In this document: piece by piece, positions 1 to 64,000 of the stretch | How positions within the stretch are numbered: position 1 is the first letter of the stretch | Layout of the letters: every line of letters starts with the position of its first letter | From: Thermodesulfobium acidiphilum | GTDB taxonomy: Bacteria > Thermodesulfobiota > Thermodesulfobiia > Thermodesulfobiales > Thermodesulfobiaceae | NCBI RefSeq assembly: GCF_003057965.1 | Contig: NZ_CP020921.1 | Span: 1,189,001 to 1,253,000 of the forward strand | Direction: 5' to 3' | DNA length: 64,000 nucleotides | Translations under genes and position numbers: made by a program | Notes under the pieces: model-generated | Seen by the model: only the letters and a program-made list of their open reading frames with translations | Database searches by the model: none | What the model was told of the DNA's origin: nothing

Positions 1-357
1 TTCATTTTTCGAGAAAAAACATGCTTCCCGGGCATCATCGTTTGCCTTTAAAGAACCACCTGTAAGGCTCAATAAGAATAATAATATTACGTAATGATAA
101 CCTATTTTATCTTCTTGAAGGTCAATTTTTTCATAAACAGTTAGTAGTTTAATAACTTCAACGCTAAGTGATGTTTCTTCTAAAAATTCTCTTTTTATAG
201 CATCTTTTAATTTTTCACCCTTTTCTACAACCCCGCCTGGCAAAGACCAACGTCCAATCGAGGGAGGACACTTTCTTTTTACCAAAAGTATCTTGTTATC
301 TTTTATCAACAAACCACTAACAGCAAGAATAGGAAATGGATATTTTCTTCTATCCAT
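1..357 (-). CDS. Nudix hydrolase, 3' end cut by the window
   Basis: The ATG lies at 355-357 and the frame is open to base 1, giving 119 residues with no stop, so the C-terminus is outside the window. Nudix enzymes hydrolyse nucleoside diphosphates linked to another group, often to clean up damaged nucleotides. A Nudix box is visible at residues 42-64 (GX5E, then REFLEE), with Ser where the box usually has its last Gly. The preceding ILLVKRK and GRWSLPGG stretch is typical of the fold. It starts three bases after the tatC stop and is probably the next gene of the same operon. The substrate cannot be told. Confidence 0.85.
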   Translation of the reverse strand, partial: MDRRKYPFPILAVSGLLIKDNKILLVKRKCPPSIGRWSLPGGVVEKGEKLKDAIKREFLEETSLSVEVIKLLTVYEKIDLQEDKIGYHYVILLFLLSLTGGSLKANDDAREACFFSKNE

Positions 358-360
358 AAT

Positions 361-1068
361 TTAAAATTTCATAGGCTTTAATTTAGAAGAAATAAACATA
401 CCAATCTCAAAAAGTAGCATTAAAGGAATAAACATAATGCCTTGCGAAAAGAGGTCGGGAGGGCTAATAAAACCTATAAACAAGAAGATTAAAATATAAA
501 AAAATTTTCTTAACTTTTTTAATGTTTGATAGGAAACAATATTTAGTAATATCAATAACGATAAAACCAGTGGTAATTGAAACATAAGCCCAAAAAAAAC
601 TATAGTTAAAAAATAAAATGATATAAATTTTGCAATTGAAAGCTTAGCAACTGCGAAACTTGTAGAATGAAAAACAAAAAAATTTAAAGCAAATGGAAGA
701 ATTATTTTAGCTGAAAAAAGTGCTCCAATAAAAAAAAGAATAACCATTACCGGCATCCATCTCTTTACAAATTTTTGTTCATTTTCATAGAGTCCAGGAG
801 CAAGAAACCACCATATACTATAAAAAATAATAGGCGACATAATTATAAATCCCAATATCATAGATAATTTTAAATCAGTGGTAAACATTTCAAGTGGCGA
901 AAAATAAACAAGTGTACCTTTAGGAAGAGTTGAGCTAATGAAAGATAAAACTTTGTCTTTAAAAAACCATGCTATTATTATCCCAACAAACCACGAACCT
1001 AAACCTATTATTAGAGTCTTTCTCAGATCGCTGAGATGCTCAATAAGGCTCATTTCTTTTTCATTCAT
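361..1068 (-). CDS. tatC: Sec-independent protein translocase subunit TatC
   Basis: TatC is the polytopic membrane receptor of the twin-arginine export pathway for folded proteins. The 235-residue product has the N-terminal EHLSDLRK motif, about six hydrophobic segments, and SPPDLFSQ near residue 205, matching the conserved PPDxFSQ of the family. Length is normal. Its ATG overlaps the thpR stop as ATGA (1065-1068), so the two are likely translationally coupled. No tatA or tatB is visible in this window, so the partner must be encoded elsewhere. Confidence 0.95.
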   Translation of the reverse strand: MNEKEMSLIEHLSDLRKTLIIGLGSWFVGIIIAWFFKDKVLSFISSTLPKGTLVYFSPLEMFTTDLKLSMILGFIIMSPIIFYSIWWFLAPGLYENEQKFVKRWMPVMVILFFIGALFSAKIILPFALNFFVFHSTSFAVAKLSIAKFISFYFLTIVFFGLMFQLPLVLSLLILLNIVSYQTLKKLRKFFYILIFLFIGFISPPDLFSQGIMFIPLMLLFEIGMFISSKLKPMKF

Positions 1069-1610
1069 AGCCTAACCGAAAATACCTCCTTATAAACAGG
1101 CCCCTCAGGTAACAAAATACTTTGAAATAGACTAACTTTATCCATGATAGATTCTATTTTCTTCTTTCCTTTAAAATAGACCGGGAAAATATCATCACCT
1201 ATCAAAGTTTCTCTAAATCTAACCAATGTAAGATGGGGTTTAAACTCTCTTTTCTCCATATCAAACCCTAAATTACTCATAGCCAGATCAACGTTTCTAA
1301 AAATTTTTTCAAAATCGTTATCTCTTTCATATATTTTTAAATAAGCAAATTTTGGATTATGTCTTGATGGAATATAACCAATCTCATTAGAGAAAAAAAA
1401 GTTAAACCTCTTAAAATTAGAGAGTGAGTCCAAAAGCTGCTCCGAAATTATTTGAACATCTAATTTTGTTTCTCCTAAAAATTTAAAAGTAATGTGATAA
1501 TTTTTGAAATCAACAATTTTGTGTTTCTTAAATGCTTCACAATTCATTACATTAAGGTAAATATCTTTAGCATCTTTATTGTGAATCTTGTAAGCAATAA
1601 ATAATCTCAC
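1065..1610 (-). CDS. thpR: RNA 2',3'-cyclic phosphodiesterase (LigT/ThpR family)
   Basis: A 181-residue protein of the 2H phosphoesterase family, which opens 2',3'-cyclic phosphate ends on RNA; the family was first described as 2'-5' RNA ligase. Both HxTx catalytic motifs are present: HITF at residues 39-42 and HLTL at 126-129. Length fits the family. It overlaps cinA at its start and tatC at its end by four bases each, so it sits inside a tight operon. The physiological substrate is not known from sequence. Confidence 0.9.
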   Translation of the reverse strand: MRLFIAYKIHNKDAKDIYLNVMNCEAFKKHKIVDFKNYHITFKFLGETKLDVQIISEQLLDSLSNFKRFNFFFSNEIGYIPSRHNPKFAYLKIYERDNDFEKIFRNVDLAMSNLGFDMEKREFKPHLTLVRFRETLIGDDIFPVYFKGKKKIESIMDKVSLFQSILLPEGPVYKEVFSVRL

Positions 1611-2740
1611 CCTTTACTAATTACCCCCAAAAAGTTTGCCAGAGCAAAAGAGGATACCCTTTTTAAAATAAAGCTTCTATCACCTTTAAAAATTTTTTCA
1701 AAAGAATAAGTTTTATCTCCAACTATTGATATATACGATTGACCAATATTGCCACCATCGGGCCCTGCGTAACAAACTACTCCAATAGCCCAATTACTAT
1801 CAAAAAGATCTTTTGAAGCCTTAGCAATAGCAAGAGCTGCTTCCGGTGAAACTGTATTTCCAGAAAACCCACACAACTTCTTTTTTGAATCAACACTATA
1901 AGCAACAATAGTTCCCAAATAAACGCTACTAATGCCGGGTATTACAGCTAATCTTGATGAAAGCAAACCTCCAGTACAAGACTCTGCAACGCTTAAAGTT
2001 TGATTTTTCTTTTTAAGAACTTTATAAATCTCTGTCTCAAAATTTGAGGATCTGGTACTAGCATAGTAAAGACAATCTTTGAAAATTTTCTTCAACCTTT
2101 TGTCCCAATACTTAGCTTTCTTTTCAGAGTCAGTTTTTAGAATAAGCAACACTTCACTATCCAAGCCTAATATGGTCAAAGAAACTTCAAAGTCATTTAA
2201 CAACTCATTCGGCAATTCCTTTTCAACAGATCTCTCAAATCTAAGCAACAAATGATAAAAAAATATATATAATTTATCCTTGTTTTCCAAAAACAATTTT
2301 TCTAAAATTTCATCAAGCAAATAATCAAATTCTGCAGGTACTCCAGGAAGCAATATAATTTTCTTGTTATTAAAATCAACTATCATGCCCGGCGCCAACC
2401 CAACTTTATTTAAAAAAACCTGCGCCCCTGAAATCGTATAGGCCATTTTTTCTGGCAAATCAAGATTTTTTTCAAGAGGCAATTTTGTAAAATTTGATAC
2501 AGCTTCCCTGGTAAGATCGTCAAAAGTATTCCCCAAACCACCAGAAATAAAAATATAATCGTAAAACTCACAAAGATATTGGATTTGAGCTGATATTATA
2601 ACAAGATCATCCGGAATAACAATTATGGTTTCTATTTCATGACCATATTTTTCGAGCTTCGAAGAAAGTAGGTTAGAATTAGTTTCAGAAACTGCACCAA
2701 TAGTCAATTCAGAACCTACACACAAGAGAGCAACCTTCAC
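1607..2740 (-). CDS. cinA: CinA-like protein: molybdopterin-binding-type domain plus NMN amidohydrolase domain
   Basis: 377 residues with the two-domain CinA layout. The N-terminal MoaB-like (COG1058) domain shows GSELTIG near residue 9, SGGLGNTFDD at 66-75 and LPGVPAEF at 131-138; in characterised homologues it is a pyrophosphatase acting on ADP-ribose-type compounds. The C-terminal PncC domain has AESCTGG at 252-258 and GPDGG at 326-330, expected for nicotinamide mononucleotide deamidation in pyridine-nucleotide recycling. Start and stop overlap rimO and thpR by four bases. Confidence 0.92.
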   Translation of the reverse strand: MKVALLCVGSELTIGAVSETNSNLLSSKLEKYGHEIETIIVIPDDLVIISAQIQYLCEFYDYIFISGGLGNTFDDLTREAVSNFTKLPLEKNLDLPEKMAYTISGAQVFLNKVGLAPGMIVDFNNKKIILLPGVPAEFDYLLDEILEKLFLENKDKLYIFFYHLLLRFERSVEKELPNELLNDFEVSLTILGLDSEVLLILKTDSEKKAKYWDKRLKKIFKDCLYYASTRSSNFETEIYKVLKKKNQTLSVAESCTGGLLSSRLAVIPGISSVYLGTIVAYSVDSKKKLCGFSGNTVSPEAALAIAKASKDLFDSNWAIGVVCYAGPDGGNIGQSYISIVGDKTYSFEKIFKGDRSFILKRVSSFALANFLGVISKG

Positions 2741-4050
2741 TCTATTAACTTCCCTTCTAATTTAAATCCTTTATTTTTTGTAATTAAAATCCTGATAAAA
2801 TCTCCAATTTCTACTTTTTTATTGCCTCTAAATCTTATAAAGGAATCTATATCTGGAGCTTCCATAAAGCTTCTGCCTACATTATACTTGTTAAGATCGT
2901 TTTCTACCAACACTTCAAAACTTTTCCCTACTAAGGATTGGCGCCATTTTAATGTAATATCTTGCTGAATACTGTATGCAATTTTTAGCCTCTTTTTCTT
3001 TTCAACATATTTAACTTGTTCATTCATAGAATAAGAAAGAGTATCTTCTTCTCTTGAATATGAGAAAAACCCAGCCCAATTGAGTTTGATTTTTTCTAAA
3101 AAATTAATTAACTTATCAAATTCTTTTTCATCTTCTCCAGGATGCCCTACTATGAAAGTAGACCTTATTACCGAATCAGGAATATTTTCTCTAATGCTAT
3201 CTATCAATCTCAAAAATCTTTCGCTATCAGGATTTCTTCTCATATATCTTAAAACCTTTTCGCTTGCGTGTTGCATGGGGATATCAAAATAAGGCAAAAC
3301 TTTCTTAGATCCAGAAACAAATTTAATTACATCTTCACTTAGCAAATCTGGATAAAGATACATCAGCCTTATCCATCTGATTTCTTCGATATTTTCAAGT
3401 CCTTCTAACAATTTTAATAAAGAATCTTTCCTATCCAAACCATAAAAAGTAACGTCTTGCGCAACAAGTATAATTTCTTTTTTCCCCTTTTGAGCCAGAT
3501 CTTTTGCTTGATCTAACAAAAATTGTCTTTCATAGCTATGATATGGACCTCTTATTTTTGGAATAAGACAGTAAGAACACTTTCGCGAACACCCATCAGC
3601 AATTTTAAGATATTCGAATGGTCTTTCTACAAAAAACTTTCTATTTTCATTATCACTACAAATCTCATTCTTAAAATTACAGTAAACTATATTTTTATCT
3701 AAATATTCGAATATTTCCTCGCCAAAAGACCTTCCTGGTTCCAAAAAAGCACTAACATCTGGAAAAAGTTCAATTAGGGAGTCTTTATACAAAGAAACTA
3801 AACAGCCACCTACTATGATTTTGTATTTAAAATTTTTTTTATCCACAACAAAGTCTAATATTGTCGAAATTGCTTCCTGTTTTGCCTTTCTAATAAAAGA
3901 GCAAGTATTTATAAAAACATAATCAGCTAAATTCAGATCAAAAGTTAAAAAACAATTATAGGTCTCAAACTTACCTAATAAATACTGTAAATCCACCTCA
4001 TTTTTTGGACAACCTAAAGAAACTGGTAGTATATATCTGGCTTTAGTCAT
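2737..4050 (-). CDS. rimO: Ribosomal protein S12 methylthiotransferase RimO
   Basis: A radical-SAM methylthiotransferase of 437 residues that thiomethylates an aspartate of ribosomal protein S12. Three N-terminal cysteines (C14 in SLGCPKNEVD, C50 in INTC, C83 in GGC) should bind the auxiliary 4Fe-4S cluster, and CxxxCxxC at C154, C158 and C161 is the radical-SAM cluster. A TRAM-like region follows at the C-terminus. SLGCPKN favours RimO over the tRNA-modifying relative MiaB. It overlaps the rodZ-like gene and cinA by four bases. Confidence 0.95.
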   Translation of the reverse strand: MTKARYILPVSLGCPKNEVDLQYLLGKFETYNCFLTFDLNLADYVFINTCSFIRKAKQEAISTILDFVVDKKNFKYKIIVGGCLVSLYKDSLIELFPDVSAFLEPGRSFGEEIFEYLDKNIVYCNFKNEICSDNENRKFFVERPFEYLKIADGCSRKCSYCLIPKIRGPYHSYERQFLLDQAKDLAQKGKKEIILVAQDVTFYGLDRKDSLLKLLEGLENIEEIRWIRLMYLYPDLLSEDVIKFVSGSKKVLPYFDIPMQHASEKVLRYMRRNPDSERFLRLIDSIRENIPDSVIRSTFIVGHPGEDEKEFDKLINFLEKIKLNWAGFFSYSREEDTLSYSMNEQVKYVEKKKRLKIAYSIQQDITLKWRQSLVGKSFEVLVENDLNKYNVGRSFMEAPDIDSFIRFRGNKKVEIGDFIRILITKNKGFKLEGKLIE

Positions 4051-4772
4051 TCGGTCAGTTCTACAACTTCCCCTATATTACCTGCTTTAACCCAGTTTTT
4101 ACCGTCCTTAGATATTTCGACCCCCCCAGCATTACCTAATTTTATATCAAGAGTATCGTTAGTTGTAAAAGTTTTTTCTTCTCCAGGATTAATAATACCT
4201 TCAAATAAAACCTTATTCTTATCCTTGACAAGTACCCAGGACTTTCCAATGAATTTCAAATAAATAGTCTTTTGAGAACTATTAATATTACCAGTCTCGA
4301 TATTATTAGATTTCTCTTGTTTAACGACATTATTTGGCATTTTATTTGCTAAAAAGTTTCTCTTTGTAATCATTATTTGATAAACCAAAAATATTGAAAG
4401 CGAAAAAATTGTCACAATTAAAATAAATACTACTATATATTTGATAGATTTAATATTTCTTTCTTTAATTATCTTTTCTCTTTTTTCCTTCGGGATTGTA
4501 ACTGTTTCTTGAACAGAATTTACTTTTTTCTCTTGAACAAATTCATCAAAAGATTTTAAAAGTATACTCGGATCAATATCTAATTCTCTGGCAACAGCTT
4601 TTAGATAACCTTTAGAGATAGAATAAGGTGGAAACTTTTCTTTTCTGCCTTCTTCAAAAATTTTTAAGTAGTAAGAAAATATCTTAGATTGTTCAGCCAG
4701 TTCTTCAATTGACATGCCTTTTTGCTCTCTTATCTCTCTAAATAATTTTGGAAACTCAGAATTGTTATTCAT
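4047..4772 (-). CDS. rodZ: RodZ-like protein: Xre-type helix-turn-helix, membrane anchor, DUF4115 domain
   Basis: 241 residues. An N-terminal Cro/C1-like helix-turn-helix (about residues 8-75, REQKGMSIEELAEQSKI) is followed by a lysine-rich linker, one membrane segment at 111-134, and a C-terminal beta domain (about 165-240, GKSWVLVKDKNK...FEG) of the kind found at the end of RodZ. In rod-shaped bacteria RodZ links MreB to the cell-wall machine, the HTH domain contacting MreB in the cytoplasm. No mreB lies in this window. The gene is two bases from scpB and coupled to rimO. Confidence 0.8.
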   Translation of the reverse strand: MNNNSEFPKLFREIREQKGMSIEELAEQSKIFSYYLKIFEEGRKEKFPPYSISKGYLKAVARELDIDPSILLKSFDEFVQEKKVNSVQETVTIPKEKREKIIKERNIKSIKYIVVFILIVTIFSLSIFLVYQIMITKRNFLANKMPNNVVKQEKSNNIETGNINSSQKTIYLKFIGKSWVLVKDKNKVLFEGIINPGEEKTFTTNDTLDIKLGNAGGVEISKDGKNWVKAGNIGEVVELTE

Positions 4773-4774
4773 CT

Positions 4775-5278
4775 TTAGCTCCTCAAATTTAAATCTTCAA
4801 TAGGCGGCAATTCGTCTAAAGAACTTAAACCAAAAAAATCAAAAAACTTATTGCTTACCCCAAAAAGGGGTTGCTTAATGGGAGCATTATTAAAAGAGAG
4901 AATCTTAATAAAGCCATTTTCGAAAAGTTTCATCACTTGCTTTTCGCTTCTTAAACCCCTTATTTTAGATACATTACTTGCACTTATTGGTTGGTTATAT
5001 GCTATTATAGCTAAAACCTCCAACATGGATTTTGATAACTTTTCATTGTCTCTTTTACATAAAACAAAATCTTTAAATTCTGGTCTAATACCAAAAAAAT
5101 ATCCTTTTGAATTTTTGTATATCTTAAAACTTCTGTCTTTATATTCATTATTCAACTGATCTATTAAATCTTCAACCTTTTCTGGTTTTATCCCCACAGC
5201 CTTTGAAATATTGTCTAATTTAATAGGTTTTACGTTTAGAAAAATAATTGCTTCAATAATTTTTTTAAAGTCTTTCAC
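4775..5278 (-). CDS. scpB: Segregation and condensation protein B
   Basis: ScpB is a winged-helix protein that dimerises and binds the kleisin ScpA in the bacterial SMC condensin. The 167-residue product begins FKKIIEAIIFLNVKPI and contains the conserved SMLEVLAIIAYNQPIS and IRGLRSEKQVMKLFENGFI stretches; length is typical or slightly short. The start is GTG at 5278, and the first 14 bases overlap the end of scpA in another frame, indicating coupled translation. No smc gene is seen here. Confidence 0.92.
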   Translation of the reverse strand: MKDFKKIIEAIIFLNVKPIKLDNISKAVGIKPEKVEDLIDQLNNEYKDRSFKIYKNSKGYFFGIRPEFKDFVLCKRDNEKLSKSMLEVLAIIAYNQPISASNVSKIRGLRSEKQVMKLFENGFIKILSFNNAPIKQPLFGVSNKFFDFFGLSSLDELPPIEDLNLRS

Positions 5279-5825
5279 TTTTGAAAATAATAAAATTTCT
5301 TTTCTGTTTTAACTCTATTATATTATTTTTGTAAAGTTCAAGGAATGCTAAAAAATATCCCACTCTTTCTTCAAATTTTATCAAAAATAAATCAAATTGG
5401 CTAAACCCATTGTTTATCAAAAATTTAATAGAATCCACAAAAAAGCTTAAAGGGATATATTTTCTTACATTATAGACTTTCGATTTATTTATAAACTTTA
5501 TCATAGCTCTTTTCAAAATTTCAGGTTTATAGGAAATCTCATTTGGATTGTATTTTCTTGGTACCGGGCAAGATGCCCTCATTGACAAAAGCCAGTCCGA
5601 AACCCAATCCCAACAACTATTTTTAGTAGCATTAGCTTTTAATAAATCTAAATTTGTTCTATCTTTTTCAAAAAATACATTATCTAATCCCTCAAAGATA
5701 TTCCTAATCTCATTAATAATTTGGTAGGGATTCTCAAAATTTTTTTCCTCTACGATCTGTCTTATTCTCTCTACCTGACACAGCAATTCATCTAAATATG
5801 AAACATTAACGCTATCTATTAACAT
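5265..5825 (-). CDS. scpA: ScpA-like kleisin, unusually short
   Basis: 186 residues immediately upstream of and overlapping scpB by 14 bases. The C-terminal segment (about 145-183, FEERVGYFLAFLELYKNNIIELKQ) matches the winged helix by which ScpA closes the SMC ring. The usual N-terminal FxGPLDLLL segment that binds the SMC neck is not recognisable, and the protein is 50-70 residues shorter than typical ScpA. The ATG at 5823-5825 is one base from the trpS stop, leaving no room for a longer start without entering trpS. Either a divergent functional ScpA or an N-terminally reduced one. Confidence 0.75.
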   Translation of the reverse strand: MLIDSVNVSYLDELLCQVERIRQIVEEKNFENPYQIINEIRNIFEGLDNVFFEKDRTNLDLLKANATKNSCWDWVSDWLLSMRASCPVPRKYNPNEISYKPEILKRAMIKFINKSKVYNVRKYIPLSFFVDSIKFLINNGFSQFDLFLIKFEERVGYFLAFLELYKNNIIELKQKRNFIIFKSERL

Positions 5826-5826
5826 T

Positions 5827-6816
5827 TTATATTGGATAATTTAGTTTCATAGCATCGTAGACTTCTCTAATTGTGTTTTTGCAATAATTAGATGCACTGT
5901 CAGATCCTGATTTCAGTATATCCCAAAGCATATCTTTGTGCGATAAATAATAACTTCTTTTGTTCCTTATTGGTTCTAATATCTCATTTATTTTTTTTGC
6001 AAGCTGTTTCTTACAATCTACACAACCAATCTGAGCTTTTTCACACCTTTCTCTTACTTCAGAAAGCTCTGATTTGAATAAAACCCCATAATAAGAAAAA
6101 ACATTACAAACGTCAGGATGTCCTGGATCAGTTTTTTTGATTCTTTCTGGGTCTGTAATCATTGAAGCTACCTTTTCATTTATACTTTTCTCGTCATCCT
6201 TCAGATATATAGCATTATTATAAGATTTACTCATCTTTCTACCATCAACACCCAATAATTTTGGAAATTCAGCTAATAAAGCTTCCGGTTCAGGAAATAT
6301 TTCTTTATAATGAAAATTAAATCTTCTTGCAATTTCTCTTGTCATCTCAAGATGTGGAACTTGATCTATACCCACAGGTACCCTTTTTGATTTGTAAATT
6401 AATATATCAGCTGCCATTAAAACTGGATATCCAAGATGACCATATGTAAGCTGATCTTCAATACCAAGCTCCCTTGCCTGTTCTTTTACTGTTGGATTTC
6501 TCTCAAGCCACGATACAGGAGTCAACATTGAAAGTATCATATGTAGATGAATGTGCTCAGGAACTAAAGATTGTAAGATTACAGTAGACTTTTTTGGATC
6601 AATTCCACAAGATAACCATTCTGCAAGCATTTCTTCAATATAGCCACTTAAATCAGCTGAATCTTGCCACTTTGTAGTCAAAGCATGCCAGTCCACAATA
6701 CCAAAAAAACATTTATAATTTTCCTGCAAAATTTTCCAGTTTTCCAAAACTCCTAAATAGTGACCTATGTGTAGACTTCCTGTAGGTCTCATACCACTAA
6801 AGATTGTTTCTCTCAA
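5827..6816 (-). CDS. trpS: Tryptophan--tRNA ligase
   Basis: Class I aminoacyl-tRNA synthetase that charges tRNA-Trp. The 329-residue product has the HIGH signature as HIGHY at 16-20 and an exact KMSKS at 194-198, with the family's GIVDWHALT near 39 and DQVPHLEMTREIARRFN from 151. Length is normal. It follows the HD-domain gene by 13 bases and is almost contiguous with scpA. No T-box or tryptophan leader is visible; the gene has no upstream space of its own. Confidence 0.97.
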   Translation of the reverse strand: MRETIFSGMRPTGSLHIGHYLGVLENWKILQENYKCFFGIVDWHALTTKWQDSADLSGYIEEMLAEWLSCGIDPKKSTVILQSLVPEHIHLHMILSMLTPVSWLERNPTVKEQARELGIEDQLTYGHLGYPVLMAADILIYKSKRVPVGIDQVPHLEMTREIARRFNFHYKEIFPEPEALLAEFPKLLGVDGRKMSKSYNNAIYLKDDEKSINEKVASMITDPERIKKTDPGHPDVCNVFSYYGVLFKSELSEVRERCEKAQIGCVDCKKQLAKKINEILEPIRNKRSYYLSHKDMLWDILKSGSDSASNYCKNTIREVYDAMKLNYPI

Positions 6817-6829
6817 ATTAGTCCTCCTA

Positions 6830-7279
6830 TTATCCTTCCAGCTTTTTTAAAAACATTACGTCCTTTGATTTAGTGTGATGTTTTCTGACAATATTTACTA
6901 TTTCATCAGAAAAACCTTCCATTTTCAATATATTTGAGCCTATTAAAGCATGATCAAAATATGAACTGCTTTTTCTAAAAAAAGTAAATTTTAAAGACCT
7001 TAAAACTCTTGTTATAAGAGAGGGTTTTTCAAATTTTTTTCCAATATCATGAAAAATTATAACTCTTTTTTGAATATAAATTAATTTTTCATCACTAGTA
7101 TCAGGCTTATAATTCTTTAATAAAAGAAGTGAATGAACCCTATCCTCTTTGGGCATTGAAAAAAACAAACTGATTTCCCTCTCGTTCAATTCTTTTAAAA
7201 CAATTTTATAAGATGGTTCTTTGAAAGTATAAAAAACTGTATAAATAAATCTTCTTACATCAAGAAAAAATTTCTTCAA
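6830..7279 (-). CDS. HD-domain phosphohydrolase family protein
   Basis: 149 residues with the metal ligands of the HD superfamily in order: H49 (VHSLLLLK), HDIGK at 77-81, H110 (DHALIGSNIL) and HH at 134-135. Such proteins hydrolyse phosphate esters, often of nucleotides, with divalent metal. The start is TTG at 7279, two bases from the site-2 protease stop, and it is followed by trpS. The protein is short, so it is probably a single-domain enzyme. The substrate is unknown. Confidence 0.75.
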   Translation of the reverse strand: MKKFFLDVRRFIYTVFYTFKEPSYKIVLKELNEREISLFFSMPKEDRVHSLLLLKNYKPDTSDEKLIYIQKRVIIFHDIGKKFEKPSLITRVLRSLKFTFFRKSSSYFDHALIGSNILKMEGFSDEIVNIVRKHHTKSKDVMFLKKLEG

Positions 7280-7281
7280 GT

Positions 7282-7881
7282 TTATGCAAAAACCATTAAA
7301 TTAAATATAAATTGCACTATTGGTATCAAAATATTTGCTCCACCCAGCAAAAGAAATATTATAAGCACAAATTGCCCATAATATTCGTACATCTCAATAG
7401 TACGTCTTAATTCATACGGGAAAAATTTCCTAAAAACTGTATATCCATCAAGAGGAGGTATTGGTATCAAATTAAAAACCCCCAAACTTATATTTAAAAA
7501 AATAAGCAACTGAAAAAAAGCTACAAGAGGATCATAAACAGAAATAAACTGATAAAAAACAACTAAAATTCTGGCAGCAACTAAAGCCATCCCAAAGTTA
7601 GCCAAAGAACCGGCTAATGCAGTCATTTCTATTCCACCTTTTTTCCTTGATAAAATAACATAATTAACAGGTACTGGCTTGGCCCAGCCAAATTTAATAA
7701 GTAGTAAGGCTACGAATCCTAATGGATCAATATGCGCCAAAGGATTAAGAGTCAATCTCCCATTGGCTTTTGGTGTATAGTCACCATATTTATAGGCCAC
7801 ATACGCATGAGCAAATTCGTGAACAGTTAACGCTATGATTACAGCAGGTATAGCTAAAACCAAACCAACAATATCAAACAT
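7282..7881 (-). CDS. Site-2 protease family (M50) membrane metalloprotease
   Basis: 199 residues, mostly membrane segments. HEFAH at 21-25 is the zinc-binding HExxH and NLIPIPPLDG at 137-146 is the second motif (NPxDG-like), supplying the third zinc ligand. This compact form lacks PDZ or CBS domains and matches the short bacterial M50 proteins commonly encoded beside trpS and scpAB. These cleave membrane segments inside the bilayer, but the substrate is unknown. It follows the 868-residue transferase by eight bases. Confidence 0.9.
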   Translation of the reverse strand: MFDIVGLVLAIPAVIIALTVHEFAHAYVAYKYGDYTPKANGRLTLNPLAHIDPLGFVALLLIKFGWAKPVPVNYVILSRKKGGIEMTALAGSLANFGMALVAARILVVFYQFISVYDPLVAFFQLLIFLNISLGVFNLIPIPPLDGYTVFRKFFPYELRRTIEMYEYYGQFVLIIFLLLGGANILIPIVQFIFNLMVFA

Positions 7882-7889
7882 AGATCACC

Positions 7890-10496
7890 TCAACTCTTTT
7901 CAGATATAAATTTATTTATAAATTTTAGTTCATCCTCATACGTACTAATATTGCCAAAAAATTTTTCTTTCTTTAAATTTTTAAGTATCTCACCAATAAA
8001 AACTGGCTTAACATCGCTTCTATTCGAGAGTTCTTCTCCTGTAGTCAGAGGTTTGAAAACGTTTTTATTCTTTTCAAACCACAAAACATAATCATTTAAG
8101 GGTTTTTCCTCTAAAATCTTTAAAAAACAAATAATTTCAGATGGAATTCCCTCTAAAGTTTCAAAAAGATCAAAGTCTTTAAAGATGTTTTGGCTCCTTT
8201 TTCTCGAAAACTTAAACAAAAATTTCTTTAATTTCTCAACATATAAGATTTCTTTTTTTGTAAATTTCCACTTTCTTTTAAAAAATCTGTCCTCAGATTT
8301 AAGTATATTATATATTATTGGTAAGATACATAAAAACCACCATTCTTTCAAATTATTTCCAAAACCTTCAGATTTAAGGCAAGAAAAATATCCTTTGAGT
8401 TTATCCAGGCTAAAATTAAAAGATATCTTAGGATGAATTAGTTTAAAGACATTTAATTCTTTCATGCGCATTATAATTAATGCTGGACAAGATCCGTGTG
8501 AAAACATCAATTTCAATTCTTCCTTTAAAACATCAAAAGATATTACGTTAAAAAGTTTTAGTTCCATAGCATTCTTAATAAGCTCCTCATCTGCCTTATC
8601 AATCTTAAATCCAAGTTGAAATTCAAATCTAATAGCTCTTATAATCCTTGTAGGATCTTCTACATAACTCAAGGGGTGCAAAACTCTGATTCTTTTAATT
8701 TTTATATCCTCATACCCGCCAAAAAAATCGATCATTTTGCCATAAGAATCTTTATTCAAAGAAATTGCAAGAGTATTGATAGAAAAATCCCTTCTATACA
8801 TATCATTATGTAAATCTGAATACTCTATCAGTGGTTTTGCAGCAGGGCAACTATAAAATTCAGTTCTTGCAGAAGCAAAATCAAATTTTATTTCTTCATT
8901 CTTTATAGTTGCTGTTCTAAACTTTTCATAAGAAAAAAATTCACCATTAATATATTTATTAACCTCCTGGGCAAGCTTTATCGCATCTCCTTCTACTACT
9001 ATATCCATATCATTAGATTGTATGTTCAAAAGTAGATCTCTTACACACCCACCCACTAGAAATGATTTTAAGGAAAGTTTATCAGAAACGTTAGAAATAA
9101 TTTCTAAATAATCTTTGATCCTTTGATCCAATCTTACATTTAAATCCAAAATAACTCTTTTTGTTGAAAGTTCTTTAGTTTTTTTTACGTTTATACCATG
9201 CCAAACTCTTAAAATATCTGTTCTCGTTATTAGACCTACCAGTCTATTTTCCTCATTAATCACAGGAAGCCTGCCTATTTCCTTTTCAATCATTAGCTTT
9301 TGTGCTTCGTCGAGAGAGGCATTTTGATTTATCGTTATTACGTTCCTCGACATTATCTTTTGTACTTCCATTTGCCCTAATTTGTGTTGAGTAGCTTTAT
9401 CAATGTCCTTTCTTGAAAGAACACCAACTATTTCGTCATCTTTTAAAATTGGAACACCAGAATGGCCATACCTTAGTAAAATTTTTCTAGCCTCTTCTAC
9501 AGACGTTTCAGGAGCAAGTACCCTAACAGGAGAGGTCATAACATCCTTAACTCTTATCTTAGGCTTACATTCTTTCTGGATAGCGCTTCGAAGCTTATCT
9601 AGAAAATCAGAAAATTCTTCTTTCAATCTAAAAGTGGCAGCAGCAGCTTCATTATGTCCTCCGCCACCAAAATTTTCCAAGACTTTTCTGACGTTCAAAT
9701 AATCGCCCAATCCTCTTGCAATTATGTGTACTGTGTCTTTTACTTTAAGAACTGCAAATACGTTCTCACACTCTATTAAGTCCCTAAGTTTATGAACCAC
9801 CAAAGCTGCATCTTCCACCTCTGTATCTAATTCAGCATATGTTAAAACATACTCGACTCCATTATAAAAGTCCTTCGAACTATTATCCAAAAAGAACTCA
9901 AGTAATTGCCTCTGATAAGGATTCATCCCAGATTCCAAAAATCTAGATACTACCATTAAGTTTGCACCATTTTGTATTAAATCTGCAACTGCATTTGCAT
10001 CCCTATAAGTGGTAGAGGTATACAATAACCTTCCTGTATCCTCATAAACACCCAAAAGCATTAATGTAGCTTCTATTTCAGAGTATTTTATGCCTCTTCT
10101 TTTAATTTCTTCCCAAACCAAAGTTACTGACGAACCTACGCTGGTGTCTGGATACCTTACAATTTTAAAATTAGGTGGAAAATACCCAAGAGTGTGATGA
10201 TCAAAAATATATACTTCTAATTCCTTATTCTTTGGCAAAGATCCATAAAAGGATCCGATTCTCTGAGGGTTAGATGTGTCTGCAAAAACCAAAAAGTCTA
10301 TTTCCTCAAAAGCAATATCTTCATACTTAACAAAGGGAAATATGTATTCATATAGGTGTAAAAATGCTTCTACCTGAAATTCAACTCTTTCAGGCATTAC
10401 AACTTTTGCATTAAAGATTTTTTGTAACATAAAAGCTGAAGCAATTCCATCAAAATCAGAATTGTTATGAGTAAAAATAAGCCCTTTTTTCATCAT
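7890..10496 (-). CDS. DHH-CBS-nucleotidyltransferase fusion (CCA- or A-adding tRNA enzyme)
   Basis: 868 residues in three parts. The N-terminal DHH phosphoesterase has NNSDFDG at 11-17, DHH at 99-101 and a DHHA1 GGGGH at 277-281. Two CBS domains follow at about 316-368 and 377-430, likely sensing adenine nucleotides. The C-terminal class II polymerase-beta-type domain has GGCVRDLLL at 482-490, DMD at 496-498 and YRRDFSINTLAI. Such fusions act on tRNA 3' ends; in some lineages CCA addition is split between a CC-adding and an A-adding enzyme, and sequence alone does not say which this is. It overlaps pdp by four bases. Confidence 0.88.
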   Translation of the reverse strand: MMKKGLIFTHNNSDFDGIASAFMLQKIFNAKVVMPERVEFQVEAFLHLYEYIFPFVKYEDIAFEEIDFLVFADTSNPQRIGSFYGSLPKNKELEVYIFDHHTLGYFPPNFKIVRYPDTSVGSSVTLVWEEIKRRGIKYSEIEATLMLLGVYEDTGRLLYTSTTYRDANAVADLIQNGANLMVVSRFLESGMNPYQRQLLEFFLDNSSKDFYNGVEYVLTYAELDTEVEDAALVVHKLRDLIECENVFAVLKVKDTVHIIARGLGDYLNVRKVLENFGGGGHNEAAAATFRLKEEFSDFLDKLRSAIQKECKPKIRVKDVMTSPVRVLAPETSVEEARKILLRYGHSGVPILKDDEIVGVLSRKDIDKATQHKLGQMEVQKIMSRNVITINQNASLDEAQKLMIEKEIGRLPVINEENRLVGLITRTDILRVWHGINVKKTKELSTKRVILDLNVRLDQRIKDYLEIISNVSDKLSLKSFLVGGCVRDLLLNIQSNDMDIVVEGDAIKLAQEVNKYINGEFFSYEKFRTATIKNEEIKFDFASARTEFYSCPAAKPLIEYSDLHNDMYRRDFSINTLAISLNKDSYGKMIDFFGGYEDIKIKRIRVLHPLSYVEDPTRIIRAIRFEFQLGFKIDKADEELIKNAMELKLFNVISFDVLKEELKLMFSHGSCPALIIMRMKELNVFKLIHPKISFNFSLDKLKGYFSCLKSEGFGNNLKEWWFLCILPIIYNILKSEDRFFKRKWKFTKKEILYVEKLKKFLFKFSRKRSQNIFKDFDLFETLEGIPSEIICFLKILEEKPLNDYVLWFEKNKNVFKPLTTGEELSNRSDVKPVFIGEILKNLKKEKFFGNISTYEDELKFINKFISEKS

Positions 10497-11770
10497 AAAA
10501 TCTTTGAGTCCAAAATTAATTCTCTCTTCTTACAAATGGATTCCTTTATATCTATACAACTCGCCAAGTCAATGTTCTCTAATTTATTAATATCTCTTGC
10601 ATAAATATTAGCAAGAACATCTCCTTTCTCAACTTTATCACCTATCAAAATATTAAAAACAATCCCTCCATCAACTCTGTCTGACAAATAATGTCCTATC
10701 CAACCAATTCTCCTCACGTCCATGCCTTGAATATAACCAGATTCAGATGACAGAATCTCAACCTTATTAAGGCCATTTAGTAAATAATCAGGATTTTCAA
10801 CATATTTAGGATCGCCACCCTGATTTTTTATCCACTCTATAGCTTTTTGAACTGTTCTACCTTCTTCAAAAATTTTATTATATATCTTATTAATTTCTTT
10901 CTCTGGCGCTATACCAAAGTAAGCCTTATATGAATTAGAGAATATATTAAATATTAATTTGTCAAGAGAATAGGGCTCTCTAGTGTGCAAAAAGCTCAAA
11001 GCCTCCCAAAGTTCAAGTCTATTTCCCACGCATTTACCTAGCGGTTGATTCATATCTGAAACAATGTATGATACTTTTTTATTAAATTTTTTCATTACAT
11101 TACAAATATTTTTTGCAAATTCTAGAGATGCCGTATAACTGGAAAATAATGAACCCGAACCTGATTTAATATCAAAAATTATAAAATTAGAGCCTACAGC
11201 TAATTTTTTACTGGCTATACTACTTAGAATTAATTGACTTGACTCGACTGTGCCAGTATGATTTCTAATTTTATAGAAAGTACCTTCTACTGGAGCTATT
11301 TCTTCAGTTTGAGAAATTAGTCCTATTCCAATTCGTTCAACTTGCTTAACAAAATCTGAAATTGACAATTTTGTATTGTAACCTGGAATAAGCTCTATTT
11401 TTTCTATCGTGCCACCAGTATAACTAAGTCTTCTGCCAGCCATTTTAGGAACAAGAAAACCATAAGCGCTCAGAACCGGCAATAGAGCAATAGTAGTTTT
11501 GTCTCCAACACCACCAGTACTGTGTTTGTCAACACTCATAGCTTTGCCCCACGATAGAACATTTCCAGAATTTGCAAGTGCCTGAGTTAAGTGTAAAGTT
11601 TCCTCATTATCTAGACCATTTATAAAGCAGGCCATAAGAAAAGCAGCGATTTGAGAGTCATCAACTATACCTTCTTTTACTGATTTTACAAAAAAAATAA
11701 TATCTTCCCTAGACAGAATTTCTTTATCCCTTTTTCTTGACAATACGTTTAAAATATTATTGATTTGCAT
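10493..11770 (-). CDS. pdp: Pyrimidine-nucleoside / thymidine phosphorylase
   Basis: Cleaves thymidine, deoxyuridine or uridine with phosphate for salvage. The 425-residue product carries the phosphate-binding signature KHSTGGVGDK at 82-91 and the later YKIRNHTGTVESSQ and SSIASKKLAVGS stretches that supply the base-contacting Arg, Ser and Lys. Oddly, the usual GRGLGHTGGT reads GRRLSYTGGT at 112-121. Length is normal. It overlaps its upstream neighbour by 14 bases and the downstream gene by four, so it is embedded in the operon. Confidence 0.92.
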   Translation of the reverse strand: MQINNILNVLSRKRDKEILSREDIIFFVKSVKEGIVDDSQIAAFLMACFINGLDNEETLHLTQALANSGNVLSWGKAMSVDKHSTGGVGDKTTIALLPVLSAYGFLVPKMAGRRLSYTGGTIEKIELIPGYNTKLSISDFVKQVERIGIGLISQTEEIAPVEGTFYKIRNHTGTVESSQLILSSIASKKLAVGSNFIIFDIKSGSGSLFSSYTASLEFAKNICNVMKKFNKKVSYIVSDMNQPLGKCVGNRLELWEALSFLHTREPYSLDKLIFNIFSNSYKAYFGIAPEKEINKIYNKIFEEGRTVQKAIEWIKNQGGDPKYVENPDYLLNGLNKVEILSSESGYIQGMDVRRIGWIGHYLSDRVDGGIVFNILIGDKVEKGDVLANIYARDINKLENIDLASCIDIKESICKKRELILDSKIL

Positions 11771-12734
11771 TTATGCTTTTACTACCTGGCAAAAAACCCC
11801 AGATATGAGAATCGTTTTTTAAGCTCGCATAAAAAAGAGTATTTTTTTGAATTTCAACATCCCTTCCAGGGACAAAAAATCCAGTAATCAAACCTACAGG
11901 CCCAAGTATGATAAGTCCCGCAGTAGATACTCCTACGGTTAAAGGTAAACTTTTATTTTTTTCTATTGCTTCCTTAGAAATAATTAAAGGTCGATTTATC
12001 CCATCTGCACAAGTAACAAATCTAAACTCAATCTGAAGTTTACCATCTCTACCAAGGTAGTGCTTTGCTCTTTCAGCTTCTACAACCCTTAATTCTCCAT
12101 AGGAACCCTTTGGTATAATTATGGCACCTTTCTCAGTGACGTCTTCGTCTACAGCTAAAGGCACTATATCGCCTGCCACGCTGTCTTTACTGCTTATAGT
12201 CTTTAAAATTCTGAATCTTATAAGTTTACCTGCATCTACAGAAACGTTAACTTGATTTACCTTGCCACCTAATAAAGTATCATTTAGTCTCTTTAATCTG
12301 TCCATCAAGCTGTAAGAATCATAAGAAGTGCCATAAATTTTCTTTTCCAGGTTAGATATTCTATCCAGAATAGGTCCAAAACTCACTTCTTTTGAATAAG
12401 AGTATTCAAGAGCATTCATATCAAGAGCTATACCAGCTCTTTGATCTGTAGACTCAAAAACAGCATCATAAATTCTATTTAATCTACTCTCTAAGGAATC
12501 CGAATAATCCCTTTGCCCCCAAATTGTATATTCCAAATTAGAAAGCCTATCTGTAAGAGAACCACTAGAAATAGAACCATATAAAGCTACTTCTATCTGA
12601 GTCACCTTATCTGGCATATTTGTATTCTGTGCAAAGGCAAAATTTACGTTAAAAATAAGTAAAATAAATGAAAATAGACTAAGATAACAAACTTTTTTTA
12701 AGTATTTCTCGAATGTGAGTATGCTTAACTCCAC
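11757..12734 (-). CDS. Exported protein with four DRLxxLE-type repeats and a beta-rich C-terminal domain
   Basis: 325 residues, not assignable to a named family. A signal peptide (about 12-36, ending AFAQ) is followed by short helical repeats at 60-73, 80-93, 121-135 and 142-156, each resembling SLxDRLxxLExxIxG; similar repeats occur in cyanobacterial exported proteins. Residues 170-325 look beta-rich, with DVTEKGAIIIPKGSYGE and GPVGLITGFFVPGRDVEI, like periplasmic or surface domains that harden an assembly. The GTG start at 12734 overlaps codY by 56 bases, and no later start keeps the signal peptide. Probably anchored in or near the outer membrane. Confidence 0.7.
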   Translation of the reverse strand: MELSILTFEKYLKKVCYLSLFSFILLIFNVNFAFAQNTNMPDKVTQIEVALYGSISSGSLTDRLSNLEYTIWGQRDYSDSLESRLNRIYDAVFESTDQRAGIALDMNALEYSYSKEVSFGPILDRISNLEKKIYGTSYDSYSLMDRLKRLNDTLLGGKVNQVNVSVDAGKLIRFRILKTISSKDSVAGDIVPLAVDEDVTEKGAIIIPKGSYGELRVVEAERAKHYLGRDGKLQIEFRFVTCADGINRPLIISKEAIEKNKSLPLTVGVSTAGLIILGPVGLITGFFVPGRDVEIQKNTLFYASLKNDSHIWGFLPGSKSINANQ

Positions 12735-13509
12735 TGTTCAACTCCTCTCTAAGATAATTATTTACTACCTTTATATAAGTTCCTCGCATTCCAAGCGAAT
12801 GAACGTCTATAACTCCAGCACTCTCAATTTTCTTAAGAGCATTTACTATAACCGATCTCGTAATGCCTGAATTTTTTGCAATCTTGCTTGTAACCAAAAC
12901 ACCTTCATTTTGATCCTTTAATTCAGACATAACCGATTCCACAGCTTCCCTCTCAGATAATGAAAGTGAAGCAAGTGCTACTTGAACCGTAGTCTTTTTT
13001 CTAACTTCTTCTTCCCTTTCTTTGCTTGAAAGTCTTATTTTTTCCATACCAATTACTGCAGAGGCATGTTCAAGAATAATTATATCTTCCGTAGAAAATT
13101 CTTTTGCAAATCTGGAAGCAAGTAAAGTTCCCAATCTTTCAGTATGAGATACAACAGGTATCCACGTATAAAATTTATTACAATATATACATGAAACTCC
13201 ATTAAGAAAGATGCAGTCACTTCCCTTTTGTATTTGATTAATAACAGGTTCAGAAGAAAGGAGCATTTTTGAGTTCAGGTATTCAGGCATCCTATTAGCT
13301 TTAATAATAAGTTCATCTCTTGCCTGACATTCAAAGCCCGGCAAAATTGCATATCCAGATAAGCTTCCATTTTTACTAATTATGTAAATTGAACTTTCAA
13401 GCATTTCTGATAAAAAAGCTGCAATAGTAAAAAAATCAATAGATGTAGAGGTATTTAAAAAATATCCAAATTTTCTAATTTTAAATAAAAGTTCTTCCAG
13501 GACATTCAC
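12679..13509 (-). CDS. codY: Global transcriptional regulator CodY
   Basis: CodY senses branched-chain amino acids and GTP and represses nutrient-acquisition genes in low-GC Gram-positives. The 276-residue protein has an N-terminal GAF-like domain (about 1-155) and a C-terminal winged helix (about 200-250) with ITRSVIVNALKKIESAGVI and SLGMRGTYIKVVN, which closely fits the CodY DNA-binding signature. The C-terminus extends some 26 residues past it. GTG start at 13509 behind a G-rich run. A palindrome just upstream may be an autoregulatory site. Confidence 0.93.
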   Translation of the reverse strand: MNVLEELLFKIRKFGYFLNTSTSIDFFTIAAFLSEMLESSIYIISKNGSLSGYAILPGFECQARDELIIKANRMPEYLNSKMLLSSEPVINQIQKGSDCIFLNGVSCIYCNKFYTWIPVVSHTERLGTLLASRFAKEFSTEDIIILEHASAVIGMEKIRLSSKEREEEVRKKTTVQVALASLSLSEREAVESVMSELKDQNEGVLVTSKIAKNSGITRSVIVNALKKIESAGVIDVHSLGMRGTYIKVVNNYLREELNSGVKHTHIREILKKSLLS

Positions 13510-13550
13510 CCCCTTTTTTTATTTTTCAAACTATTCTTAACATTTTAGAT

Positions 13551-13567
13551 AAATTGTATAACAATTT
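13551..13567. promoter_or_regulatory. Palindrome upstream of codY, possible operator
   Basis: AAATTGTATAACAATTT is a perfect six-base inverted repeat with a five-base centre, 42-58 bases upstream of the codY GTG, in a 66-base gap with surE. The A/T-rich repeat ATCTAAAAT flanks it in direct orientation on the codY coding strand. It is not a clear match to the Gram-positive CodY box, so autoregulation is only a guess. Confidence 0.35.
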
Positions 13568-13575
13568 TAGATATT

Positions 13576-14331
13576 TTAAAAGATATTCATTTTTTTTATT
13601 CTTTCCAATAAAGTTAAATTAGTAAGATCCCAATGAAGTGGCGTAATAGATATATAATTTTTTTTAATTGCACCTATATCAGAATCAAAATCTGAAATAG
13701 TTTCATCTGGAACTCCATAAAGCCAATAGTACTTTTCCCCCTTTGGATCTACCCTCGTTTCAATCAAATTTTTATAGTTTCTTAATTGTAAAGAGACAAG
13801 CTTAAAACCTTTTATCTCATTTTCTAAACAATCAGGAATGTTGACATTAAAGATAACCCCAGGTTCAAGAATCTTTTCTACTATATTTATAAATTTTAAG
13901 ATTAAATTTGAAGATTTGATATAATCTTTTTTTCTCTCAAAACTTACATGTGAAACTGCTATAGACGGAATACCTAAAAAAGCTCCTTCCATAGCAGCAG
14001 CAACTGTCCCAGAATAAAGAACATCAGTTCCTAAATTTGCACCTCTATTAATTCCAGAAATTAATAAATCCGGTTTTCTTGGCAAAAGAGCATATATAGC
14101 AAGTTTTACACAATCGCTGGGAGTTCCATTTGTTTCCCAGGCTCCCTTTGCTCCATTAATTTCAACTTCTTTCGCCCTAAGAGGCTTATGCAGTGTAAGC
14201 GAGTGACTGGCCGCAGATCTTTCTCTTTCTGGAGCTACCACATAAATTTCATGCTCTTGGGACAAAATTTTTGAAAGATCTCTTATTCCATATGAACGGA
14301 TTCCATCATCATTTGTAAGCAATATCACCAT
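13576..14331 (-). CDS. surE: 5'-nucleotidase SurE
   Basis: Metal-dependent nucleoside 5'-monophosphate phosphatase. I place the start at ATG 14329-14331, giving MVILLTNDDGI, the conserved SurE N-terminus with its metal-binding DD; an in-frame start 25 codons upstream would add residues without family support. Other motifs are NGTPSDCVKLA and SGINRGANLGTDVLYSGT. The resulting 251 residues are typical. The start overlaps the end of era by seven bases, and a 66-base gap with a palindrome separates its stop from codY. Confidence 0.94.
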   Translation of the reverse strand: MVILLTNDDGIRSYGIRDLSKILSQEHEIYVVAPERERSAASHSLTLHKPLRAKEVEINGAKGAWETNGTPSDCVKLAIYALLPRKPDLLISGINRGANLGTDVLYSGTVAAAMEGAFLGIPSIAVSHVSFERKKDYIKSSNLILKFINIVEKILEPGVIFNVNIPDCLENEIKGFKLVSLQLRNYKNLIETRVDPKGEKYYWLYGVPDETISDFDSDIGAIKKNYISITPLHWDLTNLTLLERIKKMNIF

Positions 14332-15188
14332 AAACCAAACCTTCTTAATAAAGAGTCTTTGTTTCGCCAATTTTTTTCTACGCTCACAAAAAGCTTCAAC
14401 ACACACTTTTTACCAAAAAATTTTTCAATTTCCAATCTAGATTCTATCCCAATATTCTTAATCATAGAACCCTTGTGTCCAATTAAAATTGGCTTGTGAG
14501 ATTCCTTTTCTACGATAATATTAGCCTCAATAAAAATTAAATTCTGTTTTTCATTAATTTTTTCAATTAAGACGTAAACGCCATGAGGAACTTCCTGTCT
14601 TACCAGATTTAACACCTTTTCTCTAATTATCTCAGATATAAGCATTTCTTTTGACATATCAGTTTTCATACTTTCTGGATACCACATAGGACCATCATTT
14701 AAGTTGTTAATAATAGTTTTTTTTAATTCCTTTATACCAAAAAAGTTTTTAGTAGAAGTATAAATAACCTGGTCGTAAAAACTTGTAATTGACTTATCCA
14801 AATTTAAATTTGAAGTGTCAACCAGATCTATCTTGTTTACAACCAAATATCGCGGTTTTTTATTAGAAATCTTGTTTTGAATTTCAACGTCAAGTTTGTC
14901 AAAAACTGTTACTGGATTAATCACATGTACAATTATTTCAAAAGAGTCAAGTGAATCAAAAATTTTTTTGTTCAATCTAATATGAAGCAAATTTCTCGCA
15001 TCGTGTACACCTGGAGAATCTACATAAATTATTTGGTATTCTTTAGTACTTTCTATAAAAGAAGTTCTAAATCTTGTAGTCTGTGGTTTATCCGAAACAA
15101 TACCAATTTTTTCACCCATTAAACAATTTATTAAAGATGTTTTTCCTACATTTGTTTTGCCAACAAAGATTGCAAATCCACTTTTCAT
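14325..15188 (-). CDS. era: GTPase Era
   Basis: Ribosome-associated GTPase needed for 30S maturation. G1 is GKTNVGKTS at 10-18, G2 contains TTR at 37-39, G3 is DSPG at 57-60 and G4 is NKID at 118-121. A KH domain near the C-terminus contains IGHKGSMIKNIG and binds 16S rRNA. Length (287) is normal. It lies directly after the UPF0210 gene and overlaps surE by seven bases. Confidence 0.96.
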   Translation of the reverse strand: MKSGFAIFVGKTNVGKTSLINCLMGEKIGIVSDKPQTTRFRTSFIESTKEYQIIYVDSPGVHDARNLLHIRLNKKIFDSLDSFEIIVHVINPVTVFDKLDVEIQNKISNKKPRYLVVNKIDLVDTSNLNLDKSITSFYDQVIYTSTKNFFGIKELKKTIINNLNDGPMWYPESMKTDMSKEMLISEIIREKVLNLVRQEVPHGVYVLIEKINEKQNLIFIEANIIVEKESHKPILIGHKGSMIKNIGIESRLEIEKFFGKKCVLKLFVSVEKNWRNKDSLLRRFGLW

Positions 15189-16553
15189 CTAATTTCTCAA
15201 AGATGTAATTGGAGCTGGTACTATACCGCCGCGTTCGATAAGTTTTGATTTTTTAGCATTTTTTACTGGTAAAATTGGAGTATATCCCAATAAACCTCCA
15301 AAATAAGCTATATCATTTTCTTTTTTACCCGGAACAGGAATAATTCTCACTCCAGTAGTCTTATTAGTGAAAACTCCTATAGAAAGCTCATCTAGAATTA
15401 TAGAAGATATCGTATCCACGCTAGTTGTCCCTGGAACAGCAATCATATCAAGACCCACAGAACACACAGCAGTCATAGCTTCTAATTTTTCTATACACAA
15501 AGAACCTTTTTTGACAGCGTCTATCATTCCCAAATCTTCACTTACTGGTATAAATGCTCCACTTAAGCCACCCACTCTAGAAGATGCCATAGCACCTCCC
15601 TTTTTGATAGCATCAGTTAATATAGCAAGAGCACCCGTAGTGCCCGGAAATCCTACAATAGGCACTCCCATAGCTTCCAAAACCTTTGCAACGCTATCAT
15701 TTTCTCTGGGAGTAGGAGCAAGAGATAGATCAACAGATCCAAAGCCGATGTTCAAAATCTTAGCAGTCTTTCTTCCTACCAATTCTCCCAATCTTGTTAT
15801 CTTAAAAGATGCCCTTTTAATATGTTCTGCTAATTCCAAAAGATCAGAATTCTCATTTCTCTTCACAACGGTTTCAATCACACCCGGACCTGAAATCCCA
15901 ACATTAATGGAGTGATCAACTTCTCCTATACCATGAAAAGCCCCCGCCATAAATGGGTTATCGTTTACTGCATTTGCGAAAACTACAAATTTAGTACAAC
16001 CAACACCATCTTTTTCGCTTGTAGCTAACGAAGTCTTTTTAAGCATAAGAGAAATTTCTTTAATAGATGACACATTAATACCATACTTACTGTTTCCAGC
16101 CTCACATGAAGCACAAATTCTTTCAGTAGATGACAAGATCTCTGGAAGAGCTGATAAAAGAGCCTTATCTTGAGGAGACATACCCTTAGTTATAAAAGCT
16201 GAAAAGCCACCTAAAAAATCAATGCCTATCTCTTTAAGAATTTTTTCTATCTCTTTTGCAAATTCAACGTAATATTCAGGTTCAATCCTTGGAAAAGCAA
16301 CTGTAATTGGAGTAATACTAATTCTTTTATTTACAATACTTACTCCTAGTTCTTCCTCTACTTCCTTTGCTGCAGAAATAAATTTTTTGCCTAAATCAGA
16401 CAAAAAGCTACAAATTTGACTAGTAGATTTTAAATTTAACTCTGGATTTAGTAAACTTATTCCCAAAGTCAACGTTCTAATGTCTAACATTTGATCGTAT
16501 AACATCTCCGAAGTTTCTAGAATTTCATCTATACTTAAATTTGAATTAAGCAT
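15189..16553 (-). CDS. UPF0210 / DUF711 (PFL-like) family protein
   Basis: 454 residues of a conserved family (UPF0210) with no firmly established activity; structures of relatives resemble pyruvate formate-lyase, hence the name. Recognisable stretches include GVGCTKFVVFANAVNDNPFMAGAFHG, trimmed here to GVGCTKFVVFANAV, then VDHSINVGISGPGVIE and SLAPTPRENDSVA. It is followed upstream by an ACT-domain gene three bases away, the usual pairing for this family, in which the small protein is thought to be regulatory. Confidence 0.85.
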   Translation of the reverse strand: MLNSNLSIDEILETSEMLYDQMLDIRTLTLGISLLNPELNLKSTSQICSFLSDLGKKFISAAKEVEEELGVSIVNKRISITPITVAFPRIEPEYYVEFAKEIEKILKEIGIDFLGGFSAFITKGMSPQDKALLSALPEILSSTERICASCEAGNSKYGINVSSIKEISLMLKKTSLATSEKDGVGCTKFVVFANAVNDNPFMAGAFHGIGEVDHSINVGISGPGVIETVVKRNENSDLLELAEHIKRASFKITRLGELVGRKTAKILNIGFGSVDLSLAPTPRENDSVAKVLEAMGVPIVGFPGTTGALAILTDAIKKGGAMASSRVGGLSGAFIPVSEDLGMIDAVKKGSLCIEKLEAMTAVCSVGLDMIAVPGTTSVDTISSIILDELSIGVFTNKTTGVRIIPVPGKKENDIAYFGGLLGYTPILPVKNAKKSKLIERGGIVPAPITSLRN

Positions 16554-16556
16554 TAT

Positions 16557-16835
16557 CTATATCCTGTGCATGGAATAAAATAAGTCTTCATGATGAAGAT
16601 CAATTCTTACATTGATTTGCCCTGAAACGCTTTCAAGCTCTTTTCTCAAATCTGAAATAGATATTTCGGATTTTGACATATCTACCAACATTGTCATAGT
16701 AAAAATCTTGCTATCAAGAACCTTCTGGGTTATATCTTCAATATTTATGTTATTTTCAAATAAAACTTTCGCAATATTATAAACAATGCCAACTTTATCT
16801 TCGCCAAGAACCAATATTACTACCCTTTTTTTCAT
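16557..16835 (-). CDS. ACT-domain protein (UPF0237)
   Basis: A 92-residue single ACT domain, VVILVLGEDKVGIVYNIAKVL followed by NINIEDITQKVLDSKIFTMT, typical of UPF0237 proteins paired with UPF0210. ACT domains bind amino acids or other small ligands; this one is probably a sensor for the adjacent UPF0210 protein, by context only. Its ATG overlaps the speE stop by one base (TAATG). Confidence 0.85.
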   Translation of the reverse strand: MKKRVVILVLGEDKVGIVYNIAKVLFENNINIEDITQKVLDSKIFTMTMLVDMSKSEISISDLRKELESVSGQINVRIDLHHEDLFYSMHRI

Positions 16836-17773
16836 TAAATTGAGCTCCTAACCAAGTTTTTTGGAAGCGGGGAGGAATCACTTAAAATAATCGTCTTTTC
16901 CTTTAAATGAGTTCTAAGATATTTTGGTAAAGAAAAGCAGTGAATATGTGTTTCTTTATCATAAAATCTCGTCTCAATATTTCTAGCAAGCAGGGTTTCA
17001 TCAATCTTATCATAACCGTCAAAAGGGCTAAAGTAATCCGATGCCCAAACAAAACCCCACATTTCATCAAAAGATTGAATATGAGCACTATATGAATTCA
17101 CAATTTTAAAAACTTCCCTGGCAGTATGATTTACTGCTATATGAGCATTATCAAAAAAGGGAGTGATTGAAGCAGCCTGATATATTATAATGCCTTTTTC
17201 TGAAAGCCTATTTTTTAAAACGCTCATAAATTCTTTTGTAAATAAAAATTTTGCAGGACTATCGTCTAAAGGATCAGTTAAATCTACTATTATTACGTCA
17301 TAGTGTATACTACTATCCAATTCAAGCATATATTTTTTTGCATCCTGTATAACCAAATTAGTTCTTGGATCCTCAAAGGAATCTACGCACCACTCTTGTA
17401 AGTATTTTTTACTAATTTCAACCACAAGGTCATCTAGCTCCACCATATCAACTTTCTTAACACAAGGATGCTTTAAAACTTCTCTTAAGGTAGCTCCTTC
17501 CCCACCCCCAAGTATTGCCACTCTTTTTGGCTCAGGATGTATAACCATAGCAGGGTGAACCAATGCTTCATGGTAAATAAATTCATCAATTTGAGCGCTT
17601 TGCACTTTATCGTCTAAAATTAAAATTTTGCCAAATATAGGATTTTTTATTATAAAAACCTTCTGAAACTTTGACTTACCAGAAAACAACACATCTTCAA
17701 CATCTATACAGTGAAAATCATTTTCTACAATTTTATTTATAGCAAAAAGTGGACATTTTTTGCTTATATTCAA
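16835..17773 (-). CDS. speE: Polyamine aminopropyltransferase (spermidine synthase)
   Basis: Transfers an aminopropyl group from decarboxylated S-adenosylmethionine to putrescine or a similar amine. The 312-residue product has ILGGGEGATLREVLKH at 87-102 (cofactor site), VELDD at 111-115, IQDAKKY at 142-148 and DLTDP at 164-168, where the catalytic Asp lies. It is about 25 residues longer than usual at the N-terminus. The start is TTG at 17773 behind GAGAGGTGG. No speD (SAM decarboxylase) is present in the window. Confidence 0.92.
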   Translation of the reverse strand: MNISKKCPLFAINKIVENDFHCIDVEDVLFSGKSKFQKVFIIKNPIFGKILILDDKVQSAQIDEFIYHEALVHPAMVIHPEPKRVAILGGGEGATLREVLKHPCVKKVDMVELDDLVVEISKKYLQEWCVDSFEDPRTNLVIQDAKKYMLELDSSIHYDVIIVDLTDPLDDSPAKFLFTKEFMSVLKNRLSEKGIIIYQAASITPFFDNAHIAVNHTAREVFKIVNSYSAHIQSFDEMWGFVWASDYFSPFDGYDKIDETLLARNIETRFYDKETHIHCFSLPKYLRTHLKEKTIILSDSSPLPKNLVRSSI

Positions 17774-17798
17774 AAACCACCTCTCAAAATTTTTCTAA

Positions 17799-17827
17799 AT
17801 TATAATACAAGTTAAATTAAAAATCAA
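17799..17827 (-). promoter_or_regulatory. Promoter of the speE-ACT-UPF0210-era-surE operon
   Basis: On the minus strand TTGATT (17822-17827), a 17-base spacer and a perfect TATAAT (17799-17804) precede speE by about 25 bases. This is the only long gap before the downstream genes, so it probably drives the whole operon through surE. Confidence 0.65.
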
Positions 17828-17830
17828 AAA

Positions 17831-17868
17831 AAGAAAAAATAAAGAAAACCTTAAAAAAGGCTTTCTTT
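17831..17868 (-). terminator. Intrinsic terminator downstream of acs
   Basis: A 10-pair stem (17841-17850 with 17859-17868, one G-U pair) closes an eight-base loop. Read on the minus strand it is followed by a T-rich run at 17828-17840. It lies 28 bases after the acs stop and separates acs from the speE promoter. Confidence 0.8.
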
Positions 17869-17896
17869 ATTTTTAAAATGAAATATTTTTTTTATT

Positions 17897-19783
17897 TTAT
17901 TCTTCTAACGTAGATAGATCGCCGACTGGTTGACCTAATTCTTGAGCACGTAGAACTCTTCTCATAATCTTACCCGATCTTGTCTTAGGTAATGATTCCA
18001 CAAATTGAATTTCTGCTGGCTTTGCAATAGGCCCCAATTCATGTCCTACGTGATTTTTCAGCTCTTGTGCAAGTTTCTCAGAAGGTTCATAACCAAATTT
18101 TAATATTACAAAAACCTTTATAATATTACCTTTCAAGGGATCTGGTTTTCCTATAGCTGCAGCTTCAGCTACAGCGGGATGAGATACCAAAGCACTTTCT
18201 ATCTCTGCAGTACCCAATCTATATCCTGCAACCTTTATTACATCGTCTACTCTACCAATTATCCATATATAACCATCTTCGTCTTTTTTGGCTGAGTCCC
18301 CAGCAAAATAAACACCAGGAAATCTGCTCCAATATTGCTGCTTGTATCTTTCAGGATCTTTATAAACTGTTTGAAGCATTGCAGGCCATGGAGTTTTGAT
18401 AACTAGAAAACCCTCTTCACCAGGTTTCACGCTTTCTCCTTCTTCATCAACAACATCTACTATAATACCAGGAAATGGTTTAGATGCCGATCCTGGCTTC
18501 AACGGAGTGCAAGGTAAAGGAGTCACAATATGCATTCCAGTTTCAGTTTGCCACCATGTATCCATTATTGGACATCTTTCCTGACCTATTACTTTATAAA
18601 ACCAAAGCCATGCTTCAGGGTTTATTGGCTCTCCTACACTCCCCAGTATTCTTAAAGTAGATAAATCTCTTCTATTCACCCAGGAAGATCCATATCTCAT
18701 TAAGCTTCTGATAGCAGTAGGAGCAGTATAAAAGATAGTTACGTTATGTCTTTCAACTATAGACCACCATCTATCAGGTAAAGGATAAGTAGGAGCACCC
18801 TCATACATTACAGTAGTCGCACCGTTAAGAAGGGGGCCATATACCACATAACTGTGTCCTGTAACCCATCCTGAATCAGCAGTACACCAATGTGTATCTT
18901 CTTCTTTCATGTCAAAGACCCACTTGGTAGTTATATATGTTCCTACCATATATCCACCGTGTGAATGAACTACTCCTTTTGGCTTTCCTGTAGTTCCAGA
19001 TGTATACAATATAAATAAAGGATCAGTTGCATCCATAACCTCAGCTTCACACTTTGGAGAAGCTATAGGAAGAGCCATTAATTCGTGATACCACAGATCT
19101 CTTCCAGGAGTCATGTCCACATCCGCACAAGTTCTCTTAACCACAATTACAGAGATTATGCTCGGGCATTTAGAAACAGCCTCATCTACAATATTCTTTA
19201 GGGGTACGACTTTCCCGTTATAAAATCCTCCATCAGCGGTAACAACTATTTTTGACTCTGCATCATTGATTCTATCCCTCAAAGCTTCAACGCTGAATCC
19301 CGCATAGACCAAAGTATGGATAGCACCAATTTTTGCAGCGGCAAGCATTGCAATCATCTGCTCTGGGATTCTTGGCAGATATATGCTTACCCTATCTCCC
19401 TTTTGGACTCCCATGGCCTTTAAAACATTGGCAAACCTATTCACTTCTCTCTGTAATTGAAGGTATGTATATGTTCTAACTTCAGAGTTTTCTCCTTCCC
19501 ATATGAGAGCTAGTTTATTCCTCCTCCAGGTATTTACGTGTCTATCCAGCGCATTATAGGCAATATTGGTTTTGCCACCTACAAACCACTTTGCAAATGG
19601 ATATTCCCACTCTAAAACTTTATCCCATGGTTTAAACCAGCTCAATTCTGAGGCAATTACAGACCAAAATGACTCCGGATGTTCTGCAGCATACTGATAA
19701 ATCTCATCATAGTTTTTGACATGTAATTTGGATTTTAATTCCTCAGAAGGATAAAAAAACTCCCCGTTGTGATTTGTGGACAT
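17897..19783 (-). CDS. acs: Acetyl-CoA synthetase (AMP-forming)
   Basis: Activates acetate to acetyl-CoA with ATP through an acetyl-adenylate. The 628-residue product shows [11 protein letters not shown] at 260-270, the DTWWQTETG substrate-pocket motif, [15 protein letters not shown], and [10 protein letters not shown] at 604-613 with the acetylatable K609. Length and the tryptophan in WWQTETG favour acetate over longer acyl substrates. It stands alone, with a strong SD (AAAGGAGGAG), its own promoter and its own terminator. Confidence 0.95.
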
Positions 19784-19817
19784 CTTTCTCCTCCTTTAAA
19801 TTGTTAGAATTGTTTGA

Positions 19818-19849
19818 ATATTGTAACAATATTATTTTTACTTTGTCAA
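19818..19849 (-). promoter_or_regulatory. acs promoter with an overlapping palindrome
   Basis: On the minus strand TTGACA (19844-19849), an 18-base spacer and TACAAT (19820-19825) form a near-consensus promoter about 36 bases before the acs ATG. The -10 lies inside the perfect palindrome ATATTGTAACAATAT (19818-19832), which suggests a repressor site. The protein that would bind it is not identifiable. Confidence 0.65.
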
Positions 19850-20088
19850 ACTTTGGGATTTATTTTATGATTTAAATTTTTTATTAGGTATACTAGTTAA
19901 AAGGAAAAAATAGATAAATTTTAACATTATTTATAAGTATTCCAGGACTTTATGCCACCTGTTTAATCGTTGAAACTATCTTTACAAGTTAATAAAAGCC
20001 AGCATTCCAATAAAAGAGTCATTTATAAACTATTTATTATACTGCATTTATACACTGCAAACAATACAAATGCAGCTAAAGAAGGGTC
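19850..20088. other. Gene-free stretch between acs promoter and a decayed reading frame
   Basis: AT-rich sequence with stops in all frames. The only structure I see is an eight-base inverted repeat, CTGCATTT at 20042-20049 and AAATGCAG at 20068-20075, with an 18-base spacer. It lacks a T-run and has no matching partner that would mark an insertion sequence. Confidence 0.5.
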
Positions 20089-20628
20089 ATAATAATAAAC
20101 ACGTATCGAGAAATCCTAAGAATAAATGTCTTGGATCCAAATGAACGTAACATTGCCCTTAGTTAGAGTGTTTCCAGTAAAATGGTTGCTATAGACAATT
20201 TACAAGCCTAATTAAGGCCTTATACTACCTCAACTCTCAATACTCTTTGGAAAGGGATTGAAAAAATATTTAGATTTAGTGATAAAGTAATGAAGATGGA
20301 ATTAACACAAGAATGTGAACAATTCCTAAAGAAATATTTTTAAAACTCGTTACTTTAGTTAGAAAAATAGAACATAAATTTTGTATGATTTTAAAAGATT
20401 ACAATATTGAGAAGATCTTTTTCAGACAAAAATATAAATTTTGAAGAATTTTTTGAAAGATTTATAATGAAAATGATTAAATATAGGGCCATGTTTACTC
20501 AAAGAACTTTCAGATATATTTGATGCTAAGAATGAGGACTTTGATAATATTATTACAAGGATAATTAATTAAGAAAAGGCTTTTAAGAAAATATTTGATG
20601 GTAGAAATTTAAAACTGCAAGGAGCTAA
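20089..20628 (+). pseudogene. Degraded coding remnant, family uncertain
   Basis: Plus-strand fragments read like protein but are broken. The frame from 20089 to 20343 gives INVLDPNERNIALS, then stops at 20164 and 20209, then TSTLNTLWKGIEKIFRFSDK and MELTQECEQFLKKYF before a third stop. Further on come NFEEFFERFIMKMIKYRAMF and, in another frame, KELSDIFDAKNEDFDNIITR and EKAFKKIFDGRN. The TLNTLWKGIEKIFRF part and the acidic helical tail are faintly like a TetR-type regulator, but this is a guess. The end merges into the SD of the cation-efflux gene. Confidence 0.4.
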
Positions 20629-20630
20629 TA

Positions 20631-21890
20631 GTGCAACAAGCGAATATAGATTATAAAAAAGAATCAAAGAAAGTAATAAATAAATTACTTATAGCCTCAA
20701 CTTTTATAAATTTAGCACTAATGATTATTAAGTATGTGCTTGGCAGATGGATTGGAAACATTGCCTTACAGGCAGATGCGCTTCACTCTAGCCTTGATGT
20801 GCTCTCCAGTATAATTGTTTTTAGCGCTATGTTCTTTTCTTATAAAAAAAGCGAGAAATTTCCATTTGGCTTGTACAAGTTAGAAAATATAGCATCAGGG
20901 TTCGTGTCGCTACTTATTATATTGACTGCATTTGAGATTGGCTATAACCTATTTGAAAAATATAAACCAGCACACACAAGTGTTTTAAATAATCAACTAA
21001 TTGTTGCAGGTATACTATTTTTTGTGATTATTTTAATGTATTTATACAGTAAATATGAGAAAAAAATAGGTATACAATACTCATCAAGTGGTTTGATTTC
21101 TGATGCTGAACATATAAAAAGTGATTTATTTTCAATTTTTATAATAATTTGTAGCATAATCTTTTCAATTTTCGGTTTGGATATTGATAAATATGTAGCT
21201 ATTGTAATTGTGATTATAATATTGCATTCTGGTTTTGAACTATTAAAAAATTCCACGCTTGCGTTGCTTGATATAAATGTCGATAAAAAGACAATAGATG
21301 CTATAAAACAGGAAATTTCTCAATTTGAACATGTAAATGAGATAACTTCCATTAAAGGTAGGAAAAGCGGGCGCTTTATGCTTTTAGAAATTATTGTAAA
21401 GCTTGATATGGCAAGTTTCGAAGAAGCACATAAATTATCAAGTCAAATAGAACAGCGTATTTATGAAAAATTTCCAAATGTTGATAATGTTATAGTTCAC
21501 TATGAACCAATTAAAAAAGAGATTATAAAAATATGCATACCTCAAACAAAATACGACCAGATATCAGAACATTTCGGCAACAGCAGTTCTTTTCTGATTA
21601 TAGATTATGATTTGTCAAAACAAAAAATTTTAAATAAACAGCAAAAACCAAACGATTTTTTAGAGTTAAAGGAAAAAAAGGGTATTCAAACTGCTTTATA
21701 TTTAGTAAAAGAGGGCGTGGATATTATTGTAACTACAAAACATATTGAAAATACGGGCCCATATTTTGTTTTTAAAACACACAACAAAAAATTCTATATA
21801 GTTGATAATGTGCAAATTGACAACCTAGAAGAATTATTAAAAAAGATTTCAAATAAAATATATGTAAAACAAATGGTGGAGAAAACATAG
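20631..21890 (+). CDS. Cation diffusion facilitator transporter with C-terminal NifX/NafY-like domain
   Basis: 419 residues. Residues 15-210 are a CDF transporter with metal-site motifs DALHSSLD at 49-56 and SDAEHIKSD at 157-165 (HxxxD in each), exporting a divalent metal against protons. A cytoplasmic dimer domain follows at about 215-292. Residues 298-405 (ICIPQTKYDQISEHFG...) resemble the dinitrogenase iron-molybdenum cofactor-binding fold. GTG start at 20631 with AAGGAG at 20619-20624. It is the only intact gene between decayed ones and has no operon partner. The metal (Fe, Mn, Zn or other) cannot be told. Confidence 0.88.
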   Translation: MQQANIDYKKESKKVINKLLIASTFINLALMIIKYVLGRWIGNIALQADALHSSLDVLSSIIVFSAMFFSYKKSEKFPFGLYKLENIASGFVSLLIILTAFEIGYNLFEKYKPAHTSVLNNQLIVAGILFFVIILMYLYSKYEKKIGIQYSSSGLISDAEHIKSDLFSIFIIICSIIFSIFGLDIDKYVAIVIVIIILHSGFELLKNSTLALLDINVDKKTIDAIKQEISQFEHVNEITSIKGRKSGRFMLLEIIVKLDMASFEEAHKLSSQIEQRIYEKFPNVDNVIVHYEPIKKEIIKICIPQTKYDQISEHFGNSSSFLIIDYDLSKQKILNKQQKPNDFLELKEKKGIQTALYLVKEGVDIIVTTKHIENTGPYFVFKTHNKKFYIVDNVQIDNLEELLKKISNKIYVKQMVEKT

Positions 21891-21892
21891 GT

Positions 21893-22078
21893 ATGATTAT
21901 TATTGGGAGCAATCCTACGAGTTTTGCAATGAAATAAGCTATCAAAGAATATTTAGGTGGTTTAAATTCCCCCATAGAAGATATAGGTACTTTTAATAAA
22001 GATTCAGTTAATTATTTCAATTTTGCAAAAAAGTTGCAAAAAAAACAGGATCATTTACTATATATATGTCAAACCTGA
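21893..22078 (+). pseudogene. rpiB: Remnant of ribose-5-phosphate isomerase B
   Basis: Starting two bases after the cation-efflux gene, one frame reads MIIIGSNPTSFAMK, a TAA at 21935, AIKEYLGGLNSPIEDIGTFN, KDSVNYFNFAKK and LLYICQT, then TGA at 22076. This follows the RpiB plan (GSDHxGFxLK, DxGTxxxxSVDYPDFA, ICGTG) but with the metal or sugar residues lost and two stops. No frameshift is needed. The 3' half is not recognisable. A decayed sugar isomerase is the likeliest reading. Confidence 0.6.
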
Positions 22079-22283
22079 GCGAAAATGTGCAAAATATTTC
22101 ATCTTTTTAGAAAGTCTGACCCCAGTTATAAATTTTAGTGAGCAGGAAACTCAAAAGTTACTTAACGACAAATATGTGCAAAAATGCGTATATACAATGA
22201 TTGACATTAATTCTTTAAGAAAGTATTAAGGTAAAGATATGTATTATCTATAAACGATATACATGTTAAATATTTCAGATAAT
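22079..22283. other. Decayed sequence after the rpiB remnant
   Basis: A 68-codon plus-strand open frame (22023-22229) overlaps here but its first part is the rpiB remnant in the wrong frame. Its tail (VINFSEQETQKLLNDKYVQ) may belong to another lost gene that I do not recognise. There is no SD and no family signature, so I do not call a gene. Confidence 0.4.
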
Positions 22284-22665
22284 TTAAAACTTATTTAGCC
22301 AAAAGCTAAAATCTCTATCAGGCACAAAAATATCAAGACCTACTGAAGGTTCGTCTAACACGTTTATACGGTATGTATTTCGTTTGGCTCTATATATACA
22401 CAATCATTTTCTGATAGCACAATTTCGTTATCCTGGTTTTTTACAAACATTTTTCTTTGTTAACACGACTAAAATTTGAGCACTAGGGTGAAACTGTTCA
22501 AGAGAAGAATGATGGTGGGGGAGGCTTAACAAAATACTCTATCGATATTGATTCTTCATTGCAAAGACTTGCACGCTTCCAATCCTTATTGAGGTTCGTA
22601 GCTTTGTGCCGATTTAAAAAATTGTTTACCTCTATCGTGTCTTACTTTTTAAGCATATTGAACAT
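22284..22665 (-). pseudogene. Cupin-domain protein remnant with several frameshifts
   Basis: Read on the minus strand, pieces in changing frames line up as one cupin: after an early stop at 22642-22644 come DTIEVNNFLNRHKATNLNKD and NEESISIEYFVKP, then after a C-run shift HHHSSLEQFHPSAQILVVL, then MFVKNQDNEIVLSENDCVYI with EPNEIHTV, then INVLDEPSVGLDIFVPDRDF ending FWLNKF and TAA at 22284-22286. HHH...E and the later H are the cupin metal ligands, and GD is replaced by END. At least three frameshifts and one stop make it non-functional. Confidence 0.65.
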
Positions 22666-22742
22666 AAAGATAATATAATTTAAGATATATAAATATTTAA
22701 TTGATTTGTTTAGAACAAATAAATTTGGGAGGTAAAGATCAA

Positions 22743-24035
22743 ATGGAGGCTGATCAAAAAAAGATTAATCCATGGAATGTCTATCCAGGCGCATTTATTG
22801 GCTGGATGGTGGACGGCTTTGATCTAAGTATGATGTTCTTGTTAATACCTATTCTTGCACCTCAGTTTTTTCCAAAGAGTTCAGCAATAGCCATTATCGG
22901 AGTATGGAGCATTTATACCATTACACTGGTTTTTAGACCTTTAGGTGGAATACTTTTCGGTATTCTTGGCGACAAAATTGGCAGAAGAAAGGCGATATTT
23001 GCTGCAGTAGCTGGATTAGGGCTTTCTGTGTTTCTTACAGGATTCTTGCCAAATTATCATACTATAGGCGTTTGGGCTCCAATTTTACTAACATTTCTAA
23101 GGGTATTGACTGGCATATTTGCAGGAGGAGAATACAGCAATAGCGCAGTTATCATAGTAGAATCTGCAGAAAAAGATAAAAGAGGTCGTTGGGGAGGAGC
23201 AATACAGGCTGGATATGCAGTAGGTTTCTTGGTTGCAGCTATATTATTTTTATTTTTACACTACGCAATTCCAAAAGAGAGCTTTGCAAATTATGGCTGG
23301 AGATGGATGTTCTGGTCTTCAATATTCTTAACAGTCATTGCACTTCTTGTTGTAAAGTACAGAATGATAGAGTCTGCAAAATGGGAAAAGGCGAAAGAAG
23401 AGGGAAAAACTAAGAAAATGCCTTTAACTGAAATTTTAAAAAATGGTGAAACTTTGAAAGAGGTTCTTACAGGAATTCTTTTTATGGTCGGAATGTCCTG
23501 GATTTATGGTTTAACTCTTGGGTTTTTCCCTACCGTTTTGGCATTAGGAAAACAATTTGTTTTTCCGCAAACGCTATATGTAGTAATAATAGCGCTAACT
23601 GCAGCTGTAATTGGATATCTTTCTTCTGGTTTTGTGAGTGATTATATCGGAAGAAGGAAAACTGTCATAACATTTTCCTTGATAGCAATCATAATTTCAT
23701 TATTTGCTACTCAGATAATCTCAAAAACAACTAACTTTACATATTGTGCTGTATTTGCAAGTATATTAGGATTTTTTTCTGCTGGGTTATATGGAGTCAC
23801 GCCTACTTATCTGTCTGAAAGGTTCTCCACACATGTTAGAAGTACCGCAGTAGGCATCTCGTTTAACTTTGGATTTATCTTCGGAAATTGGGGAACGGCA
23901 ATACTCTTAGTGTTTACTAAAATTTCTTCTTCTAATTTCCCAAATATGTGGAGCGCGTTTATAATATTTGGAGAAGTTTTGGTTATGCTTTCAGCTTTGC
24001 TGTCAAAGGAGACAAAAGATATTGAATTGCATTAA
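22743..24035 (+). CDS. MFS carboxylate/metabolite:H+ symporter
   Basis: A 12-segment major facilitator protein. I take ATG 22743, which has GGGAGG at 22727-22732; an in-frame TTG at 22701 has no SD. The 430 residues begin INPWNVYPGAFIGWMVDGFD, resembling the sialate/lactate-type symporters, with GDKIGRRKA between segments 2 and 3. It lies 30 bases upstream of tcuA and tcuB, so it probably imports the acid those enzymes oxidise, as TcuC does for tricarballylate, though it is not a close TcuC look-alike by eye. Confidence 0.85.
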   Translation: MEADQKKINPWNVYPGAFIGWMVDGFDLSMMFLLIPILAPQFFPKSSAIAIIGVWSIYTITLVFRPLGGILFGILGDKIGRRKAIFAAVAGLGLSVFLTGFLPNYHTIGVWAPILLTFLRVLTGIFAGGEYSNSAVIIVESAEKDKRGRWGGAIQAGYAVGFLVAAILFLFLHYAIPKESFANYGWRWMFWSSIFLTVIALLVVKYRMIESAKWEKAKEEGKTKKMPLTEILKNGETLKEVLTGILFMVGMSWIYGLTLGFFPTVLALGKQFVFPQTLYVVIIALTAAVIGYLSSGFVSDYIGRRKTVITFSLIAIIISLFATQIISKTTNFTYCAVFASILGFFSAGLYGVTPTYLSERFSTHVRSTAVGISFNFGFIFGNWGTAILLVFTKISSSNFPNMWSAFIIFGEVLVMLSALLSKETKDIELH

Positions 24036-24065
24036 TCTAATTTAAGATATTATATTTAAGATATT

Positions 24066-25442
24066 ATGGACTACGACGTTATAGTAGTTGGAGGCGGAAA
24101 TGCAGGCCTTTGTGCTGCAATGAGTGCTACAGAAAACGGCGCAATGGTATTGCTATTGGAAAGATCCCCAATATTTTACAGAGGGGGGAATAGCCGTCAT
24201 ACCAGAGATATCAGATATGCTCACGATAAACCAAACTCATACACCGTTGGCTCATACACAGTAGAAAACTTCTACAATGATATACTCGAAGTAACAAAGG
24301 GCGAGACGAATAAAGAATTGGCTAAATTTTGTGTAGAGAAATCCCAAGACATCATCTTCTGGATGCAAAATCACGGGTGTAAATTTCAGCCTATCATAAA
24401 AGGCGCTCTGCACTTAGCTAACAGCGTGGCATTTTTCTCTGGCGGTGGCAAGTCTATGATTAATAACTACTATCACTATTGCCAAAAAGTTGGTGTGAAA
24501 GTTATTTATGATGCATTTGTAGTTGATTTGAAGTTCAAAAACAAAAAATTTTACTCAGTCGTAGTCAACTACAAACATAGCCTTCATGAAATAACCGCTA
24601 AAAGCTTAGTCCTCGCATGTGGTGGCTTTCAGAGCAATATTGAACAATTGAAAGAAATTTGGGGAGATCCAGCAAAAAATCTAATAATCAGAGGAACTCC
24701 ATACGATGAAGGAAACATATTCCAAATTTTAGTAGAAAATAATGCAATGCCTATTGGAGATCCAAAAAATGCCCATATGTTGGCATTAGACGCAAGAGCA
24801 CCAAAATTTGATGGTGGCATAGTAACCAGGTTAGACTGCATACCTTTTGGCATAGTTGTAAACAAGAATGCTGAAAGATTTTACGATGAAGGAGAAAATA
24901 TATGGCCCAAGAGATATGCAATTTGGGGGCATATATTAATCAACCAACCTGATCAGATAGGATATGTAATTTTTGATTCTAAGGTAGTAAATCTTTTTAT
25001 GCCGTCCGCTTTTCCTGCGCTCAAAGCCGATTCTTTAAAAGAGCTCTCCAAAAAGGTTAACCTTGATTCTGAAAATTTAATAAAAACCATAGAAAATTAC
25101 AACAATCATTTGTCTTTAGGAGAATTCGATCCATCTATCTTAGACAGTTGTAAAACTGTTGATTTAGAACCTCCCAAGAGTCATTGGGCGCTGCCTATCG
25201 ATAAGCCACCATTTTATGCCTATCCGCTAAGACCTGGCATTACTTTTACTTACTTATCAGTTAAAGTAAACAGAAATGCGCAGGTTTTGACAAACAATGA
25301 GGAACCTTTCGAAAATGTTTTCGCTGCTGGAGAGATTATGTCTGGGAACATATTGAGCAAGGGATATATGGCAGGAACAGGTTTGACTATTGGTACTGTT
25401 TTTGGTATTACGGCTGGGAGAGAGGCTGCAAATGTTCGATAA
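24066..25442 (+). CDS. tcuA: FAD-dependent tricarballylate dehydrogenase-like protein (TcuA)
   Basis: 458 residues of the fumarate-reductase/succinate-dehydrogenase flavoprotein superfamily. The dinucleotide-binding VIVVGGGNAGLCAA is at 5-18, followed by RGGNSRHTRDIRY, a stretch typical of TcuA. The end has NVFAAGEIMSGN and GTGLTIGTVFGITAGREA, which close the FAD site. TcuA oxidises tricarballylate to cis-aconitate and passes electrons to TcuB. The SD is weak. It overlaps tcuB by 11 bases. Another small dicarboxylate substrate is possible. Confidence 0.85.
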   Translation: MDYDVIVVGGGNAGLCAAMSATENGAMVLLLERSPIFYRGGNSRHTRDIRYAHDKPNSYTVGSYTVENFYNDILEVTKGETNKELAKFCVEKSQDIIFWMQNHGCKFQPIIKGALHLANSVAFFSGGGKSMINNYYHYCQKVGVKVIYDAFVVDLKFKNKKFYSVVVNYKHSLHEITAKSLVLACGGFQSNIEQLKEIWGDPAKNLIIRGTPYDEGNIFQILVENNAMPIGDPKNAHMLALDARAPKFDGGIVTRLDCIPFGIVVNKNAERFYDEGENIWPKRYAIWGHILINQPDQIGYVIFDSKVVNLFMPSAFPALKADSLKELSKKVNLDSENLIKTIENYNNHLSLGEFDPSILDSCKTVDLEPPKSHWALPIDKPPFYAYPLRPGITFTYLSVKVNRNAQVLTNNEEPFENVFAAGEIMSGNILSKGYMAGTGLTIGTVFGITAGREAANVR

Positions 25443-26523
25443 AAATTTTGAGGATGCAAGATTTTCACTAAATATTTGCAACGCATGCAGATATTGCGAA
25501 AACATTTGCCCTGTTTTCAAAGCGATAGAATTGAGGAGAACCTTTTCTGACAATGATATAATCTATTTGGCAAATCTTTGCCACGACTGTAGGGGTTGCT
25601 ACTACGCATGCCAATACGCTCCACCCCATACTTTTGATATAAACATCCCAAAAATTTTTGGAACATTGAGGCTAGAAACCTATAAAAATTATAGAAATTC
25701 AAAATTCTCAAAAGATATCGTTGATAAGCCGCATCTTTTTAGCATTGCTACTTTTATAGTTTCATTTCTTTTTTATACTATCTCGTCAATAATCAATACG
25801 GGAAAATTGAGTTTAATGGGCATCGTTGATCAAAATGATTCATTTTATAGTATTTTACCTGAAAATTTTTTAATTATCACAATGTTTATTCCATTCGCCA
25901 TATCATTAACCATCTATATAAAAAACTTGATTGACTATTGCGATTATATTGGTATAAAAAAAGGCGATTTCCTTAAACTCTTTAACCATATTAGATCATT
26001 AAAGAGTTTGGTTTTATTAGAATTCCTTGATGGAGGAGGCTATGGTTGCAATTATCCGGGTGAAGAATACAGCTTTTCAAGAAGGATTTACCACCAATTT
26101 GTATTGTTTGGATTCAAAATAACTTTCATATCTACTTTAATAGCTGCATTTATGAGTCATATTTTAAACATTTCGCCGCCATATACTTTTACCAGCCTGC
26201 CAGTAATATTTGGCTCTATTGGTGGAGCATTATTGCTTTTAGGACTAACTGGACTGCTATATTTAAGAACTAAAATGGATAGGATACCTTATAGCGAGAA
26301 TGTAAGCTCGATGGACATTAATTTCATAATTATATTATTACTGTCCGTTCTAACTGGCTTTCTAGTTTTACTTTTCAGATCTACAACATTTATGCCTATT
26401 TTATTGATAATTCATTTAAGCATCGTCATAACCTTCTTTATAACGCTCCCCTTTAGTAAATTGCAGCATGCTGTCTTCAGGTATGTATCAATATATAAGT
26501 TTTTTTCTGAAATAAATAAATAA
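25432..26523 (+). CDS. tcuB: TcuB/CitB-like iron-sulfur membrane electron-transfer protein
   Basis: 363 residues from ATG 25432, which overlaps tcuA by 11 bases; an upstream in-frame start at 25390 would only read tcuA sequence. Two ferredoxin-type clusters are shown by C16, C19, C22, C26 (CNACRYCENIC) and C50, C53, C56, C60 (CHDCRGCYYAC). Six or so membrane segments follow from about residue 100. TcuB reoxidises the TcuA flavin and feeds electrons into the membrane quinone pool. Confidence 0.87.
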   Translation: MFDKNFEDARFSLNICNACRYCENICPVFKAIELRRTFSDNDIIYLANLCHDCRGCYYACQYAPPHTFDINIPKIFGTLRLETYKNYRNSKFSKDIVDKPHLFSIATFIVSFLFYTISSIINTGKLSLMGIVDQNDSFYSILPENFLIITMFIPFAISLTIYIKNLIDYCDYIGIKKGDFLKLFNHIRSLKSLVLLEFLDGGGYGCNYPGEEYSFSRRIYHQFVLFGFKITFISTLIAAFMSHILNISPPYTFTSLPVIFGSIGGALLLLGLTGLLYLRTKMDRIPYSENVSSMDINFIIILLLSVLTGFLVLLFRSTTFMPILLIIHLSIVITFFITLPFSKLQHAVFRYVSIYKFFSEINK

Positions 26524-26669
26524 ATAGCTACATAGACCTAACTAATAAACAAGAAAAAAATTTACCATTTTTTCCCTTTCAGAAGACTAGTGAAAGATAA
26601 ATATATACTAACCGTTATAGAAGCACACAATTGTACCCATTTTCTTCTCTAAAGAAAAAAAACAAAAAA

Positions 26670-28052
26670 TCACTTAATTTCCTCCAACTTCCTGCCAGTG
26701 CTTTTTGGCCCAAGAAAATATAGATCTAACACAAGAATTATTATAAAAAGCCACAAAACTAAAAAGGCTCCACCTATGCCATATTCCTTATAAATAACCG
26801 TTCCAATAAAAGTTGGCAAGATTGCTGAACTTAATCTGCTTAAAGCATAAGAGGTTCCCGTAGCACTAGCCCTGATCTGGGTTGGAAAAATTTCTGCATT
26901 ATATTGGTGATAGAAGTTTGACATATTCCATAAAGAAAATGTTGTTAGAAAACCCATAAACAATGCTAAATAAATGTTTCCTGAAAATGCGAACAAGACC
27001 CCAAATATCCCTACGGCAATAATAGATATTATTAACCCATATTTACGTTCGACCTTATCTATTATAAAAACATTAAATATACTTCCAATTAAAAAGCCCG
27101 AATACACTACAAAAGTAAAAGCAAATATTTGATTAAGGTTTATTCCTCTGCTTCCCAAAAATAATGGCACCAATGCAGCAAAGCCATAAAAAAGAGCAGA
27201 TTGGAAAAACATAAAAATAAACATCATAATTGTTTTTTCTACTATACCAGGTTTAAACAGATCAAAGTATCTTGACTTTTCTTCTTTGGCTTCAGCCCTT
27301 ATCTCTGGTTCTGGCAAAGAATTTAAATTTTTCTCTTTCATAATATTGTTTTCAATCTTCGTTAAAATTTCATCTGCTTCTTTATATTTACCCTTACTAA
27401 CCAGCCACCTTGGAGATTCAATCATCTTGAACCTTGTAACCCAAACTACCAGTGCGCCAATACCTGCAAACAGAAGAAAAATTCTCCAAGCATCATGCGG
27501 CATATTTTTTTCTAAAATTGTTGCAAGCAGAGCGCCAATAGGAGCAGATGTTACAACAACTGTATAAGCTAGAGCAAGCCTTTTGCCTCTTGTCTTTCTT
27601 GGCATAACTTCGCTTATAAATGTATCCATTAAAACGCCTTCAGCGCCTATCCCCATTCCCGCAATAAATATTAGTATTAAGATAATGTTAAGGTCATCAA
27701 GAAATGCAGCAACAATTAAAGGAATGCCAAATATTAACAAATTGAAAAAATACATTGTTCTCCTACCAAAAATGTCAGCAAGTCTCCCAAGTATAATGGC
27801 CCCAAAGAGCATGCCAAAAAAGGCATAAGAAATCAGTATTATAGGGCCCTTTCCTGATGGATAACCAAAACCAATACCGATCAGCGCCACAAGAATACCT
27901 AAACCCAACAAAATTAGAGTATCAAACCATTCCCCAGCAGTTATCATCCACAAAAAATTCCAATGAAAGCTACCCATAGGAAGCCTTTCAAGCCTAGCAG
28001 CGATACTTGATTTCGAATTTTTTTCTTCTAGTTTCACTTTGTCTTCCCCCAT
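26670..28052 (-). CDS. MFS transporter, metabolite:H+ symporter type
   Basis: 460 residues with about 12 membrane segments, an N-terminal cytoplasmic tail rich in charge, GRLADIFGRR after segment 2 and RFKMIESPRWLVSKGKY in the central loop, a motif of the sugar-porter and aromatic-acid-symporter branches. The substrate is unknown. It is convergent with tcuB across 146 bases that hold no clear terminator, and follows the ABC exporter on the same strand after 169 bases of AT-rich spacer in which I see nothing. Confidence 0.82.
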   Translation of the reverse strand: MGEDKVKLEEKNSKSSIAARLERLPMGSFHWNFLWMITAGEWFDTLILLGLGILVALIGIGFGYPSGKGPIILISYAFFGMLFGAIILGRLADIFGRRTMYFFNLLIFGIPLIVAAFLDDLNIILILIFIAGMGIGAEGVLMDTFISEVMPRKTRGKRLALAYTVVVTSAPIGALLATILEKNMPHDAWRIFLLFAGIGALVVWVTRFKMIESPRWLVSKGKYKEADEILTKIENNIMKEKNLNSLPEPEIRAEAKEEKSRYFDLFKPGIVEKTIMMFIFMFFQSALFYGFAALVPLFLGSRGINLNQIFAFTFVVYSGFLIGSIFNVFIIDKVERKYGLIISIIAVGIFGVLFAFSGNIYLALFMGFLTTFSLWNMSNFYHQYNAEIFPTQIRASATGTSYALSRLSSAILPTFIGTVIYKEYGIGGAFLVLWLFIIILVLDLYFLGPKSTGRKLEEIK

Positions 28053-28221
28053 TTTAACCTCCTTAAATTGTTAAATAAAAATATTTAAAAAACCTATTAA
28101 TCACCTTTCATTTTAAATCTAAAATTTGTCTTGTCAACAAAAAACCTACAACTCATAATAAGAAAATAAACGATTAAAGATAAAAGTTGTTGATTTAAAT
28201 AATTTAAAAAGAAATTGAAAC

Positions 28222-29979
28222 TTATTCGTTTATAAGAGATTTTTCCAAATTTACATAACCTATTCTATCAATACTCCATTTACCTTCGCCCAGGATTATT
28301 AACTTCTTTTCATGATATGATAGTAAACTTGATCTATGTCCCACGCTAATAACAGCACTATTGGATAGCTCATCCTTTAGCCTAAAATACAGTATCCTCT
28401 CAGATTTCTCATCAAGAGCACTTGTAGCTTCATCCATAAAAATCCATTCAGGTCTTTGTAATAAAATTCTTCCAAATGCAAGATACTGTTGTTCACCAAG
28501 TGAAAGAATCTGTGACCACATATTAACTTCTGATATATGATTTACCAAATGCTTTAGATTTAGGCTTATAAGCAAATCCTTTATTTCATCATCGCTAACA
28601 TCCGGATCGCCATTGGGATATATTAAAACATCCTTTAAAGAACCTATAGGCAAATACGGTTTTTGCGGGAGAAAAAGGAGTTTTTCTTTTGGTGGAAGAA
28701 AAATTTTGCCTTCTCCAAATGGCCACAATCCAGCTAAAGTTCTTATTAATGTGCTTTTCCCTATACCAGAACTACCAACTACAAGGAGTCTTTCAGATTT
28801 ATTTAATGACAAATTTAATTGATTTATTAACGGAGTTTTGTTATCAGGTAAAAATATAGAAAGGTTTTCTACCATCAGATTTTCAGATTCTTTAATTATT
28901 ATTCTGTTATTTTTTTGTTGAAGATCTTCGATAAAGCTAATATTGTGTTCAAATGTTCTTAGCCTATCGGCAACTGCATGCCAGTTAGCAAGAGATGGAT
29001 AACTGTTTACTATGTAAGACAAAGAAGACTGAACCTGTCCAAATGCTTGTGCAATTTGCATAAGAGCACCCAATTGAATTTCCCTAGCAAAAAATCTGGG
29101 AGATGCTACAAGTATAGGAAAGATTATCGCTATTTGATTATATCCGGAAGTAAACCATCCAAGCATTTTTTGCCTAACCATTATTTTCCAATAGTTTTCA
29201 AATACATCAAAAAAGTTTACCATAAGGTGTTTATGTTCATTTTTTTCTCCACCATAAAGCGCTACGCTCTCGCTGTTCTCACGAATGCGAACCATATTGA
29301 ATCTAAAATTCGCTTCATACATTTGTTGCTTAAAATTCAAATTTATTAAAGGCTTCCCGATTGCTGCAGTTATCCATGTGCCTAAAATAGCATATAAAAT
29401 AGCTGCCCAAACCATATAACCAGGTATAATAATTTCATTCCCAAAAATTTCAAAAGAGATTGATCCAGATATTGTCCACAATATCCCAACAAATGACGCA
29501 AGAGTTACAACAGAACTAAGTAACCCCAAGGACAAACTTAATGTTTGAGAGACAAATAAATTTAGATCTTCACTAATACGTTGATCTGGATTGTCGGTAG
29601 AATTGTTAAAAACTTGAAGATGATAATATATCTTTTTATTCAACCATTTTTTTAAAAACCTATCAGTAAGCCACTTTCTCCACTTAATCTGAAGCATCTG
29701 ATTTAGATACAAAGAATATACTGCAGCTATAATGTAAAGGAAGGCCAAAACACAAAATTGGATAATAGCTATCCAAAAAGCTTTGGCGTTTAAATCCTGG
29801 AGAGCATTATAAAATTCGTTGTACCAAAGATTTATAAGAACGTTTATAAAAACTAAAAATAGATTTAAAAAGATTATTATTATTAAAAGAAACCACGCAA
29901 TCTTTTTTTCTTCTGATTGCCAGTATGGTTTAATTAGTTCCCATGTATCTTTAAGAAACTCTTTGTTAAATTGCTTCAT
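28222..29979 (-). CDS. YddA/BacA-type ABC transporter, fused permease and ATPase
   Basis: 585 residues from ATG 29979, which has GAGG eight bases upstream; a TTG one codon earlier is unlikely. The ABC_membrane_2 domain (about 20-340) includes NPDQRISED at 131-139. The ATPase has Walker A GSSGIGKST at 403-411, the family's LSLGEQQ signature at 493-499 and Walker B with DEATSALDE at 517-525. Relatives take up antimicrobial peptides, vitamin B12 or long-chain acyl groups; the cargo here is unknown. It stands alone between gene-free stretches. Confidence 0.88.
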   Translation of the reverse strand: MKQFNKEFLKDTWELIKPYWQSEEKKIAWFLLIIIIFLNLFLVFINVLINLWYNEFYNALQDLNAKAFWIAIIQFCVLAFLYIIAAVYSLYLNQMLQIKWRKWLTDRFLKKWLNKKIYYHLQVFNNSTDNPDQRISEDLNLFVSQTLSLSLGLLSSVVTLASFVGILWTISGSISFEIFGNEIIIPGYMVWAAILYAILGTWITAAIGKPLINLNFKQQMYEANFRFNMVRIRENSESVALYGGEKNEHKHLMVNFFDVFENYWKIMVRQKMLGWFTSGYNQIAIIFPILVASPRFFAREIQLGALMQIAQAFGQVQSSLSYIVNSYPSLANWHAVADRLRTFEHNISFIEDLQQKNNRIIIKESENLMVENLSIFLPDNKTPLINQLNLSLNKSERLLVVGSSGIGKSTLIRTLAGLWPFGEGKIFLPPKEKLLFLPQKPYLPIGSLKDVLIYPNGDPDVSDDEIKDLLISLNLKHLVNHISEVNMWSQILSLGEQQYLAFGRILLQRPEWIFMDEATSALDEKSERILYFRLKDELSNSAVISVGHRSSLLSYHEKKLIILGEGKWSIDRIGYVNLEKSLINE

Positions 29980-30519
29980 CAAAACAACCTCAGTTTTCTA
30001 AGTTTTCAATTTTCTAGTTATATAAATCTTAAATATATCAGATTTTTGAAGTTTCAAAAATAGAGTGCATCTATTAGATTTAGAATTCTAAATTTATCTT
30101 ATTAAGAATTTATTAAAACAAAATGTCACAACTTCATCTTCCCTAGAGACCTTTCGTCATAAATCTCTAAAGGGTATTTTCAAATAGATTCCTGTAAAGA
30201 ATTTTTTGTTCTTGTGTTATAGAAAAAATTATAAATATTAACACTCTAATTCTCTTTAAATCCCCCCAGCAAATTGTGTGCCTTATCTATCGTAATCTTT
30301 ATTTTTATTCAAAATATTGGCCGTTTAAGTAAAATACAATAGACAATCATAAAATTATCGAAAATATTTAATAAGAATTTCTTTAATAATAACTAAAATG
30401 TTCTTTAAAACTTCCAGATCTCTTTTTTTATGTTAGATTAATTTAAAGCTCTTTTAATCCATTGTGCTATACTGAATTTTTTATAATTTCTTCTAAATTA
30501 AATTCCATAAAAATAGAAT
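29980..30519. other. 540-base intergenic region with one bulged hairpin
   Basis: No open frame or decayed gene is recognisable on either strand. On the strand of the ABC transporter, about 160 bases upstream of it, 30141-30174 can pair as CCCT/AGGG and AGAGA/TCTCT with a two-base bulge and a 14-base loop. No U-run follows. It may be a leader structure, but it matches no riboswitch class I know. Confidence 0.4.
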
Positions 30520-31179
30520 TTAGTCATCATTGGAATTAGAGCTGCTGCGAACTTTTTGCAAATAGCTATATACTGTAAATTTAGATAGCCCAAGAATAGA
30601 TGCTACATACTCAACTGAACCCTTTATAAGAAACGCTCCCTTTTCATCAAGATAAGAAACAAATTTTATTTTCTCTTCAGGAGAAAAACTAGATGGTTGC
30701 TTTTTAAAAGACAATATAGCTTCTTGTGTAAGCGTTTCAATAGTTTCATTTAAATTTTTTGCAAATGTTTCATTCTTATCATATTCAGAACCCTTCTCTA
30801 GAAGATCTTTAAAAACATTATAAGTACCTATAAATTCGGTTACATCAAAATTTACACAAAAAGCCCCGATAATTTTACCCTTTTTATCTCTAATAAAACT
30901 TGTGCTCGATCTTAATATTCTTCCATCCTTCGTAATGCTTTTATAACCTACCATATCCTTTGCTTTATCTTTACTTTTTTTTAGTACCTTTAATACCAGG
31001 TCGGTTATTGGAGCACCCGTCTGTCTATGAGTAACATCCCCAGCTATATGTATAAGAGATCTTTCAGGGGTCCTAAGATCATGAACAGCTACTTCGCAGT
31101 TTTTACCAAACATTTCACTAATAGAGTTAGCTATGTTTACTAGGTTATCAAAAATTACTTTTCTCTCATCAGTAGACAT
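30520..31179 (-). CDS. YheO-like PAS / DauR-type transcriptional regulator
   Basis: 219 residues. The N-terminal YheO-type PAS domain (about 10-125) shows EVAVHDLRTPERSLIHIAGD and TGAPITDLVLK. The C-terminal helix-turn-helix (about 168-212) contains EYVASILGLSKFTVYSYLQKV, as in DauR, a regulator of amino-acid metabolism. SD GGAGG precedes ATG 31179. It lies 46 bases after the cysteine desulfidase gene on the same strand and is a fair candidate to control it or the whole deamination island; the ligand is not known. Confidence 0.82.
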   Translation of the reverse strand: MSTDERKVIFDNLVNIANSISEMFGKNCEVAVHDLRTPERSLIHIAGDVTHRQTGAPITDLVLKVLKKSKDKAKDMVGYKSITKDGRILRSSTSFIRDKKGKIIGAFCVNFDVTEFIGTYNVFKDLLEKGSEYDKNETFAKNLNETIETLTQEAILSFKKQPSSFSPEEKIKFVSYLDEKGAFLIKGSVEYVASILGLSKFTVYSYLQKVRSSSNSNDD

Positions 31180-31225
31180 CGAACCTCCAATTTTTTAAAG
31201 ATTTTAAATTATTATATTTCAAAAT

Positions 31226-32527
31226 TTAACAAGATTTCAAATTTTTAAACTTGAATACTGTCTTCTTTGTTATTATATCTAGTATTGTGTCATCGGTATA
31301 TTTCATCCCCTCAACAGAGATTTTACCAAGATTTTTTATACATTCCTGGGCACTTTCCGACAAAATTCCATTATCAGATGGTATTACAATTTTGTTTAAA
31401 GCCATGTTCGAAGCTTCAATAGCAGATATTGAAGAAAGATACAGCTTATACGCACAACCAATCTTAGCACCATCACATATCATTCCTGACAAACCTGCTA
31501 TAACATTTTTTATTGAGTTTTCAATTTTTTTATTGTCCTTCTCTCTTAAAAAGGTAAGTCCTGAACTGCAGCCCACGCCTGCAGCTATTCCACAACCACA
31601 CAAAGGAGAGAGTAAACCTGTATAAGATTTTACATATAAAGTAAGCAAATGACTTAATGTCACAGCTCTGATAACTTCTTCTTTATTAAATCCACTTTTC
31701 TCGCCAATGATTGCTATAGGTATTATCGCTACCAGACCGTGATTTCCTGAACCAGCACTACTCATAACAGGTAGAGGATACCCGGACATTCTTGCTTCTG
31801 ATGCCGACACTGTCAAAGCTACAGCCAAAGATTCAATGTCATTAACTTTCGATCTTAAGAATTTTCCTATACCAACTCCAACATTCCCCTGAAGCCCTGC
31901 GTATGCTATTTTTTTGTTCATCTCTATTCCATAGTTTATAAATTCAATTTTTTCTTTTTCAACATTTTTTGAAAAATCTATCAATTCAGCGATAGAAAGA
32001 TCCTTTATCCTTTTAAAATCGCTATTATTAGAAGAACTTTCGTAATCAGATAAAATTGACTTAATAACAATATCGTCCTTACTTTCAAAAACAATATTGT
32101 CATGGTTACCTCTTAACACTACTGTCGATTTATGTAATTTTCCTTGAGCTTCAACTTTTATAAATAATCCTTCAATTGCTTTTTTGAGCTCTAAATTAAT
32201 TAGACCACTTTTTACAATCTCTCTAGCCTTATCTATATCTAAATTACTAACATCTTTTAAAGCCTCTAAGCCATATTCAGATTTGCCGCAAACCAAAGAT
32301 AGAGCAGCAGCAAATAATATGCCTTTTTCATTAGTGCCAGGAATAATTACAAACATGCCATTTTTTAAAATATTTTTATCAACAAAAACTCTTAATTTAG
32401 AAACCTTTTCTCCAAGTATTTCCTTCGCCCTTGAAACTGCATATGCAACTGCTCCGGGTTCTGTACAACCCAAAGCAGGCTTCACAGAATTTTTTAAAAT
32501 TTGCAAAATGTTCTCTGTTTTATTCAT
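31226..32527 (-). CDS. cyuA: L-cysteine desulfidase family protein (CyuA / UPF0597)
   Basis: 433 residues of the iron-sulfur desulfidase family, which splits L-cysteine to pyruvate, ammonia and sulfide without PLP. GCTEP at 20-24, SYTGLLSPLCGCGIAAGVGC (listed as SPLCGCGIAAGVGC) and GMICDGAKIGCAYK supply the expected cysteines. It is distantly related to the alpha chain of L-serine dehydratase, also encoded nearby. SD GAGGG precedes ATG 32527. In a sulfide-producing anaerobe it could serve cysteine breakdown or iron-sulfur supply. Confidence 0.87.
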   Translation of the reverse strand: MNKTENILQILKNSVKPALGCTEPGAVAYAVSRAKEILGEKVSKLRVFVDKNILKNGMFVIIPGTNEKGILFAAALSLVCGKSEYGLEALKDVSNLDIDKAREIVKSGLINLELKKAIEGLFIKVEAQGKLHKSTVVLRGNHDNIVFESKDDIVIKSILSDYESSSNNSDFKRIKDLSIAELIDFSKNVEKEKIEFINYGIEMNKKIAYAGLQGNVGVGIGKFLRSKVNDIESLAVALTVSASEARMSGYPLPVMSSAGSGNHGLVAIIPIAIIGEKSGFNKEEVIRAVTLSHLLTLYVKSYTGLLSPLCGCGIAAGVGCSSGLTFLREKDNKKIENSIKNVIAGLSGMICDGAKIGCAYKLYLSSISAIEASNMALNKIVIPSDNGILSESAQECIKNLGKISVEGMKYTDDTILDIITKKTVFKFKNLKSC

Positions 32528-32662
32528 TATACCCTCTTAACATTGTTTTAAAAGCAATTTTTATAACAATTATTTAAAAGTCTTCCTAATAAATTTTACA
32601 AATTTTAGATATAACCAAAAATCCAAAATAATGTTTAATCAAGCAAAAAACAAAACTATATT

Positions 32663-35600
32663 TTACAAAAGTTCTTCTAATTTGTCATATAACAACAAAA
32701 CAGGATGTAAGTTGCTAGCAGAGAGTTTTGAAGTGGTGTTCAGTCTTTCATTGTAATCTTCAAATATCTGTTTCTTTGCAGCAACAAAAGCATCCACATT
32801 ACCATTAAAATCGCTGAGCACTTTTATCGTTAATTTCACAATAAATAAAACATATTTTTTAATCATAGAAAATTGTGCAAATCTATCCCACTCATTTACT
32901 ACTCTAATAGAATTTATATAATCAATTGTTTTTTGAATACCAAATCTTTCATTTATTCTTTCAATAGTTTCTATTGTAAGTATAAAGTTTTTATCTGTTT
33001 TTCTTGTTATATAGTAAGCCAAAATAAAGTCATCTATAAAATAGTTGTAGGCAATTTTTTCAGAAAGTTCTTCAGTAAAATATTTAGATAACTCTTTTAC
33101 TTTGTTTTCAAATTTCGATTTAAATATGCCGTCTTTTATTGTGTTTTCTTTATAATACTCTAGATAATTTAGCATCTCTTGTTTGAAAACGTACTCTATT
33201 ATTGAGTCACCAAACAAATATATTTGATTGGTAGCAAAACGCTCTATTGCATAAAAAATATCAATAATTGTCTGATAAATTAAAGTTTGTTCAACTTTAT
33301 TTTCGTATAAAAAAACCTCATTTCTAATGTTTTGCACATCAAGAAGGTCATAAATAAAGATTAGAGTTTTTATAATGCTTGTATAAGGAAATCCCGTCAA
33401 CATATTTATTTTCGTTATTGCGCCTACCCCATTACTATTAACTACAAGATTTGTAATATAAGTTGAAGCTATTTCTTTTTTTAACAAATGTTTCTCTATA
33501 TAATCCTTATATACTTGCCTTGTTGAGGGTGCAAAATATAACAAAACGTACTTATCAACCAAATGTTTATCAAAGTTTGCTTCCTTCAAAAGGCTTGTAT
33601 AAATATACATCTTCAAAAAGGATAGCATAATAGAAAGTTCTGGTTTAGTATATCCAATGCGTGAATCAACTCTTGCGGCTAGTATTTTCTTATTTGGGAA
33701 ACTGTATTCAGTTTCATTAAACAAATTTTCATTCTTTAGAAATTCAACCAACTCAAAAAATACTTCTGGTTCATTTTTTGATCTTATTTCATCTAAAGAT
33801 ACTGCTAAACTTTGCATATAATTATGATCAAGTACCCTTTGTACCACTTCAGGTGTTAGCTTCTTCAAAATTTTATTTCTTTCGTTCAAATCTTTTATGA
33901 CTTTTGATTTCATCAAATCATTAAGCAAAATTTTAAGGTTTACTTCTTGATCTGATAAATCTACTCCTGCAGAATTGTCTAATGAGTCTGTATTTATCTT
34001 CCCACCAAGAAGTGCATACTCAATTCTAGCCTTCTGTGTAAAACCCAAATTAGCACCTTCTCCTACAACCATTGCTCTTATTTCATTTGCATCTATCCTT
34101 ACATTATCATTAGCTTTGTCTCCCACTTCTTCGTGTGTTTCGGAACTAGCCTTCACGTAAGTACCGATGCCACCCATCCACAAAAGATCTACTTTTGCTT
34201 TAAGTATCAATTTAACCAACTCGTCTGAAGAAACGTTGTCTTTTTCAGTTTCCAAAAACATTTTTACTTCTTTGCTTAGCGGTATTGATCGCTCATCTCT
34301 TGAACACACAAACCCACCCTTTGAAATGAGTTCTTTGTTGTAATGTTTCCAGGTTAAAGAATTATCAAATAATCTTTTTCTTTCTTTATAAGAAATTTCA
34401 ATATCTGGATTAGGATCTACAAATATCTCTTTACCGTTAAAGGCAGCTTTCAGATGAATATTTTTTAACTCTATCATAGCATTACCAAACACATCACCGC
34501 TCATATCTCCTACGCCAACTATAGATATAGAAGTATTGTCTAAATTTATACCAAGCTCCCTAAAATGCCTCTTAACACAAACTAGAGCACCTTTTGAAGT
34601 AATACCCAATTCTTTGTGATCATAACCATATTTTCCACCTGAAGCAAATGCATCTTTAAGCCAAAAATTATATTCCTCCTGAACAATTTCATTTGCAATA
34701 TCAGAAAATTTAGCGGTACCTTTATCAGCAGCAACAACCAAATATGGATCAAAATCATCATAACAGACCACATTAGTTGGTCTTAATTTTTCATTGGACA
34801 CAGAATAATTGTCAGTAACATCTAACATGCCTCTAATTAAAGTTTTATAAGATTCTATAGCTTTTTCTTGGGTATCACCGTTTGGCTGCTTTATTATAAA
34901 CCCACCCTTTGATCCAACAGGTACAATTACTGCATTTTTTACCATCTGAGTTTTCATTAGTTCTAAAATCTCAAGTCTGAAGTCGTCCTTTCTGTCACTC
35001 CATCTAATGCCACCTCTGGCAACCTTTCCCCCTCTTAAATGGCAACCCTCCATCAGGTAGGAATGTACATATATCTCATACATAGGTCTTGGTAAAGGCA
35101 TCTTAGTAATTTTAGCTGAATCAATTTTAATTGAAATATAGTGATAAGGTTTATCTCTATAAAAGTTTGTTCTAATTGTTGATTCAATTACGTTCAAAAT
35201 TGCATCCAGAATTTTATATTCTTGGATATTATTTATATCCTCGAGTAAATTATTAATTTTATTTGAAATTTCACCTGTTTTTCTTGCGCTCTTTTCAATA
35301 TTTGGATTAAATTTTTGATCAAATAAGTCAATAAAGAGTCTAGATATATTTGAATATTTAATTAACGTGGTGTATAAAGATTTTCTTTTAATATTGAAAT
35401 CTACCTGCATTAGGTAATTACAAATAGTTCTTAATAGATCAATCTGTTTAAAATTTAAAAATTCTTTCGTAGCTAGTGTATTTAGTTCGTCATTTTCCAC
35501 CACATTATTAATTATGGCTAAAAAATTTTCTTGAACAATTGGCGCGTTTTTATCAATTTCGTTACTAATGACTTCTATATTATATCTTTGAATGAGAATT

Positions 35601-35929
35601 TTTTTATCGTTTGCTACAATTTCATAGAAATTGCCGTATACAGCATTTAATCCCAGATTCTTCAAAATAGGTAATATTTCATACAAAGGGATTTTACAAA
35701 ATGAATAAATTTTAAAAAATAAGTCTTGATCTTGTTTAATAATTCTAACCTGCTTTTGCCCCTCTTTTATAAGTGAATCAAAAGCATTACTATCAATTAT
35801 TGCCTCTTGAGGTGTAACGTTTAACCTGTAATCATCGCTAAAAAAAGAAAAATAATGAGAAGCTATCTCATTGTCTTTTGATAACCTTTCATATTCTTGT
35901 CTCCAGGTTGAAAAATCTTGAGATGACAT
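32663..35929 (-). CDS. gdh: NAD-specific glutamate dehydrogenase, large type
   Basis: 1088 residues (roughly 125 kDa) of the large NAD-GDH family. A regulatory N-terminal part of about 260 residues precedes the catalytic core, where GGKVARGGIRWSDR lies at 300-313 and PVGSKGGF at 337-344, followed by the nucleotide-binding GVGDMSGDVFGNAM region. It is shorter than the 180-kDa class and close to the 115-kDa class. It deaminates glutamate to 2-oxoglutarate with NAD. SD AAAGGGG precedes ATG 35929. Transcribed with the deamination genes around it, without overlap. Confidence 0.9.
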   Translation of the reverse strand: MSSQDFSTWRQEYERLSKDNEIASHYFSFFSDDYRLNVTPQEAIIDSNAFDSLIKEGQKQVRIIKQDQDLFFKIYSFCKIPLYEILPILKNLGLNAVYGNFYEIVANDKKILIQRYNIEVISNEIDKNAPIVQENFLAIINNVVENDELNTLATKEFLNFKQIDLLRTICNYLMQVDFNIKRKSLYTTLIKYSNISRLFIDLFDQKFNPNIEKSARKTGEISNKINNLLEDINNIQEYKILDAILNVIESTIRTNFYRDKPYHYISIKIDSAKITKMPLPRPMYEIYVHSYLMEGCHLRGGKVARGGIRWSDRKDDFRLEILELMKTQMVKNAVIVPVGSKGGFIIKQPNGDTQEKAIESYKTLIRGMLDVTDNYSVSNEKLRPTNVVCYDDFDPYLVVAADKGTAKFSDIANEIVQEEYNFWLKDAFASGGKYGYDHKELGITSKGALVCVKRHFRELGINLDNTSISIVGVGDMSGDVFGNAMIELKNIHLKAAFNGKEIFVDPNPDIEISYKERKRLFDNSLTWKHYNKELISKGGFVCSRDERSIPLSKEVKMFLETEKDNVSSDELVKLILKAKVDLLWMGGIGTYVKASSETHEEVGDKANDNVRIDANEIRAMVVGEGANLGFTQKARIEYALLGGKINTDSLDNSAGVDLSDQEVNLKILLNDLMKSKVIKDLNERNKILKKLTPEVVQRVLDHNYMQSLAVSLDEIRSKNEPEVFFELVEFLKNENLFNETEYSFPNKKILAARVDSRIGYTKPELSIMLSFLKMYIYTSLLKEANFDKHLVDKYVLLYFAPSTRQVYKDYIEKHLLKKEIASTYITNLVVNSNGVGAITKINMLTGFPYTSIIKTLIFIYDLLDVQNIRNEVFLYENKVEQTLIYQTIIDIFYAIERFATNQIYLFGDSIIEYVFKQEMLNYLEYYKENTIKDGIFKSKFENKVKELSKYFTEELSEKIAYNYFIDDFILAYYITRKTDKNFILTIETIERINERFGIQKTIDYINSIRVVNEWDRFAQFSMIKKYVLFIVKLTIKVLSDFNGNVDAFVAAKKQIFEDYNERLNTTSKLSASNLHPVLLLYDKLEELL

Positions 35930-35988
35930 AATTATCCCCTTTCACACACATTTAACGTTTATTTTTTAAATAAACTCATAAATTTTTT

Positions 35989-36387
35989 TTACGTCTCACA
36001 ACTCGCTATAGCTTCGACTTCTACTCGCGCACCCTTTGGTAATTTAGAAACTTCAATAGCAGATCTTGCAGGCAAAATATTTTTAAAATAATTAGCATAC
36101 ACTTCATTTATTAGACCAAATTCATTTATGTCAGTCAAAAAAACAGTCGTTTTCACCACATTATCTAATGTAAGATTAACAGAATTTAATATGGATTTTA
36201 AATTCTTTAAGGCCTGATCGAACTGGGTTCTGGTATCTTCACCAGCAAAATTTCCTGTTACTGGATCTATTCCCAGCTGACCAGAAATAAAAATAAATCC
36301 ATTAGCAATTATTGCTTGAGAATAAGGGCCTACAGCAGAGGGTGCATTTTCAGTCGAAATCACTTTTAATTTTGGCAAAATTTTCAA
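35989..36387 (-). CDS. ridA: RidA family reactive imine/enamine deaminase
   Basis: A 132-residue RidA protein, which hydrolyses the 2-aminoacrylate and related enamines released by PLP serine and threonine dehydratases. VISTENAPSAVGPYSQAI and the closing ARSAIEVSKLPKGARVEVEA with the catalytic Arg are clear. The first TTG (36387) abuts AAAGGAG directly; the TTG three codons later (36378) has better spacing and may be the real start, giving 129 residues. The setting next to amino-acid dehydratases fits its role. Confidence 0.92.
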   Translation of the reverse strand: MKILPKLKVISTENAPSAVGPYSQAIIANGFIFISGQLGIDPVTGNFAGEDTRTQFDQALKNLKSILNSVNLTLDNVVKTTVFLTDINEFGLINEVYANYFKNILPARSAIEVSKLPKGARVEVEAIASCET

Positions 36388-36458
36388 CTCCTTTAATTTA
36401 AATTTACATAGTTATATTTAAACAACGTTAATTAAGTATTAAATCAACAAAACTTACC

Positions 36459-37343
36459 CTACCAATTGTTCATCTTAGCTTCTATTTCCTTTCCAGTTGG
36501 GGTTTTGGCCAAACCTGCTTCTGACGTTTCCTTTAAGCTTTTTGGCATCAGACGTCCTATTTCGTAGGAAGCAAGTATAACTTCATCAGGTGGAATAACG
36601 CTTTCGATACCGGCTAAAGCTAGTTCAGCTGCTACTAGAGCATGTACTGCAGCAAAAGCATTTCTCTTAACACAGGGAACCTCAACTAAACCGGCTACCG
36701 GATCACAAACAAGTCCAAGATAATTTTTCAAAGCCAATGCTACTGCGTGACCAATTTGTTTCGGAGATGCCTCCATTAGTTCCAGGACAGCAGCAGCAGC
36801 CATAGCAGAGGCAGAACCGCATTCTGCCTGACAACCTCCAACTGCTCCTGACAGCGTTGCATTTTTCCCTATTACCATACCAATACCTGCAGCAGTAAAC
36901 AAACTCAAAACAACTTTTTCATCAGGCACATTCATTTCCTCTGATACAGACAAAACAGCACCAGGTAAAATACCGCACGATCCTGCAGTTGGACAGGCTA
37001 CTACTAAACCCATACACGCGTTAACCTCACTGACTGAGAGAGCATAACATATCGCTTTCTCTACTATTTTCCCTAAAATAGAATTTCTTCTCATAAAGCT
37101 ATCAAATTTTGCTGAGTTCATACCAACCATTTTGCTTACGGAATAATTATAATTTTTTTTACCTTTTTCTATTGATTTCTTCATAACAATTAATCTTTGG
37201 TTCATAACTTCAATTATCTCTTGTCTACTCTTTTGCATTTTTTGAACTTCACAGGATAAAACTATTTCAGAAATACTAGAACGATTTTCCTCTGCCATTG
37301 AGACTAATTCTGATATCGTCGAAAAGGAAGCCAAGCTATCCAC
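36459..37343 (-). CDS. sdaAA: L-serine dehydratase, iron-sulfur-dependent, alpha subunit
   Basis: 294 residues. The alpha chain carries the 4Fe-4S cluster that deaminates L-serine to pyruvate and ammonia. Cysteine motifs are CPTAGSCG at 117-124, GGCQAECG at 169-176 and CDPVAGLVEVPC at 213-224. GTG start at 37343 with a weak SD. It follows sdaAB by six bases, the arrangement of the two-chain Clostridium/Bacillus enzyme. Confidence 0.95.
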   Translation of the reverse strand: MDSLASFSTISELVSMAEENRSSISEIVLSCEVQKMQKSRQEIIEVMNQRLIVMKKSIEKGKKNYNYSVSKMVGMNSAKFDSFMRRNSILGKIVEKAICYALSVSEVNACMGLVVACPTAGSCGILPGAVLSVSEEMNVPDEKVVLSLFTAAGIGMVIGKNATLSGAVGGCQAECGSASAMAAAAVLELMEASPKQIGHAVALALKNYLGLVCDPVAGLVEVPCVKRNAFAAVHALVAAELALAGIESVIPPDEVILASYEIGRLMPKSLKETSEAGLAKTPTGKEIEAKMNNW

Positions 37344-37349
37344 CTGCCT

Positions 37350-38012
37350 TTATGTCTTATGAATTACCTTTACAAAGTTTAAATCAGGAGAACTCAATAA
37401 AGTACTATATATGTCAGAAGTAATATAATCATCAGTTTCGATCGTCATCATTGCATCCTTACCTTTTTCTAACCTAGAGACATACATATATGCAATATTT
37501 ATATTTTTACTGGATATAATTTGAGTTATTTTAGCAATTATACCTGGATGATCTTTATGGCAGGTAATCAAAGTCTCATAGTTTCCAGTTAAATTCACTT
37601 CATAATTATCAATTTTCTTAACTATAATATTGCCTCCTCCTACGGAAATTCCCTGCACTACAATTTTTAATCCTGATTTACCAATCATTTCAAATTCTAG
37701 TGTATTTGGATGATCCACAGGAATATTTAAAGGAATGAATTCAATTTTTACTCCCATTTCAGCCGCAATATCAATAGCATTAGGAATTCTTTCATCTTCG
37801 GTGTTAAAACCTAAAAAACCTGCAGCAATAGCTCTATCACTACCATGTCCTTTATAGGTTTTTGCAAAAGATCCATAGAGGCGTGTCACAACCTTGTTTG
37901 GAGTTTCACCCAAGATAGACCTTGCCATGCTTGCTAGCTTTAAAGCTCCTGCAGTGTGAGAACTTGAGGGCCCAATCATAATTGGACCGATAATATCAAA
38001 TACGCTTTCCAT
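37350..38012 (-). CDS. sdaAB: L-serine dehydratase, iron-sulfur-dependent, beta subunit
   Basis: About 220 residues. The N-terminal domain has FDIIGPIMIGPSSSHTAGA, the conserved beta-chain signature, and the C-terminus is an ACT domain (about 148-215, LITCHKDHPGIIAKITQII) likely sensing serine. Two ATGs are two codons apart; the inner one (38012) sits six bases from GGGGAG while the outer (38018) abuts it, so I choose the inner. It forms one operon with sdaAA. Confidence 0.94.
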   Translation of the reverse strand: MESVFDIIGPIMIGPSSSHTAGALKLASMARSILGETPNKVVTRLYGSFAKTYKGHGSDRAIAAGFLGFNTEDERIPNAIDIAAEMGVKIEFIPLNIPVDHPNTLEFEMIGKSGLKIVVQGISVGGGNIIVKKIDNYEVNLTGNYETLITCHKDHPGIIAKITQIISSKNINIAYMYVSRLEKGKDAMMTIETDDYITSDIYSTLLSSPDLNFVKVIHKT

Positions 38013-38018
38013 GATCAT

Positions 38019-38277
38019 CTCCCCAAAAAATGTCTAAAGCATATTCTAAATTTCATTAGTAGTTTAATTAGCTGCTAGCGTCGGTTGATAGTTTACAACT
38101 TTTCTATTAATTCCAAAAGCAAAATACAATCTCATCATTAAAGTCATAAAACTATTCCACTTAATAAAGATAATCGTATATTAGAAGTAAAACACATTCC
38201 AATAAAGACCACCTACCTTGCCTTTAATTCACGATTTAATTTCTCTTTTACCACGATCTAAACAACCTCCATTTTTG
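38019..38277. other. Spacer between threonine dehydratase remnant and sdaAB
   Basis: 259 AT-rich bases with no convincing frame, hairpin or terminator. It should hold the promoter of sdaAB-sdaAA, but I see no clear -35/-10 pair. Confidence 0.4.
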
Positions 38278-39486
38278 TTAAATTACTTTAACCTCATATC
38301 GATGATTTTCTAAAAGAGATTTAATTTCATAAATATGATCTCTATCAAATACCTCAAGATCAATAATCACTTCTGCACTATCTAAATATATATCTCCTCT
38401 TTCTCTATTGTGTAATATCGACAATACATTAGCTCCTGATTCAGCAATTAATTGTAGTAATTTCCACAAAGATCCTGGTTTATCAGAAAGAACAACCTTA
38501 AAACTAGCCTTTCTAAAAGACTTTACTAGACCCTTATTTATAATGCGAGAAACCATATTGATATCAATATTTCCACCACTTATAACAGCAACAATTTTTT
38601 TATTAGTATAATCTTTTAATCTATACAACAATGCAGCAACTGAGGTAGCTCCAGCACCTTCAGAAATAGTTTTAATTCTTTCCATCAAAATAATAATTGC
38701 ATCAGCTATTTCATCCTCATCTACTAAAACAATATCGTCAACATATTTTTTGATAATTTCAAAAGTCATTTCACCCGGCTTACCAACAGCTATCCCATCA
38801 GCAATAGTAGATAATTCCTTGTAAAAAGATGGATTTCCTGTTAAAAGAACCTCTTTCATTGAAGGCATATTTTTAGCTTCTACGCCAATGATTCTCACGC
38901 TAAGCTTAACCTCTTTAACTGAAACTGCTATACCTGAAATAAAGCCTCCTCCTCCTACAGGGACAATAATAACGTCCACATCAGGCATATCCTCTAATAT
39001 TTCTAAACCAATAGTACCCTGTCCTCCAATTACATCAAGATCGTCATAAGGGTGAACAAAAACTAACTTTTTTTCTTCCTGTAATTTCCTTGCAAATTTA
39101 TTTGCCTCATCAAAATTATCACCCTGGAGTATTACATTTGCTCCGTAACTCTTTGTAGCCTTAATTTTAACAATAGAGGCCTTTGATGGCATTACTATAA
39201 ACGATTTAACGTTCAACAATGTTGCGCTAAGACCTACTCCCTGTGCGTGATTTCATGCAGAAGAAGCTACTACTTCTAACTTCTTTTCTTTCTCAGTTAA
39301 ATTAAAAATTTTATTGTATGTCCCTCTAAGCTTAAAAGAACCAGTACGCTGATAATTTTCCATTTTTAGATAAACGCTATTGCCAGTTCTTCCAGAAAGT
39401 GTATTACTGTAACTAAGATCCGTTTTGTATGCAACACCTTTTAAGGTTTCCCTAGCAATCTCAATTTCTTTTTTAGAGATGTTCAT
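38278..39486 (-). pseudogene. ilvA: Threonine ammonia-lyase (TdcB/IlvA short type) with one in-frame TGA
   Basis: A full-length 402-codon frame interrupted once. Residues 1-77 include the PLP lysine K52 in TGSFKLRG; codon 78 is TGA (39253-39255), where the family has the first Gly of SAGNHAQG; the frame then reads NHAQGVGLSATLLN and goes on through PLP-phosphate site, SGGNID and a C-terminal ACT domain to 38278. Everything else looks intact, so this is a point nonsense mutation (GGA to TGA), very recent, or a sequencing error. The product would deaminate threonine to 2-oxobutyrate. A rescue start after the stop would lack K52. Confidence 0.85.
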
Positions 39487-39826
39487 TAAAAATCTCCTTT
39501 ATCAAAACTAATGACCCATTTAAAAAATTTTTATTTCCATAAAATTTTAAAACAGACAATACTAAATAATTTTATAACATTTAAAAAATTTTATTACATT
39601 TAAAAATAATAATAAATAAATATTTAGTTTTTTTGATAAGTTAAATTCTATATAAAACAAGAACCCTTTCTTTACAAAGATCTTTAATATAAAAAATTTT
39701 ATAACATAAAAATATTTATGTCAAATAATTTTTATTAAATACAAAAAATTGCATATTACAACTTTTTGAGCTATATAAGTGTTTAACTTACTATATAATA
39801 TTGCTAATAAAAAGATAAGGACTTGC
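39487..39826. other. Very AT-rich spacer upstream of the eno promoter
   Basis: About 340 bases between two divergent genes, with long A and T runs and repeated TTTTATAACAT-like words. No frame or hairpin. It may contain the ilvA promoter and AT-rich activating sequence for eno, but I cannot place boundaries. Confidence 0.4.
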
Positions 39827-39855
39827 TTGACATTAAAATTTTGTAGTTTCATACT
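39827..39855 (+). promoter_or_regulatory. Promoter of eno
   Basis: TTGACA (39827-39832), a 17-base spacer and CATACT (39850-39855) form a strong sigma-70-type promoter. The SD AGGAGG at 39873-39878 and ATG 39885 follow, giving a leader of only some 25 bases. Confidence 0.75.
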
Positions 39856-39884
39856 AATAACAATATCTGTTTAGGAGGGATAAA

Positions 39885-41180
39885 ATGCAAGAGAAAATAG
39901 CATCAATCAAAGCAAGAGAAATATTAGATTCTAGAGGCAATCCCACTATAGAGGTAGATTGCTTATTAGAATGTGGAATAATAGCTCGTGCAGGAGTTCC
40001 ATCAGGAGCTTCTACTGGCTCAAAAGAAGCAATCGAATTAAGGGATAACGATAAAAAAAGATTTTTTGGAAAGGGCGTTCTACAAGCTGTTAAAAACGTA
40101 AATGAAATTATTGCACCAAAATTAATAGGCTTAAATGCCACAAAGCAAAAACAAATAGATTCCATTATGATAGAACTTGATGGGACTCCAAATAAAGCCA
40201 AACTAGGCGCAAACGCTATTCTTGGTGTATCTCTCGCAGTAGCAAGGGCAGCAAGTTATTTTTCTAATCTTCCGCTCTATCAATATTTGGGAGGACCAAA
40301 TGCAAATCTATTACCCGTACCGTGTATGAATATTATGAATGGCGGCATACATGCAAATTGGCAAGGTGCTGATTTTCAAGAATTTATGATTGCACCATAC
40401 GGAGCCAATACCTTTAAAGAAGCCTATGAGTGGTGTAGCGAAATTTACCAAGCCCTTAAAAGTCTTCTAAAAGAAAAAGGCTATAGTGTGGGAGTAGGAG
40501 ACGAGGGAGGTTTCGCCCCTTTGGTAAAATCAAACGAAGAACCTTTTGAATTGATGAGTAAAGCAATAGAAAATGCGGGATTAAAAGTCGGAGAACAAGT
40601 GGGTTTTGCATTAGATACCGCCGCAAGCGAACTTTATAAAGATGGTAAATACATTTTAAGGCGCGAGAAAAAAGAGTTAGAACCTACTAAAATGGTAAAA
40701 TACTACGAAAAAATTGTAAACAATTTCCCCCTTATATTGTTAGAGGATGGCCTTGCCGAATATGACTGGGATTCCTGGAAAATATTAAATAAAGTTTTAG
40801 GTGAGAAAATCGAACTTGTCGGAGATGATATATTCGTAACAAATCTAGAAATAGTAAAAAGAGGTATTTCTGAAAACATTGCAAATTCTGTTTTAATTAA
40901 ATTAAATCAAATAGGAACTCTTTCAGAAACTCTTGATACAGTTAAATACGCCCAAAATTCAAAGTGGGGTACATTCGTGTCTCACAGGAGTGGTGAAACT
41001 ACCGATAGCTTTATATCTGACTTAACTGTAGCAATTGGTGCTGGACATTTAAAAACAGGTGCGCCTGCTAGAGGTGAAAGAGTTGAAAAATATAACCAAT
41101 TATTAAGAATTGAAGAGGAACTGGGAAAATATGCAAAATATGCTGGTAAGAATGCTTTTATAAGACCAATAAGATCCTAA
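39885..41180 (+). CDS. eno: Enolase
   Basis: Interconverts 2-phosphoglycerate and phosphoenolpyruvate. The 431-residue product starts with [16 protein letters not shown] and has [26 protein letters not shown], the magnesium-binding [11 protein letters not shown] stretch, the catalytic-lysine region [15 protein letters not shown] and SHRSGETTD. Length is normal. It is a single-gene unit with its own promoter, strong SD and terminator. Confidence 0.98.
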
Positions 41181-41202
41181 AGTTATCTATAAAGTTATCT
41201 AT
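41179..41202. repeat. 12-base tandem duplication at the eno stop
   Basis: AAAGTTATCTAT occurs twice in tandem (41179-41190 and 41191-41202), beginning inside the eno TAA. Probably a small slippage duplication with no obvious role. Confidence 0.6.
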
Positions 41203-41208
41203 AAACTT

Positions 41209-41247
41209 GAAACCCTACTCAAATTTTGTGGTAGGGTTTCTTTTTTT
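41209..41247 (+). terminator. Intrinsic terminator of eno
   Basis: A perfect 10-pair stem, GAAACCCTAC (41209-41218) with GTAGGGTTTC (41231-41240), a 12-base loop and seven T, 29 bases after the eno stop. It isolates eno from the riboswitch-controlled operon downstream. Confidence 0.92.
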
Positions 41248-41313
41248 AACAAACAAAAACAAATATATTTAATCAAATATAGAGAAAATTTAAAAATAAT
41301 ATTTAATTTGTTA

Positions 41314-41319
41314 TATAAT
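41314..41319 (+). promoter_or_regulatory. -10 box for the tungstate-transporter transcript
   Basis: TATAAT 11 bases before the aptamer start at 41330. No good -35 is seen upstream. The spacing puts the transcript start right at the 5' end of the folded RNA. Confidence 0.45.
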
Positions 41320-41329
41320 AATAATAATA

Positions 41330-41426
41330 CTCCGAGTTCTTTTGACCTAAAGCTCTAAAGCTATGGCAAAGAACCACTAACGGTTGTTTGGGAAACCGAG
41401 CAGCCCCCCAATTAGGAAAGGAGGGT
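41330..41426 (+). ncRNA. Moco/Tuco-type riboswitch candidate
   Basis: An ordered fold can be drawn: CTCC at 41330-41333 pairs with GGAG in the final GAAAGGAGG; GTTCTTT at 41336-41342 pairs with AAAGAAC at 41368-41374, capped by AGCT-CTAA-AGCT at 41351-41362; CGGTT at 41381-41385 pairs with AACCG at 41394-41398. The words CACTAACGG, GGGAAACC and GGAAAGGAGG recall the molybdenum/tungsten cofactor motif. It lies upstream of a tungstate-type ABC transporter, one of the gene classes the motif controls. Recognition is from memory of the motif; a covariance model was not run. Confidence 0.65.
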
Positions 41427-41432
41427 GTGGAT

Positions 41433-41495
41433 ATGTTTAATTTTTTATTTTTTACACTCTTATTTCTAGTTTTTTTGCCTTCCTTTTTCTTCTGA
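41433..41495 (+). CDS. 20-residue hydrophobic leader ORF
   Basis: ATG 41433 opens a frame of 20 codons ending TGA 41493-41495. The peptide is almost wholly Phe, Leu, Val and Thr with no charged residue, like a tiny membrane segment. Its SD, GGAGGG at 41420-41425, is also the 3' strand of the riboswitch's closing helix, so ligand binding would hide it. It is 133 bases upstream of the transporter. It could be a regulatory leader or a real small membrane protein; no homologue is known to me. Confidence 0.45.
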   Translation: MFNFLFFTLLFLVFLPSFFF

Positions 41496-41628
41496 ACAAT
41501 CTAGAATATCTAACTCAACTTAATAAATTCTGGAAGATTTAAAATCTATTTGTGTTAAATATAAATAATTAAGAATTTGTTAATTTTTTAACTTAAATAA
41601 AACTTAAATAAAGAAGGGAAGATAATAT

Positions 41629-42612
41629 TTGAAAAGGGGAATAATTGGTGTTGTAATATTAATTACAGCTTTAATTTTTATTGCAGGGTGCGGAACTTAT
41701 AATAAAGGGGTAAATCAACAAACAGAAAAAGTGAAATTATATCTTTATGGGGCTGGAACTTTAGCCAAACCCTTTAAAGAAGTAATTGAAGAGTTTGAAA
41801 AAAAATATCCCAACGTTACAATAGAATCTCAATTTGGTGGAAGCGTAAAAATGGTAAAGCAAGTAACCGAGTTACATCAGCCTGGTGATATAATCGCAGT
41901 TGCTGACTATAACGTAATCCCAAAATATATGTTTGGAGAAAACGGACAGACAAAATATACTGATTGGTATATAGGTTTCGTAAATAATTCTATCACTTTT
42001 GTATATACTGACAAAAGTAAATATGCAAACGAAATTAACTCAAATAATTGGTACAAGATCTTATCAGAAAAGGGAGTTCAAATCGGAAGATCTAATCCCA
42101 ATACCGATCCTTCAGGTTATCAAACGCTTCAAATGTTAAAACTAGCTGAAAAGTATTATAAAGATCCAACAATTTATGAAAAAGTCCTTGCAAATGCTCC
42201 AGAAAGAAATATTAGGGATACAGAAACAGAACTATTGAGTTCTCTTGAGGCTGGTCAGATTGACTACCTTGCTATATATAAATCCGATGCTCTACAACAT
42301 CACTTAAAATATTTAGACCTACCGCCTCAAATAAATCTAAGCGATCCTAAATATGCCAATTTTTATAAAGAAGCAGTAGTAGATACAAAGAATGGTGAAC
42401 TATCCGGGAAACCGATTATCTATGCGATAACAATTCCAAACAACTCTAAAAATACCGAATGGGCTATAAAATTCGTGGAATTCTTGCTTAGTCCGGAAGG
42501 TCAATCAATAATGAAGAAAAACGGTTTCGGTGTCTTAGAAAAGCCATATGCTAATAATATTGATAAAGTTCCACCTGAACTTAAAAACTTTGTAAGCGAA
42601 TGGCCTAAATAA
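41629..42612 (+). CDS. wtpA: Tungstate/molybdate ABC transporter, substrate-binding lipoprotein
   Basis: 327 residues. A lipoprotein signal ends in IAGC with C21 as the lipid site, so the protein is tethered outside the inner membrane. ADYNVIPKYMF, DWYIGFVNNSITFVYTD, INSNNWYKIL and GRSNPNTDPSGYQTL follow the WtpA/ModA2 pattern more closely than classical ModA. TTG start at 41629 with AGAAGGGAAG nine bases upstream. First gene of the three-gene transporter behind the riboswitch candidate. Confidence 0.9.
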   Translation: MKRGIIGVVILITALIFIAGCGTYNKGVNQQTEKVKLYLYGAGTLAKPFKEVIEEFEKKYPNVTIESQFGGSVKMVKQVTELHQPGDIIAVADYNVIPKYMFGENGQTKYTDWYIGFVNNSITFVYTDKSKYANEINSNNWYKILSEKGVQIGRSNPNTDPSGYQTLQMLKLAEKYYKDPTIYEKVLANAPERNIRDTETELLSSLEAGQIDYLAIYKSDALQHHLKYLDLPPQINLSDPKYANFYKEAVVDTKNGELSGKPIIYAITIPNNSKNTEWAIKFVEFLLSPEGQSIMKKNGFGVLEKPYANNIDKVPPELKNFVSEWPK

Positions 42613-42616
42613 CAAA

Positions 42617-43423
42617 ATGAATAGTTTGTTGGACAGCAAGAGATTTCATTTTAATTGGTTAGTTTTATCTTTTTGGTTATTTTCAATGGTAATTTTAGGC
42701 TTCATAATACTACCACTCATTGAAATGTTATTTGAACAACCACTTGATATGATCGTGAAAGCAGCTCAAATGCCAGATGTAACCAATTCAATCCTTTTGA
42801 GTCTGGAGGCCTCATTTATCACTGCAATTATAGCAGTTATATTCGGAACTCCTTTATCGTATATTCTCGCCAGAACTCAATTTCCATACAAGTCAATTGT
42901 TGAGGCTATTGTAAACCTTCCTCTTGCTGTCCCACATACAGTTGCGGGCATTGCCCTTTTATTTGTTTTTGGCAAAACTGGTCCAATTGGTCACATTACC
43001 GAACGTTTTGGAATTAGTTTTTGGGGAACTATATTTGGTATAATAGTAGGCATGCTTTTTGTAAGTTCACCATATATGATAAATTCTGCAAGGCTAGGCT
43101 TTGAAAACATTGATATTAGAATTGAAAAAGCTGCAAGAACATTAGGCGCTACAAATAGTCAGGTTTTCTTTCATATATCCCTACCTCTTGCCTTTAGATC
43201 TATCTTAAGCGGAATGGTTCTCACTTACGCAAGATCAATTGCTGAATTTGGAGCAGTTATAATTTTAGCATATCATCCAGAAACCGCACCAGTAAAAATA
43301 TATGAGCTATTTCTTACTGGAGGGTTGAAACAATCTTCTGCTGCAGCAGTATTGTTATTAATCATAACAATTTCAACCTTTATTTTATTTAGATATCTAA
43401 CTAATTTAAACAAAAAGGCATAA
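42617..43423 (+). CDS. wtpB: Tungstate/molybdate ABC transporter, permease
   Basis: 268 residues with about six membrane segments. The cytoplasmic EAA loop that docks the ATPase reads EKAARTLGATNSQVFFHISL followed by PLAFRSIL. Four bases separate it from wtpA and six from the ATPase gene. TYARSIAEFGAVIILAYHPE is the usual ModB/WtpB stretch. Confidence 0.92.
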   Translation: MNSLLDSKRFHFNWLVLSFWLFSMVILGFIILPLIEMLFEQPLDMIVKAAQMPDVTNSILLSLEASFITAIIAVIFGTPLSYILARTQFPYKSIVEAIVNLPLAVPHTVAGIALLFVFGKTGPIGHITERFGISFWGTIFGIIVGMLFVSSPYMINSARLGFENIDIRIEKAARTLGATNSQVFFHISLPLAFRSILSGMVLTYARSIAEFGAVIILAYHPETAPVKIYELFLTGGLKQSSAAAVLLLIITISTFILFRYLTNLNKKA

Positions 43424-43429
43424 ACTAAG

Positions 43430-44518
43430 ATGAGTTTTCTTAAGGTTAATGGCCTCCAAGTAAAAATAGGAAATTTTATTTTAGACAATATTTCCTTTGA
43501 ACTAAATGAGGGTCAAATTATTACAATTTTAGGACCAAGCGGTTCAGGTAAAACTATTTTATTAGAATCCATTGCAGGTTTTCACACTCTTAACAAGGGA
43601 AAAATTTATCTTGAAAATAAAGATATAAGTATTTTACCTGTAGAAAAAAGGGAGATAGGTTTTATGTTTCAAGATTATGCGCTTTTCCCTCATTGGACTG
43701 TTAGAGAAAATATCTTATCTTCATTTAAATTTAACAAAGGATATAAAAAAATTAACATCAACCCAGAAAAAATAATAAAAATGCTTCATATTGAAGATCT
43801 CCTAGATAGATATCCGATCAACTTAAGTGGCGGAGAAAGACAAAGGGTGGCTCTAGCAAGGTCTTTAGTTGCAAATCCAAAAATGTTCTTGTTCGATGAA
43901 CCCATGTCAGCACTTGATGCAAGAACCAGAGAAAATTTAAGAGATGAACTCTTGAGTATCTTAAAAAATCTCTCTTTAAGCGCAATCTATGTAACCCATG
44001 ACCATATCGAAGCTTTTACCTTAGGGGATTTAGTGGGAATAATTAATAAAGGAAAATTGGTTCAAATTGGAGAAAGAAATAAAATATTTAGAAACCCAAA
44101 CTCTATCTTTGTAGCAGATTTTATAGGTATAGAAAATCTTTTTTCTGCAAAAATTCAATTAGTAAAAAAAGTATCTCCAGAATTGTATTTTATTATTGCA
44201 AAACATAAACAAATTGAATTTAAAATATTTTCAAAGGAACAGTTTTCTACCAATGATGAAGTTTTTCTTTCAATAAGATCTGAAGATATTAGCTTCTTAG
44301 ATGAATCAGAAGAAAAAAATGATAATTTTAAAAACATAATAATATTAGAAGTTATTGACATAGTTCAAATTGATTTCTTTTACAAAATTTTTCTAGGTGG
44401 TGATGTTCTTCTCAAAGTAATAACTTTAAAAGATTCTATTAAAAAGCATAAAATAAACACAGGCAAAAAAATTAAAGTACATATAGATCCGGAATACATT
44501 CATATTATAAAAGCATAA
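43430..44518 (+). CDS. wtpC: Tungstate/molybdate ABC transporter, ATP-binding protein
   Basis: 362 residues: nucleotide-binding domain with Walker A GPSGSGKT at 35-42, signature LSGGE at 132-136 and Walker B MFLFDEP at 152-158, then a C-terminal extension of about 130 residues in the TOBE position, which in relatives binds oxyanion or contacts the permease. It ends six bases from the convergent mgtC-like gene, with no terminator between. Confidence 0.9.
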   Translation: MSFLKVNGLQVKIGNFILDNISFELNEGQIITILGPSGSGKTILLESIAGFHTLNKGKIYLENKDISILPVEKREIGFMFQDYALFPHWTVRENILSSFKFNKGYKKININPEKIIKMLHIEDLLDRYPINLSGGERQRVALARSLVANPKMFLFDEPMSALDARTRENLRDELLSILKNLSLSAIYVTHDHIEAFTLGDLVGIINKGKLVQIGERNKIFRNPNSIFVADFIGIENLFSAKIQLVKKVSPELYFIIAKHKQIEFKIFSKEQFSTNDEVFLSIRSEDISFLDESEEKNDNFKNIIILEVIDIVQIDFFYKIFLGGDVLLKVITLKDSIKKHKINTGKKIKVHIDPEYIHIIKA

Positions 44519-44523
44519 AAATT

Positions 44524-45225
44524 TCAATGATCCTTAGCCCCCTGACTCCAATTTACATATTTGACATAATTGATATGTTTTAGCCTTTCTAGAAGGTCTT
44601 TTAAATCTTCTTCATTTATATCTCCTGATAAAATATTAAATATTATTTTACTTTCACCTTCTTTTACTGACTCTATCCTCATATTCCTCACAGGATATCC
44701 CAATTGTTTCAGAAGTTTTCTTATAACGTTAAATACTCTATCCTCTTTTTCCTCTTCTACTCCAACACAAACTGAGATAATAAAATCGTTTGCCGTTACC
44801 ATAGGCAAATTATTAATTGTATTTACAATAGTCCTTAAGAGAGTATTGGTAACCAAAACAAAAATAGTAGCCATAGCAGCTGGCATCCATTGCTGAGCCC
44901 CAGAACAGGCGCCAACTGCAGCAGAACACCAAAGTGTAGCAGCAGTATTTATACCTCTTATATTTATACCCTCTTTCATAATTGCTCCCGCACCCAGAAA
45001 CCCAACCCCTGAAACTACATAAGCAACTACCCTTATATCATTTATAGTTCCTCCCATGCGAAGTCCAAGGTCAACAAATATAGCAGCCCCAAGTGCAACA
45101 AGAGTATTAGTTCTTAGACCAGCCGGGTGCTGCCGCCACTGACGCTCAATTCCTATAAGTGTACCAAGTACAAATGCAAGAAACAAACCAAAAAAGGTTT
45201 GGCCTAAGCCCATTGTTTGATCCAT
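44524..45225 (-). CDS. MgtC/SapB family membrane protein
   Basis: 233 residues from ATG 45225, which has GAGG eight bases upstream; a TTG four codons earlier is unlikely. The N-terminal membrane part has [20 protein letters not shown] and [11 protein letters not shown], the conserved MgtC pattern, and the C-terminal ACT-like cytoplasmic domain covers the last 90 residues. Relatives aid growth at low magnesium and modulate ATP synthase. Convergent with the tungstate transporter. Confidence 0.9.
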
Positions 45226-45392
45226 ATTTAACCTCAATTCTGATTTACTTTTTCAAGATTTTAAACACTTTTGTTTAGAATCCTCTTAAAATAAATTATA
45301 AGAAATTTTAACATTTTTAAAATTGTTATTTAAGAAATATCTTATATTATTAGATCAGAATTCTTAAATAAAAAAATTTAATTATTAAACTA

Positions 45393-45421
45393 ATTACAAT
45401 AACCTATTAAAATGCTATAAT
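45393..45421 (+). promoter_or_regulatory. Extended -10 promoter before the zinc-ribbon gene
   Basis: ATTACA (45393-45398), a 17-base spacer and TGCTATAAT with -10 TATAAT at 45416-45421. It lies 45 bases before the small zinc-ribbon ATG and likely serves the downstream genes too. Confidence 0.55.
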
Positions 45422-45466
45422 ATTAAAAACAATTACAAAAATTATTAATATTAAGGAGGATTTAAA

Positions 45467-45589
45467 ATGGCAGTTTTCAAATGTAAAAAATGTGGTTATA
45501 TTAAAGAAGGACGGTGTAAACCAAAAAAGTGTCCAGAATGTAACGAACAGAATTCTTTTGAAAGAGTTGACTCAGAAAAGAAAGGGTAG
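45467..45589 (+). CDS. 40-residue rubredoxin-like zinc-ribbon protein (RCKP type)
   Basis: A gene too short for routine calling: ATG 45467, strong SD AAGGAGGA at 45453-45460, stop TAG 45587-45589. MAVFKCKKCGYIKEG followed by RCKPKKCPECNE gives two CxxC knuckles (C6, C9; C22, C25) plus the RCKP motif seen in tiny rubredoxin/rubrerythrin-like proteins of anaerobes. It should bind one Fe or Zn. Just downstream is a Fur/PerR-family regulator, which fits a link to metals or oxidative stress, by context only. Confidence 0.85.
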   Translation: MAVFKCKKCGYIKEGRCKPKKCPECNEQNSFERVDSEKKG

Positions 45590-45647
45590 TTTTAAATTTA
45601 TGTTACAATATTTTCTGTTAAAATTTAATTAATAAGGGTGAATTAAA

Positions 45648-46028
45648 ATGAGAATGACACCTCAAAGAAAGTTGATAATAGACATATTAAAAAGTACAAA
45701 ATCACATCCTGATGCACTTTGGATTTATCAGAACGCCATAAAGAAGATGCCAAGGATGGGACTAGGCACTGTTTACAGGACTTTGGAGCAACTTGAAAGA
45801 GAGGGCGAAATAAAAAGAATCGATTTTAAAGGGATAGCCCATTACGACGCAAATGTAAACGTTCATCCACATCTTTTATGTTCAAAATGTGGAAAGATAG
45901 TTGATATTAGTGATAGCTATGATTTTGACTTAAGAAATTTCGATTTAAAAGGTTTCAAAATTGAATCTATAAATCTTGATATTATAGGCATTTGTCCTGA
46001 ATGCCAATCAAAAAAGGGTGAAAATTAG
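45648..46028 (+). CDS. Fur/PerR family transcriptional regulator
   Basis: 126 residues with the Fur winged helix (about 1-60; GLGTVYRTLEQLEREG at 38-53) and dimerisation domain. C78, C81, C116 and C119 form the structural zinc site, and HPHLLC supplies regulatory-site ligands. The sequence suggests PerR or Fur but does not settle which metal or signal. It is the first of a tight run with the tautomerase and panB. Confidence 0.9.
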   Translation: MRMTPQRKLIIDILKSTKSHPDALWIYQNAIKKMPRMGLGTVYRTLEQLEREGEIKRIDFKGIAHYDANVNVHPHLLCSKCGKIVDISDSYDFDLRNFDLKGFKIESINLDIIGICPECQSKKGEN

Positions 46029-46029
46029 A

Positions 46030-46215
46030 ATGCCAATCATTACAATAGAACTATTGGAAGGCAGATCAGAGGTCCAAAAGAAGCAAATTGCTAAGGAAAT
46101 AACTGAAACCTTAGTAAAAAACGCAAATGTAAAACCTGAAGCTGTTACAATTTTGTTTCACGACTTGAAACCTGAAAATATTGCAAAGGGTGGCAAGTTT
46201 TTATCTGAAAAATAA
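46030..46215 (+). CDS. 4-oxalocrotonate tautomerase family protein
   Basis: 61 residues from ATG 46030, so that Pro follows the initiator Met as the catalytic base (MPIITIELLEGRS); an in-frame ATG four codons earlier would bury it. The family tautomerises enols; the substrate here is unknown. It is one base from the Fur-family stop and overlaps panB by one base (TAATG). Confidence 0.85.
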   Translation: MPIITIELLEGRSEVQKKQIAKEITETLVKNANVKPEAVTILFHDLKPENIAKGGKFLSEK

Positions 46216-47027
46216 TGGAAAAAAAACTTTTTGCACCTGATATAGTTAAATTAAAGGGCGTTAGAAAATTTTCAATGGTCACAACTTATGATTATACTAG
46301 CGCTCTTTTAGTATCAATGACTGATATAGATATAATACTTGTGGGAGATTCTCTAGCCATGGTAATGCTAGGTCACGAAAATACCCTTAGCATAACGATT
46401 GACGAAATGCTAATTTTTCTTAAAGCTGTAAAAAAAGGTGCCCCAAATAAGATGATCGTAGCTGATATGCCATTTCTTTCATATCAAATCGATATAAAGG
46501 ATGCCATAGAAAATGCCGGAAAACTTATCAAAGCTGGTGCAGATGCAGTAAAAATAGAAGGATTCGAATTTCCGATACCTGAGATTACCAGAAGATTAAG
46601 CAGCATTGGAATACCGGTGATGAGTCATCTAGGCCTAACTCCACAGCATGTTTTAAAGTTTGGAGGGTTTAAAGTTCAGGGCAACACAAAAGAAGATGCC
46701 GATAAAATTATTAGTGCCAGCAAGGAGCTTGAAGAACAAGGAGCATTTTGTGTTCTTTTGGAAGCTGTTCCTGAAGAAATCTCAGAAATAGTTACTAAAG
46801 AACTAAAGATTCCAACTATTGGCATAGGTGCAGGAAGATTTGTAGATGGCCAAGTATTAGTTTGGCAAGATCTTTTAGGCATAAATCCAAACAAAGTTCC
46901 TAAATTCGTTAGAAAGTATGCAAACATAAAGGATACTATAATTGATTCTTTAAATAGATATCATCTTGATATATTGAATTCAACTTTCCCTTCCTATGAA
47001 GAAGCTCATCACTTAAAGAGAGTTTAA
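46215..47027 (+). CDS. panB: 3-methyl-2-oxobutanoate hydroxymethyltransferase
   Basis: First committed enzyme of pantothenate synthesis, adding a hydroxymethyl group to 2-oxoisovalerate. The 270 residues include TTYDYTSA, the metal-binding VGDSLAMVMLGH at 43-54, SHLGLTPQ and CVLLEAVPEE. Length is normal. Its 3' end overlaps the convergent coaE by 15 bases. No panC or panD nearby. Confidence 0.95.
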   Translation: MEKKLFAPDIVKLKGVRKFSMVTTYDYTSALLVSMTDIDIILVGDSLAMVMLGHENTLSITIDEMLIFLKAVKKGAPNKMIVADMPFLSYQIDIKDAIENAGKLIKAGADAVKIEGFEFPIPEITRRLSSIGIPVMSHLGLTPQHVLKFGGFKVQGNTKEDADKIISASKELEEQGAFCVLLEAVPEEISEIVTKELKIPTIGIGAGRFVDGQVLVWQDLLGINPNKVPKFVRKYANIKDTIIDSLNRYHLDILNSTFPSYEEAHHLKRV

Positions 47028-47606
47028 AAGATCTAAAACTCTTTTTTTTACATCCTCCAAATCTTGACTACCATCAATATAATAAATAGGGACTTTACAT
47101 TTATCTATTGGTTTAGAAGGAGGCCATTGCATACTCATTCTAATTTTTGCTTCTTCCTCGCTATATCCCCTGCTTTTAATCAATCTATTTAATCTAACAT
47201 CAAAAGGAGCATCTACTATCCATATAATATCAAAATCATCTTCCATATTAGCCTCAAAAAGTAATGGAATTTCAACAAATATAGTTTTGTCCTTTTTTAA
47301 CATATCTTTAAAATAGTTCTTTATTTTTGGCCACATAAATTCTTCAAGTTTCTTTTTCATTAATTTATCCTTAGAAATAATCAGAGCAATTTTTCTTCGG
47401 AGTTTTTGAATATCACCTTTTTGTTCTTCATTAAAATAGTCTTTAAATATATTACAGATATCCTGAAAATTTTCATTGAAAACCTTCTTTGATATTTCAT
47501 CAGCACTATATACTTCGAACCCAAATTGACTCAAAAATTTTAAGATCTCACTTTTCCCCGATCCTTGAGGACCCGTAATAGCAATCAATAATCTTTCTCT
47601 ATTCAT
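47013..47606 (-). CDS. coaE: Dephospho-CoA kinase
   Basis: Last step of coenzyme A synthesis. 197 residues with P-loop GPQGSGKS at 12-19, YSADEISKKVF and the DAPFDVRLNRLIKSRGYSEE lid stretch typical of CoaE. Convergent and overlapping with panB, another CoA-pathway gene. It lies 18 bases after the beta-barrel gene of the envelope cluster on the same strand. Confidence 0.94.
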   Translation of the reverse strand: MNRERLLIAITGPQGSGKSEILKFLSQFGFEVYSADEISKKVFNENFQDICNIFKDYFNEEQKGDIQKLRRKIALIISKDKLMKKKLEEFMWPKIKNYFKDMLKKDKTIFVEIPLLFEANMEDDFDIIWIVDAPFDVRLNRLIKSRGYSEEEAKIRMSMQWPPSKPIDKCKVPIYYIDGSQDLEDVKKRVLDLLNSL

Positions 47607-47623
47607 TATCTTTGTAATAATCC

Positions 47624-49495
47624 TTAAAAGGACATGATACTTAGTGTCGCCCCAAATGACCAGCTTCTACCATTTCCGCTATCACTTTTTTGATTTACTG
47701 CATAAAATTCTATTGGAGTAGAGGCCAGACCTACAGTAAACCTAAAGCCCTGATTCATTCTTATCCACGGATACGGTATTGGAATAGTTTTAGTAAAACC
47801 AATATAATATTTTGTATTGAAAGGAGCTCCCGATTCACTTTTCGAAAATTCAACTTCAGAAAATATAAAATCTAATCCAAATCTATTCAGTATATCCTTT
47901 TTATTCAAAATGTCCGCATATTTCATAAGATATAAGCTTCTTCTTTCCCAAAAAGCATTAACTGCCCGCCCACCTGTTCTTAAATTATCGTCAAGCCCTC
48001 TAAAACGAATTATCCAATTACTTCCTAAATAATAATCAAGATCAAGTCTCAAATTAATCCAGGAGTTCTTACCCACGGTATAATAGGAAGAGTACACATA
48101 GCCTCCAAATCTATTTGAATCTATTCCAACTATAACAGGCCTACCGATGATAGTTTCATACTCTAGATTTGTGTTCAGGTGTCTATCTGCTCTCATATAA
48201 AAATCATCGTTAGGATCAAGATGGATACTTCCTATTCGTAAATATGTGTTTTTAATGAAATTATCCCATTCTACCATCGCGCCAAATTTCTCAAATCCAC
48301 CAGTAAATGAACCGGTATTTGAAGAAAAACTACTTACACTTCCTCTTTGGGAAGTAAAGTCAAAGTTGTCTAACCTCCCATAAAGACCAAGATATTCAGG
48401 ATTATATTCGTCTTTTGACTTATAAAGATCCCATCGCCATGCAAAATGAGGCTTTGTGAACATTATACTATCAAAATATCCCCATTCATAATGAGCATTT
48501 TTAGTATCCCAATCAAAATTAGCTCCGATTAGAGTCCTTCTTTCTCTCGCCTTACTATAATCCAATCTTATATCAGATGAAACATTAGTAATTACGTTAT
48601 TCCCAATCTTTGATAAATCACCCTTATAAGACTCAATTGGCACATGCTGTTCAATATATCCTACTGTAGGATCAGCTTTACCGAGAACATATTGATCGCT
48701 TATATGTGTATTGTTGAAGTTAGCCCAAAAAGAATAATCTTGTTTATGGAGCCTATTTGTGGTGTCATATATTGACCCGCCAACCTGACCAGAATAATTA
48801 TAATTAATTACTAAACCTTTATCCGCAGTATCAGACCATGTAATGTTTAGTCTTTTGGTTATAATAGGAACAACCCCCAAGACCAATCTACCAGGAGGAT
48901 TACCAATTTGACCTGCATCTGCAATAGGTATATACATATTGCTTGGGAAAAGTATATCTCTTTGACGTGGGATACTGATATATTCAATCTTACCATCGGC
49001 CATCAAAACCGGCACTCTTACACCTTCTGCAAGGGCTTTATCAGTTACACCAACAGGTACCATAAAACTATTTCCTGGTTTTTGCATATCTTTGTAAGTA
49101 ATATCAAATGTTTCCTTTCCGAATTTTACAGTTTTAGTAACATTTGAGCTGGCATTTTTATCCTGATAGGTAAAAATTTTTCCATCTATCAAAAGAATTT
49201 GCCCACTTTTAGCACTATTTGTATCCATAACTATACTTTCATTGGCATAGGAAAAATTATTAGAGAAAAAAGCAAAAAAAGTTACAAAAAAAAGGATGCT
49301 AGTAAAAACAGCTTTTTTAAAACGTAATTTTCTTAATCTTAGTGAGGCAAATGAAGTGGTGAAAATATTGTTTTTTGCGGAAAAAGATAGACGAAGTTGA
49401 TGAAGTCTTTCCTTTAATACGACAAAATCAAAAAGAGCATCCTCAATACTATAATCACTATATATTTTTTTATAAGAATTAATGTTTATTTTCAC
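47624..49495 (-). CDS. Predicted outer-membrane beta-barrel protein of the envelope cluster
   Basis: 623 residues, no named family recognised. A hydrophobic segment at 61-82 ending SYANES looks like a signal peptide, but it is preceded by about 55 charged residues. Residues 85-195 form a mixed domain; from about 205 on, alternating aromatic/polar strands run to the end, finishing with Phe (GATLSIMSF), the mark of BAM-assembled barrels. GTG start at 49495 overlaps the PASTA-like gene as GTGA. Likely the outer-membrane part of a system driven by the ExbB/ExbD-like pair. Confidence 0.7.
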   Translation of the reverse strand: MKININSYKKIYSDYSIEDALFDFVVLKERLHQLRLSFSAKNNIFTTSFASLRLRKLRFKKAVFTSILFFVTFFAFFSNNFSYANESIVMDTNSAKSGQILLIDGKIFTYQDKNASSNVTKTVKFGKETFDITYKDMQKPGNSFMVPVGVTDKALAEGVRVPVLMADGKIEYISIPRQRDILFPSNMYIPIADAGQIGNPPGRLVLGVVPIITKRLNITWSDTADKGLVINYNYSGQVGGSIYDTTNRLHKQDYSFWANFNNTHISDQYVLGKADPTVGYIEQHVPIESYKGDLSKIGNNVITNVSSDIRLDYSKARERRTLIGANFDWDTKNAHYEWGYFDSIMFTKPHFAWRWDLYKSKDEYNPEYLGLYGRLDNFDFTSQRGSVSSFSSNTGSFTGGFEKFGAMVEWDNFIKNTYLRIGSIHLDPNDDFYMRADRHLNTNLEYETIIGRPVIVGIDSNRFGGYVYSSYYTVGKNSWINLRLDLDYYLGSNWIIRFRGLDDNLRTGGRAVNAFWERRSLYLMKYADILNKKDILNRFGLDFIFSEVEFSKSESGAPFNTKYYIGFTKTIPIPYPWIRMNQGFRFTVGLASTPIEFYAVNQKSDSGNGRSWSFGATLSIMSF

Positions 49496-50028
49496 GGTTC
49501 TTGATATATAAACCCTTCATAAAAAATGTAAATATTGTCATTAGAAGACGTTCCCTGTAAAAAAACTGCCTTCTTTTTTACTGGAATCTGTTCTAAGTTA
49601 TTTAGAATTTCAAAACCCATTTTTTCTAAGAGTGTTTTAGCATCATTAATAGAAAGTCCTTCAATATCAGGTATCAAACCCATTACTTCTGCTTCTCTAA
49701 GTTTAAGATCTAGCCCCCACTTCCCAAACTTATAGGACATATACAGATTATATCTTTCTACTTTAAGAGTTGGATAATTTTTTTTAATCCAGTCATACAC
49801 ATTATCGATCTTTTTCTCATTTTTTTTATAAGAATCTTCTAAAGAATATAACTCATTAGCAGTACCGAAAACTACTACTATTCCATTTTGAATTCTAAAA
49901 ATAACGTTATCCTCAGGATCTGCAAATACTAAACTTTGGGAAATCAAAATAGAACAAAAAAAGAACAAAATCAAAAACAAAATAAAGAAAATAATCCTTA
50001 AATTTCTAAAATTCATACACCTTCTCAT
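49492..50028 (-). CDS. Exported or anchored protein with C-terminal PASTA-like domain
   Basis: 178 residues. One strong hydrophobic segment (about 10-34) followed by a domain of unknown type, then GLIPDIEGLSINDAKTLLEK and MGFEI, a good match to a PASTA repeat (about 118-150), which in other proteins binds peptidoglycan. The first ATG overlaps the upstream stop; a second ATG at 50016 has AGAAGG just before it and is an alternative start. Coupled by four-base overlap to the barrel gene. Confidence 0.7.
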   Translation of the reverse strand: MRRCMNFRNLRIIFFILFLILFFFCSILISQSLVFADPEDNVIFRIQNGIVVVFGTANELYSLEDSYKKNEKKIDNVYDWIKKNYPTLKVERYNLYMSYKFGKWGLDLKLREAEVMGLIPDIEGLSINDAKTLLEKMGFEILNNLEQIPVKKKAVFLQGTSSNDNIYIFYEGFIYQEP

Positions 50029-50675
50029 TACATCAAATACACCTTGCTAAGTTTTTTAAAAAAGTCATTAATAAAAACTTTATAAGAGTCAAAATCTGGT
50101 GGAGGATCTTGATCTAAAAGTGTTAAAAGATAATACTTTTGTTCCTGATCCACACCTTTATTCATTTTTTCTATTTGAGAATATGCTAATTTTATCATTC
50201 TAACTCGAAGAGGCAAAAAATCCAAACCATATATGCTTCTCTCTTTAACATTATAAAGATCAGGAAAATACGTAACCTTCTCTAAAGCATTTCTAATATC
50301 GAGATAATGTAAGAGTTTTTGGTCAACCTTGTCTTCTAAGGCCTTACTAAAAATGGGATCATCAATAGGCATAGAATCCTCTTTTAACCTTTGTTCGGCA
50401 TTTACATAAGCAGAAAAAAGTTCTTTTGGAACGTCCTGAGCATGTCCAAGTATATACATAGCCCTCAAAGAATTTTCCTCGGAAAGAGATTTTAGTTTTG
50501 GAAGGTTTCCTCTTGAAAATGTATAGAAATATTTGTATGAAAGATCGTTTGCTTTTTTCTCCCAAATTTGAATTATCTCCTGGGACAAATTTACTACATT
50601 GGCACCGGCATTTGTACTTAAAATGGGAAGGTTGCTTACTGAAAGAAAAACAAATAGGAAAATAGAAAAAGACAA
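50028..50675 (-). CDS. Secreted protein of unknown family
   Basis: 215 residues from a TTG. Hydrophobic N-terminus, then a mainly helical protein with YFYTFSRGNLPKLKSLSEEN and conserved-looking charged stretches; no domain recognised. The TTG at 50675 gives a signal peptide without a basic start. Upstream codons in the same frame encode FPSFKKAFFVLSF with no intervening stop, behind AAGGGATGG, which would make a better signal peptide but has only an ATT or ATA start. The true start is unresolved. It lies between ExbD-like and PASTA-like genes. Confidence 0.6.
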   Translation of the reverse strand: MSFSIFLFVFLSVSNLPILSTNAGANVVNLSQEIIQIWEKKANDLSYKYFYTFSRGNLPKLKSLSEENSLRAMYILGHAQDVPKELFSAYVNAEQRLKEDSMPIDDPIFSKALEDKVDQKLLHYLDIRNALEKVTYFPDLYNVKERSIYGLDFLPLRVRMIKLAYSQIEKMNKGVDQEQKYYLLTLLDQDPPPDFDSYKVFINDFFKKLSKVYLM

Positions 50676-50777
50676 TACAAAAAAAGCCTTTTTGAAGGAA
50701 GGGAAAATTAAACCATCCCTTATATTCTTAATCTTAAAAAAATTTGAATTTATAATACTTTATATTCCTCCAAATAT

Positions 50778-51170
50778 TTATTTTCTTATGTCAATATATT
50801 CACTTGAACCAAATTTACCCTTTAACTCCTTTTGAAGCGCTTCGTTTTTAGCTTGAAGTTCTGAAACTTTTGCTTGGAGTTGGGCTATTTGCGATAAAAG
50901 TTTTTGCCTTTCATTTTGAGTAAATTGATTCTGATTTTCGTAAACATTTTGTTCGTTTGTTGGAATTTTACTTCTTAACATATTGTTTTCTTTAACAAGG
51001 GCCGCAATCATTTCCTGACTTTGTTGAAGCTGTTCTTGAAGATTACTCGTAGAAACTTCCTGCGGTTTAAAGTAAGCAATAGACAACAAAGCAACAAAAA
51101 CAATTACTAACATAAAAGCAAAGTCAATAAACGGCATAAGAAAAGTAATACGTCTCTTTGGAGAAGCCAT
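50778..51170 (-). CDS. ExbD/TolR/MotB-like membrane protein with periplasmic coiled coil
   Basis: 130 residues. A short basic start, then one membrane segment (about 12-34) with an Asp in MPFIDFAFMLVIVFVAL, the position of the proton-carrying Asp of ExbD, TolR and MotB. Instead of a folded periplasmic domain, residues 42-120 are a Gln/Glu/Leu-rich coiled coil. It is one base from the ExbB-like gene. Probably the rotor or plug partner of that protein in a proton-driven complex. Confidence 0.68.
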   Translation of the reverse strand: MASPKRRITFLMPFIDFAFMLVIVFVALLSIAYFKPQEVSTSNLQEQLQQSQEMIAALVKENNMLRSKIPTNEQNVYENQNQFTQNERQKLLSQIAQLQAKVSELQAKNEALQKELKGKFGSSEYIDIRK

Positions 51171-51171
51171 T

Positions 51172-51573
51172 TTACGAGAGTCTGGCCGAAATAGCTGACA
51201 ATATTACTGATATCAAAAGTCCAGTAATTGTCGCCTCAATCTTGATAGAAACGCCATAACCTACCATTTCAACGTTGTGAGCAGCAATAGCAGGGCCGAT
51301 AACCTGGCCTAAACCATATAGGGTTACAACAAGACCTAAACCCTGAGCTACACCGCCCATTGTAATTAGCTTTTCCTGTGGGGTTTCCTTAGAAATAAGA
51401 CCAGCCCATGCCGCTCCAACAGGTACTATTGCAGCCCAGACGGTACTTCTTGCAACGAAATAAACCAAAGGAGCTGCTATCAAAAGTAGAAACATTATCA
51501 TTACAAGATCTATTCTCTTTTGAACAAATTCTTGCAAAACAGATTTTTTTGTGCTCAAGTCTGTTTTATTCAT
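51172..51573 (-). CDS. Minimal ExbB/TolQ/MotA-like membrane protein
   Basis: 133 residues with three or four membrane segments. GGVAQGLGLVVTLYGLGQVI and GVSIKIEATITGLLISVIL fit the last two helices of ExbB/TolQ/MotA (the GLLGTVxG and TTxxGLxxAIPA regions). The large cytoplasmic loop of these proteins is missing, so it is about half their size. First gene of the likely operon exbB-like, exbD-like, secreted, PASTA-like, barrel. Confidence 0.65.
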   Translation of the reverse strand: MNKTDLSTKKSVLQEFVQKRIDLVMIMFLLLIAAPLVYFVARSTVWAAIVPVGAAWAGLISKETPQEKLITMGGVAQGLGLVVTLYGLGQVIGPAIAAHNVEMVGYGVSIKIEATITGLLISVILSAISARLS

Positions 51574-51610
51574 ACTTTAAATTTCACCTTTCACAAAATT
51601 AATTTATAGT

Positions 51611-51638
51611 ATTATAAGATTTTAGCAGTAAAAACCAA
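51611..51638 (-). promoter_or_regulatory. Possible promoter of the envelope cluster
   Basis: Minus strand TTGGTT (51633-51638), 16-base spacer, TATAAT (51611-51616), 38 bases upstream of the ExbB-like ATG. Plausible, but AT-rich sequence makes chance matches likely. Confidence 0.4.
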
Positions 51639-51653
51639 AAAGTCATACTATTT

Positions 51654-52271
51654 CTAAGAATTTTTATTTTTTAAATATTCTTTGAAAATTGTAAAAAATA
51701 AAAATAAAACCCCTATTAACCACAATAAGGGTATTCCATATTCAATTATTGGAGGATTAGGCATATTAAGAGATACGTTATTAGGTGTATTTATTTGATT
51801 TTGCTGATTTTTATTAAGAGTAATATTTATTGTATTATTACCCTTCCCTACACTCGCACCAAGATTAAGTGCCGTTATCTCTAGTGGAACCATCGTTCTA
51901 TCCTGATAAATAAAAGCAGGAGCTAACATCCTTTCTTCTTTATTGTTTACATTTACCTGGGAGCTTTCAATGTAAAACTCTATACTTTTGTCACCCAATG
52001 AAACTTTAACTATTCTATGTTGTTCATCCCATGTTACGGTTGCTTTTAAAGCTTCTGATACAAATCTTACTGGCACATAAATTAGACCATATCTTATTAC
52101 TGGCGGTACATCACTTTTAATTTCTTTTCCATCAACAATAATTTTCAAATCGTTAGCAATTTTAATATTTGCATCTAAAATCTTTGACGCGCTAACTGGC
52201 GTTTGTTCTTGGGCATACGCAGTAGAAATTAAAAAGCACATTACAAAAAAAATGAAAATAAACCTTTTCAT
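51654..52271 (-). CDS. Exported protein with copper-amine-oxidase N-terminal domain
   Basis: 205 residues. Signal peptide ending AYAQ, then two repeats of the CAO-N (Cu_amine_oxidN1) fold: IIVDGKEIKSDVPPVIRYGL, YVPVRFVSEALKATVTWDEQ and MVPLEITALNLGASV. The C-terminus has a membrane segment (about 176-196) and a basic tail, so the domain is displayed outside a membrane. Such domains are common in envelope proteins of anaerobes and are not enzymes. It lies 80 bases upstream of the ExbB-like gene and may belong to the same system. Confidence 0.78.
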   Translation of the reverse strand: MKRFIFIFFVMCFLISTAYAQEQTPVSASKILDANIKIANDLKIIVDGKEIKSDVPPVIRYGLIYVPVRFVSEALKATVTWDEQHRIVKVSLGDKSIEFYIESSQVNVNNKEERMLAPAFIYQDRTMVPLEITALNLGASVGKGNNTINITLNKNQQNQINTPNNVSLNMPNPPIIEYGIPLLWLIGVLFLFFTIFKEYLKNKNS

Positions 52272-52364
52272 ATCCTTAAAATCCTATAAATCCATACATA
52301 TGTTTTTTACTCCCTATATAAAAATATTCTTATATTATACACTTCTTTAAAAAATATATCAAAA

Positions 52365-53912
52365 TTACTCCCACTCTATTGTCGCGGGTGGTTTAGAGGA
52401 TATATCATATACCACTCTATTAACTTCATCTACCTCATTTACAATTCTTCTAGCGATCCTATCAAGCAAATCATAAGGTATTCTCGCCCAATCTGCTGTC
52501 ATTGCATCATCGCTAGAAACTATTCTTACTACTACTGGATAAGAATAAGTACGCCTATCTCCCATAACTCCTACACTTTTTATTGGCAAAAGCACGGCAA
52601 AAGCTTGCCATACATCTCTATATAATCCAGCATTAAAAATCTCTTCACGGACAATCGCATCAGCATCTCTCAAAATTCTTAATTTTTCTCTTGTTATTTC
52701 ACCCACAATTCTTATGGCAAGACCTGGCCCAGGAAAGGGATGCCTATAAACAATTTCTTCAGGAAGGCCAAGCTCTAAAGCAAGATTTCTTACCTCATCT
52801 TTAAATAAATTTCTAAACGGCTCAAGAAGTTTAAACTTCATATCCTTGGGGAGACCAGCAACATTATGGTGCGATTTTATCCTCACTGCTTTACCGCCAA
52901 CGCTAACAGCACTCTCTATTACATCGGGATATAGAGTGCCCTGCACCAACCAATCGAAATCTCCAATTCCTTTTATTGCATCTTCGAATGTCCTTATAAA
53001 TTCTTCACCAATAATCTTTCTTTTATGTTCTGGATCTGATACTCCTTCTAGTTTTGACAGAAATCTTTCTCTTGCATCAATAAACTTTACATTCAAATGG
53101 AACTCTTCATCAAATATCCTTTTAATATCTCTATTTTCATTTTTTCTCATAAGACCCGTATCAACATAAAAGCAAGTAAGATTATCACCTATAGCTTTGT
53201 GAACCAAAACAGCAGCAGCACTGGAATCAACTCCACCAGAAAGTGCACATATTACTTTTTGATTGCCAACCATTTCTCTAATTTTAGATATAGAATCTTG
53301 TATAAAGGTAGCCATAGACCATGTAGGTTTTGCTTTACAAATATTAAAAACAAAATTTCTTATTATTAACTGGCCCTGTTCTGTATGAGCCACTTCAGGA
53401 TGAAACTGCACTGCATAAATATTTTTTTCAGGAGAACAAACGCTTGCAAGCTTTTTATTTTCAGTTATAGCAAGACAACAAAAACCTTCTGGTAAAATCT
53501 TTACTTCGTCTCCATGACTCATCCAAACGTTAATTTCATTGGTAATATTTTTGAAAAGTAGATTTTCACCTTCAAATTTTATTTTTGTTCTGCCATACTC
53601 GTGCTTTTTACCCTGTTCTACGTGACCACCAAGTTGTTGAGAAATCAGTTGCATGCCATAACAAATGCCTAAAATTGGAATTCCCATATTTAATATTTCA
53701 GAATCCATTTTAGGAGCGTCCTCGTCATAAACAGAATTAGGACCACCCGAAAGGATAATCCCCTTTGGATTAAGCCTAGTAAGTTCCCTCGCAGTTATAG
53801 TAGGAGGAAAAAGCTCAGAATATACAGAACATTCCCTTACTCTTCTTGCAATAAGTTGACTATATTGTGAGCCAAAATCTATTACTGCAATAAGATCCCT
53901 CTCAGAAGCCAT
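52365..53912 (-). CDS. guaA: GMP synthase (glutamine-hydrolysing)
   Basis: Amination of XMP to GMP. 515 residues: class I glutaminase with C84 in GICYGMQL and [12 protein letters not shown], then the ATP-pyrophosphatase P-loop SGGVDSS, then a dimerisation domain ending PPATIEWE. All catalytic motifs are intact. It overlaps the GuaB3-type gene by one base, so the two are co-transcribed. Confidence 0.97.
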
Positions 53913-55078
53913 TACTTACCCATCCCAAGCTTTTGGGCTTTCTGATAGACTTTCCCCTCAGTAAGAAGAGATGGTGCAACAATAACTTCTATGTTGTGTA
54001 ATTCTCTAATAGTCTTAACTCCAAGAGTTGCCAGGGACAAAACCATAGCCCCAGCTATATTATGACATCCATAATCGAACCTAGCAGGACCTACTAATAT
54101 CTCCTTAAGAGTTCCAACTGTTCCTACTCTTATCCTCGTTCCTCTTGGCAAAACCGAATTAGGTGTAGCCATACCCCAATGAAAACCCATTCCAGGGGCT
54201 TCTTGAGCTCTTGCTATAGGCGAACCTATCATAACCGCATCTGCACCCACGGCTAATGCTTTAATCATATCTCCTGAGTTTACCATACCGCCATCAGCAA
54301 TTATGGGTATATATTTTCCAGTTTCATTGAAAAACATATCTCTTGCAGCTGCTGCTTCACTTATAGCAGTAGCTTGAGGCACACCAATACCTAAAACTCC
54401 TCTTGTCGTACATGCTGCACCTGGTCCAACTCCTATCAAAACTGCGCTTGCTCCCTGTCTCATAAGACCAATAGTAGAAGAAAATCCAACCGTGTTTCCT
54501 ACAATTACTGGAATTTCCATCATAGAACAAAATTCTTTTATATTCAAAATATTTCCTTTACTGCTTATATGCTTTGGTGCAATAACAGTTGCCTGAAGAA
54601 CAAATATATCTGCTCCAGCATCCCTTGCAATAGGGCCAAATTCAGCAGCCATTTGAGGTACACTCGATACTGCGGCAATTGCTCCATGTGACTTTACTTC
54701 TTGTATTCTCTTTACTATAAGATCAGGTTTAATCGGTTCTTCATAAAGTCTTTGCATTACAGTTACAAAATCATCTGTTGAAGCTGCGGCAATTTCTTCA
54801 AGTACAGGAAGGGGGTCATCATATCTCGTTTGAATGCCCTGCAAATTGATTACTCCCAAAGCACCATATTTTGAAAGCTCTACTGCAATAAAAGGATTCA
54901 CTACAGAATCCATTGCTGATGCAATAACAGGAATGCTAAATTCATAACAACCAATTTTAACGGATATATCTACATCTTCCGGATCAATAGTTCTTTCCGT
55001 TGGTCTTAATGCAATTTCGTCAAGACCATAACCCCTTCTTGTAATTTTAAACTTTGAAATCTCTTCCACTAATAACAT
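53912..55078 (-). CDS. GuaB3-type IMP dehydrogenase-related protein
   Basis: 388 residues of the IMPDH/GMP reductase barrel without CBS domains. ASAMDSVV, the nucleotide-loop [12 protein letters not shown] with catalytic C223, and [12 protein letters not shown] are present. The sequence ([20 protein letters not shown]) is of the GuaB3 branch known from actinobacteria and cyanobacteria. SD GGAGGT touches the first ATG (55078); GTG at 55069 has better spacing. Whether it makes XMP or reduces GMP is open; the shared operon with guaA favours XMP supply. Confidence 0.85.
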
Positions 55079-55101
55079 ACCTCCTCAAACGGATTAATTT
55101 T

Positions 55102-55944
55102 CTAATATCTTACATAATTTGTATTATCTGAGCAAACATTTCCCTGAAGAAGCATTTTTAAGGTTACTGTATTTAACGGTATAAAATCGAACCTATCTCC
55201 CAAAAAGGCAGCTACTTTAAACAAAGATAAAGGAACTGGTACAAAGATAATTTTTTTTTCAACAATTTTTGCTATATATTCTATAAGTTCTCGAAAACTC
55301 ATTTCTTCCTCACCACATATTTTTATAACATTTGACTCTAAGCTACCATTCACAAGTTCTTCAGCAGCTTTTATAATTCTTTCAGCAACAACTTCTACCC
55401 TTATTGGAGAAAACTTTGCATCAATTTTAGGAAGAGGGAAAAAACCTAAACTTAATGGCATTGACAAATCCTTTACTATCCCTTCCTTTTCACCAATTAC
55501 AATTGATGGTCTAATTATTGCATACTTTAAACCACTAGATTTTATCTTTTCTTCGGCCTGATACTTATACTTAAAGTAATCAGTGAGCTCTTTACCCTTC
55601 TCTACTCCATTGGCACTCATTTGCACTAATGGAATATTTTTATCAAATTCAACTATAGAATCTATTAAATTGGATGCTGCATCAAAATGCATTGCCTTAA
55701 AGGTTATCCCTCTTTCTGGCACCTCTTTAATTATGCCAACAAGATTAATTACAACGTCTGGTTTTAATTTTAAAGCATCTTTTATTGAACTTTTATCAAG
55801 AATGTCACCTTTTATATATTCGACATTTTCCCCTTCAATTTTTCTTTTATGAGAAAAAACTATAACTTTATTATCTTTATCAAGTAAAGTTTTTACTACT
55901 TGTTTACCAATAAATCCTGTTCCTCCAAAAATTAAAACTTTCAT
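55102..55944 (-). CDS. NAD(P)-binding atypical short-chain dehydrogenase
   Basis: 280 residues from ATG 55944 (GAGG five bases before; an in-frame GTG two codons earlier is less likely). KVLIFGGTGFIGKQVV is the Rossmann motif, and GVIKEVPERGITF, SANGVEKGKELTDYFKYKYQ and AIIRPSIVIG match the complex-I 39-kDa-like branch (atypical SDR). The YxxxK is YKYQAEEK-like. Substrate unknown. It follows the heptose genes on the same strand by 70 bases and may act on sugar nucleotides or in quinone or electron-transfer assembly. Confidence 0.8.
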   Translation of the reverse strand: MKVLIFGGTGFIGKQVVKTLLDKDNKVIVFSHKRKIEGENVEYIKGDILDKSSIKDALKLKPDVVINLVGIIKEVPERGITFKAMHFDAASNLIDSIVEFDKNIPLVQMSANGVEKGKELTDYFKYKYQAEEKIKSSGLKYAIIRPSIVIGEKEGIVKDLSMPLSLGFFPLPKIDAKFSPIRVEVVAERIIKAAEELVNGSLESNVIKICGEEEMSFRELIEYIAKIVEKKIIFVPVPLSLFKVAAFLGDRFDFIPLNTVTLKMLLQGNVCSDNTNYVRY

Positions 55945-56014
55945 TTTCACCTCAAATAAAATTTATTAATATATCTTAAAAAATTTAAAGAACAATTGCA
56001 AACGTAATAATTTT

Positions 56015-56482
56015 CTAACAGCTTTTTATTCTTTTCAAAATGTTAGTTGTAGAAAAATCTTTATAAAAGGGGAAAATTTCAACTCTTCCACCATATCGAT
56101 ACACAGTTTCAGCTTCTGGAAGATCTTCAATCTTATAGTCTCCACCTTTAACATGGATTAATGGTCTTAATCTTTCAATCGATGATATGGGATTATGTTC
56201 ATTAAAGATAAAGCAATAATCTACAAATCTAATAGAAGCAACAACAACAGCTCTATTTTCCTGTTTATTTATGGGTCTTAAATCACCTTTTAATGCTTTA
56301 ACTGAACTATCAGAATTTATCCCAACAACCAAACAATCTCCTAAAGCTTTTGCAAACTCGAATAGTCTAATATGGCCTTCATGTATAATATCAAAACATC
56401 CATTTGTGAATACAACTCTTCTGCCCTCAACTAGCAAAATTATTTCATCTAAAGTTTTAAATACATCCGAAATTTTTTCCAA
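56015..56482 (-). CDS. hldC: D-glycero-beta-D-manno-heptose 1-phosphate adenylyltransferase
   Basis: 155 residues of the cytidylyl/adenylyltransferase family, RfaE domain II. FTNGCFDIIHEGHI holds HEGH at 34-37, and KGGDYKIEDLPEAETV is typical of heptose enzymes. It activates heptose phosphate to ADP-heptose for LPS core. TTG start at 56482. Together with hldA, 54 bases upstream, it replaces the fused HldE of enterics. Confidence 0.9.
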   Translation of the reverse strand: MEKISDVFKTLDEIILLVEGRRVVFTNGCFDIIHEGHIRLFEFAKALGDCLVVGINSDSSVKALKGDLRPINKQENRAVVVASIRFVDYCFIFNEHNPISSIERLRPLIHVKGGDYKIEDLPEAETVYRYGGRVEIFPFYKDFSTTNILKRIKSC

Positions 56483-56536
56483 GTTTTTAAAACCTTTCTG
56501 TTAAGATTGTTTAAATTTAAAAATAACTTACTAAAT

Positions 56537-57559
56537 TTATTCACCCTTTTCCGAATTTAGAACAATTTTATTGTACAAATCTCTAATTTCCTCTTCCCTA
56601 AGGTATCTTTCTATTTCATTAATATTAGTAGTTGAGGTCCCAACTTTTCTTACAACTATCGCTGCAGCAACGTTTGCCAAAAATGTTGAATGAATCATAT
56701 CAAAACCAGACATTAATGATAATGTTAAAACTGCAGTAACTGTATCTCCTGCACCCGTTACATCATAAACTTCGCTCGAAAATGCTGGAAAATTTATAGT
56801 TAATTCTTCAGTAAAAAGAGAAATTCCATCAGCACCTCTTGTAATGTGAACAGCTTTACTGCCCAAAAGTCTTAGAAGTTCTCGCCCTGACCGAATAATA
56901 TCTTCTTCACTCATTAATTTTCTATCAAAAATTGCCTCAACCTCTTTTAGGTTAGGAGCAACTGTAGTAAAACCTTTAAATAATAAATAATTTTTTGCTT
57001 TGGAATCGGCTACACAAACTCTATTATCAATTGAATTTATCAAAAATTCTATTACATCTTCAGTAATTAATCCTTTTCTATAATCAGAAACTATTATAGC
57101 GCCGCACTCAGGTATTTGTTTTTTTAAAGAATTTATTACTCCCTGAAGCTCCTCACCATCAATCTGACTTGGGTCTTCGCTATCCACCCTTAAAACCTGT
57201 TGTTTTCTTGCAATCAATCTAAGCTTTCTCGTTGTAGGCCTTTTTTTAGAAACGATCAAACCAGATGTGTCTATATTTGAATCAAATAAAAGTTTCTTAA
57301 GTCTATCTGATTCAACATCATCGCCAACAATCCCAACAATAGAGACATTTGCCCCCAAAGAAGTCAAATTTTTTGCAACATTTGCAGATCCGCCAAGTCT
57401 AAATTCGCTACTGAGATATTTTAAAACTGGAACTGGAGCTTCAGGAGAAATCCTTTCCATATCTCCAAACCAATATTCATCAAGCATAATATCGCCAATA
57501 ACTAAAATCTTCTTAGATGTATTGAATTTTAAAGGAAAACTATGAATTTCAGAAAACAT
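56537..57559 (-). CDS. hldA: D-glycero-beta-D-manno-heptose-7-phosphate kinase
   Basis: 340 residues, PfkB-family kinase (RfaE domain I). IGDIMLDEYWFGDMERISPE, APVPVLK, GGSANVAKN at 56-64 and VTGAGDTVTAV with the catalytic Asp are clear. Phosphorylates heptose 7-phosphate at C1 en route to ADP-heptose. SD AAAGG before ATG 57559. Strong evidence that the organism makes an LPS-like core. Confidence 0.93.
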   Translation of the reverse strand: MFSEIHSFPLKFNTSKKILVIGDIMLDEYWFGDMERISPEAPVPVLKYLSSEFRLGGSANVAKNLTSLGANVSIVGIVGDDVESDRLKKLLFDSNIDTSGLIVSKKRPTTRKLRLIARKQQVLRVDSEDPSQIDGEELQGVINSLKKQIPECGAIIVSDYRKGLITEDVIEFLINSIDNRVCVADSKAKNYLLFKGFTTVAPNLKEVEAIFDRKLMSEEDIIRSGRELLRLLGSKAVHITRGADGISLFTEELTINFPAFSSEVYDVTGAGDTVTAVLTLSLMSGFDMIHSTFLANVAAAIVVRKVGTSTTNINEIERYLREEEIRDLYNKIVLNSEKGE

Positions 57560-57591
57560 ACAAATCCTTTCTAAAATTTATTATGCATTGA

Positions 57592-58791
57592 TTAGAGAAT
57601 TTTTTTCTTAACAAAACAAATAATCTTTTTAATAGCACAAATAACATCATCCACATCCTTTTCTGTTATATTTGCACCTATTGGAACAGAGAAAATTTTT
57701 TTACCTAATTTTGTGGCAACAGGAAATTCACTTTCTTTCAGAGAATATTTTTCTTTATAATATTTTTGCATGTGAAGTGGTAAATAATGTATTCCAGTAC
57801 CAATATTTTCGTACTTTAGTGCTTCCATCATAAAGTCTCTTGATAAAGAATCATCAGTTATTTTTAAAATGAATAAATGATAAGAAGGCTTTCTCCTATC
57901 AAATGAATATTCAATAGGCTCTATTTCATCAATTTCTGAAAGCCTATTAATATACATCTTAGCAATTTCATCTCTTATCTTCCAATACCTTTCTATTTTT
58001 TCAAGCTGCTTTATCCCTAATGCAGCTTGAATATCGGTCATATTATATTTAAATCCTGGTTCAATCACCTCATAGTGTTTAAAACCCTCAGAAGAATATC
58101 TCTTCCAAGCATCTCTCGATATGCCATGAAGTGATAATATTCTTCCTCTTCCATAAGATTTATCATCCTTAACAACCAACATACCACCTTCAGCTGTAGT
58201 AATATTTTTCGTGGCATAAAAGCTATAGCTTGAAAAATCTCCATAATAAGAAATCTTTTTGCCATCCCACTCAGTCTCAATAGCATGAGCAGCATCATTA
58301 ATCCAAACAAGATTGTATCTTTTTACTATTTTACTAACTTTTTCAATGTTACACGAATTTCCTGCCATATGAACAGATATCAAGGCTCTTGTTCTTTCGT
58401 TAATTTTAGATTCAATCAAGTCTTCATCAAAGTTAAGATCTGATTCTTTTATGTCGACAAAGACAGGTTTTGCTCCGACATGTTCAATTACATTTGCACT
58501 CGATGCAAAGGTTAGAGTGGTTGTAATAACTTCATCATTATTTCCAATCCCAGAAAGAACAAGTGCAAGGAAAAGACCTGCTGTACAAGAATTAAGAGCA
58601 ATACAGTTTTTTACACCAATATATTCAGAAAACTTTTCTTCAAATTTTTTTACTCTTGGTCCTGTCGAAATCCAGCCTGATTTTAGTGTTGCCACTACTT
58701 CTTCAATTTCATCCTCTTCAATCCTTGGTTTTCCAAAAACCAAAAAACTTTCCCTTTGGGATTTTCCGCCTTCTAATGCTATCTTTTCCAA
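57592..58791 (-). CDS. DegT/DnrJ/EryC1/StrS-family sugar aminotransferase
   Basis: 399 residues. PLP lysine K195 in FYATKNITTAEGGM, NSCTAGLFLAL near 67, INDAAHA at 164-170. It transaminates a nucleotide-linked keto sugar, for LPS or other surface glycans. TTG start at 58791 with AGGAGG six bases upstream. Placed between heptose kinase and glycosyltransferase. Confidence 0.88.
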   Translation of the reverse strand: MEKIALEGGKSQRESFLVFGKPRIEEDEIEEVVATLKSGWISTGPRVKKFEEKFSEYIGVKNCIALNSCTAGLFLALVLSGIGNNDEVITTTLTFASSANVIEHVGAKPVFVDIKESDLNFDEDLIESKINERTRALISVHMAGNSCNIEKVSKIVKRYNLVWINDAAHAIETEWDGKKISYYGDFSSYSFYATKNITTAEGGMLVVKDDKSYGRGRILSLHGISRDAWKRYSSEGFKHYEVIEPGFKYNMTDIQAALGIKQLEKIERYWKIRDEIAKMYINRLSEIDEIEPIEYSFDRRKPSYHLFILKITDDSLSRDFMMEALKYENIGTGIHYLPLHMQKYYKEKYSLKESEFPVATKLGKKIFSVPIGANITEKDVDDVICAIKKIICFVKKKIL

Positions 58792-58840
58792 AAAAAGCCT
58801 CCTAAATTGTTTTGTAAAACACAGTTATTGAGATTTACCA

Positions 58841-59941
58841 TTACCTTAAGAGTGATTTATAGATTTCAAAATATGACTTTACCATTTTATTAAGTGAAAA
58901 ATTCTCAATTGCGTGCTTTTTCCCTTCCTCTACAATCTTTATTATACTTTCATCTTTATTAAAAAACTTGGTTAAAAATTCTTTTATAGAACCATATAAC
59001 AATTCTGGATCAGGATTTACTAAAAAACCAGTTTTATTATTAATAATTATCTCATTAGTTCCAGCAATATCAGTCGCTATTACCGGTACTTCCATTAAAA
59101 GTGCTTCTATTAAAATTGTTGGCAATCCTTCCTTTTCTATTGAAGAAGAGACATAAAGATCAAACGAACACAGAAGCTCGACCAGGTCTTCTCTTCTACC
59201 AAGAAAAATTATATCTTTTTCGATCTTTAATTTTTTTGCAAGTTGTTTGAGCTCAAATTCAAGCTCTCCATCTCCAACCACGACAAGAGAAATTGCCTTA
59301 TCCTTATAATCATCTTTAATTTTTCTAAAGGACTCAAAAAGAACTTTATGTCCCTTCATGGGAGACAACCTTGCCACAATACCTATAGAGAAGGTTTCAG
59401 GAGTAATGCCAATTCTAGATTTAGCCTGTTCTTTGCTTATTCTTTTTGAAAAATAATCTTCGAAATTAATACCATTATATATTTGCGTAATACTCCCTGA
59501 AAAACCCCTTCTAATAAAATCTCTTTCCACAGATTTAGAACATGCTACAACGATGTCTGAGTTTAAAAAATACTTTATGGAACTAACCTTTTGTGCACTT
59601 GAAACAACCTTTACCTTAGTTAATTTTTTTGCCATTCCAGCATAAAGAGCTGCTCTTGATAATTGTGAGTGAACAATATCAATATTTTGATTTCTAATAA
59701 TACTAACCAATTTAAAATAAGAAAATGGATCAAAAAAGCCTTTAAATTTAATAGGAATAATATTAAAGGCTGGCTTATTCGCCAGCCTAATTTTATATTC
59801 ACTTAAGAAATCATAAGTATAGCCACTATCTGGCATACCTATAAAATTTTCTACACCATATTCACATAGACCACATACAAAGTTAACAAAAGTTTTTTGC
59901 CAACTAAGATTACCCTCATTCAAAAGGTGTAAAATTTTCAT
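58841..59941 (-). CDS. Glycosyltransferase family 4 protein
   Basis: 366 residues, GT-B fold. KILHLLNEGNLSWQKTFVNF at the start, IGIVARLSPMKGHKVLFESF and VVGDGELEFELKQ in the middle and SSSIEKEGLPTILIEALLME with the nucleotide-sugar-binding EX7E. Probably adds a sugar to LPS core or another envelope glycan; donor and acceptor unknown. Confidence 0.87.
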   Translation of the reverse strand: MKILHLLNEGNLSWQKTFVNFVCGLCEYGVENFIGMPDSGYTYDFLSEYKIRLANKPAFNIIPIKFKGFFDPFSYFKLVSIIRNQNIDIVHSQLSRAALYAGMAKKLTKVKVVSSAQKVSSIKYFLNSDIVVACSKSVERDFIRRGFSGSITQIYNGINFEDYFSKRISKEQAKSRIGITPETFSIGIVARLSPMKGHKVLFESFRKIKDDYKDKAISLVVVGDGELEFELKQLAKKLKIEKDIIFLGRREDLVELLCSFDLYVSSSIEKEGLPTILIEALLMEVPVIATDIAGTNEIIINNKTGFLVNPDPELLYGSIKEFLTKFFNKDESIIKIVEEGKKHAIENFSLNKMVKSYFEIYKSLLR

Positions 59942-60020
59942 AAACTAATTCATTGTTTAATGTTTATCAAATTACTTCAAACTTTCACCTAAAAGAGCTG
60001 AAAGCACAATTAATCTTCTG

Positions 60021-61145
60021 CTAGTATTTCATATTTGCAGGTCTAGGTTCAAGGGTAACAGGTATGACCATAATTTTTCCGGATCTATATAAAGTTACTT
60101 TAACAACATCTCCTACCTTATGGGTAAGAATTATATTTGGCAAAGTGTAAATATCAACTTCTTTATCATTAATTTTTAAGATTATGTCTCCCGGTAAAAT
60201 ACCAGCCTTTTCTGCAGGAGAACCTGGTAAAACTTTTGCTACATAAACAGCTGCATTTTGCTTAATTCCCATCTGGCTAAGTTGATATTGATCAACAGGC
60301 AGCATATCAATTCCCAGATATGGGTGAACAACCTCATGATTTGTTATTAATTGATTTAATATCTCCTTTGCAGTGTCAATCGGAATTGCAAAACCGATAC
60401 CCTGGGCATAAGGTATAATAGCTGTATTGATGCCTATTACTCTTCCATTAATATCCACTAAAGGCCCGCCTGAATTTCCTGGATTTATAGCAGCATCAGT
60501 TTGAATAAACGGACCGGCACTATAAGCGGATGTTTGAACTCTCCTATCAAGAGCACTAACAATACCAAGAGTTACCGTACCAGAAAATCCATATGGATTA
60601 CCTATTGCAATAGCCCACTCTCCTAATTGAAGATTTGAAGACGAACCAAGTTCTGCTGCAGGTAAACCTGTAGCATTTACCTTTACTACTGCCAAATCGG
60701 TAACAGGATCAGCCCCAATCACTTCTCCGTCAAATTTTCTGCCATCAGAGAGAGTAACCTTTACCTTTGTCGCATTGGCAATTACGTGATTGTTAGTAAG
60801 AATTAAGCCATCACTCTTAATAATAACTCCTGAGCCAAGCCCCTCTTCAGGAATTGGTTTCATTGGAATTCCAAAGAAGTCAGAAATAGGATTTTTAACG
60901 TACATTAAAGTATTTATTTGAACAACGCTTGGCATAACCTTCTTTACTGCTTGAACTATGGGAGAATCTACTGACATGTCTATTGCAGCTACTGCAGTTG
61001 ATGGTGCAACTTTTACCGGAGGTCTAAAAGCAGGGAAAGCCCATATTGCACCAAGAACCAGCATTCCTCCAAAACAAGCTGCTACAAAAAAGAAAATCGA
61101 TTTTACCAGGATTTCTTTAAACTTATTTTCTTTTTGTTCGTACAT
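60021..61145 (-). CDS. htrA: HtrA/Deg-type periplasmic serine protease
   Basis: 374 residues. N-terminal membrane anchor (about 14-36), trypsin-like domain with H120 (TNNHVI), D150 (DPVTDLAVVK) and S225 (NPGNSGGP), and one PDZ domain (about 277-370, AGILPGDIILKINDKEV). Degrades or holds misfolded envelope proteins. AGGAGG precedes ATG 61145. It stands alone between glycosyltransferase and rpoC. Confidence 0.93.
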   Translation of the reverse strand: MYEQKENKFKEILVKSIFFFVAACFGGMLVLGAIWAFPAFRPPVKVAPSTAVAAIDMSVDSPIVQAVKKVMPSVVQINTLMYVKNPISDFFGIPMKPIPEEGLGSGVIIKSDGLILTNNHVIANATKVKVTLSDGRKFDGEVIGADPVTDLAVVKVNATGLPAAELGSSSNLQLGEWAIAIGNPYGFSGTVTLGIVSALDRRVQTSAYSAGPFIQTDAAINPGNSGGPLVDINGRVIGINTAIIPYAQGIGFAIPIDTAKEILNQLITNHEVVHPYLGIDMLPVDQYQLSQMGIKQNAAVYVAKVLPGSPAEKAGILPGDIILKINDKEVDIYTLPNIILTHKVGDVVKVTLYRSGKIMVIPVTLEPRPANMKY

Positions 61146-61227
61146 AAAAACCTCCTAATTTGTATATTTTGGGAAATATTTTTATAATAAAAATTATATT
61201 CTAAAAATTATTGGATTTCATTAAAAT

Positions 61228-64000
61228 CTACTTATCACCTACTTTAACATAGTCATAACTTTCATATAAATCAAACCCAGTTCCAGCAGGAATTAATCTT
61301 CCTATTACAACGTTTTCTTTCAAACCTCTAAGATAGTCTATTTTGCCTCTAATTGATGCCTCAGTTAATATTCTGGTAGTCTCCTGGAAAGAGGCAGCAG
61401 CAATAAATGAAGATGTATTCAAAGACGATTTCGTAATGCCAAGCACCGCATCTTCTGCTTCTGGGGGAGTTTTACCCTGAAGAGTTAACTCTTTGACCAC
61501 CTTTTCAAATTCACCTCTATCTACATATTCTCCTGGCAACCAATCAGAATCGCCGTCATTTTTAATCTTTACTCTCTTAGTCATTTGTCTAACTATAATT
61601 TCAATGTGTTTATCATGAATAGAAACGCTTTGATCTTTATAAACCTTTTGAATTTCATCAACTATATATTGCTTTACTGCATCTATTCCTCTAGTTTTAA
61701 GTAGTTCCTGAGGATAAAATTGACCTTCTGTAAGAGGATATCCTTTTTTAATAAAGGCACCATCCGATACCTGAAGCTGTGTGCTTGCAGGTACAACAAT
61801 TTCCTTTGTCTCTTCCAACCCTTCTATTATAATTTTTATAGGGTCTGTATCACTATTGGAAATAATATGGACTATTCCATCTATTTCTGAAAGTATTGCA
61901 GCATTTTTTGGTCTCCTTGCTTCAAAAAGCTCTTCGACCCTGGGCAAACCCTGAATAATATCCTTTGTCTTAATTGCACTTTCTTTTGATTTAGGTGAAA
62001 TTGCAACTAATGTAGTGTTGGTTAACATTGTTGAATCTTTTACAAATAATCTTGAATTCTTATTACACGAAGCAAAATCACCCTGATAAATGTATATAGG
62101 TGTAACCATCTCACCAGTTTCAGAGTCCAAAACTGGTTCAAACTTTGGGATAACAGCCATACCTAAAACTGGACTCGTTATACCTTCCGCAATCTCTTTA
62201 CCTGGTACTACTTTTTCTCTATCTTTGATCTTAATATCAAGATTGGCATTAACCTTTATTATTATTGGTTTTTCTTTAGTAAACAAAACTTCACCATTTT
62301 GAGAAGCAATACTTATTACGTTATTCTCAGATATAACTCTTTCCTCAACAGGCATTGTATAAAAAACAATATTACCCTTCTCTGCTATAAGATATTCATT
62401 ATCCTCATCTTCCTCAACCAAGACATCGTTTTCTTTAACAAAAGAACCATCCTTAACGTGTAGAAGCATCCCTCTATTTACAAAAACTTTAACGCTTGTC
62501 TCTCCTTTTATCACGATATTTCCTTCAGAAATAGCTATAGTAGTCTCTATGTTATCGTTCAAAAAAGTGAACGTCTTAAGAGATTCGAACTTTACTGTAC
62601 CACTAATCTTTGATCTTTCTATATTCTTACTCCTATGAAGAGCAACCCCACCAGTGTGAAATGTTCTCATAGTCAGCTGAGTACCAGGCTCCCCTATAGA
62701 TTGTGCAGCAATAATGCCCACAGCTTCACCAAGTTCTACAACTTCCCTGGTAGCAAGACTCCAACCGTAACATTTTTGACACACTCCATGAGGTGTTTTA
62801 CAGGTTAAAGGAGATCTTACAGCTACTTCTTTTATTCCAGCATCTACTATCTTATCAGCTATAGAAGGAGTTATTAGTTCATTTCTTTTAACTATTAATT
62901 TTCCATCAGCATCATAAATATCTTCAGCGCTAAACCTACCAATTATTCTGTCTTTTAATTCCAAAATAACCTTTGTTCCATCCATCAGATCAGAAACTAC
63001 AATACTTTCTTCGCTGCCACAATCTTCTTCTCTCACGATTATTTCTTGTGCAACATCGACCAGTCTTCTTGTAAGATATCCAGAGTTAGAAGTCCTTAGT
63101 GCAGTATCGACCAAACCTTTTCTTGCACCATATGTTGAAATAAAATATTCCATCATATTCATGCCTTCTTTAAGGTTTGCCTTTATAGGAATAGGTATGA
63201 TTCTACCGTGTGGATCTGACATAAGACCTCTCATTGCAGCCAGCTGTCTAACTTGATCGATATTGCCTCTTGCACCAGAATTTGCCATCATAAAAACGGG
63301 GTTTCTTTCACCCATACTGGAGTTCATTCTGTCCTTAATTTCGTCAGTAATCATATTCCACTTTTCTCTTACTTTAGCATCCTTTTCTTCTTGAGTCATA
63401 GTACCTTCAGAAACAAATTCATCAAATCTTTTAATTTCTTCTTCTGCCCTCTTTATTATTTCTTTCTTTTCTGCAGGTACAACAAGATCATCAATTGAAA
63501 TAGATATTCCAGATTCTTTAGCATATTTAAATCCTATATCCTTCAAGTCATCCACAAGCTTCACCGTTCTGGTAAGCCCGAAATCTTCATAACATTGCCT
63601 TACTATCTTTGCAATTCTCTTCTTTGTCAGCGGTTCCCTATAATAAGGCCACTTACCAGGCAAAATTTCATTAAATAATATTTGACCTACACTAGTAGCT
63701 AAAAATTCCTTATCAATTTTCACAGCAATTCTATCAATAAGACTAAGCGAGAATTCATGTGGTGGTTTTACACTATCAATTTGATACCTTGTAATAGCAT
63801 CATTTTTGTCTATAAAAAACAAAAACGGTTGTCCAGTTTGTATTTTTTTAACACAAGTTGTCAGATAACCATTAACTCTTTCGCAATAAACGTCTATTTT
63901 TTGGGTTTCATCAATTTCACCCTTCTTAAAAGCGTCTATAGCATCTTCTTCGCTTCTAAAAGTAGGATTTTTTTCAAAACTTGTAAGATAATGAAGCCCT
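61228..64000 (-). CDS. rpoC: DNA-directed RNA polymerase beta' subunit, C-terminal part (5' end outside window)
   Basis: The frame is open from the stop at 61228 to the window edge, so the beginning of the gene is missing. The upstream part read at 63823-64000 (GLHYLTSFEKNPTF...EEDAIDAFKKGEID) is normal beta' sequence. ANSGARGNIDQVRQLAAMRG, the second zinc site (CKTPHGVCQKC) and the trigger-loop stretch GEAVGIIAAQSIGEPGTQLT with MRTFHTGG follow. The C-terminus, SYDYVKVGDK, is ordinary. An internal TTG at 63822 is not the true start. Confidence 0.96.
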   Translation of the reverse strand, partial: GLHYLTSFEKNPTFRSEEDAIDAFKKGEIDETQKIDVYCERVNGYLTTCVKKIQTGQPFLFFIDKNDAITRYQIDSVKPPHEFSLSLIDRIAVKIDKEFLATSVGQILFNEILPGKWPYYREPLTKKRIAKIVRQCYEDFGLTRTVKLVDDLKDIGFKYAKESGISISIDDLVVPAEKKEIIKRAEEEIKRFDEFVSEGTMTQEEKDAKVREKWNMITDEIKDRMNSSMGERNPVFMMANSGARGNIDQVRQLAAMRGLMSDPHGRIIPIPIKANLKEGMNMMEYFISTYGARKGLVDTALRTSNSGYLTRRLVDVAQEIIVREEDCGSEESIVVSDLMDGTKVILELKDRIIGRFSAEDIYDADGKLIVKRNELITPSIADKIVDAGIKEVAVRSPLTCKTPHGVCQKCYGWSLATREVVELGEAVGIIAAQSIGEPGTQLTMRTFHTGGVALHRSKNIERSKISGTVKFESLKTFTFLNDNIETTIAISEGNIVIKGETSVKVFVNRGMLLHVKDGSFVKENDVLVEEDEDNEYLIAEKGNIVFYTMPVEERVISENNVISIASQNGEVLFTKEKPIIIKVNANLDIKIKDREKVVPGKEIAEGITSPVLGMAVIPKFEPVLDSETGEMVTPIYIYQGDFASCNKNSRLFVKDSTMLTNTTLVAISPKSKESAIKTKDIIQGLPRVEELFEARRPKNAAILSEIDGIVHIISNSDTDPIKIIIEGLEETKEIVVPASTQLQVSDGAFIKKGYPLTEGQFYPQELLKTRGIDAVKQYIVDEIQKVYKDQSVSIHDKHIEIIVRQMTKRVKIKNDGDSDWLPGEYVDRGEFEKVVKELTLQGKTPPEAEDAVLGITKSSLNTSSFIAAASFQETTRILTEASIRGKIDYLRGLKENVVIGRLIPAGTGFDLYESYDYVKVGDK

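Follow-up and report, generated by a model that had tools for sequence, protein, structure and literature searches.

A run of six genes on the minus strand of Thermodesulfobium acidiphilum contig NZ_CP020921.1, referred to here as A to F, probably encodes an inner-membrane motor driven by the proton motive force (A, B, and C) together with periplasmic and outer-membrane partners (D, E, and F), a reading to which we assign a probability of about 0.6. The motor reading is based on the conserved linkage of the genes, the fusion of A to B in another phylum, and the apparent kinship of the B and C sequences with motor families. Since the same six genes occur in an unrelated phylum, rearranged and with A and B fused, the set looks like a further energized two-membrane machine beside Ton and Tol. 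The broader claim, that the genus Thermodesulfobium, in which no Pal turned up, and a second phylum share a proton-driven machine that spans the envelope and differs from both Ton and Tol, whose motor lacks a cytoplasmic domain, carries its own stalk, and drives F via D and E in the handling of outer-membrane lipid, glycan, or protein, falls in our judgment just short of an even chance.

The run lies 17 bases from coaE within the analyzed stretch of 64,000 nucleotides (the window; Table 1). The initial annotation had described five genes here (B to F), and all five reading frames are present on the minus strand with the short spacing reported for them: B and C are separated by 1 base, D and E overlap by 1 base, and E and F overlap by 4 bases. 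It had overlooked a sixth gene, A, which is part of the set. The motifs that it singled out, namely the membrane aspartate (D16 of C), GLVVTLYG and TITGLL in B, and the terminal phenylalanine of F, were recovered and are all conserved in the genus, and the cluster indeed encodes no TonB, TolA, TolB, or Pal. The region's strongest promoter-like site lies just upstream of A, and no RNA family reached gathering level between positions 44000 and 56000.

Table 1. Features of the six-gene run, given as window positions
Feature	Position	Strand	Evidence
A	51654..52271	-	PF07833 E=1.2e-29; TM by hydropathy; in-frame fusion to B in another phylum
B	51172..51573	-	Weak PF01618 matches; hhalign; invariant columns; topology
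C	50778..51170	-	PF02472 E=0.0028; hhalign; two-phylum alignment
D	50028..50756	-	Reading frame; in the other phylum, orthologues lie between X and E
E	49492..50028	-	PF03793 E=0.034, below cut-off; orthologues and paralogue E' in the other phylum
F	47624..49495	-	Orthologues in the other phylum; amphipathic strand excess; AF2 strands
Promoter-like site TTGATA-17-TATAAT	52334..52362	-	11/12 matches; consensus only

The six-gene set is found in four Thermodesulfobium-like bacteria and can be read whole in three species including the source, the contigs of the fourth breaking inside F. Gene A encodes a 205-residue protein with a signal peptide, a Cu_amine_oxidN1 ("stalk") domain at residues 46-150, a C-terminal transmembrane helix predicted at about 178-196, and a lysine-rich tail. 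In six of the seven genomes of another phylum, A and B form one protein, fused in frame, which would identify the stalk as the periplasmic domain seated on the motor, and a C homologue adjoins the fusion in every genome that bears it (6/6). In genome G387, the A-B frame is broken. Relatives of A-B were found neither in viral contigs (no match) nor in plasmids, where only the stalk domain matched.

The initial annotation's view of the genes as neighbors holds within the genus, where its five are adjacent in two other species, but the other phylum carries the six genes in two clusters, (A-B)-C and D-E-F, at different loci. All five F loci that are readable in full keep the order D-E-F, the genes overlapping or lying close together, and at the sixth, in G387, the contig ends inside F and the order reads X-D-E-F. 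X, behind which the D-E-F run stands in this phylum, is an LptC/LptD_N-like protein; of three copies scanned, two have LptC/LptD_N domains that pass the Pfam cut-offs. It is conceivable, although we consider it unlikely, that A-B-C forms a genuine ExbB/ExbD-like proton channel that exerts no force on F and instead senses the wall or envelope by way of the stalk domain and coiled coil or energizes some other partner, D-E-F being a separate module for outer-membrane assembly or transport that shares an operon in Thermodesulfobium. The separate loci and the company of the LptC/LptD_N-like protein favor this explanation, as does the fact that a physical link from C to D, E, or F is something we only infer. 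Against it, the two modules are found together in genomes of both phyla, G386 lacks the one as well as the other, and the genes form a single run in all three Thermodesulfobium species that are readable whole. The F homologue is present in the same six genomes that carry the A-B fusion and absent from G386 and five others; these six genomes share ancestry, so their co-occurrence does not represent six independent events.

Gene B encodes 133 residues with four predicted transmembrane helices and no cytoplasmic domain, in a topology that fits the positive-inside rule. Its description as half-size is relative, since the genome's canonical ExbB has only 164 residues. T84, T115, T117, K111, and E113 are invariant; T84 and T115, invariant in seven sequences and across the two phyla, fall opposite GTV and STALGL when aligned with the genome's own ExbB. 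MotA_ExbB (PF01618) is the only family that matches every B homologue, all seven of them (E=0.029 for B and 9.1e-4 for the best relative), at scores of 14.6 bits for B and 19.4 for that relative against a curated cut-off of 22.9. Alignment to the ExbB family with hhalign gave a probability of 53% and a score above those of 200/200 shuffles; the profile score rose from 27.7 to 30.2 when relatives were added, compared with 24.6 for the best of 200 shuffles. A PDB sequence search with B returned no relative, and AF2 run on a four-sequence alignment yielded no usable or ring-competent model (pLDDT 50.5). Among weaker matches of B (E 3e-4 to 0.04), those to L092-L094, L097, and L098, whose sequences resemble MFS transporters, were judged to be due to chance, as were those to L095/L096, which run antisense to a ribosomal L1-like gene.

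Gene C encodes a bitopic protein of 130 residues with a PFID motif that includes D16 and a periplasmic coiled coil. D16 is invariant across the two phyla and in register with ExbD, the motif being the same as in ExbD of PDB 6tyi. The match to PF02472 spans residues 11-90, mostly the transmembrane helix and the coiled coil, which may have helped it; it scores 18.2 bits against a curated cut-off of 25.4, and two C homologues of the other phylum do not match this family. The hhalign probability against ExbD was 70%, above 200/200 shuffles, with an aligned part of about 20 residues around the aspartate, and adding relatives raised the profile score from 27.6 to 32.3 (best of 200 shuffles, 21.2). 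A PDB sequence search with the N-terminal part of C found no relative, the single match being a rhodopsin at E=0.81. The initial annotation held that the periplasmic part of C is only a coiled coil; the ExbD/TolR periplasmic fold is indeed missing, and in its place stand the coiled coil and, in addition, a C-terminal tip, (Y/F)(I/L)D(I/L)R, conserved in an alignment over the two phyla. A match of C to ZorB of the Zorya ZorAB system (3.1e-5) covers the transmembrane helix and coiled coil, and this candidate was set aside, B matching nothing in PADLOC.

The best Pfam match of C is to DivIC (8.2e-6, also below cut-off), and neither protein attains the curated score of a motor profile. Together with the lack of a ring-competent model of B, this would suit an arrangement in which neither is a motor homologue, C being a DivIC/FtsL-like bitopic coiled coil and B an unrelated four-helix scaffold, the two forming part of a static bridge from inner to outer membrane. 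We regard this as improbable: MotA_ExbB is the sole family matched by all B homologues, both alignments fall in functional register with an invariant pore threonine and aspartate, and an ExbB-like gene followed by an ExbD-like gene is the canonical order. The pair proposed initially is supported by consistent if weak Pfam matches, by profile scores above all shuffles, and by the invariant pore residues, and B and C appear, on this weak but consistent sequence evidence, to be very divergent ExbB/MotA-like and ExbD-like proteins.

Of the putative partners, D is a secreted protein of no named family with 215-242 residues depending on the start, which probably lies upstream of the TTG at 50675. 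A genus-only profile of D found nothing credible outside the genus among 386 genomes; this absence means little, since the D orthologues of the other phylum were found only by inspecting the sequence beside F. The D frame is broken in genome G259. Gene E encodes a secreted protein of 178 residues for which a PASTA-like nature had been claimed; the half motif G-L-I-P-x-I-E-G-L-S is present, but the match to PF03793 is weak, covering only 23 residues at 14.6 bits against a cut-off of 23.2. The 623-residue product of F, with a long signal-peptide region and an N-terminal periplasmic domain, is a probable outer-membrane beta barrel. Its excess of amphipathic strands was reached by 2/500 shuffles, and in the AF2 model (pLDDT 46 overall) the C-terminal half shows long strands predicted at pLDDT 60-78. 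Blastp matched orthologues from the other phylum at up to 1.3e-24, and an HMM did so at up to 1.6e-13; a PDB sequence search found no relative. With the model of F, Foldseek returned only weak barrel matches, and its top matches, to Hsp40 at low TM-scores, were taken as artefacts. A degenerate Ton-like uptake system, with F as an unusual receptor and with C or D in the place of TonB, might be read from the presence of motor and barrel together and from a conserved tip on C that could dock like TonB, but it is more doubtful still, as Pfam gives no match of F to a TonB receptor or plug family and a true receptor with both domains lies near the canonical exbB-exbD-tonB set elsewhere in the genome. 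The genome therefore retains a normal Ton system, with its sole TonB_C match at 1369476, and also a separate MotA/MotB pair, MotB being its only OmpA-family protein.

If A-B-C is a motor, as we favor, the ring stoichiometry, proton flow, force transfer, and cargo may be inferred as follows. A ring of several B subunits (by analogy five), each with A, would encircle two C helices, placing the stalk domain of A on the periplasmic rim of the motor. Protons would travel along T84 and T115 of B and Asp16 of C, and one part would be turned or bent relative to the other; the coiled-coil stalk and tip of C could then pass force to D and E and on to F. The most likely job would be outer-membrane upkeep, in which a lipid, glycan, or protein is moved or assembled, since an LptC/LptD_N-like protein precedes D-E-F in the other phylum. 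Neither ATP nor an ion gradient is available at the outer membrane, whose energy supply has so far been explained mainly by Ton, Tol, gliding, and type IX motors. If the proposal is true, the set would offer another answer, with one of the smallest motor cores known, stripped down and equipped with its own outer-membrane protein, and would point to an energizer of this membrane in lineages for which Tol-Pal has not been found.

Compared with known systems, the set resembles Ton in the channel gene followed by an Asp-bearing bitopic protein, in the pore threonine and PFID/Asp, and in the outer-membrane partner. It differs in lacking TonB and a plug, in the four transmembrane helices of B without a cytoplasmic domain, in the missing ExbD periplasmic fold of C, and in a motor fused to or adjoining a stalk domain. 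With Tol-Pal, which has been reported from Gracilicutes only (PMC12204202), it shares the placement of motor genes beside genes for secreted and envelope proteins and a possible link between wall and outer membrane, but TolA, TolB, and Pal are missing from the cluster. MotA-MotB likewise combines a four-helix channel subunit with an Asp-bearing partner, whereas B has no cytoplasmic torque domain and C no OmpA-like wall domain. GldL-GldM is a 5:2 motor whose inner subunit extends a long shaft through the periplasm to proteins of the outer membrane (PMC9389320); C likewise would reach toward the outer membrane, and sequence similarity to other motors is little in both cases, although neither B nor C matches GldL or GldM in Pfam and C has a short coiled coil and no GldM domains. 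Finally, ExbB-like proteins with N-terminal appendages (DUF3450, DUF2341) and vWA transducers are among the non-flagellar motors that have been called open cases (PMC12505986, PMC12204202). The appendage here is instead a Cu_amine_oxidN1 stalk and D, E, and F belong to unnamed families, but an extra periplasmic domain or a non-TonB transducer is common to them all.

The six genes A to F, which encode a stalk-domain protein (A), an ExbB/MotA-like protein (B), an ExbD-like protein (C), two secreted proteins (D and E) and a probable outer-membrane barrel (F), are linked to one another in two phyla, with a different arrangement in each: one run in the host's genus, and two modules, (A-B)-C and D-E-F, at separate loci in the other phylum. 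In the complete 1.77-Mb host genome, which its gene content places in or near Thermodesulfobium, they form one run between guaA and coaE, with intergenic gaps, from A-B to F-coaE, of 80, 1, about 21-102, -1, -4 and 17 bases. Three further genomes of the genus were compared, one of them a MAG according to its public record. The order guaB-guaA-A-B-C-D-E-F-coaE is kept in both that have an unbroken stretch; in the third, where F is divided between two contigs, A to E also keep this order. Across the genus, the A-F proteins are 71-96 % identical to those of the window. The initial annotation had proposed a five-gene, proton-driven trans-envelope machine (B to F); these genes are indeed neighbors in relatives within the genus, but a sixth, A, had been overlooked. 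Because the entire neighborhood is conserved, linkage within the genus is by itself weak evidence.

Reading frames of the six-gene run and its flanks (window positions), and of the E-like gene E' in the other phylum (locus positions)
Feature	Position	Strand	Remark
guaA	52365-53912		flanks the run on the A side; assigned by inspection
A	51654-52271	-	reading frame in window
B	51172-51573	-	reading frame in window
C	50778-51170	-	reading frame in window
D	50028-about 50756	-	reading frame in window
E	49492-50028	-	reading frame in window
F	47624-49495	-	reading frame in window
coaE	47013-47606		flanks the run on the F side; assigned by inspection
E' (L126)	6069-7094		downstream of F; E-like, with ILEI domain
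E' (L127)	6219-7283		downstream of F; E-like, with ILEI domain

Two starts in the run are unusual. No ATG or GTG precedes the signal sequence of D in the window (50675-50770), and at L016, a locus in a relative, there is no ATG, GTG or TTG start whatever; since GGAGGAATATAAAGTATTATAAAT upstream of D is common to both, translation may begin at an ATT or ATA codon. Residues 1-55 of F are a long, poorly conserved stretch ahead of the signal sequence, and its true start may lie further downstream.

The product of gene A matches Cu_amine_oxidN1 (E=1.2e-29); this domain lies between a signal peptide and a single C-terminal transmembrane segment. A B profile search of 386 genomes found strong homologues in three genomes outside the genus (E 1e-25 to 3e-28), all of one other phylum, where one frame encodes a signal sequence and the same Cu_amine_oxidN1 domain first and B last, so that A and B are a single protein. 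The fused gene is present in six of the seven genomes of that phylum examined (with a frameshift near the gene end in G387), and C adjoins it in all six, the G387 copy being truncated by the contig end. These C proteins share the transmembrane motif of the genus and, where complete, its (Y/F)(I/L)D(I/L)R end. When 385 genomes, mostly shared with the first sample, were surveyed in a second round, no additional phylum emerged.

An F profile matched exactly the six genomes carrying the fusion, with no match in G386 (same phylum, no fusion) or in five other genomes. Homologues of D and E lie immediately upstream of F, in the same order, in five of these (G122, G259, G385, G388 and G389), separated by four-base overlaps or six-base gaps where measured; in G387 the contig stops inside F, which is preceded by X (an LptC/LptD_N-like protein), D and E. 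Alignments over both phyla gave identities to the window of 22-26 % (F), 21-26 % (E) and 17-20 % (D). Because the six genomes share ancestry, their co-occurrence counts as few independent events, though the joint absence of fusion and F from G386 (only 78 % complete) is one further event. The D homologue of G259 has an in-frame stop (L127, about 9779-9782), after which homologous sequence resumes; this could be attributed to sequencing error, a pseudogene or readthrough.

The family relation of B and C was proposed initially and is supported, with Pfam agreeing weakly but consistently. Against Pfam, MotA_ExbB was the only consistent family for B (E=0.029, below the cut-off) and was matched by 7/7 homologues (best relative, E=9.1e-4), while C matched ExbD below the cut-off (E=0.0028) and was outscored there by coiled-coil families. 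In profile comparisons with ExbB and ExbD families built from other genomes, four-sequence profiles scored 27.7 (B) and 27.6 (C), rising with distant homologues to 30.2 (probability 53 %) and 32.3 (70 %); the top scores among 200 composition-keeping shuffles were 24.6 and 21.2, respectively. Both alignments are in functional register: T84 and T115 of B align with the threonines of GLFGTVxG and SSTALGL in ExbB, and D16 of C with the aspartate of P-x-x-D in ExbD, all three residues being invariant across both phyla. MotA/ExbB/TolQ motors share a ring of essential threonines around paired aspartates (PMC12204202). With four transmembrane segments, short connecting loops and a positively charged N terminus, B resembles the membrane core of MotA but without the cytoplasmic domain; AF2, run on an alignment of four sequences, did not confirm the fold.

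We rate A-F as an ExbB/MotA-type motor whose core is stripped down and whose appendage and partners are new. In two recent surveys (PMC12505986, PMC12204202), non-flagellar motors bearing N-terminal appendages of unassigned function are presented as an open field, as are new force transducers; our literature search found no paper naming ExbB, ExbD and the stalk domain together. Elsewhere in the host genome (near 1.37 Mb) lies a canonical ExbB-ExbD-TonB set with a TonB-dependent receptor; the two PF01618 matches above cut-off are the canonical ExbB and a MotA-like protein. The sole OmpA-domain protein is MotB-like, among flagellar-type genes, so no Pal was found in this genome, and the A-F cluster is therefore neither its Ton system nor a Tol system.

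Most likely, protons flowing through B-C would set the C stalk and the A domain working against one another, with D and E relaying the force to F; the stoichiometry of the ring, proton conduction, the transfer of force and the cargo are inferred. F is probably an outer-membrane barrel, given its amphipathic strand excess (reached by 2/500 shuffles) and a low-confidence AF2 model with long strands; a Foldseek search was not informative. X, upstream of D in the other phylum, carries LptC and LptD_N domains (LptC passing the Pfam cut-off in G122, both in G387, neither matched in G259), and this neighbor points to the handling of outer-membrane lipids or glycans as the putative function. A Tol-like role is possible, as is one in gliding or secretion.

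Downstream of E', L126 holds two more genes (3890-4858 and 4892-5995), encoding an ELM1-like protein (E=3.2e-56) and a protein whose motif GMGGAFTAVGGDP...NPSA is reminiscent of PorV/FadL-like barrels. Directly before X lies an SLH-domain protein (L126 11558-13231, with counterparts in L128-L131) that looks like an OmpM-type porin.
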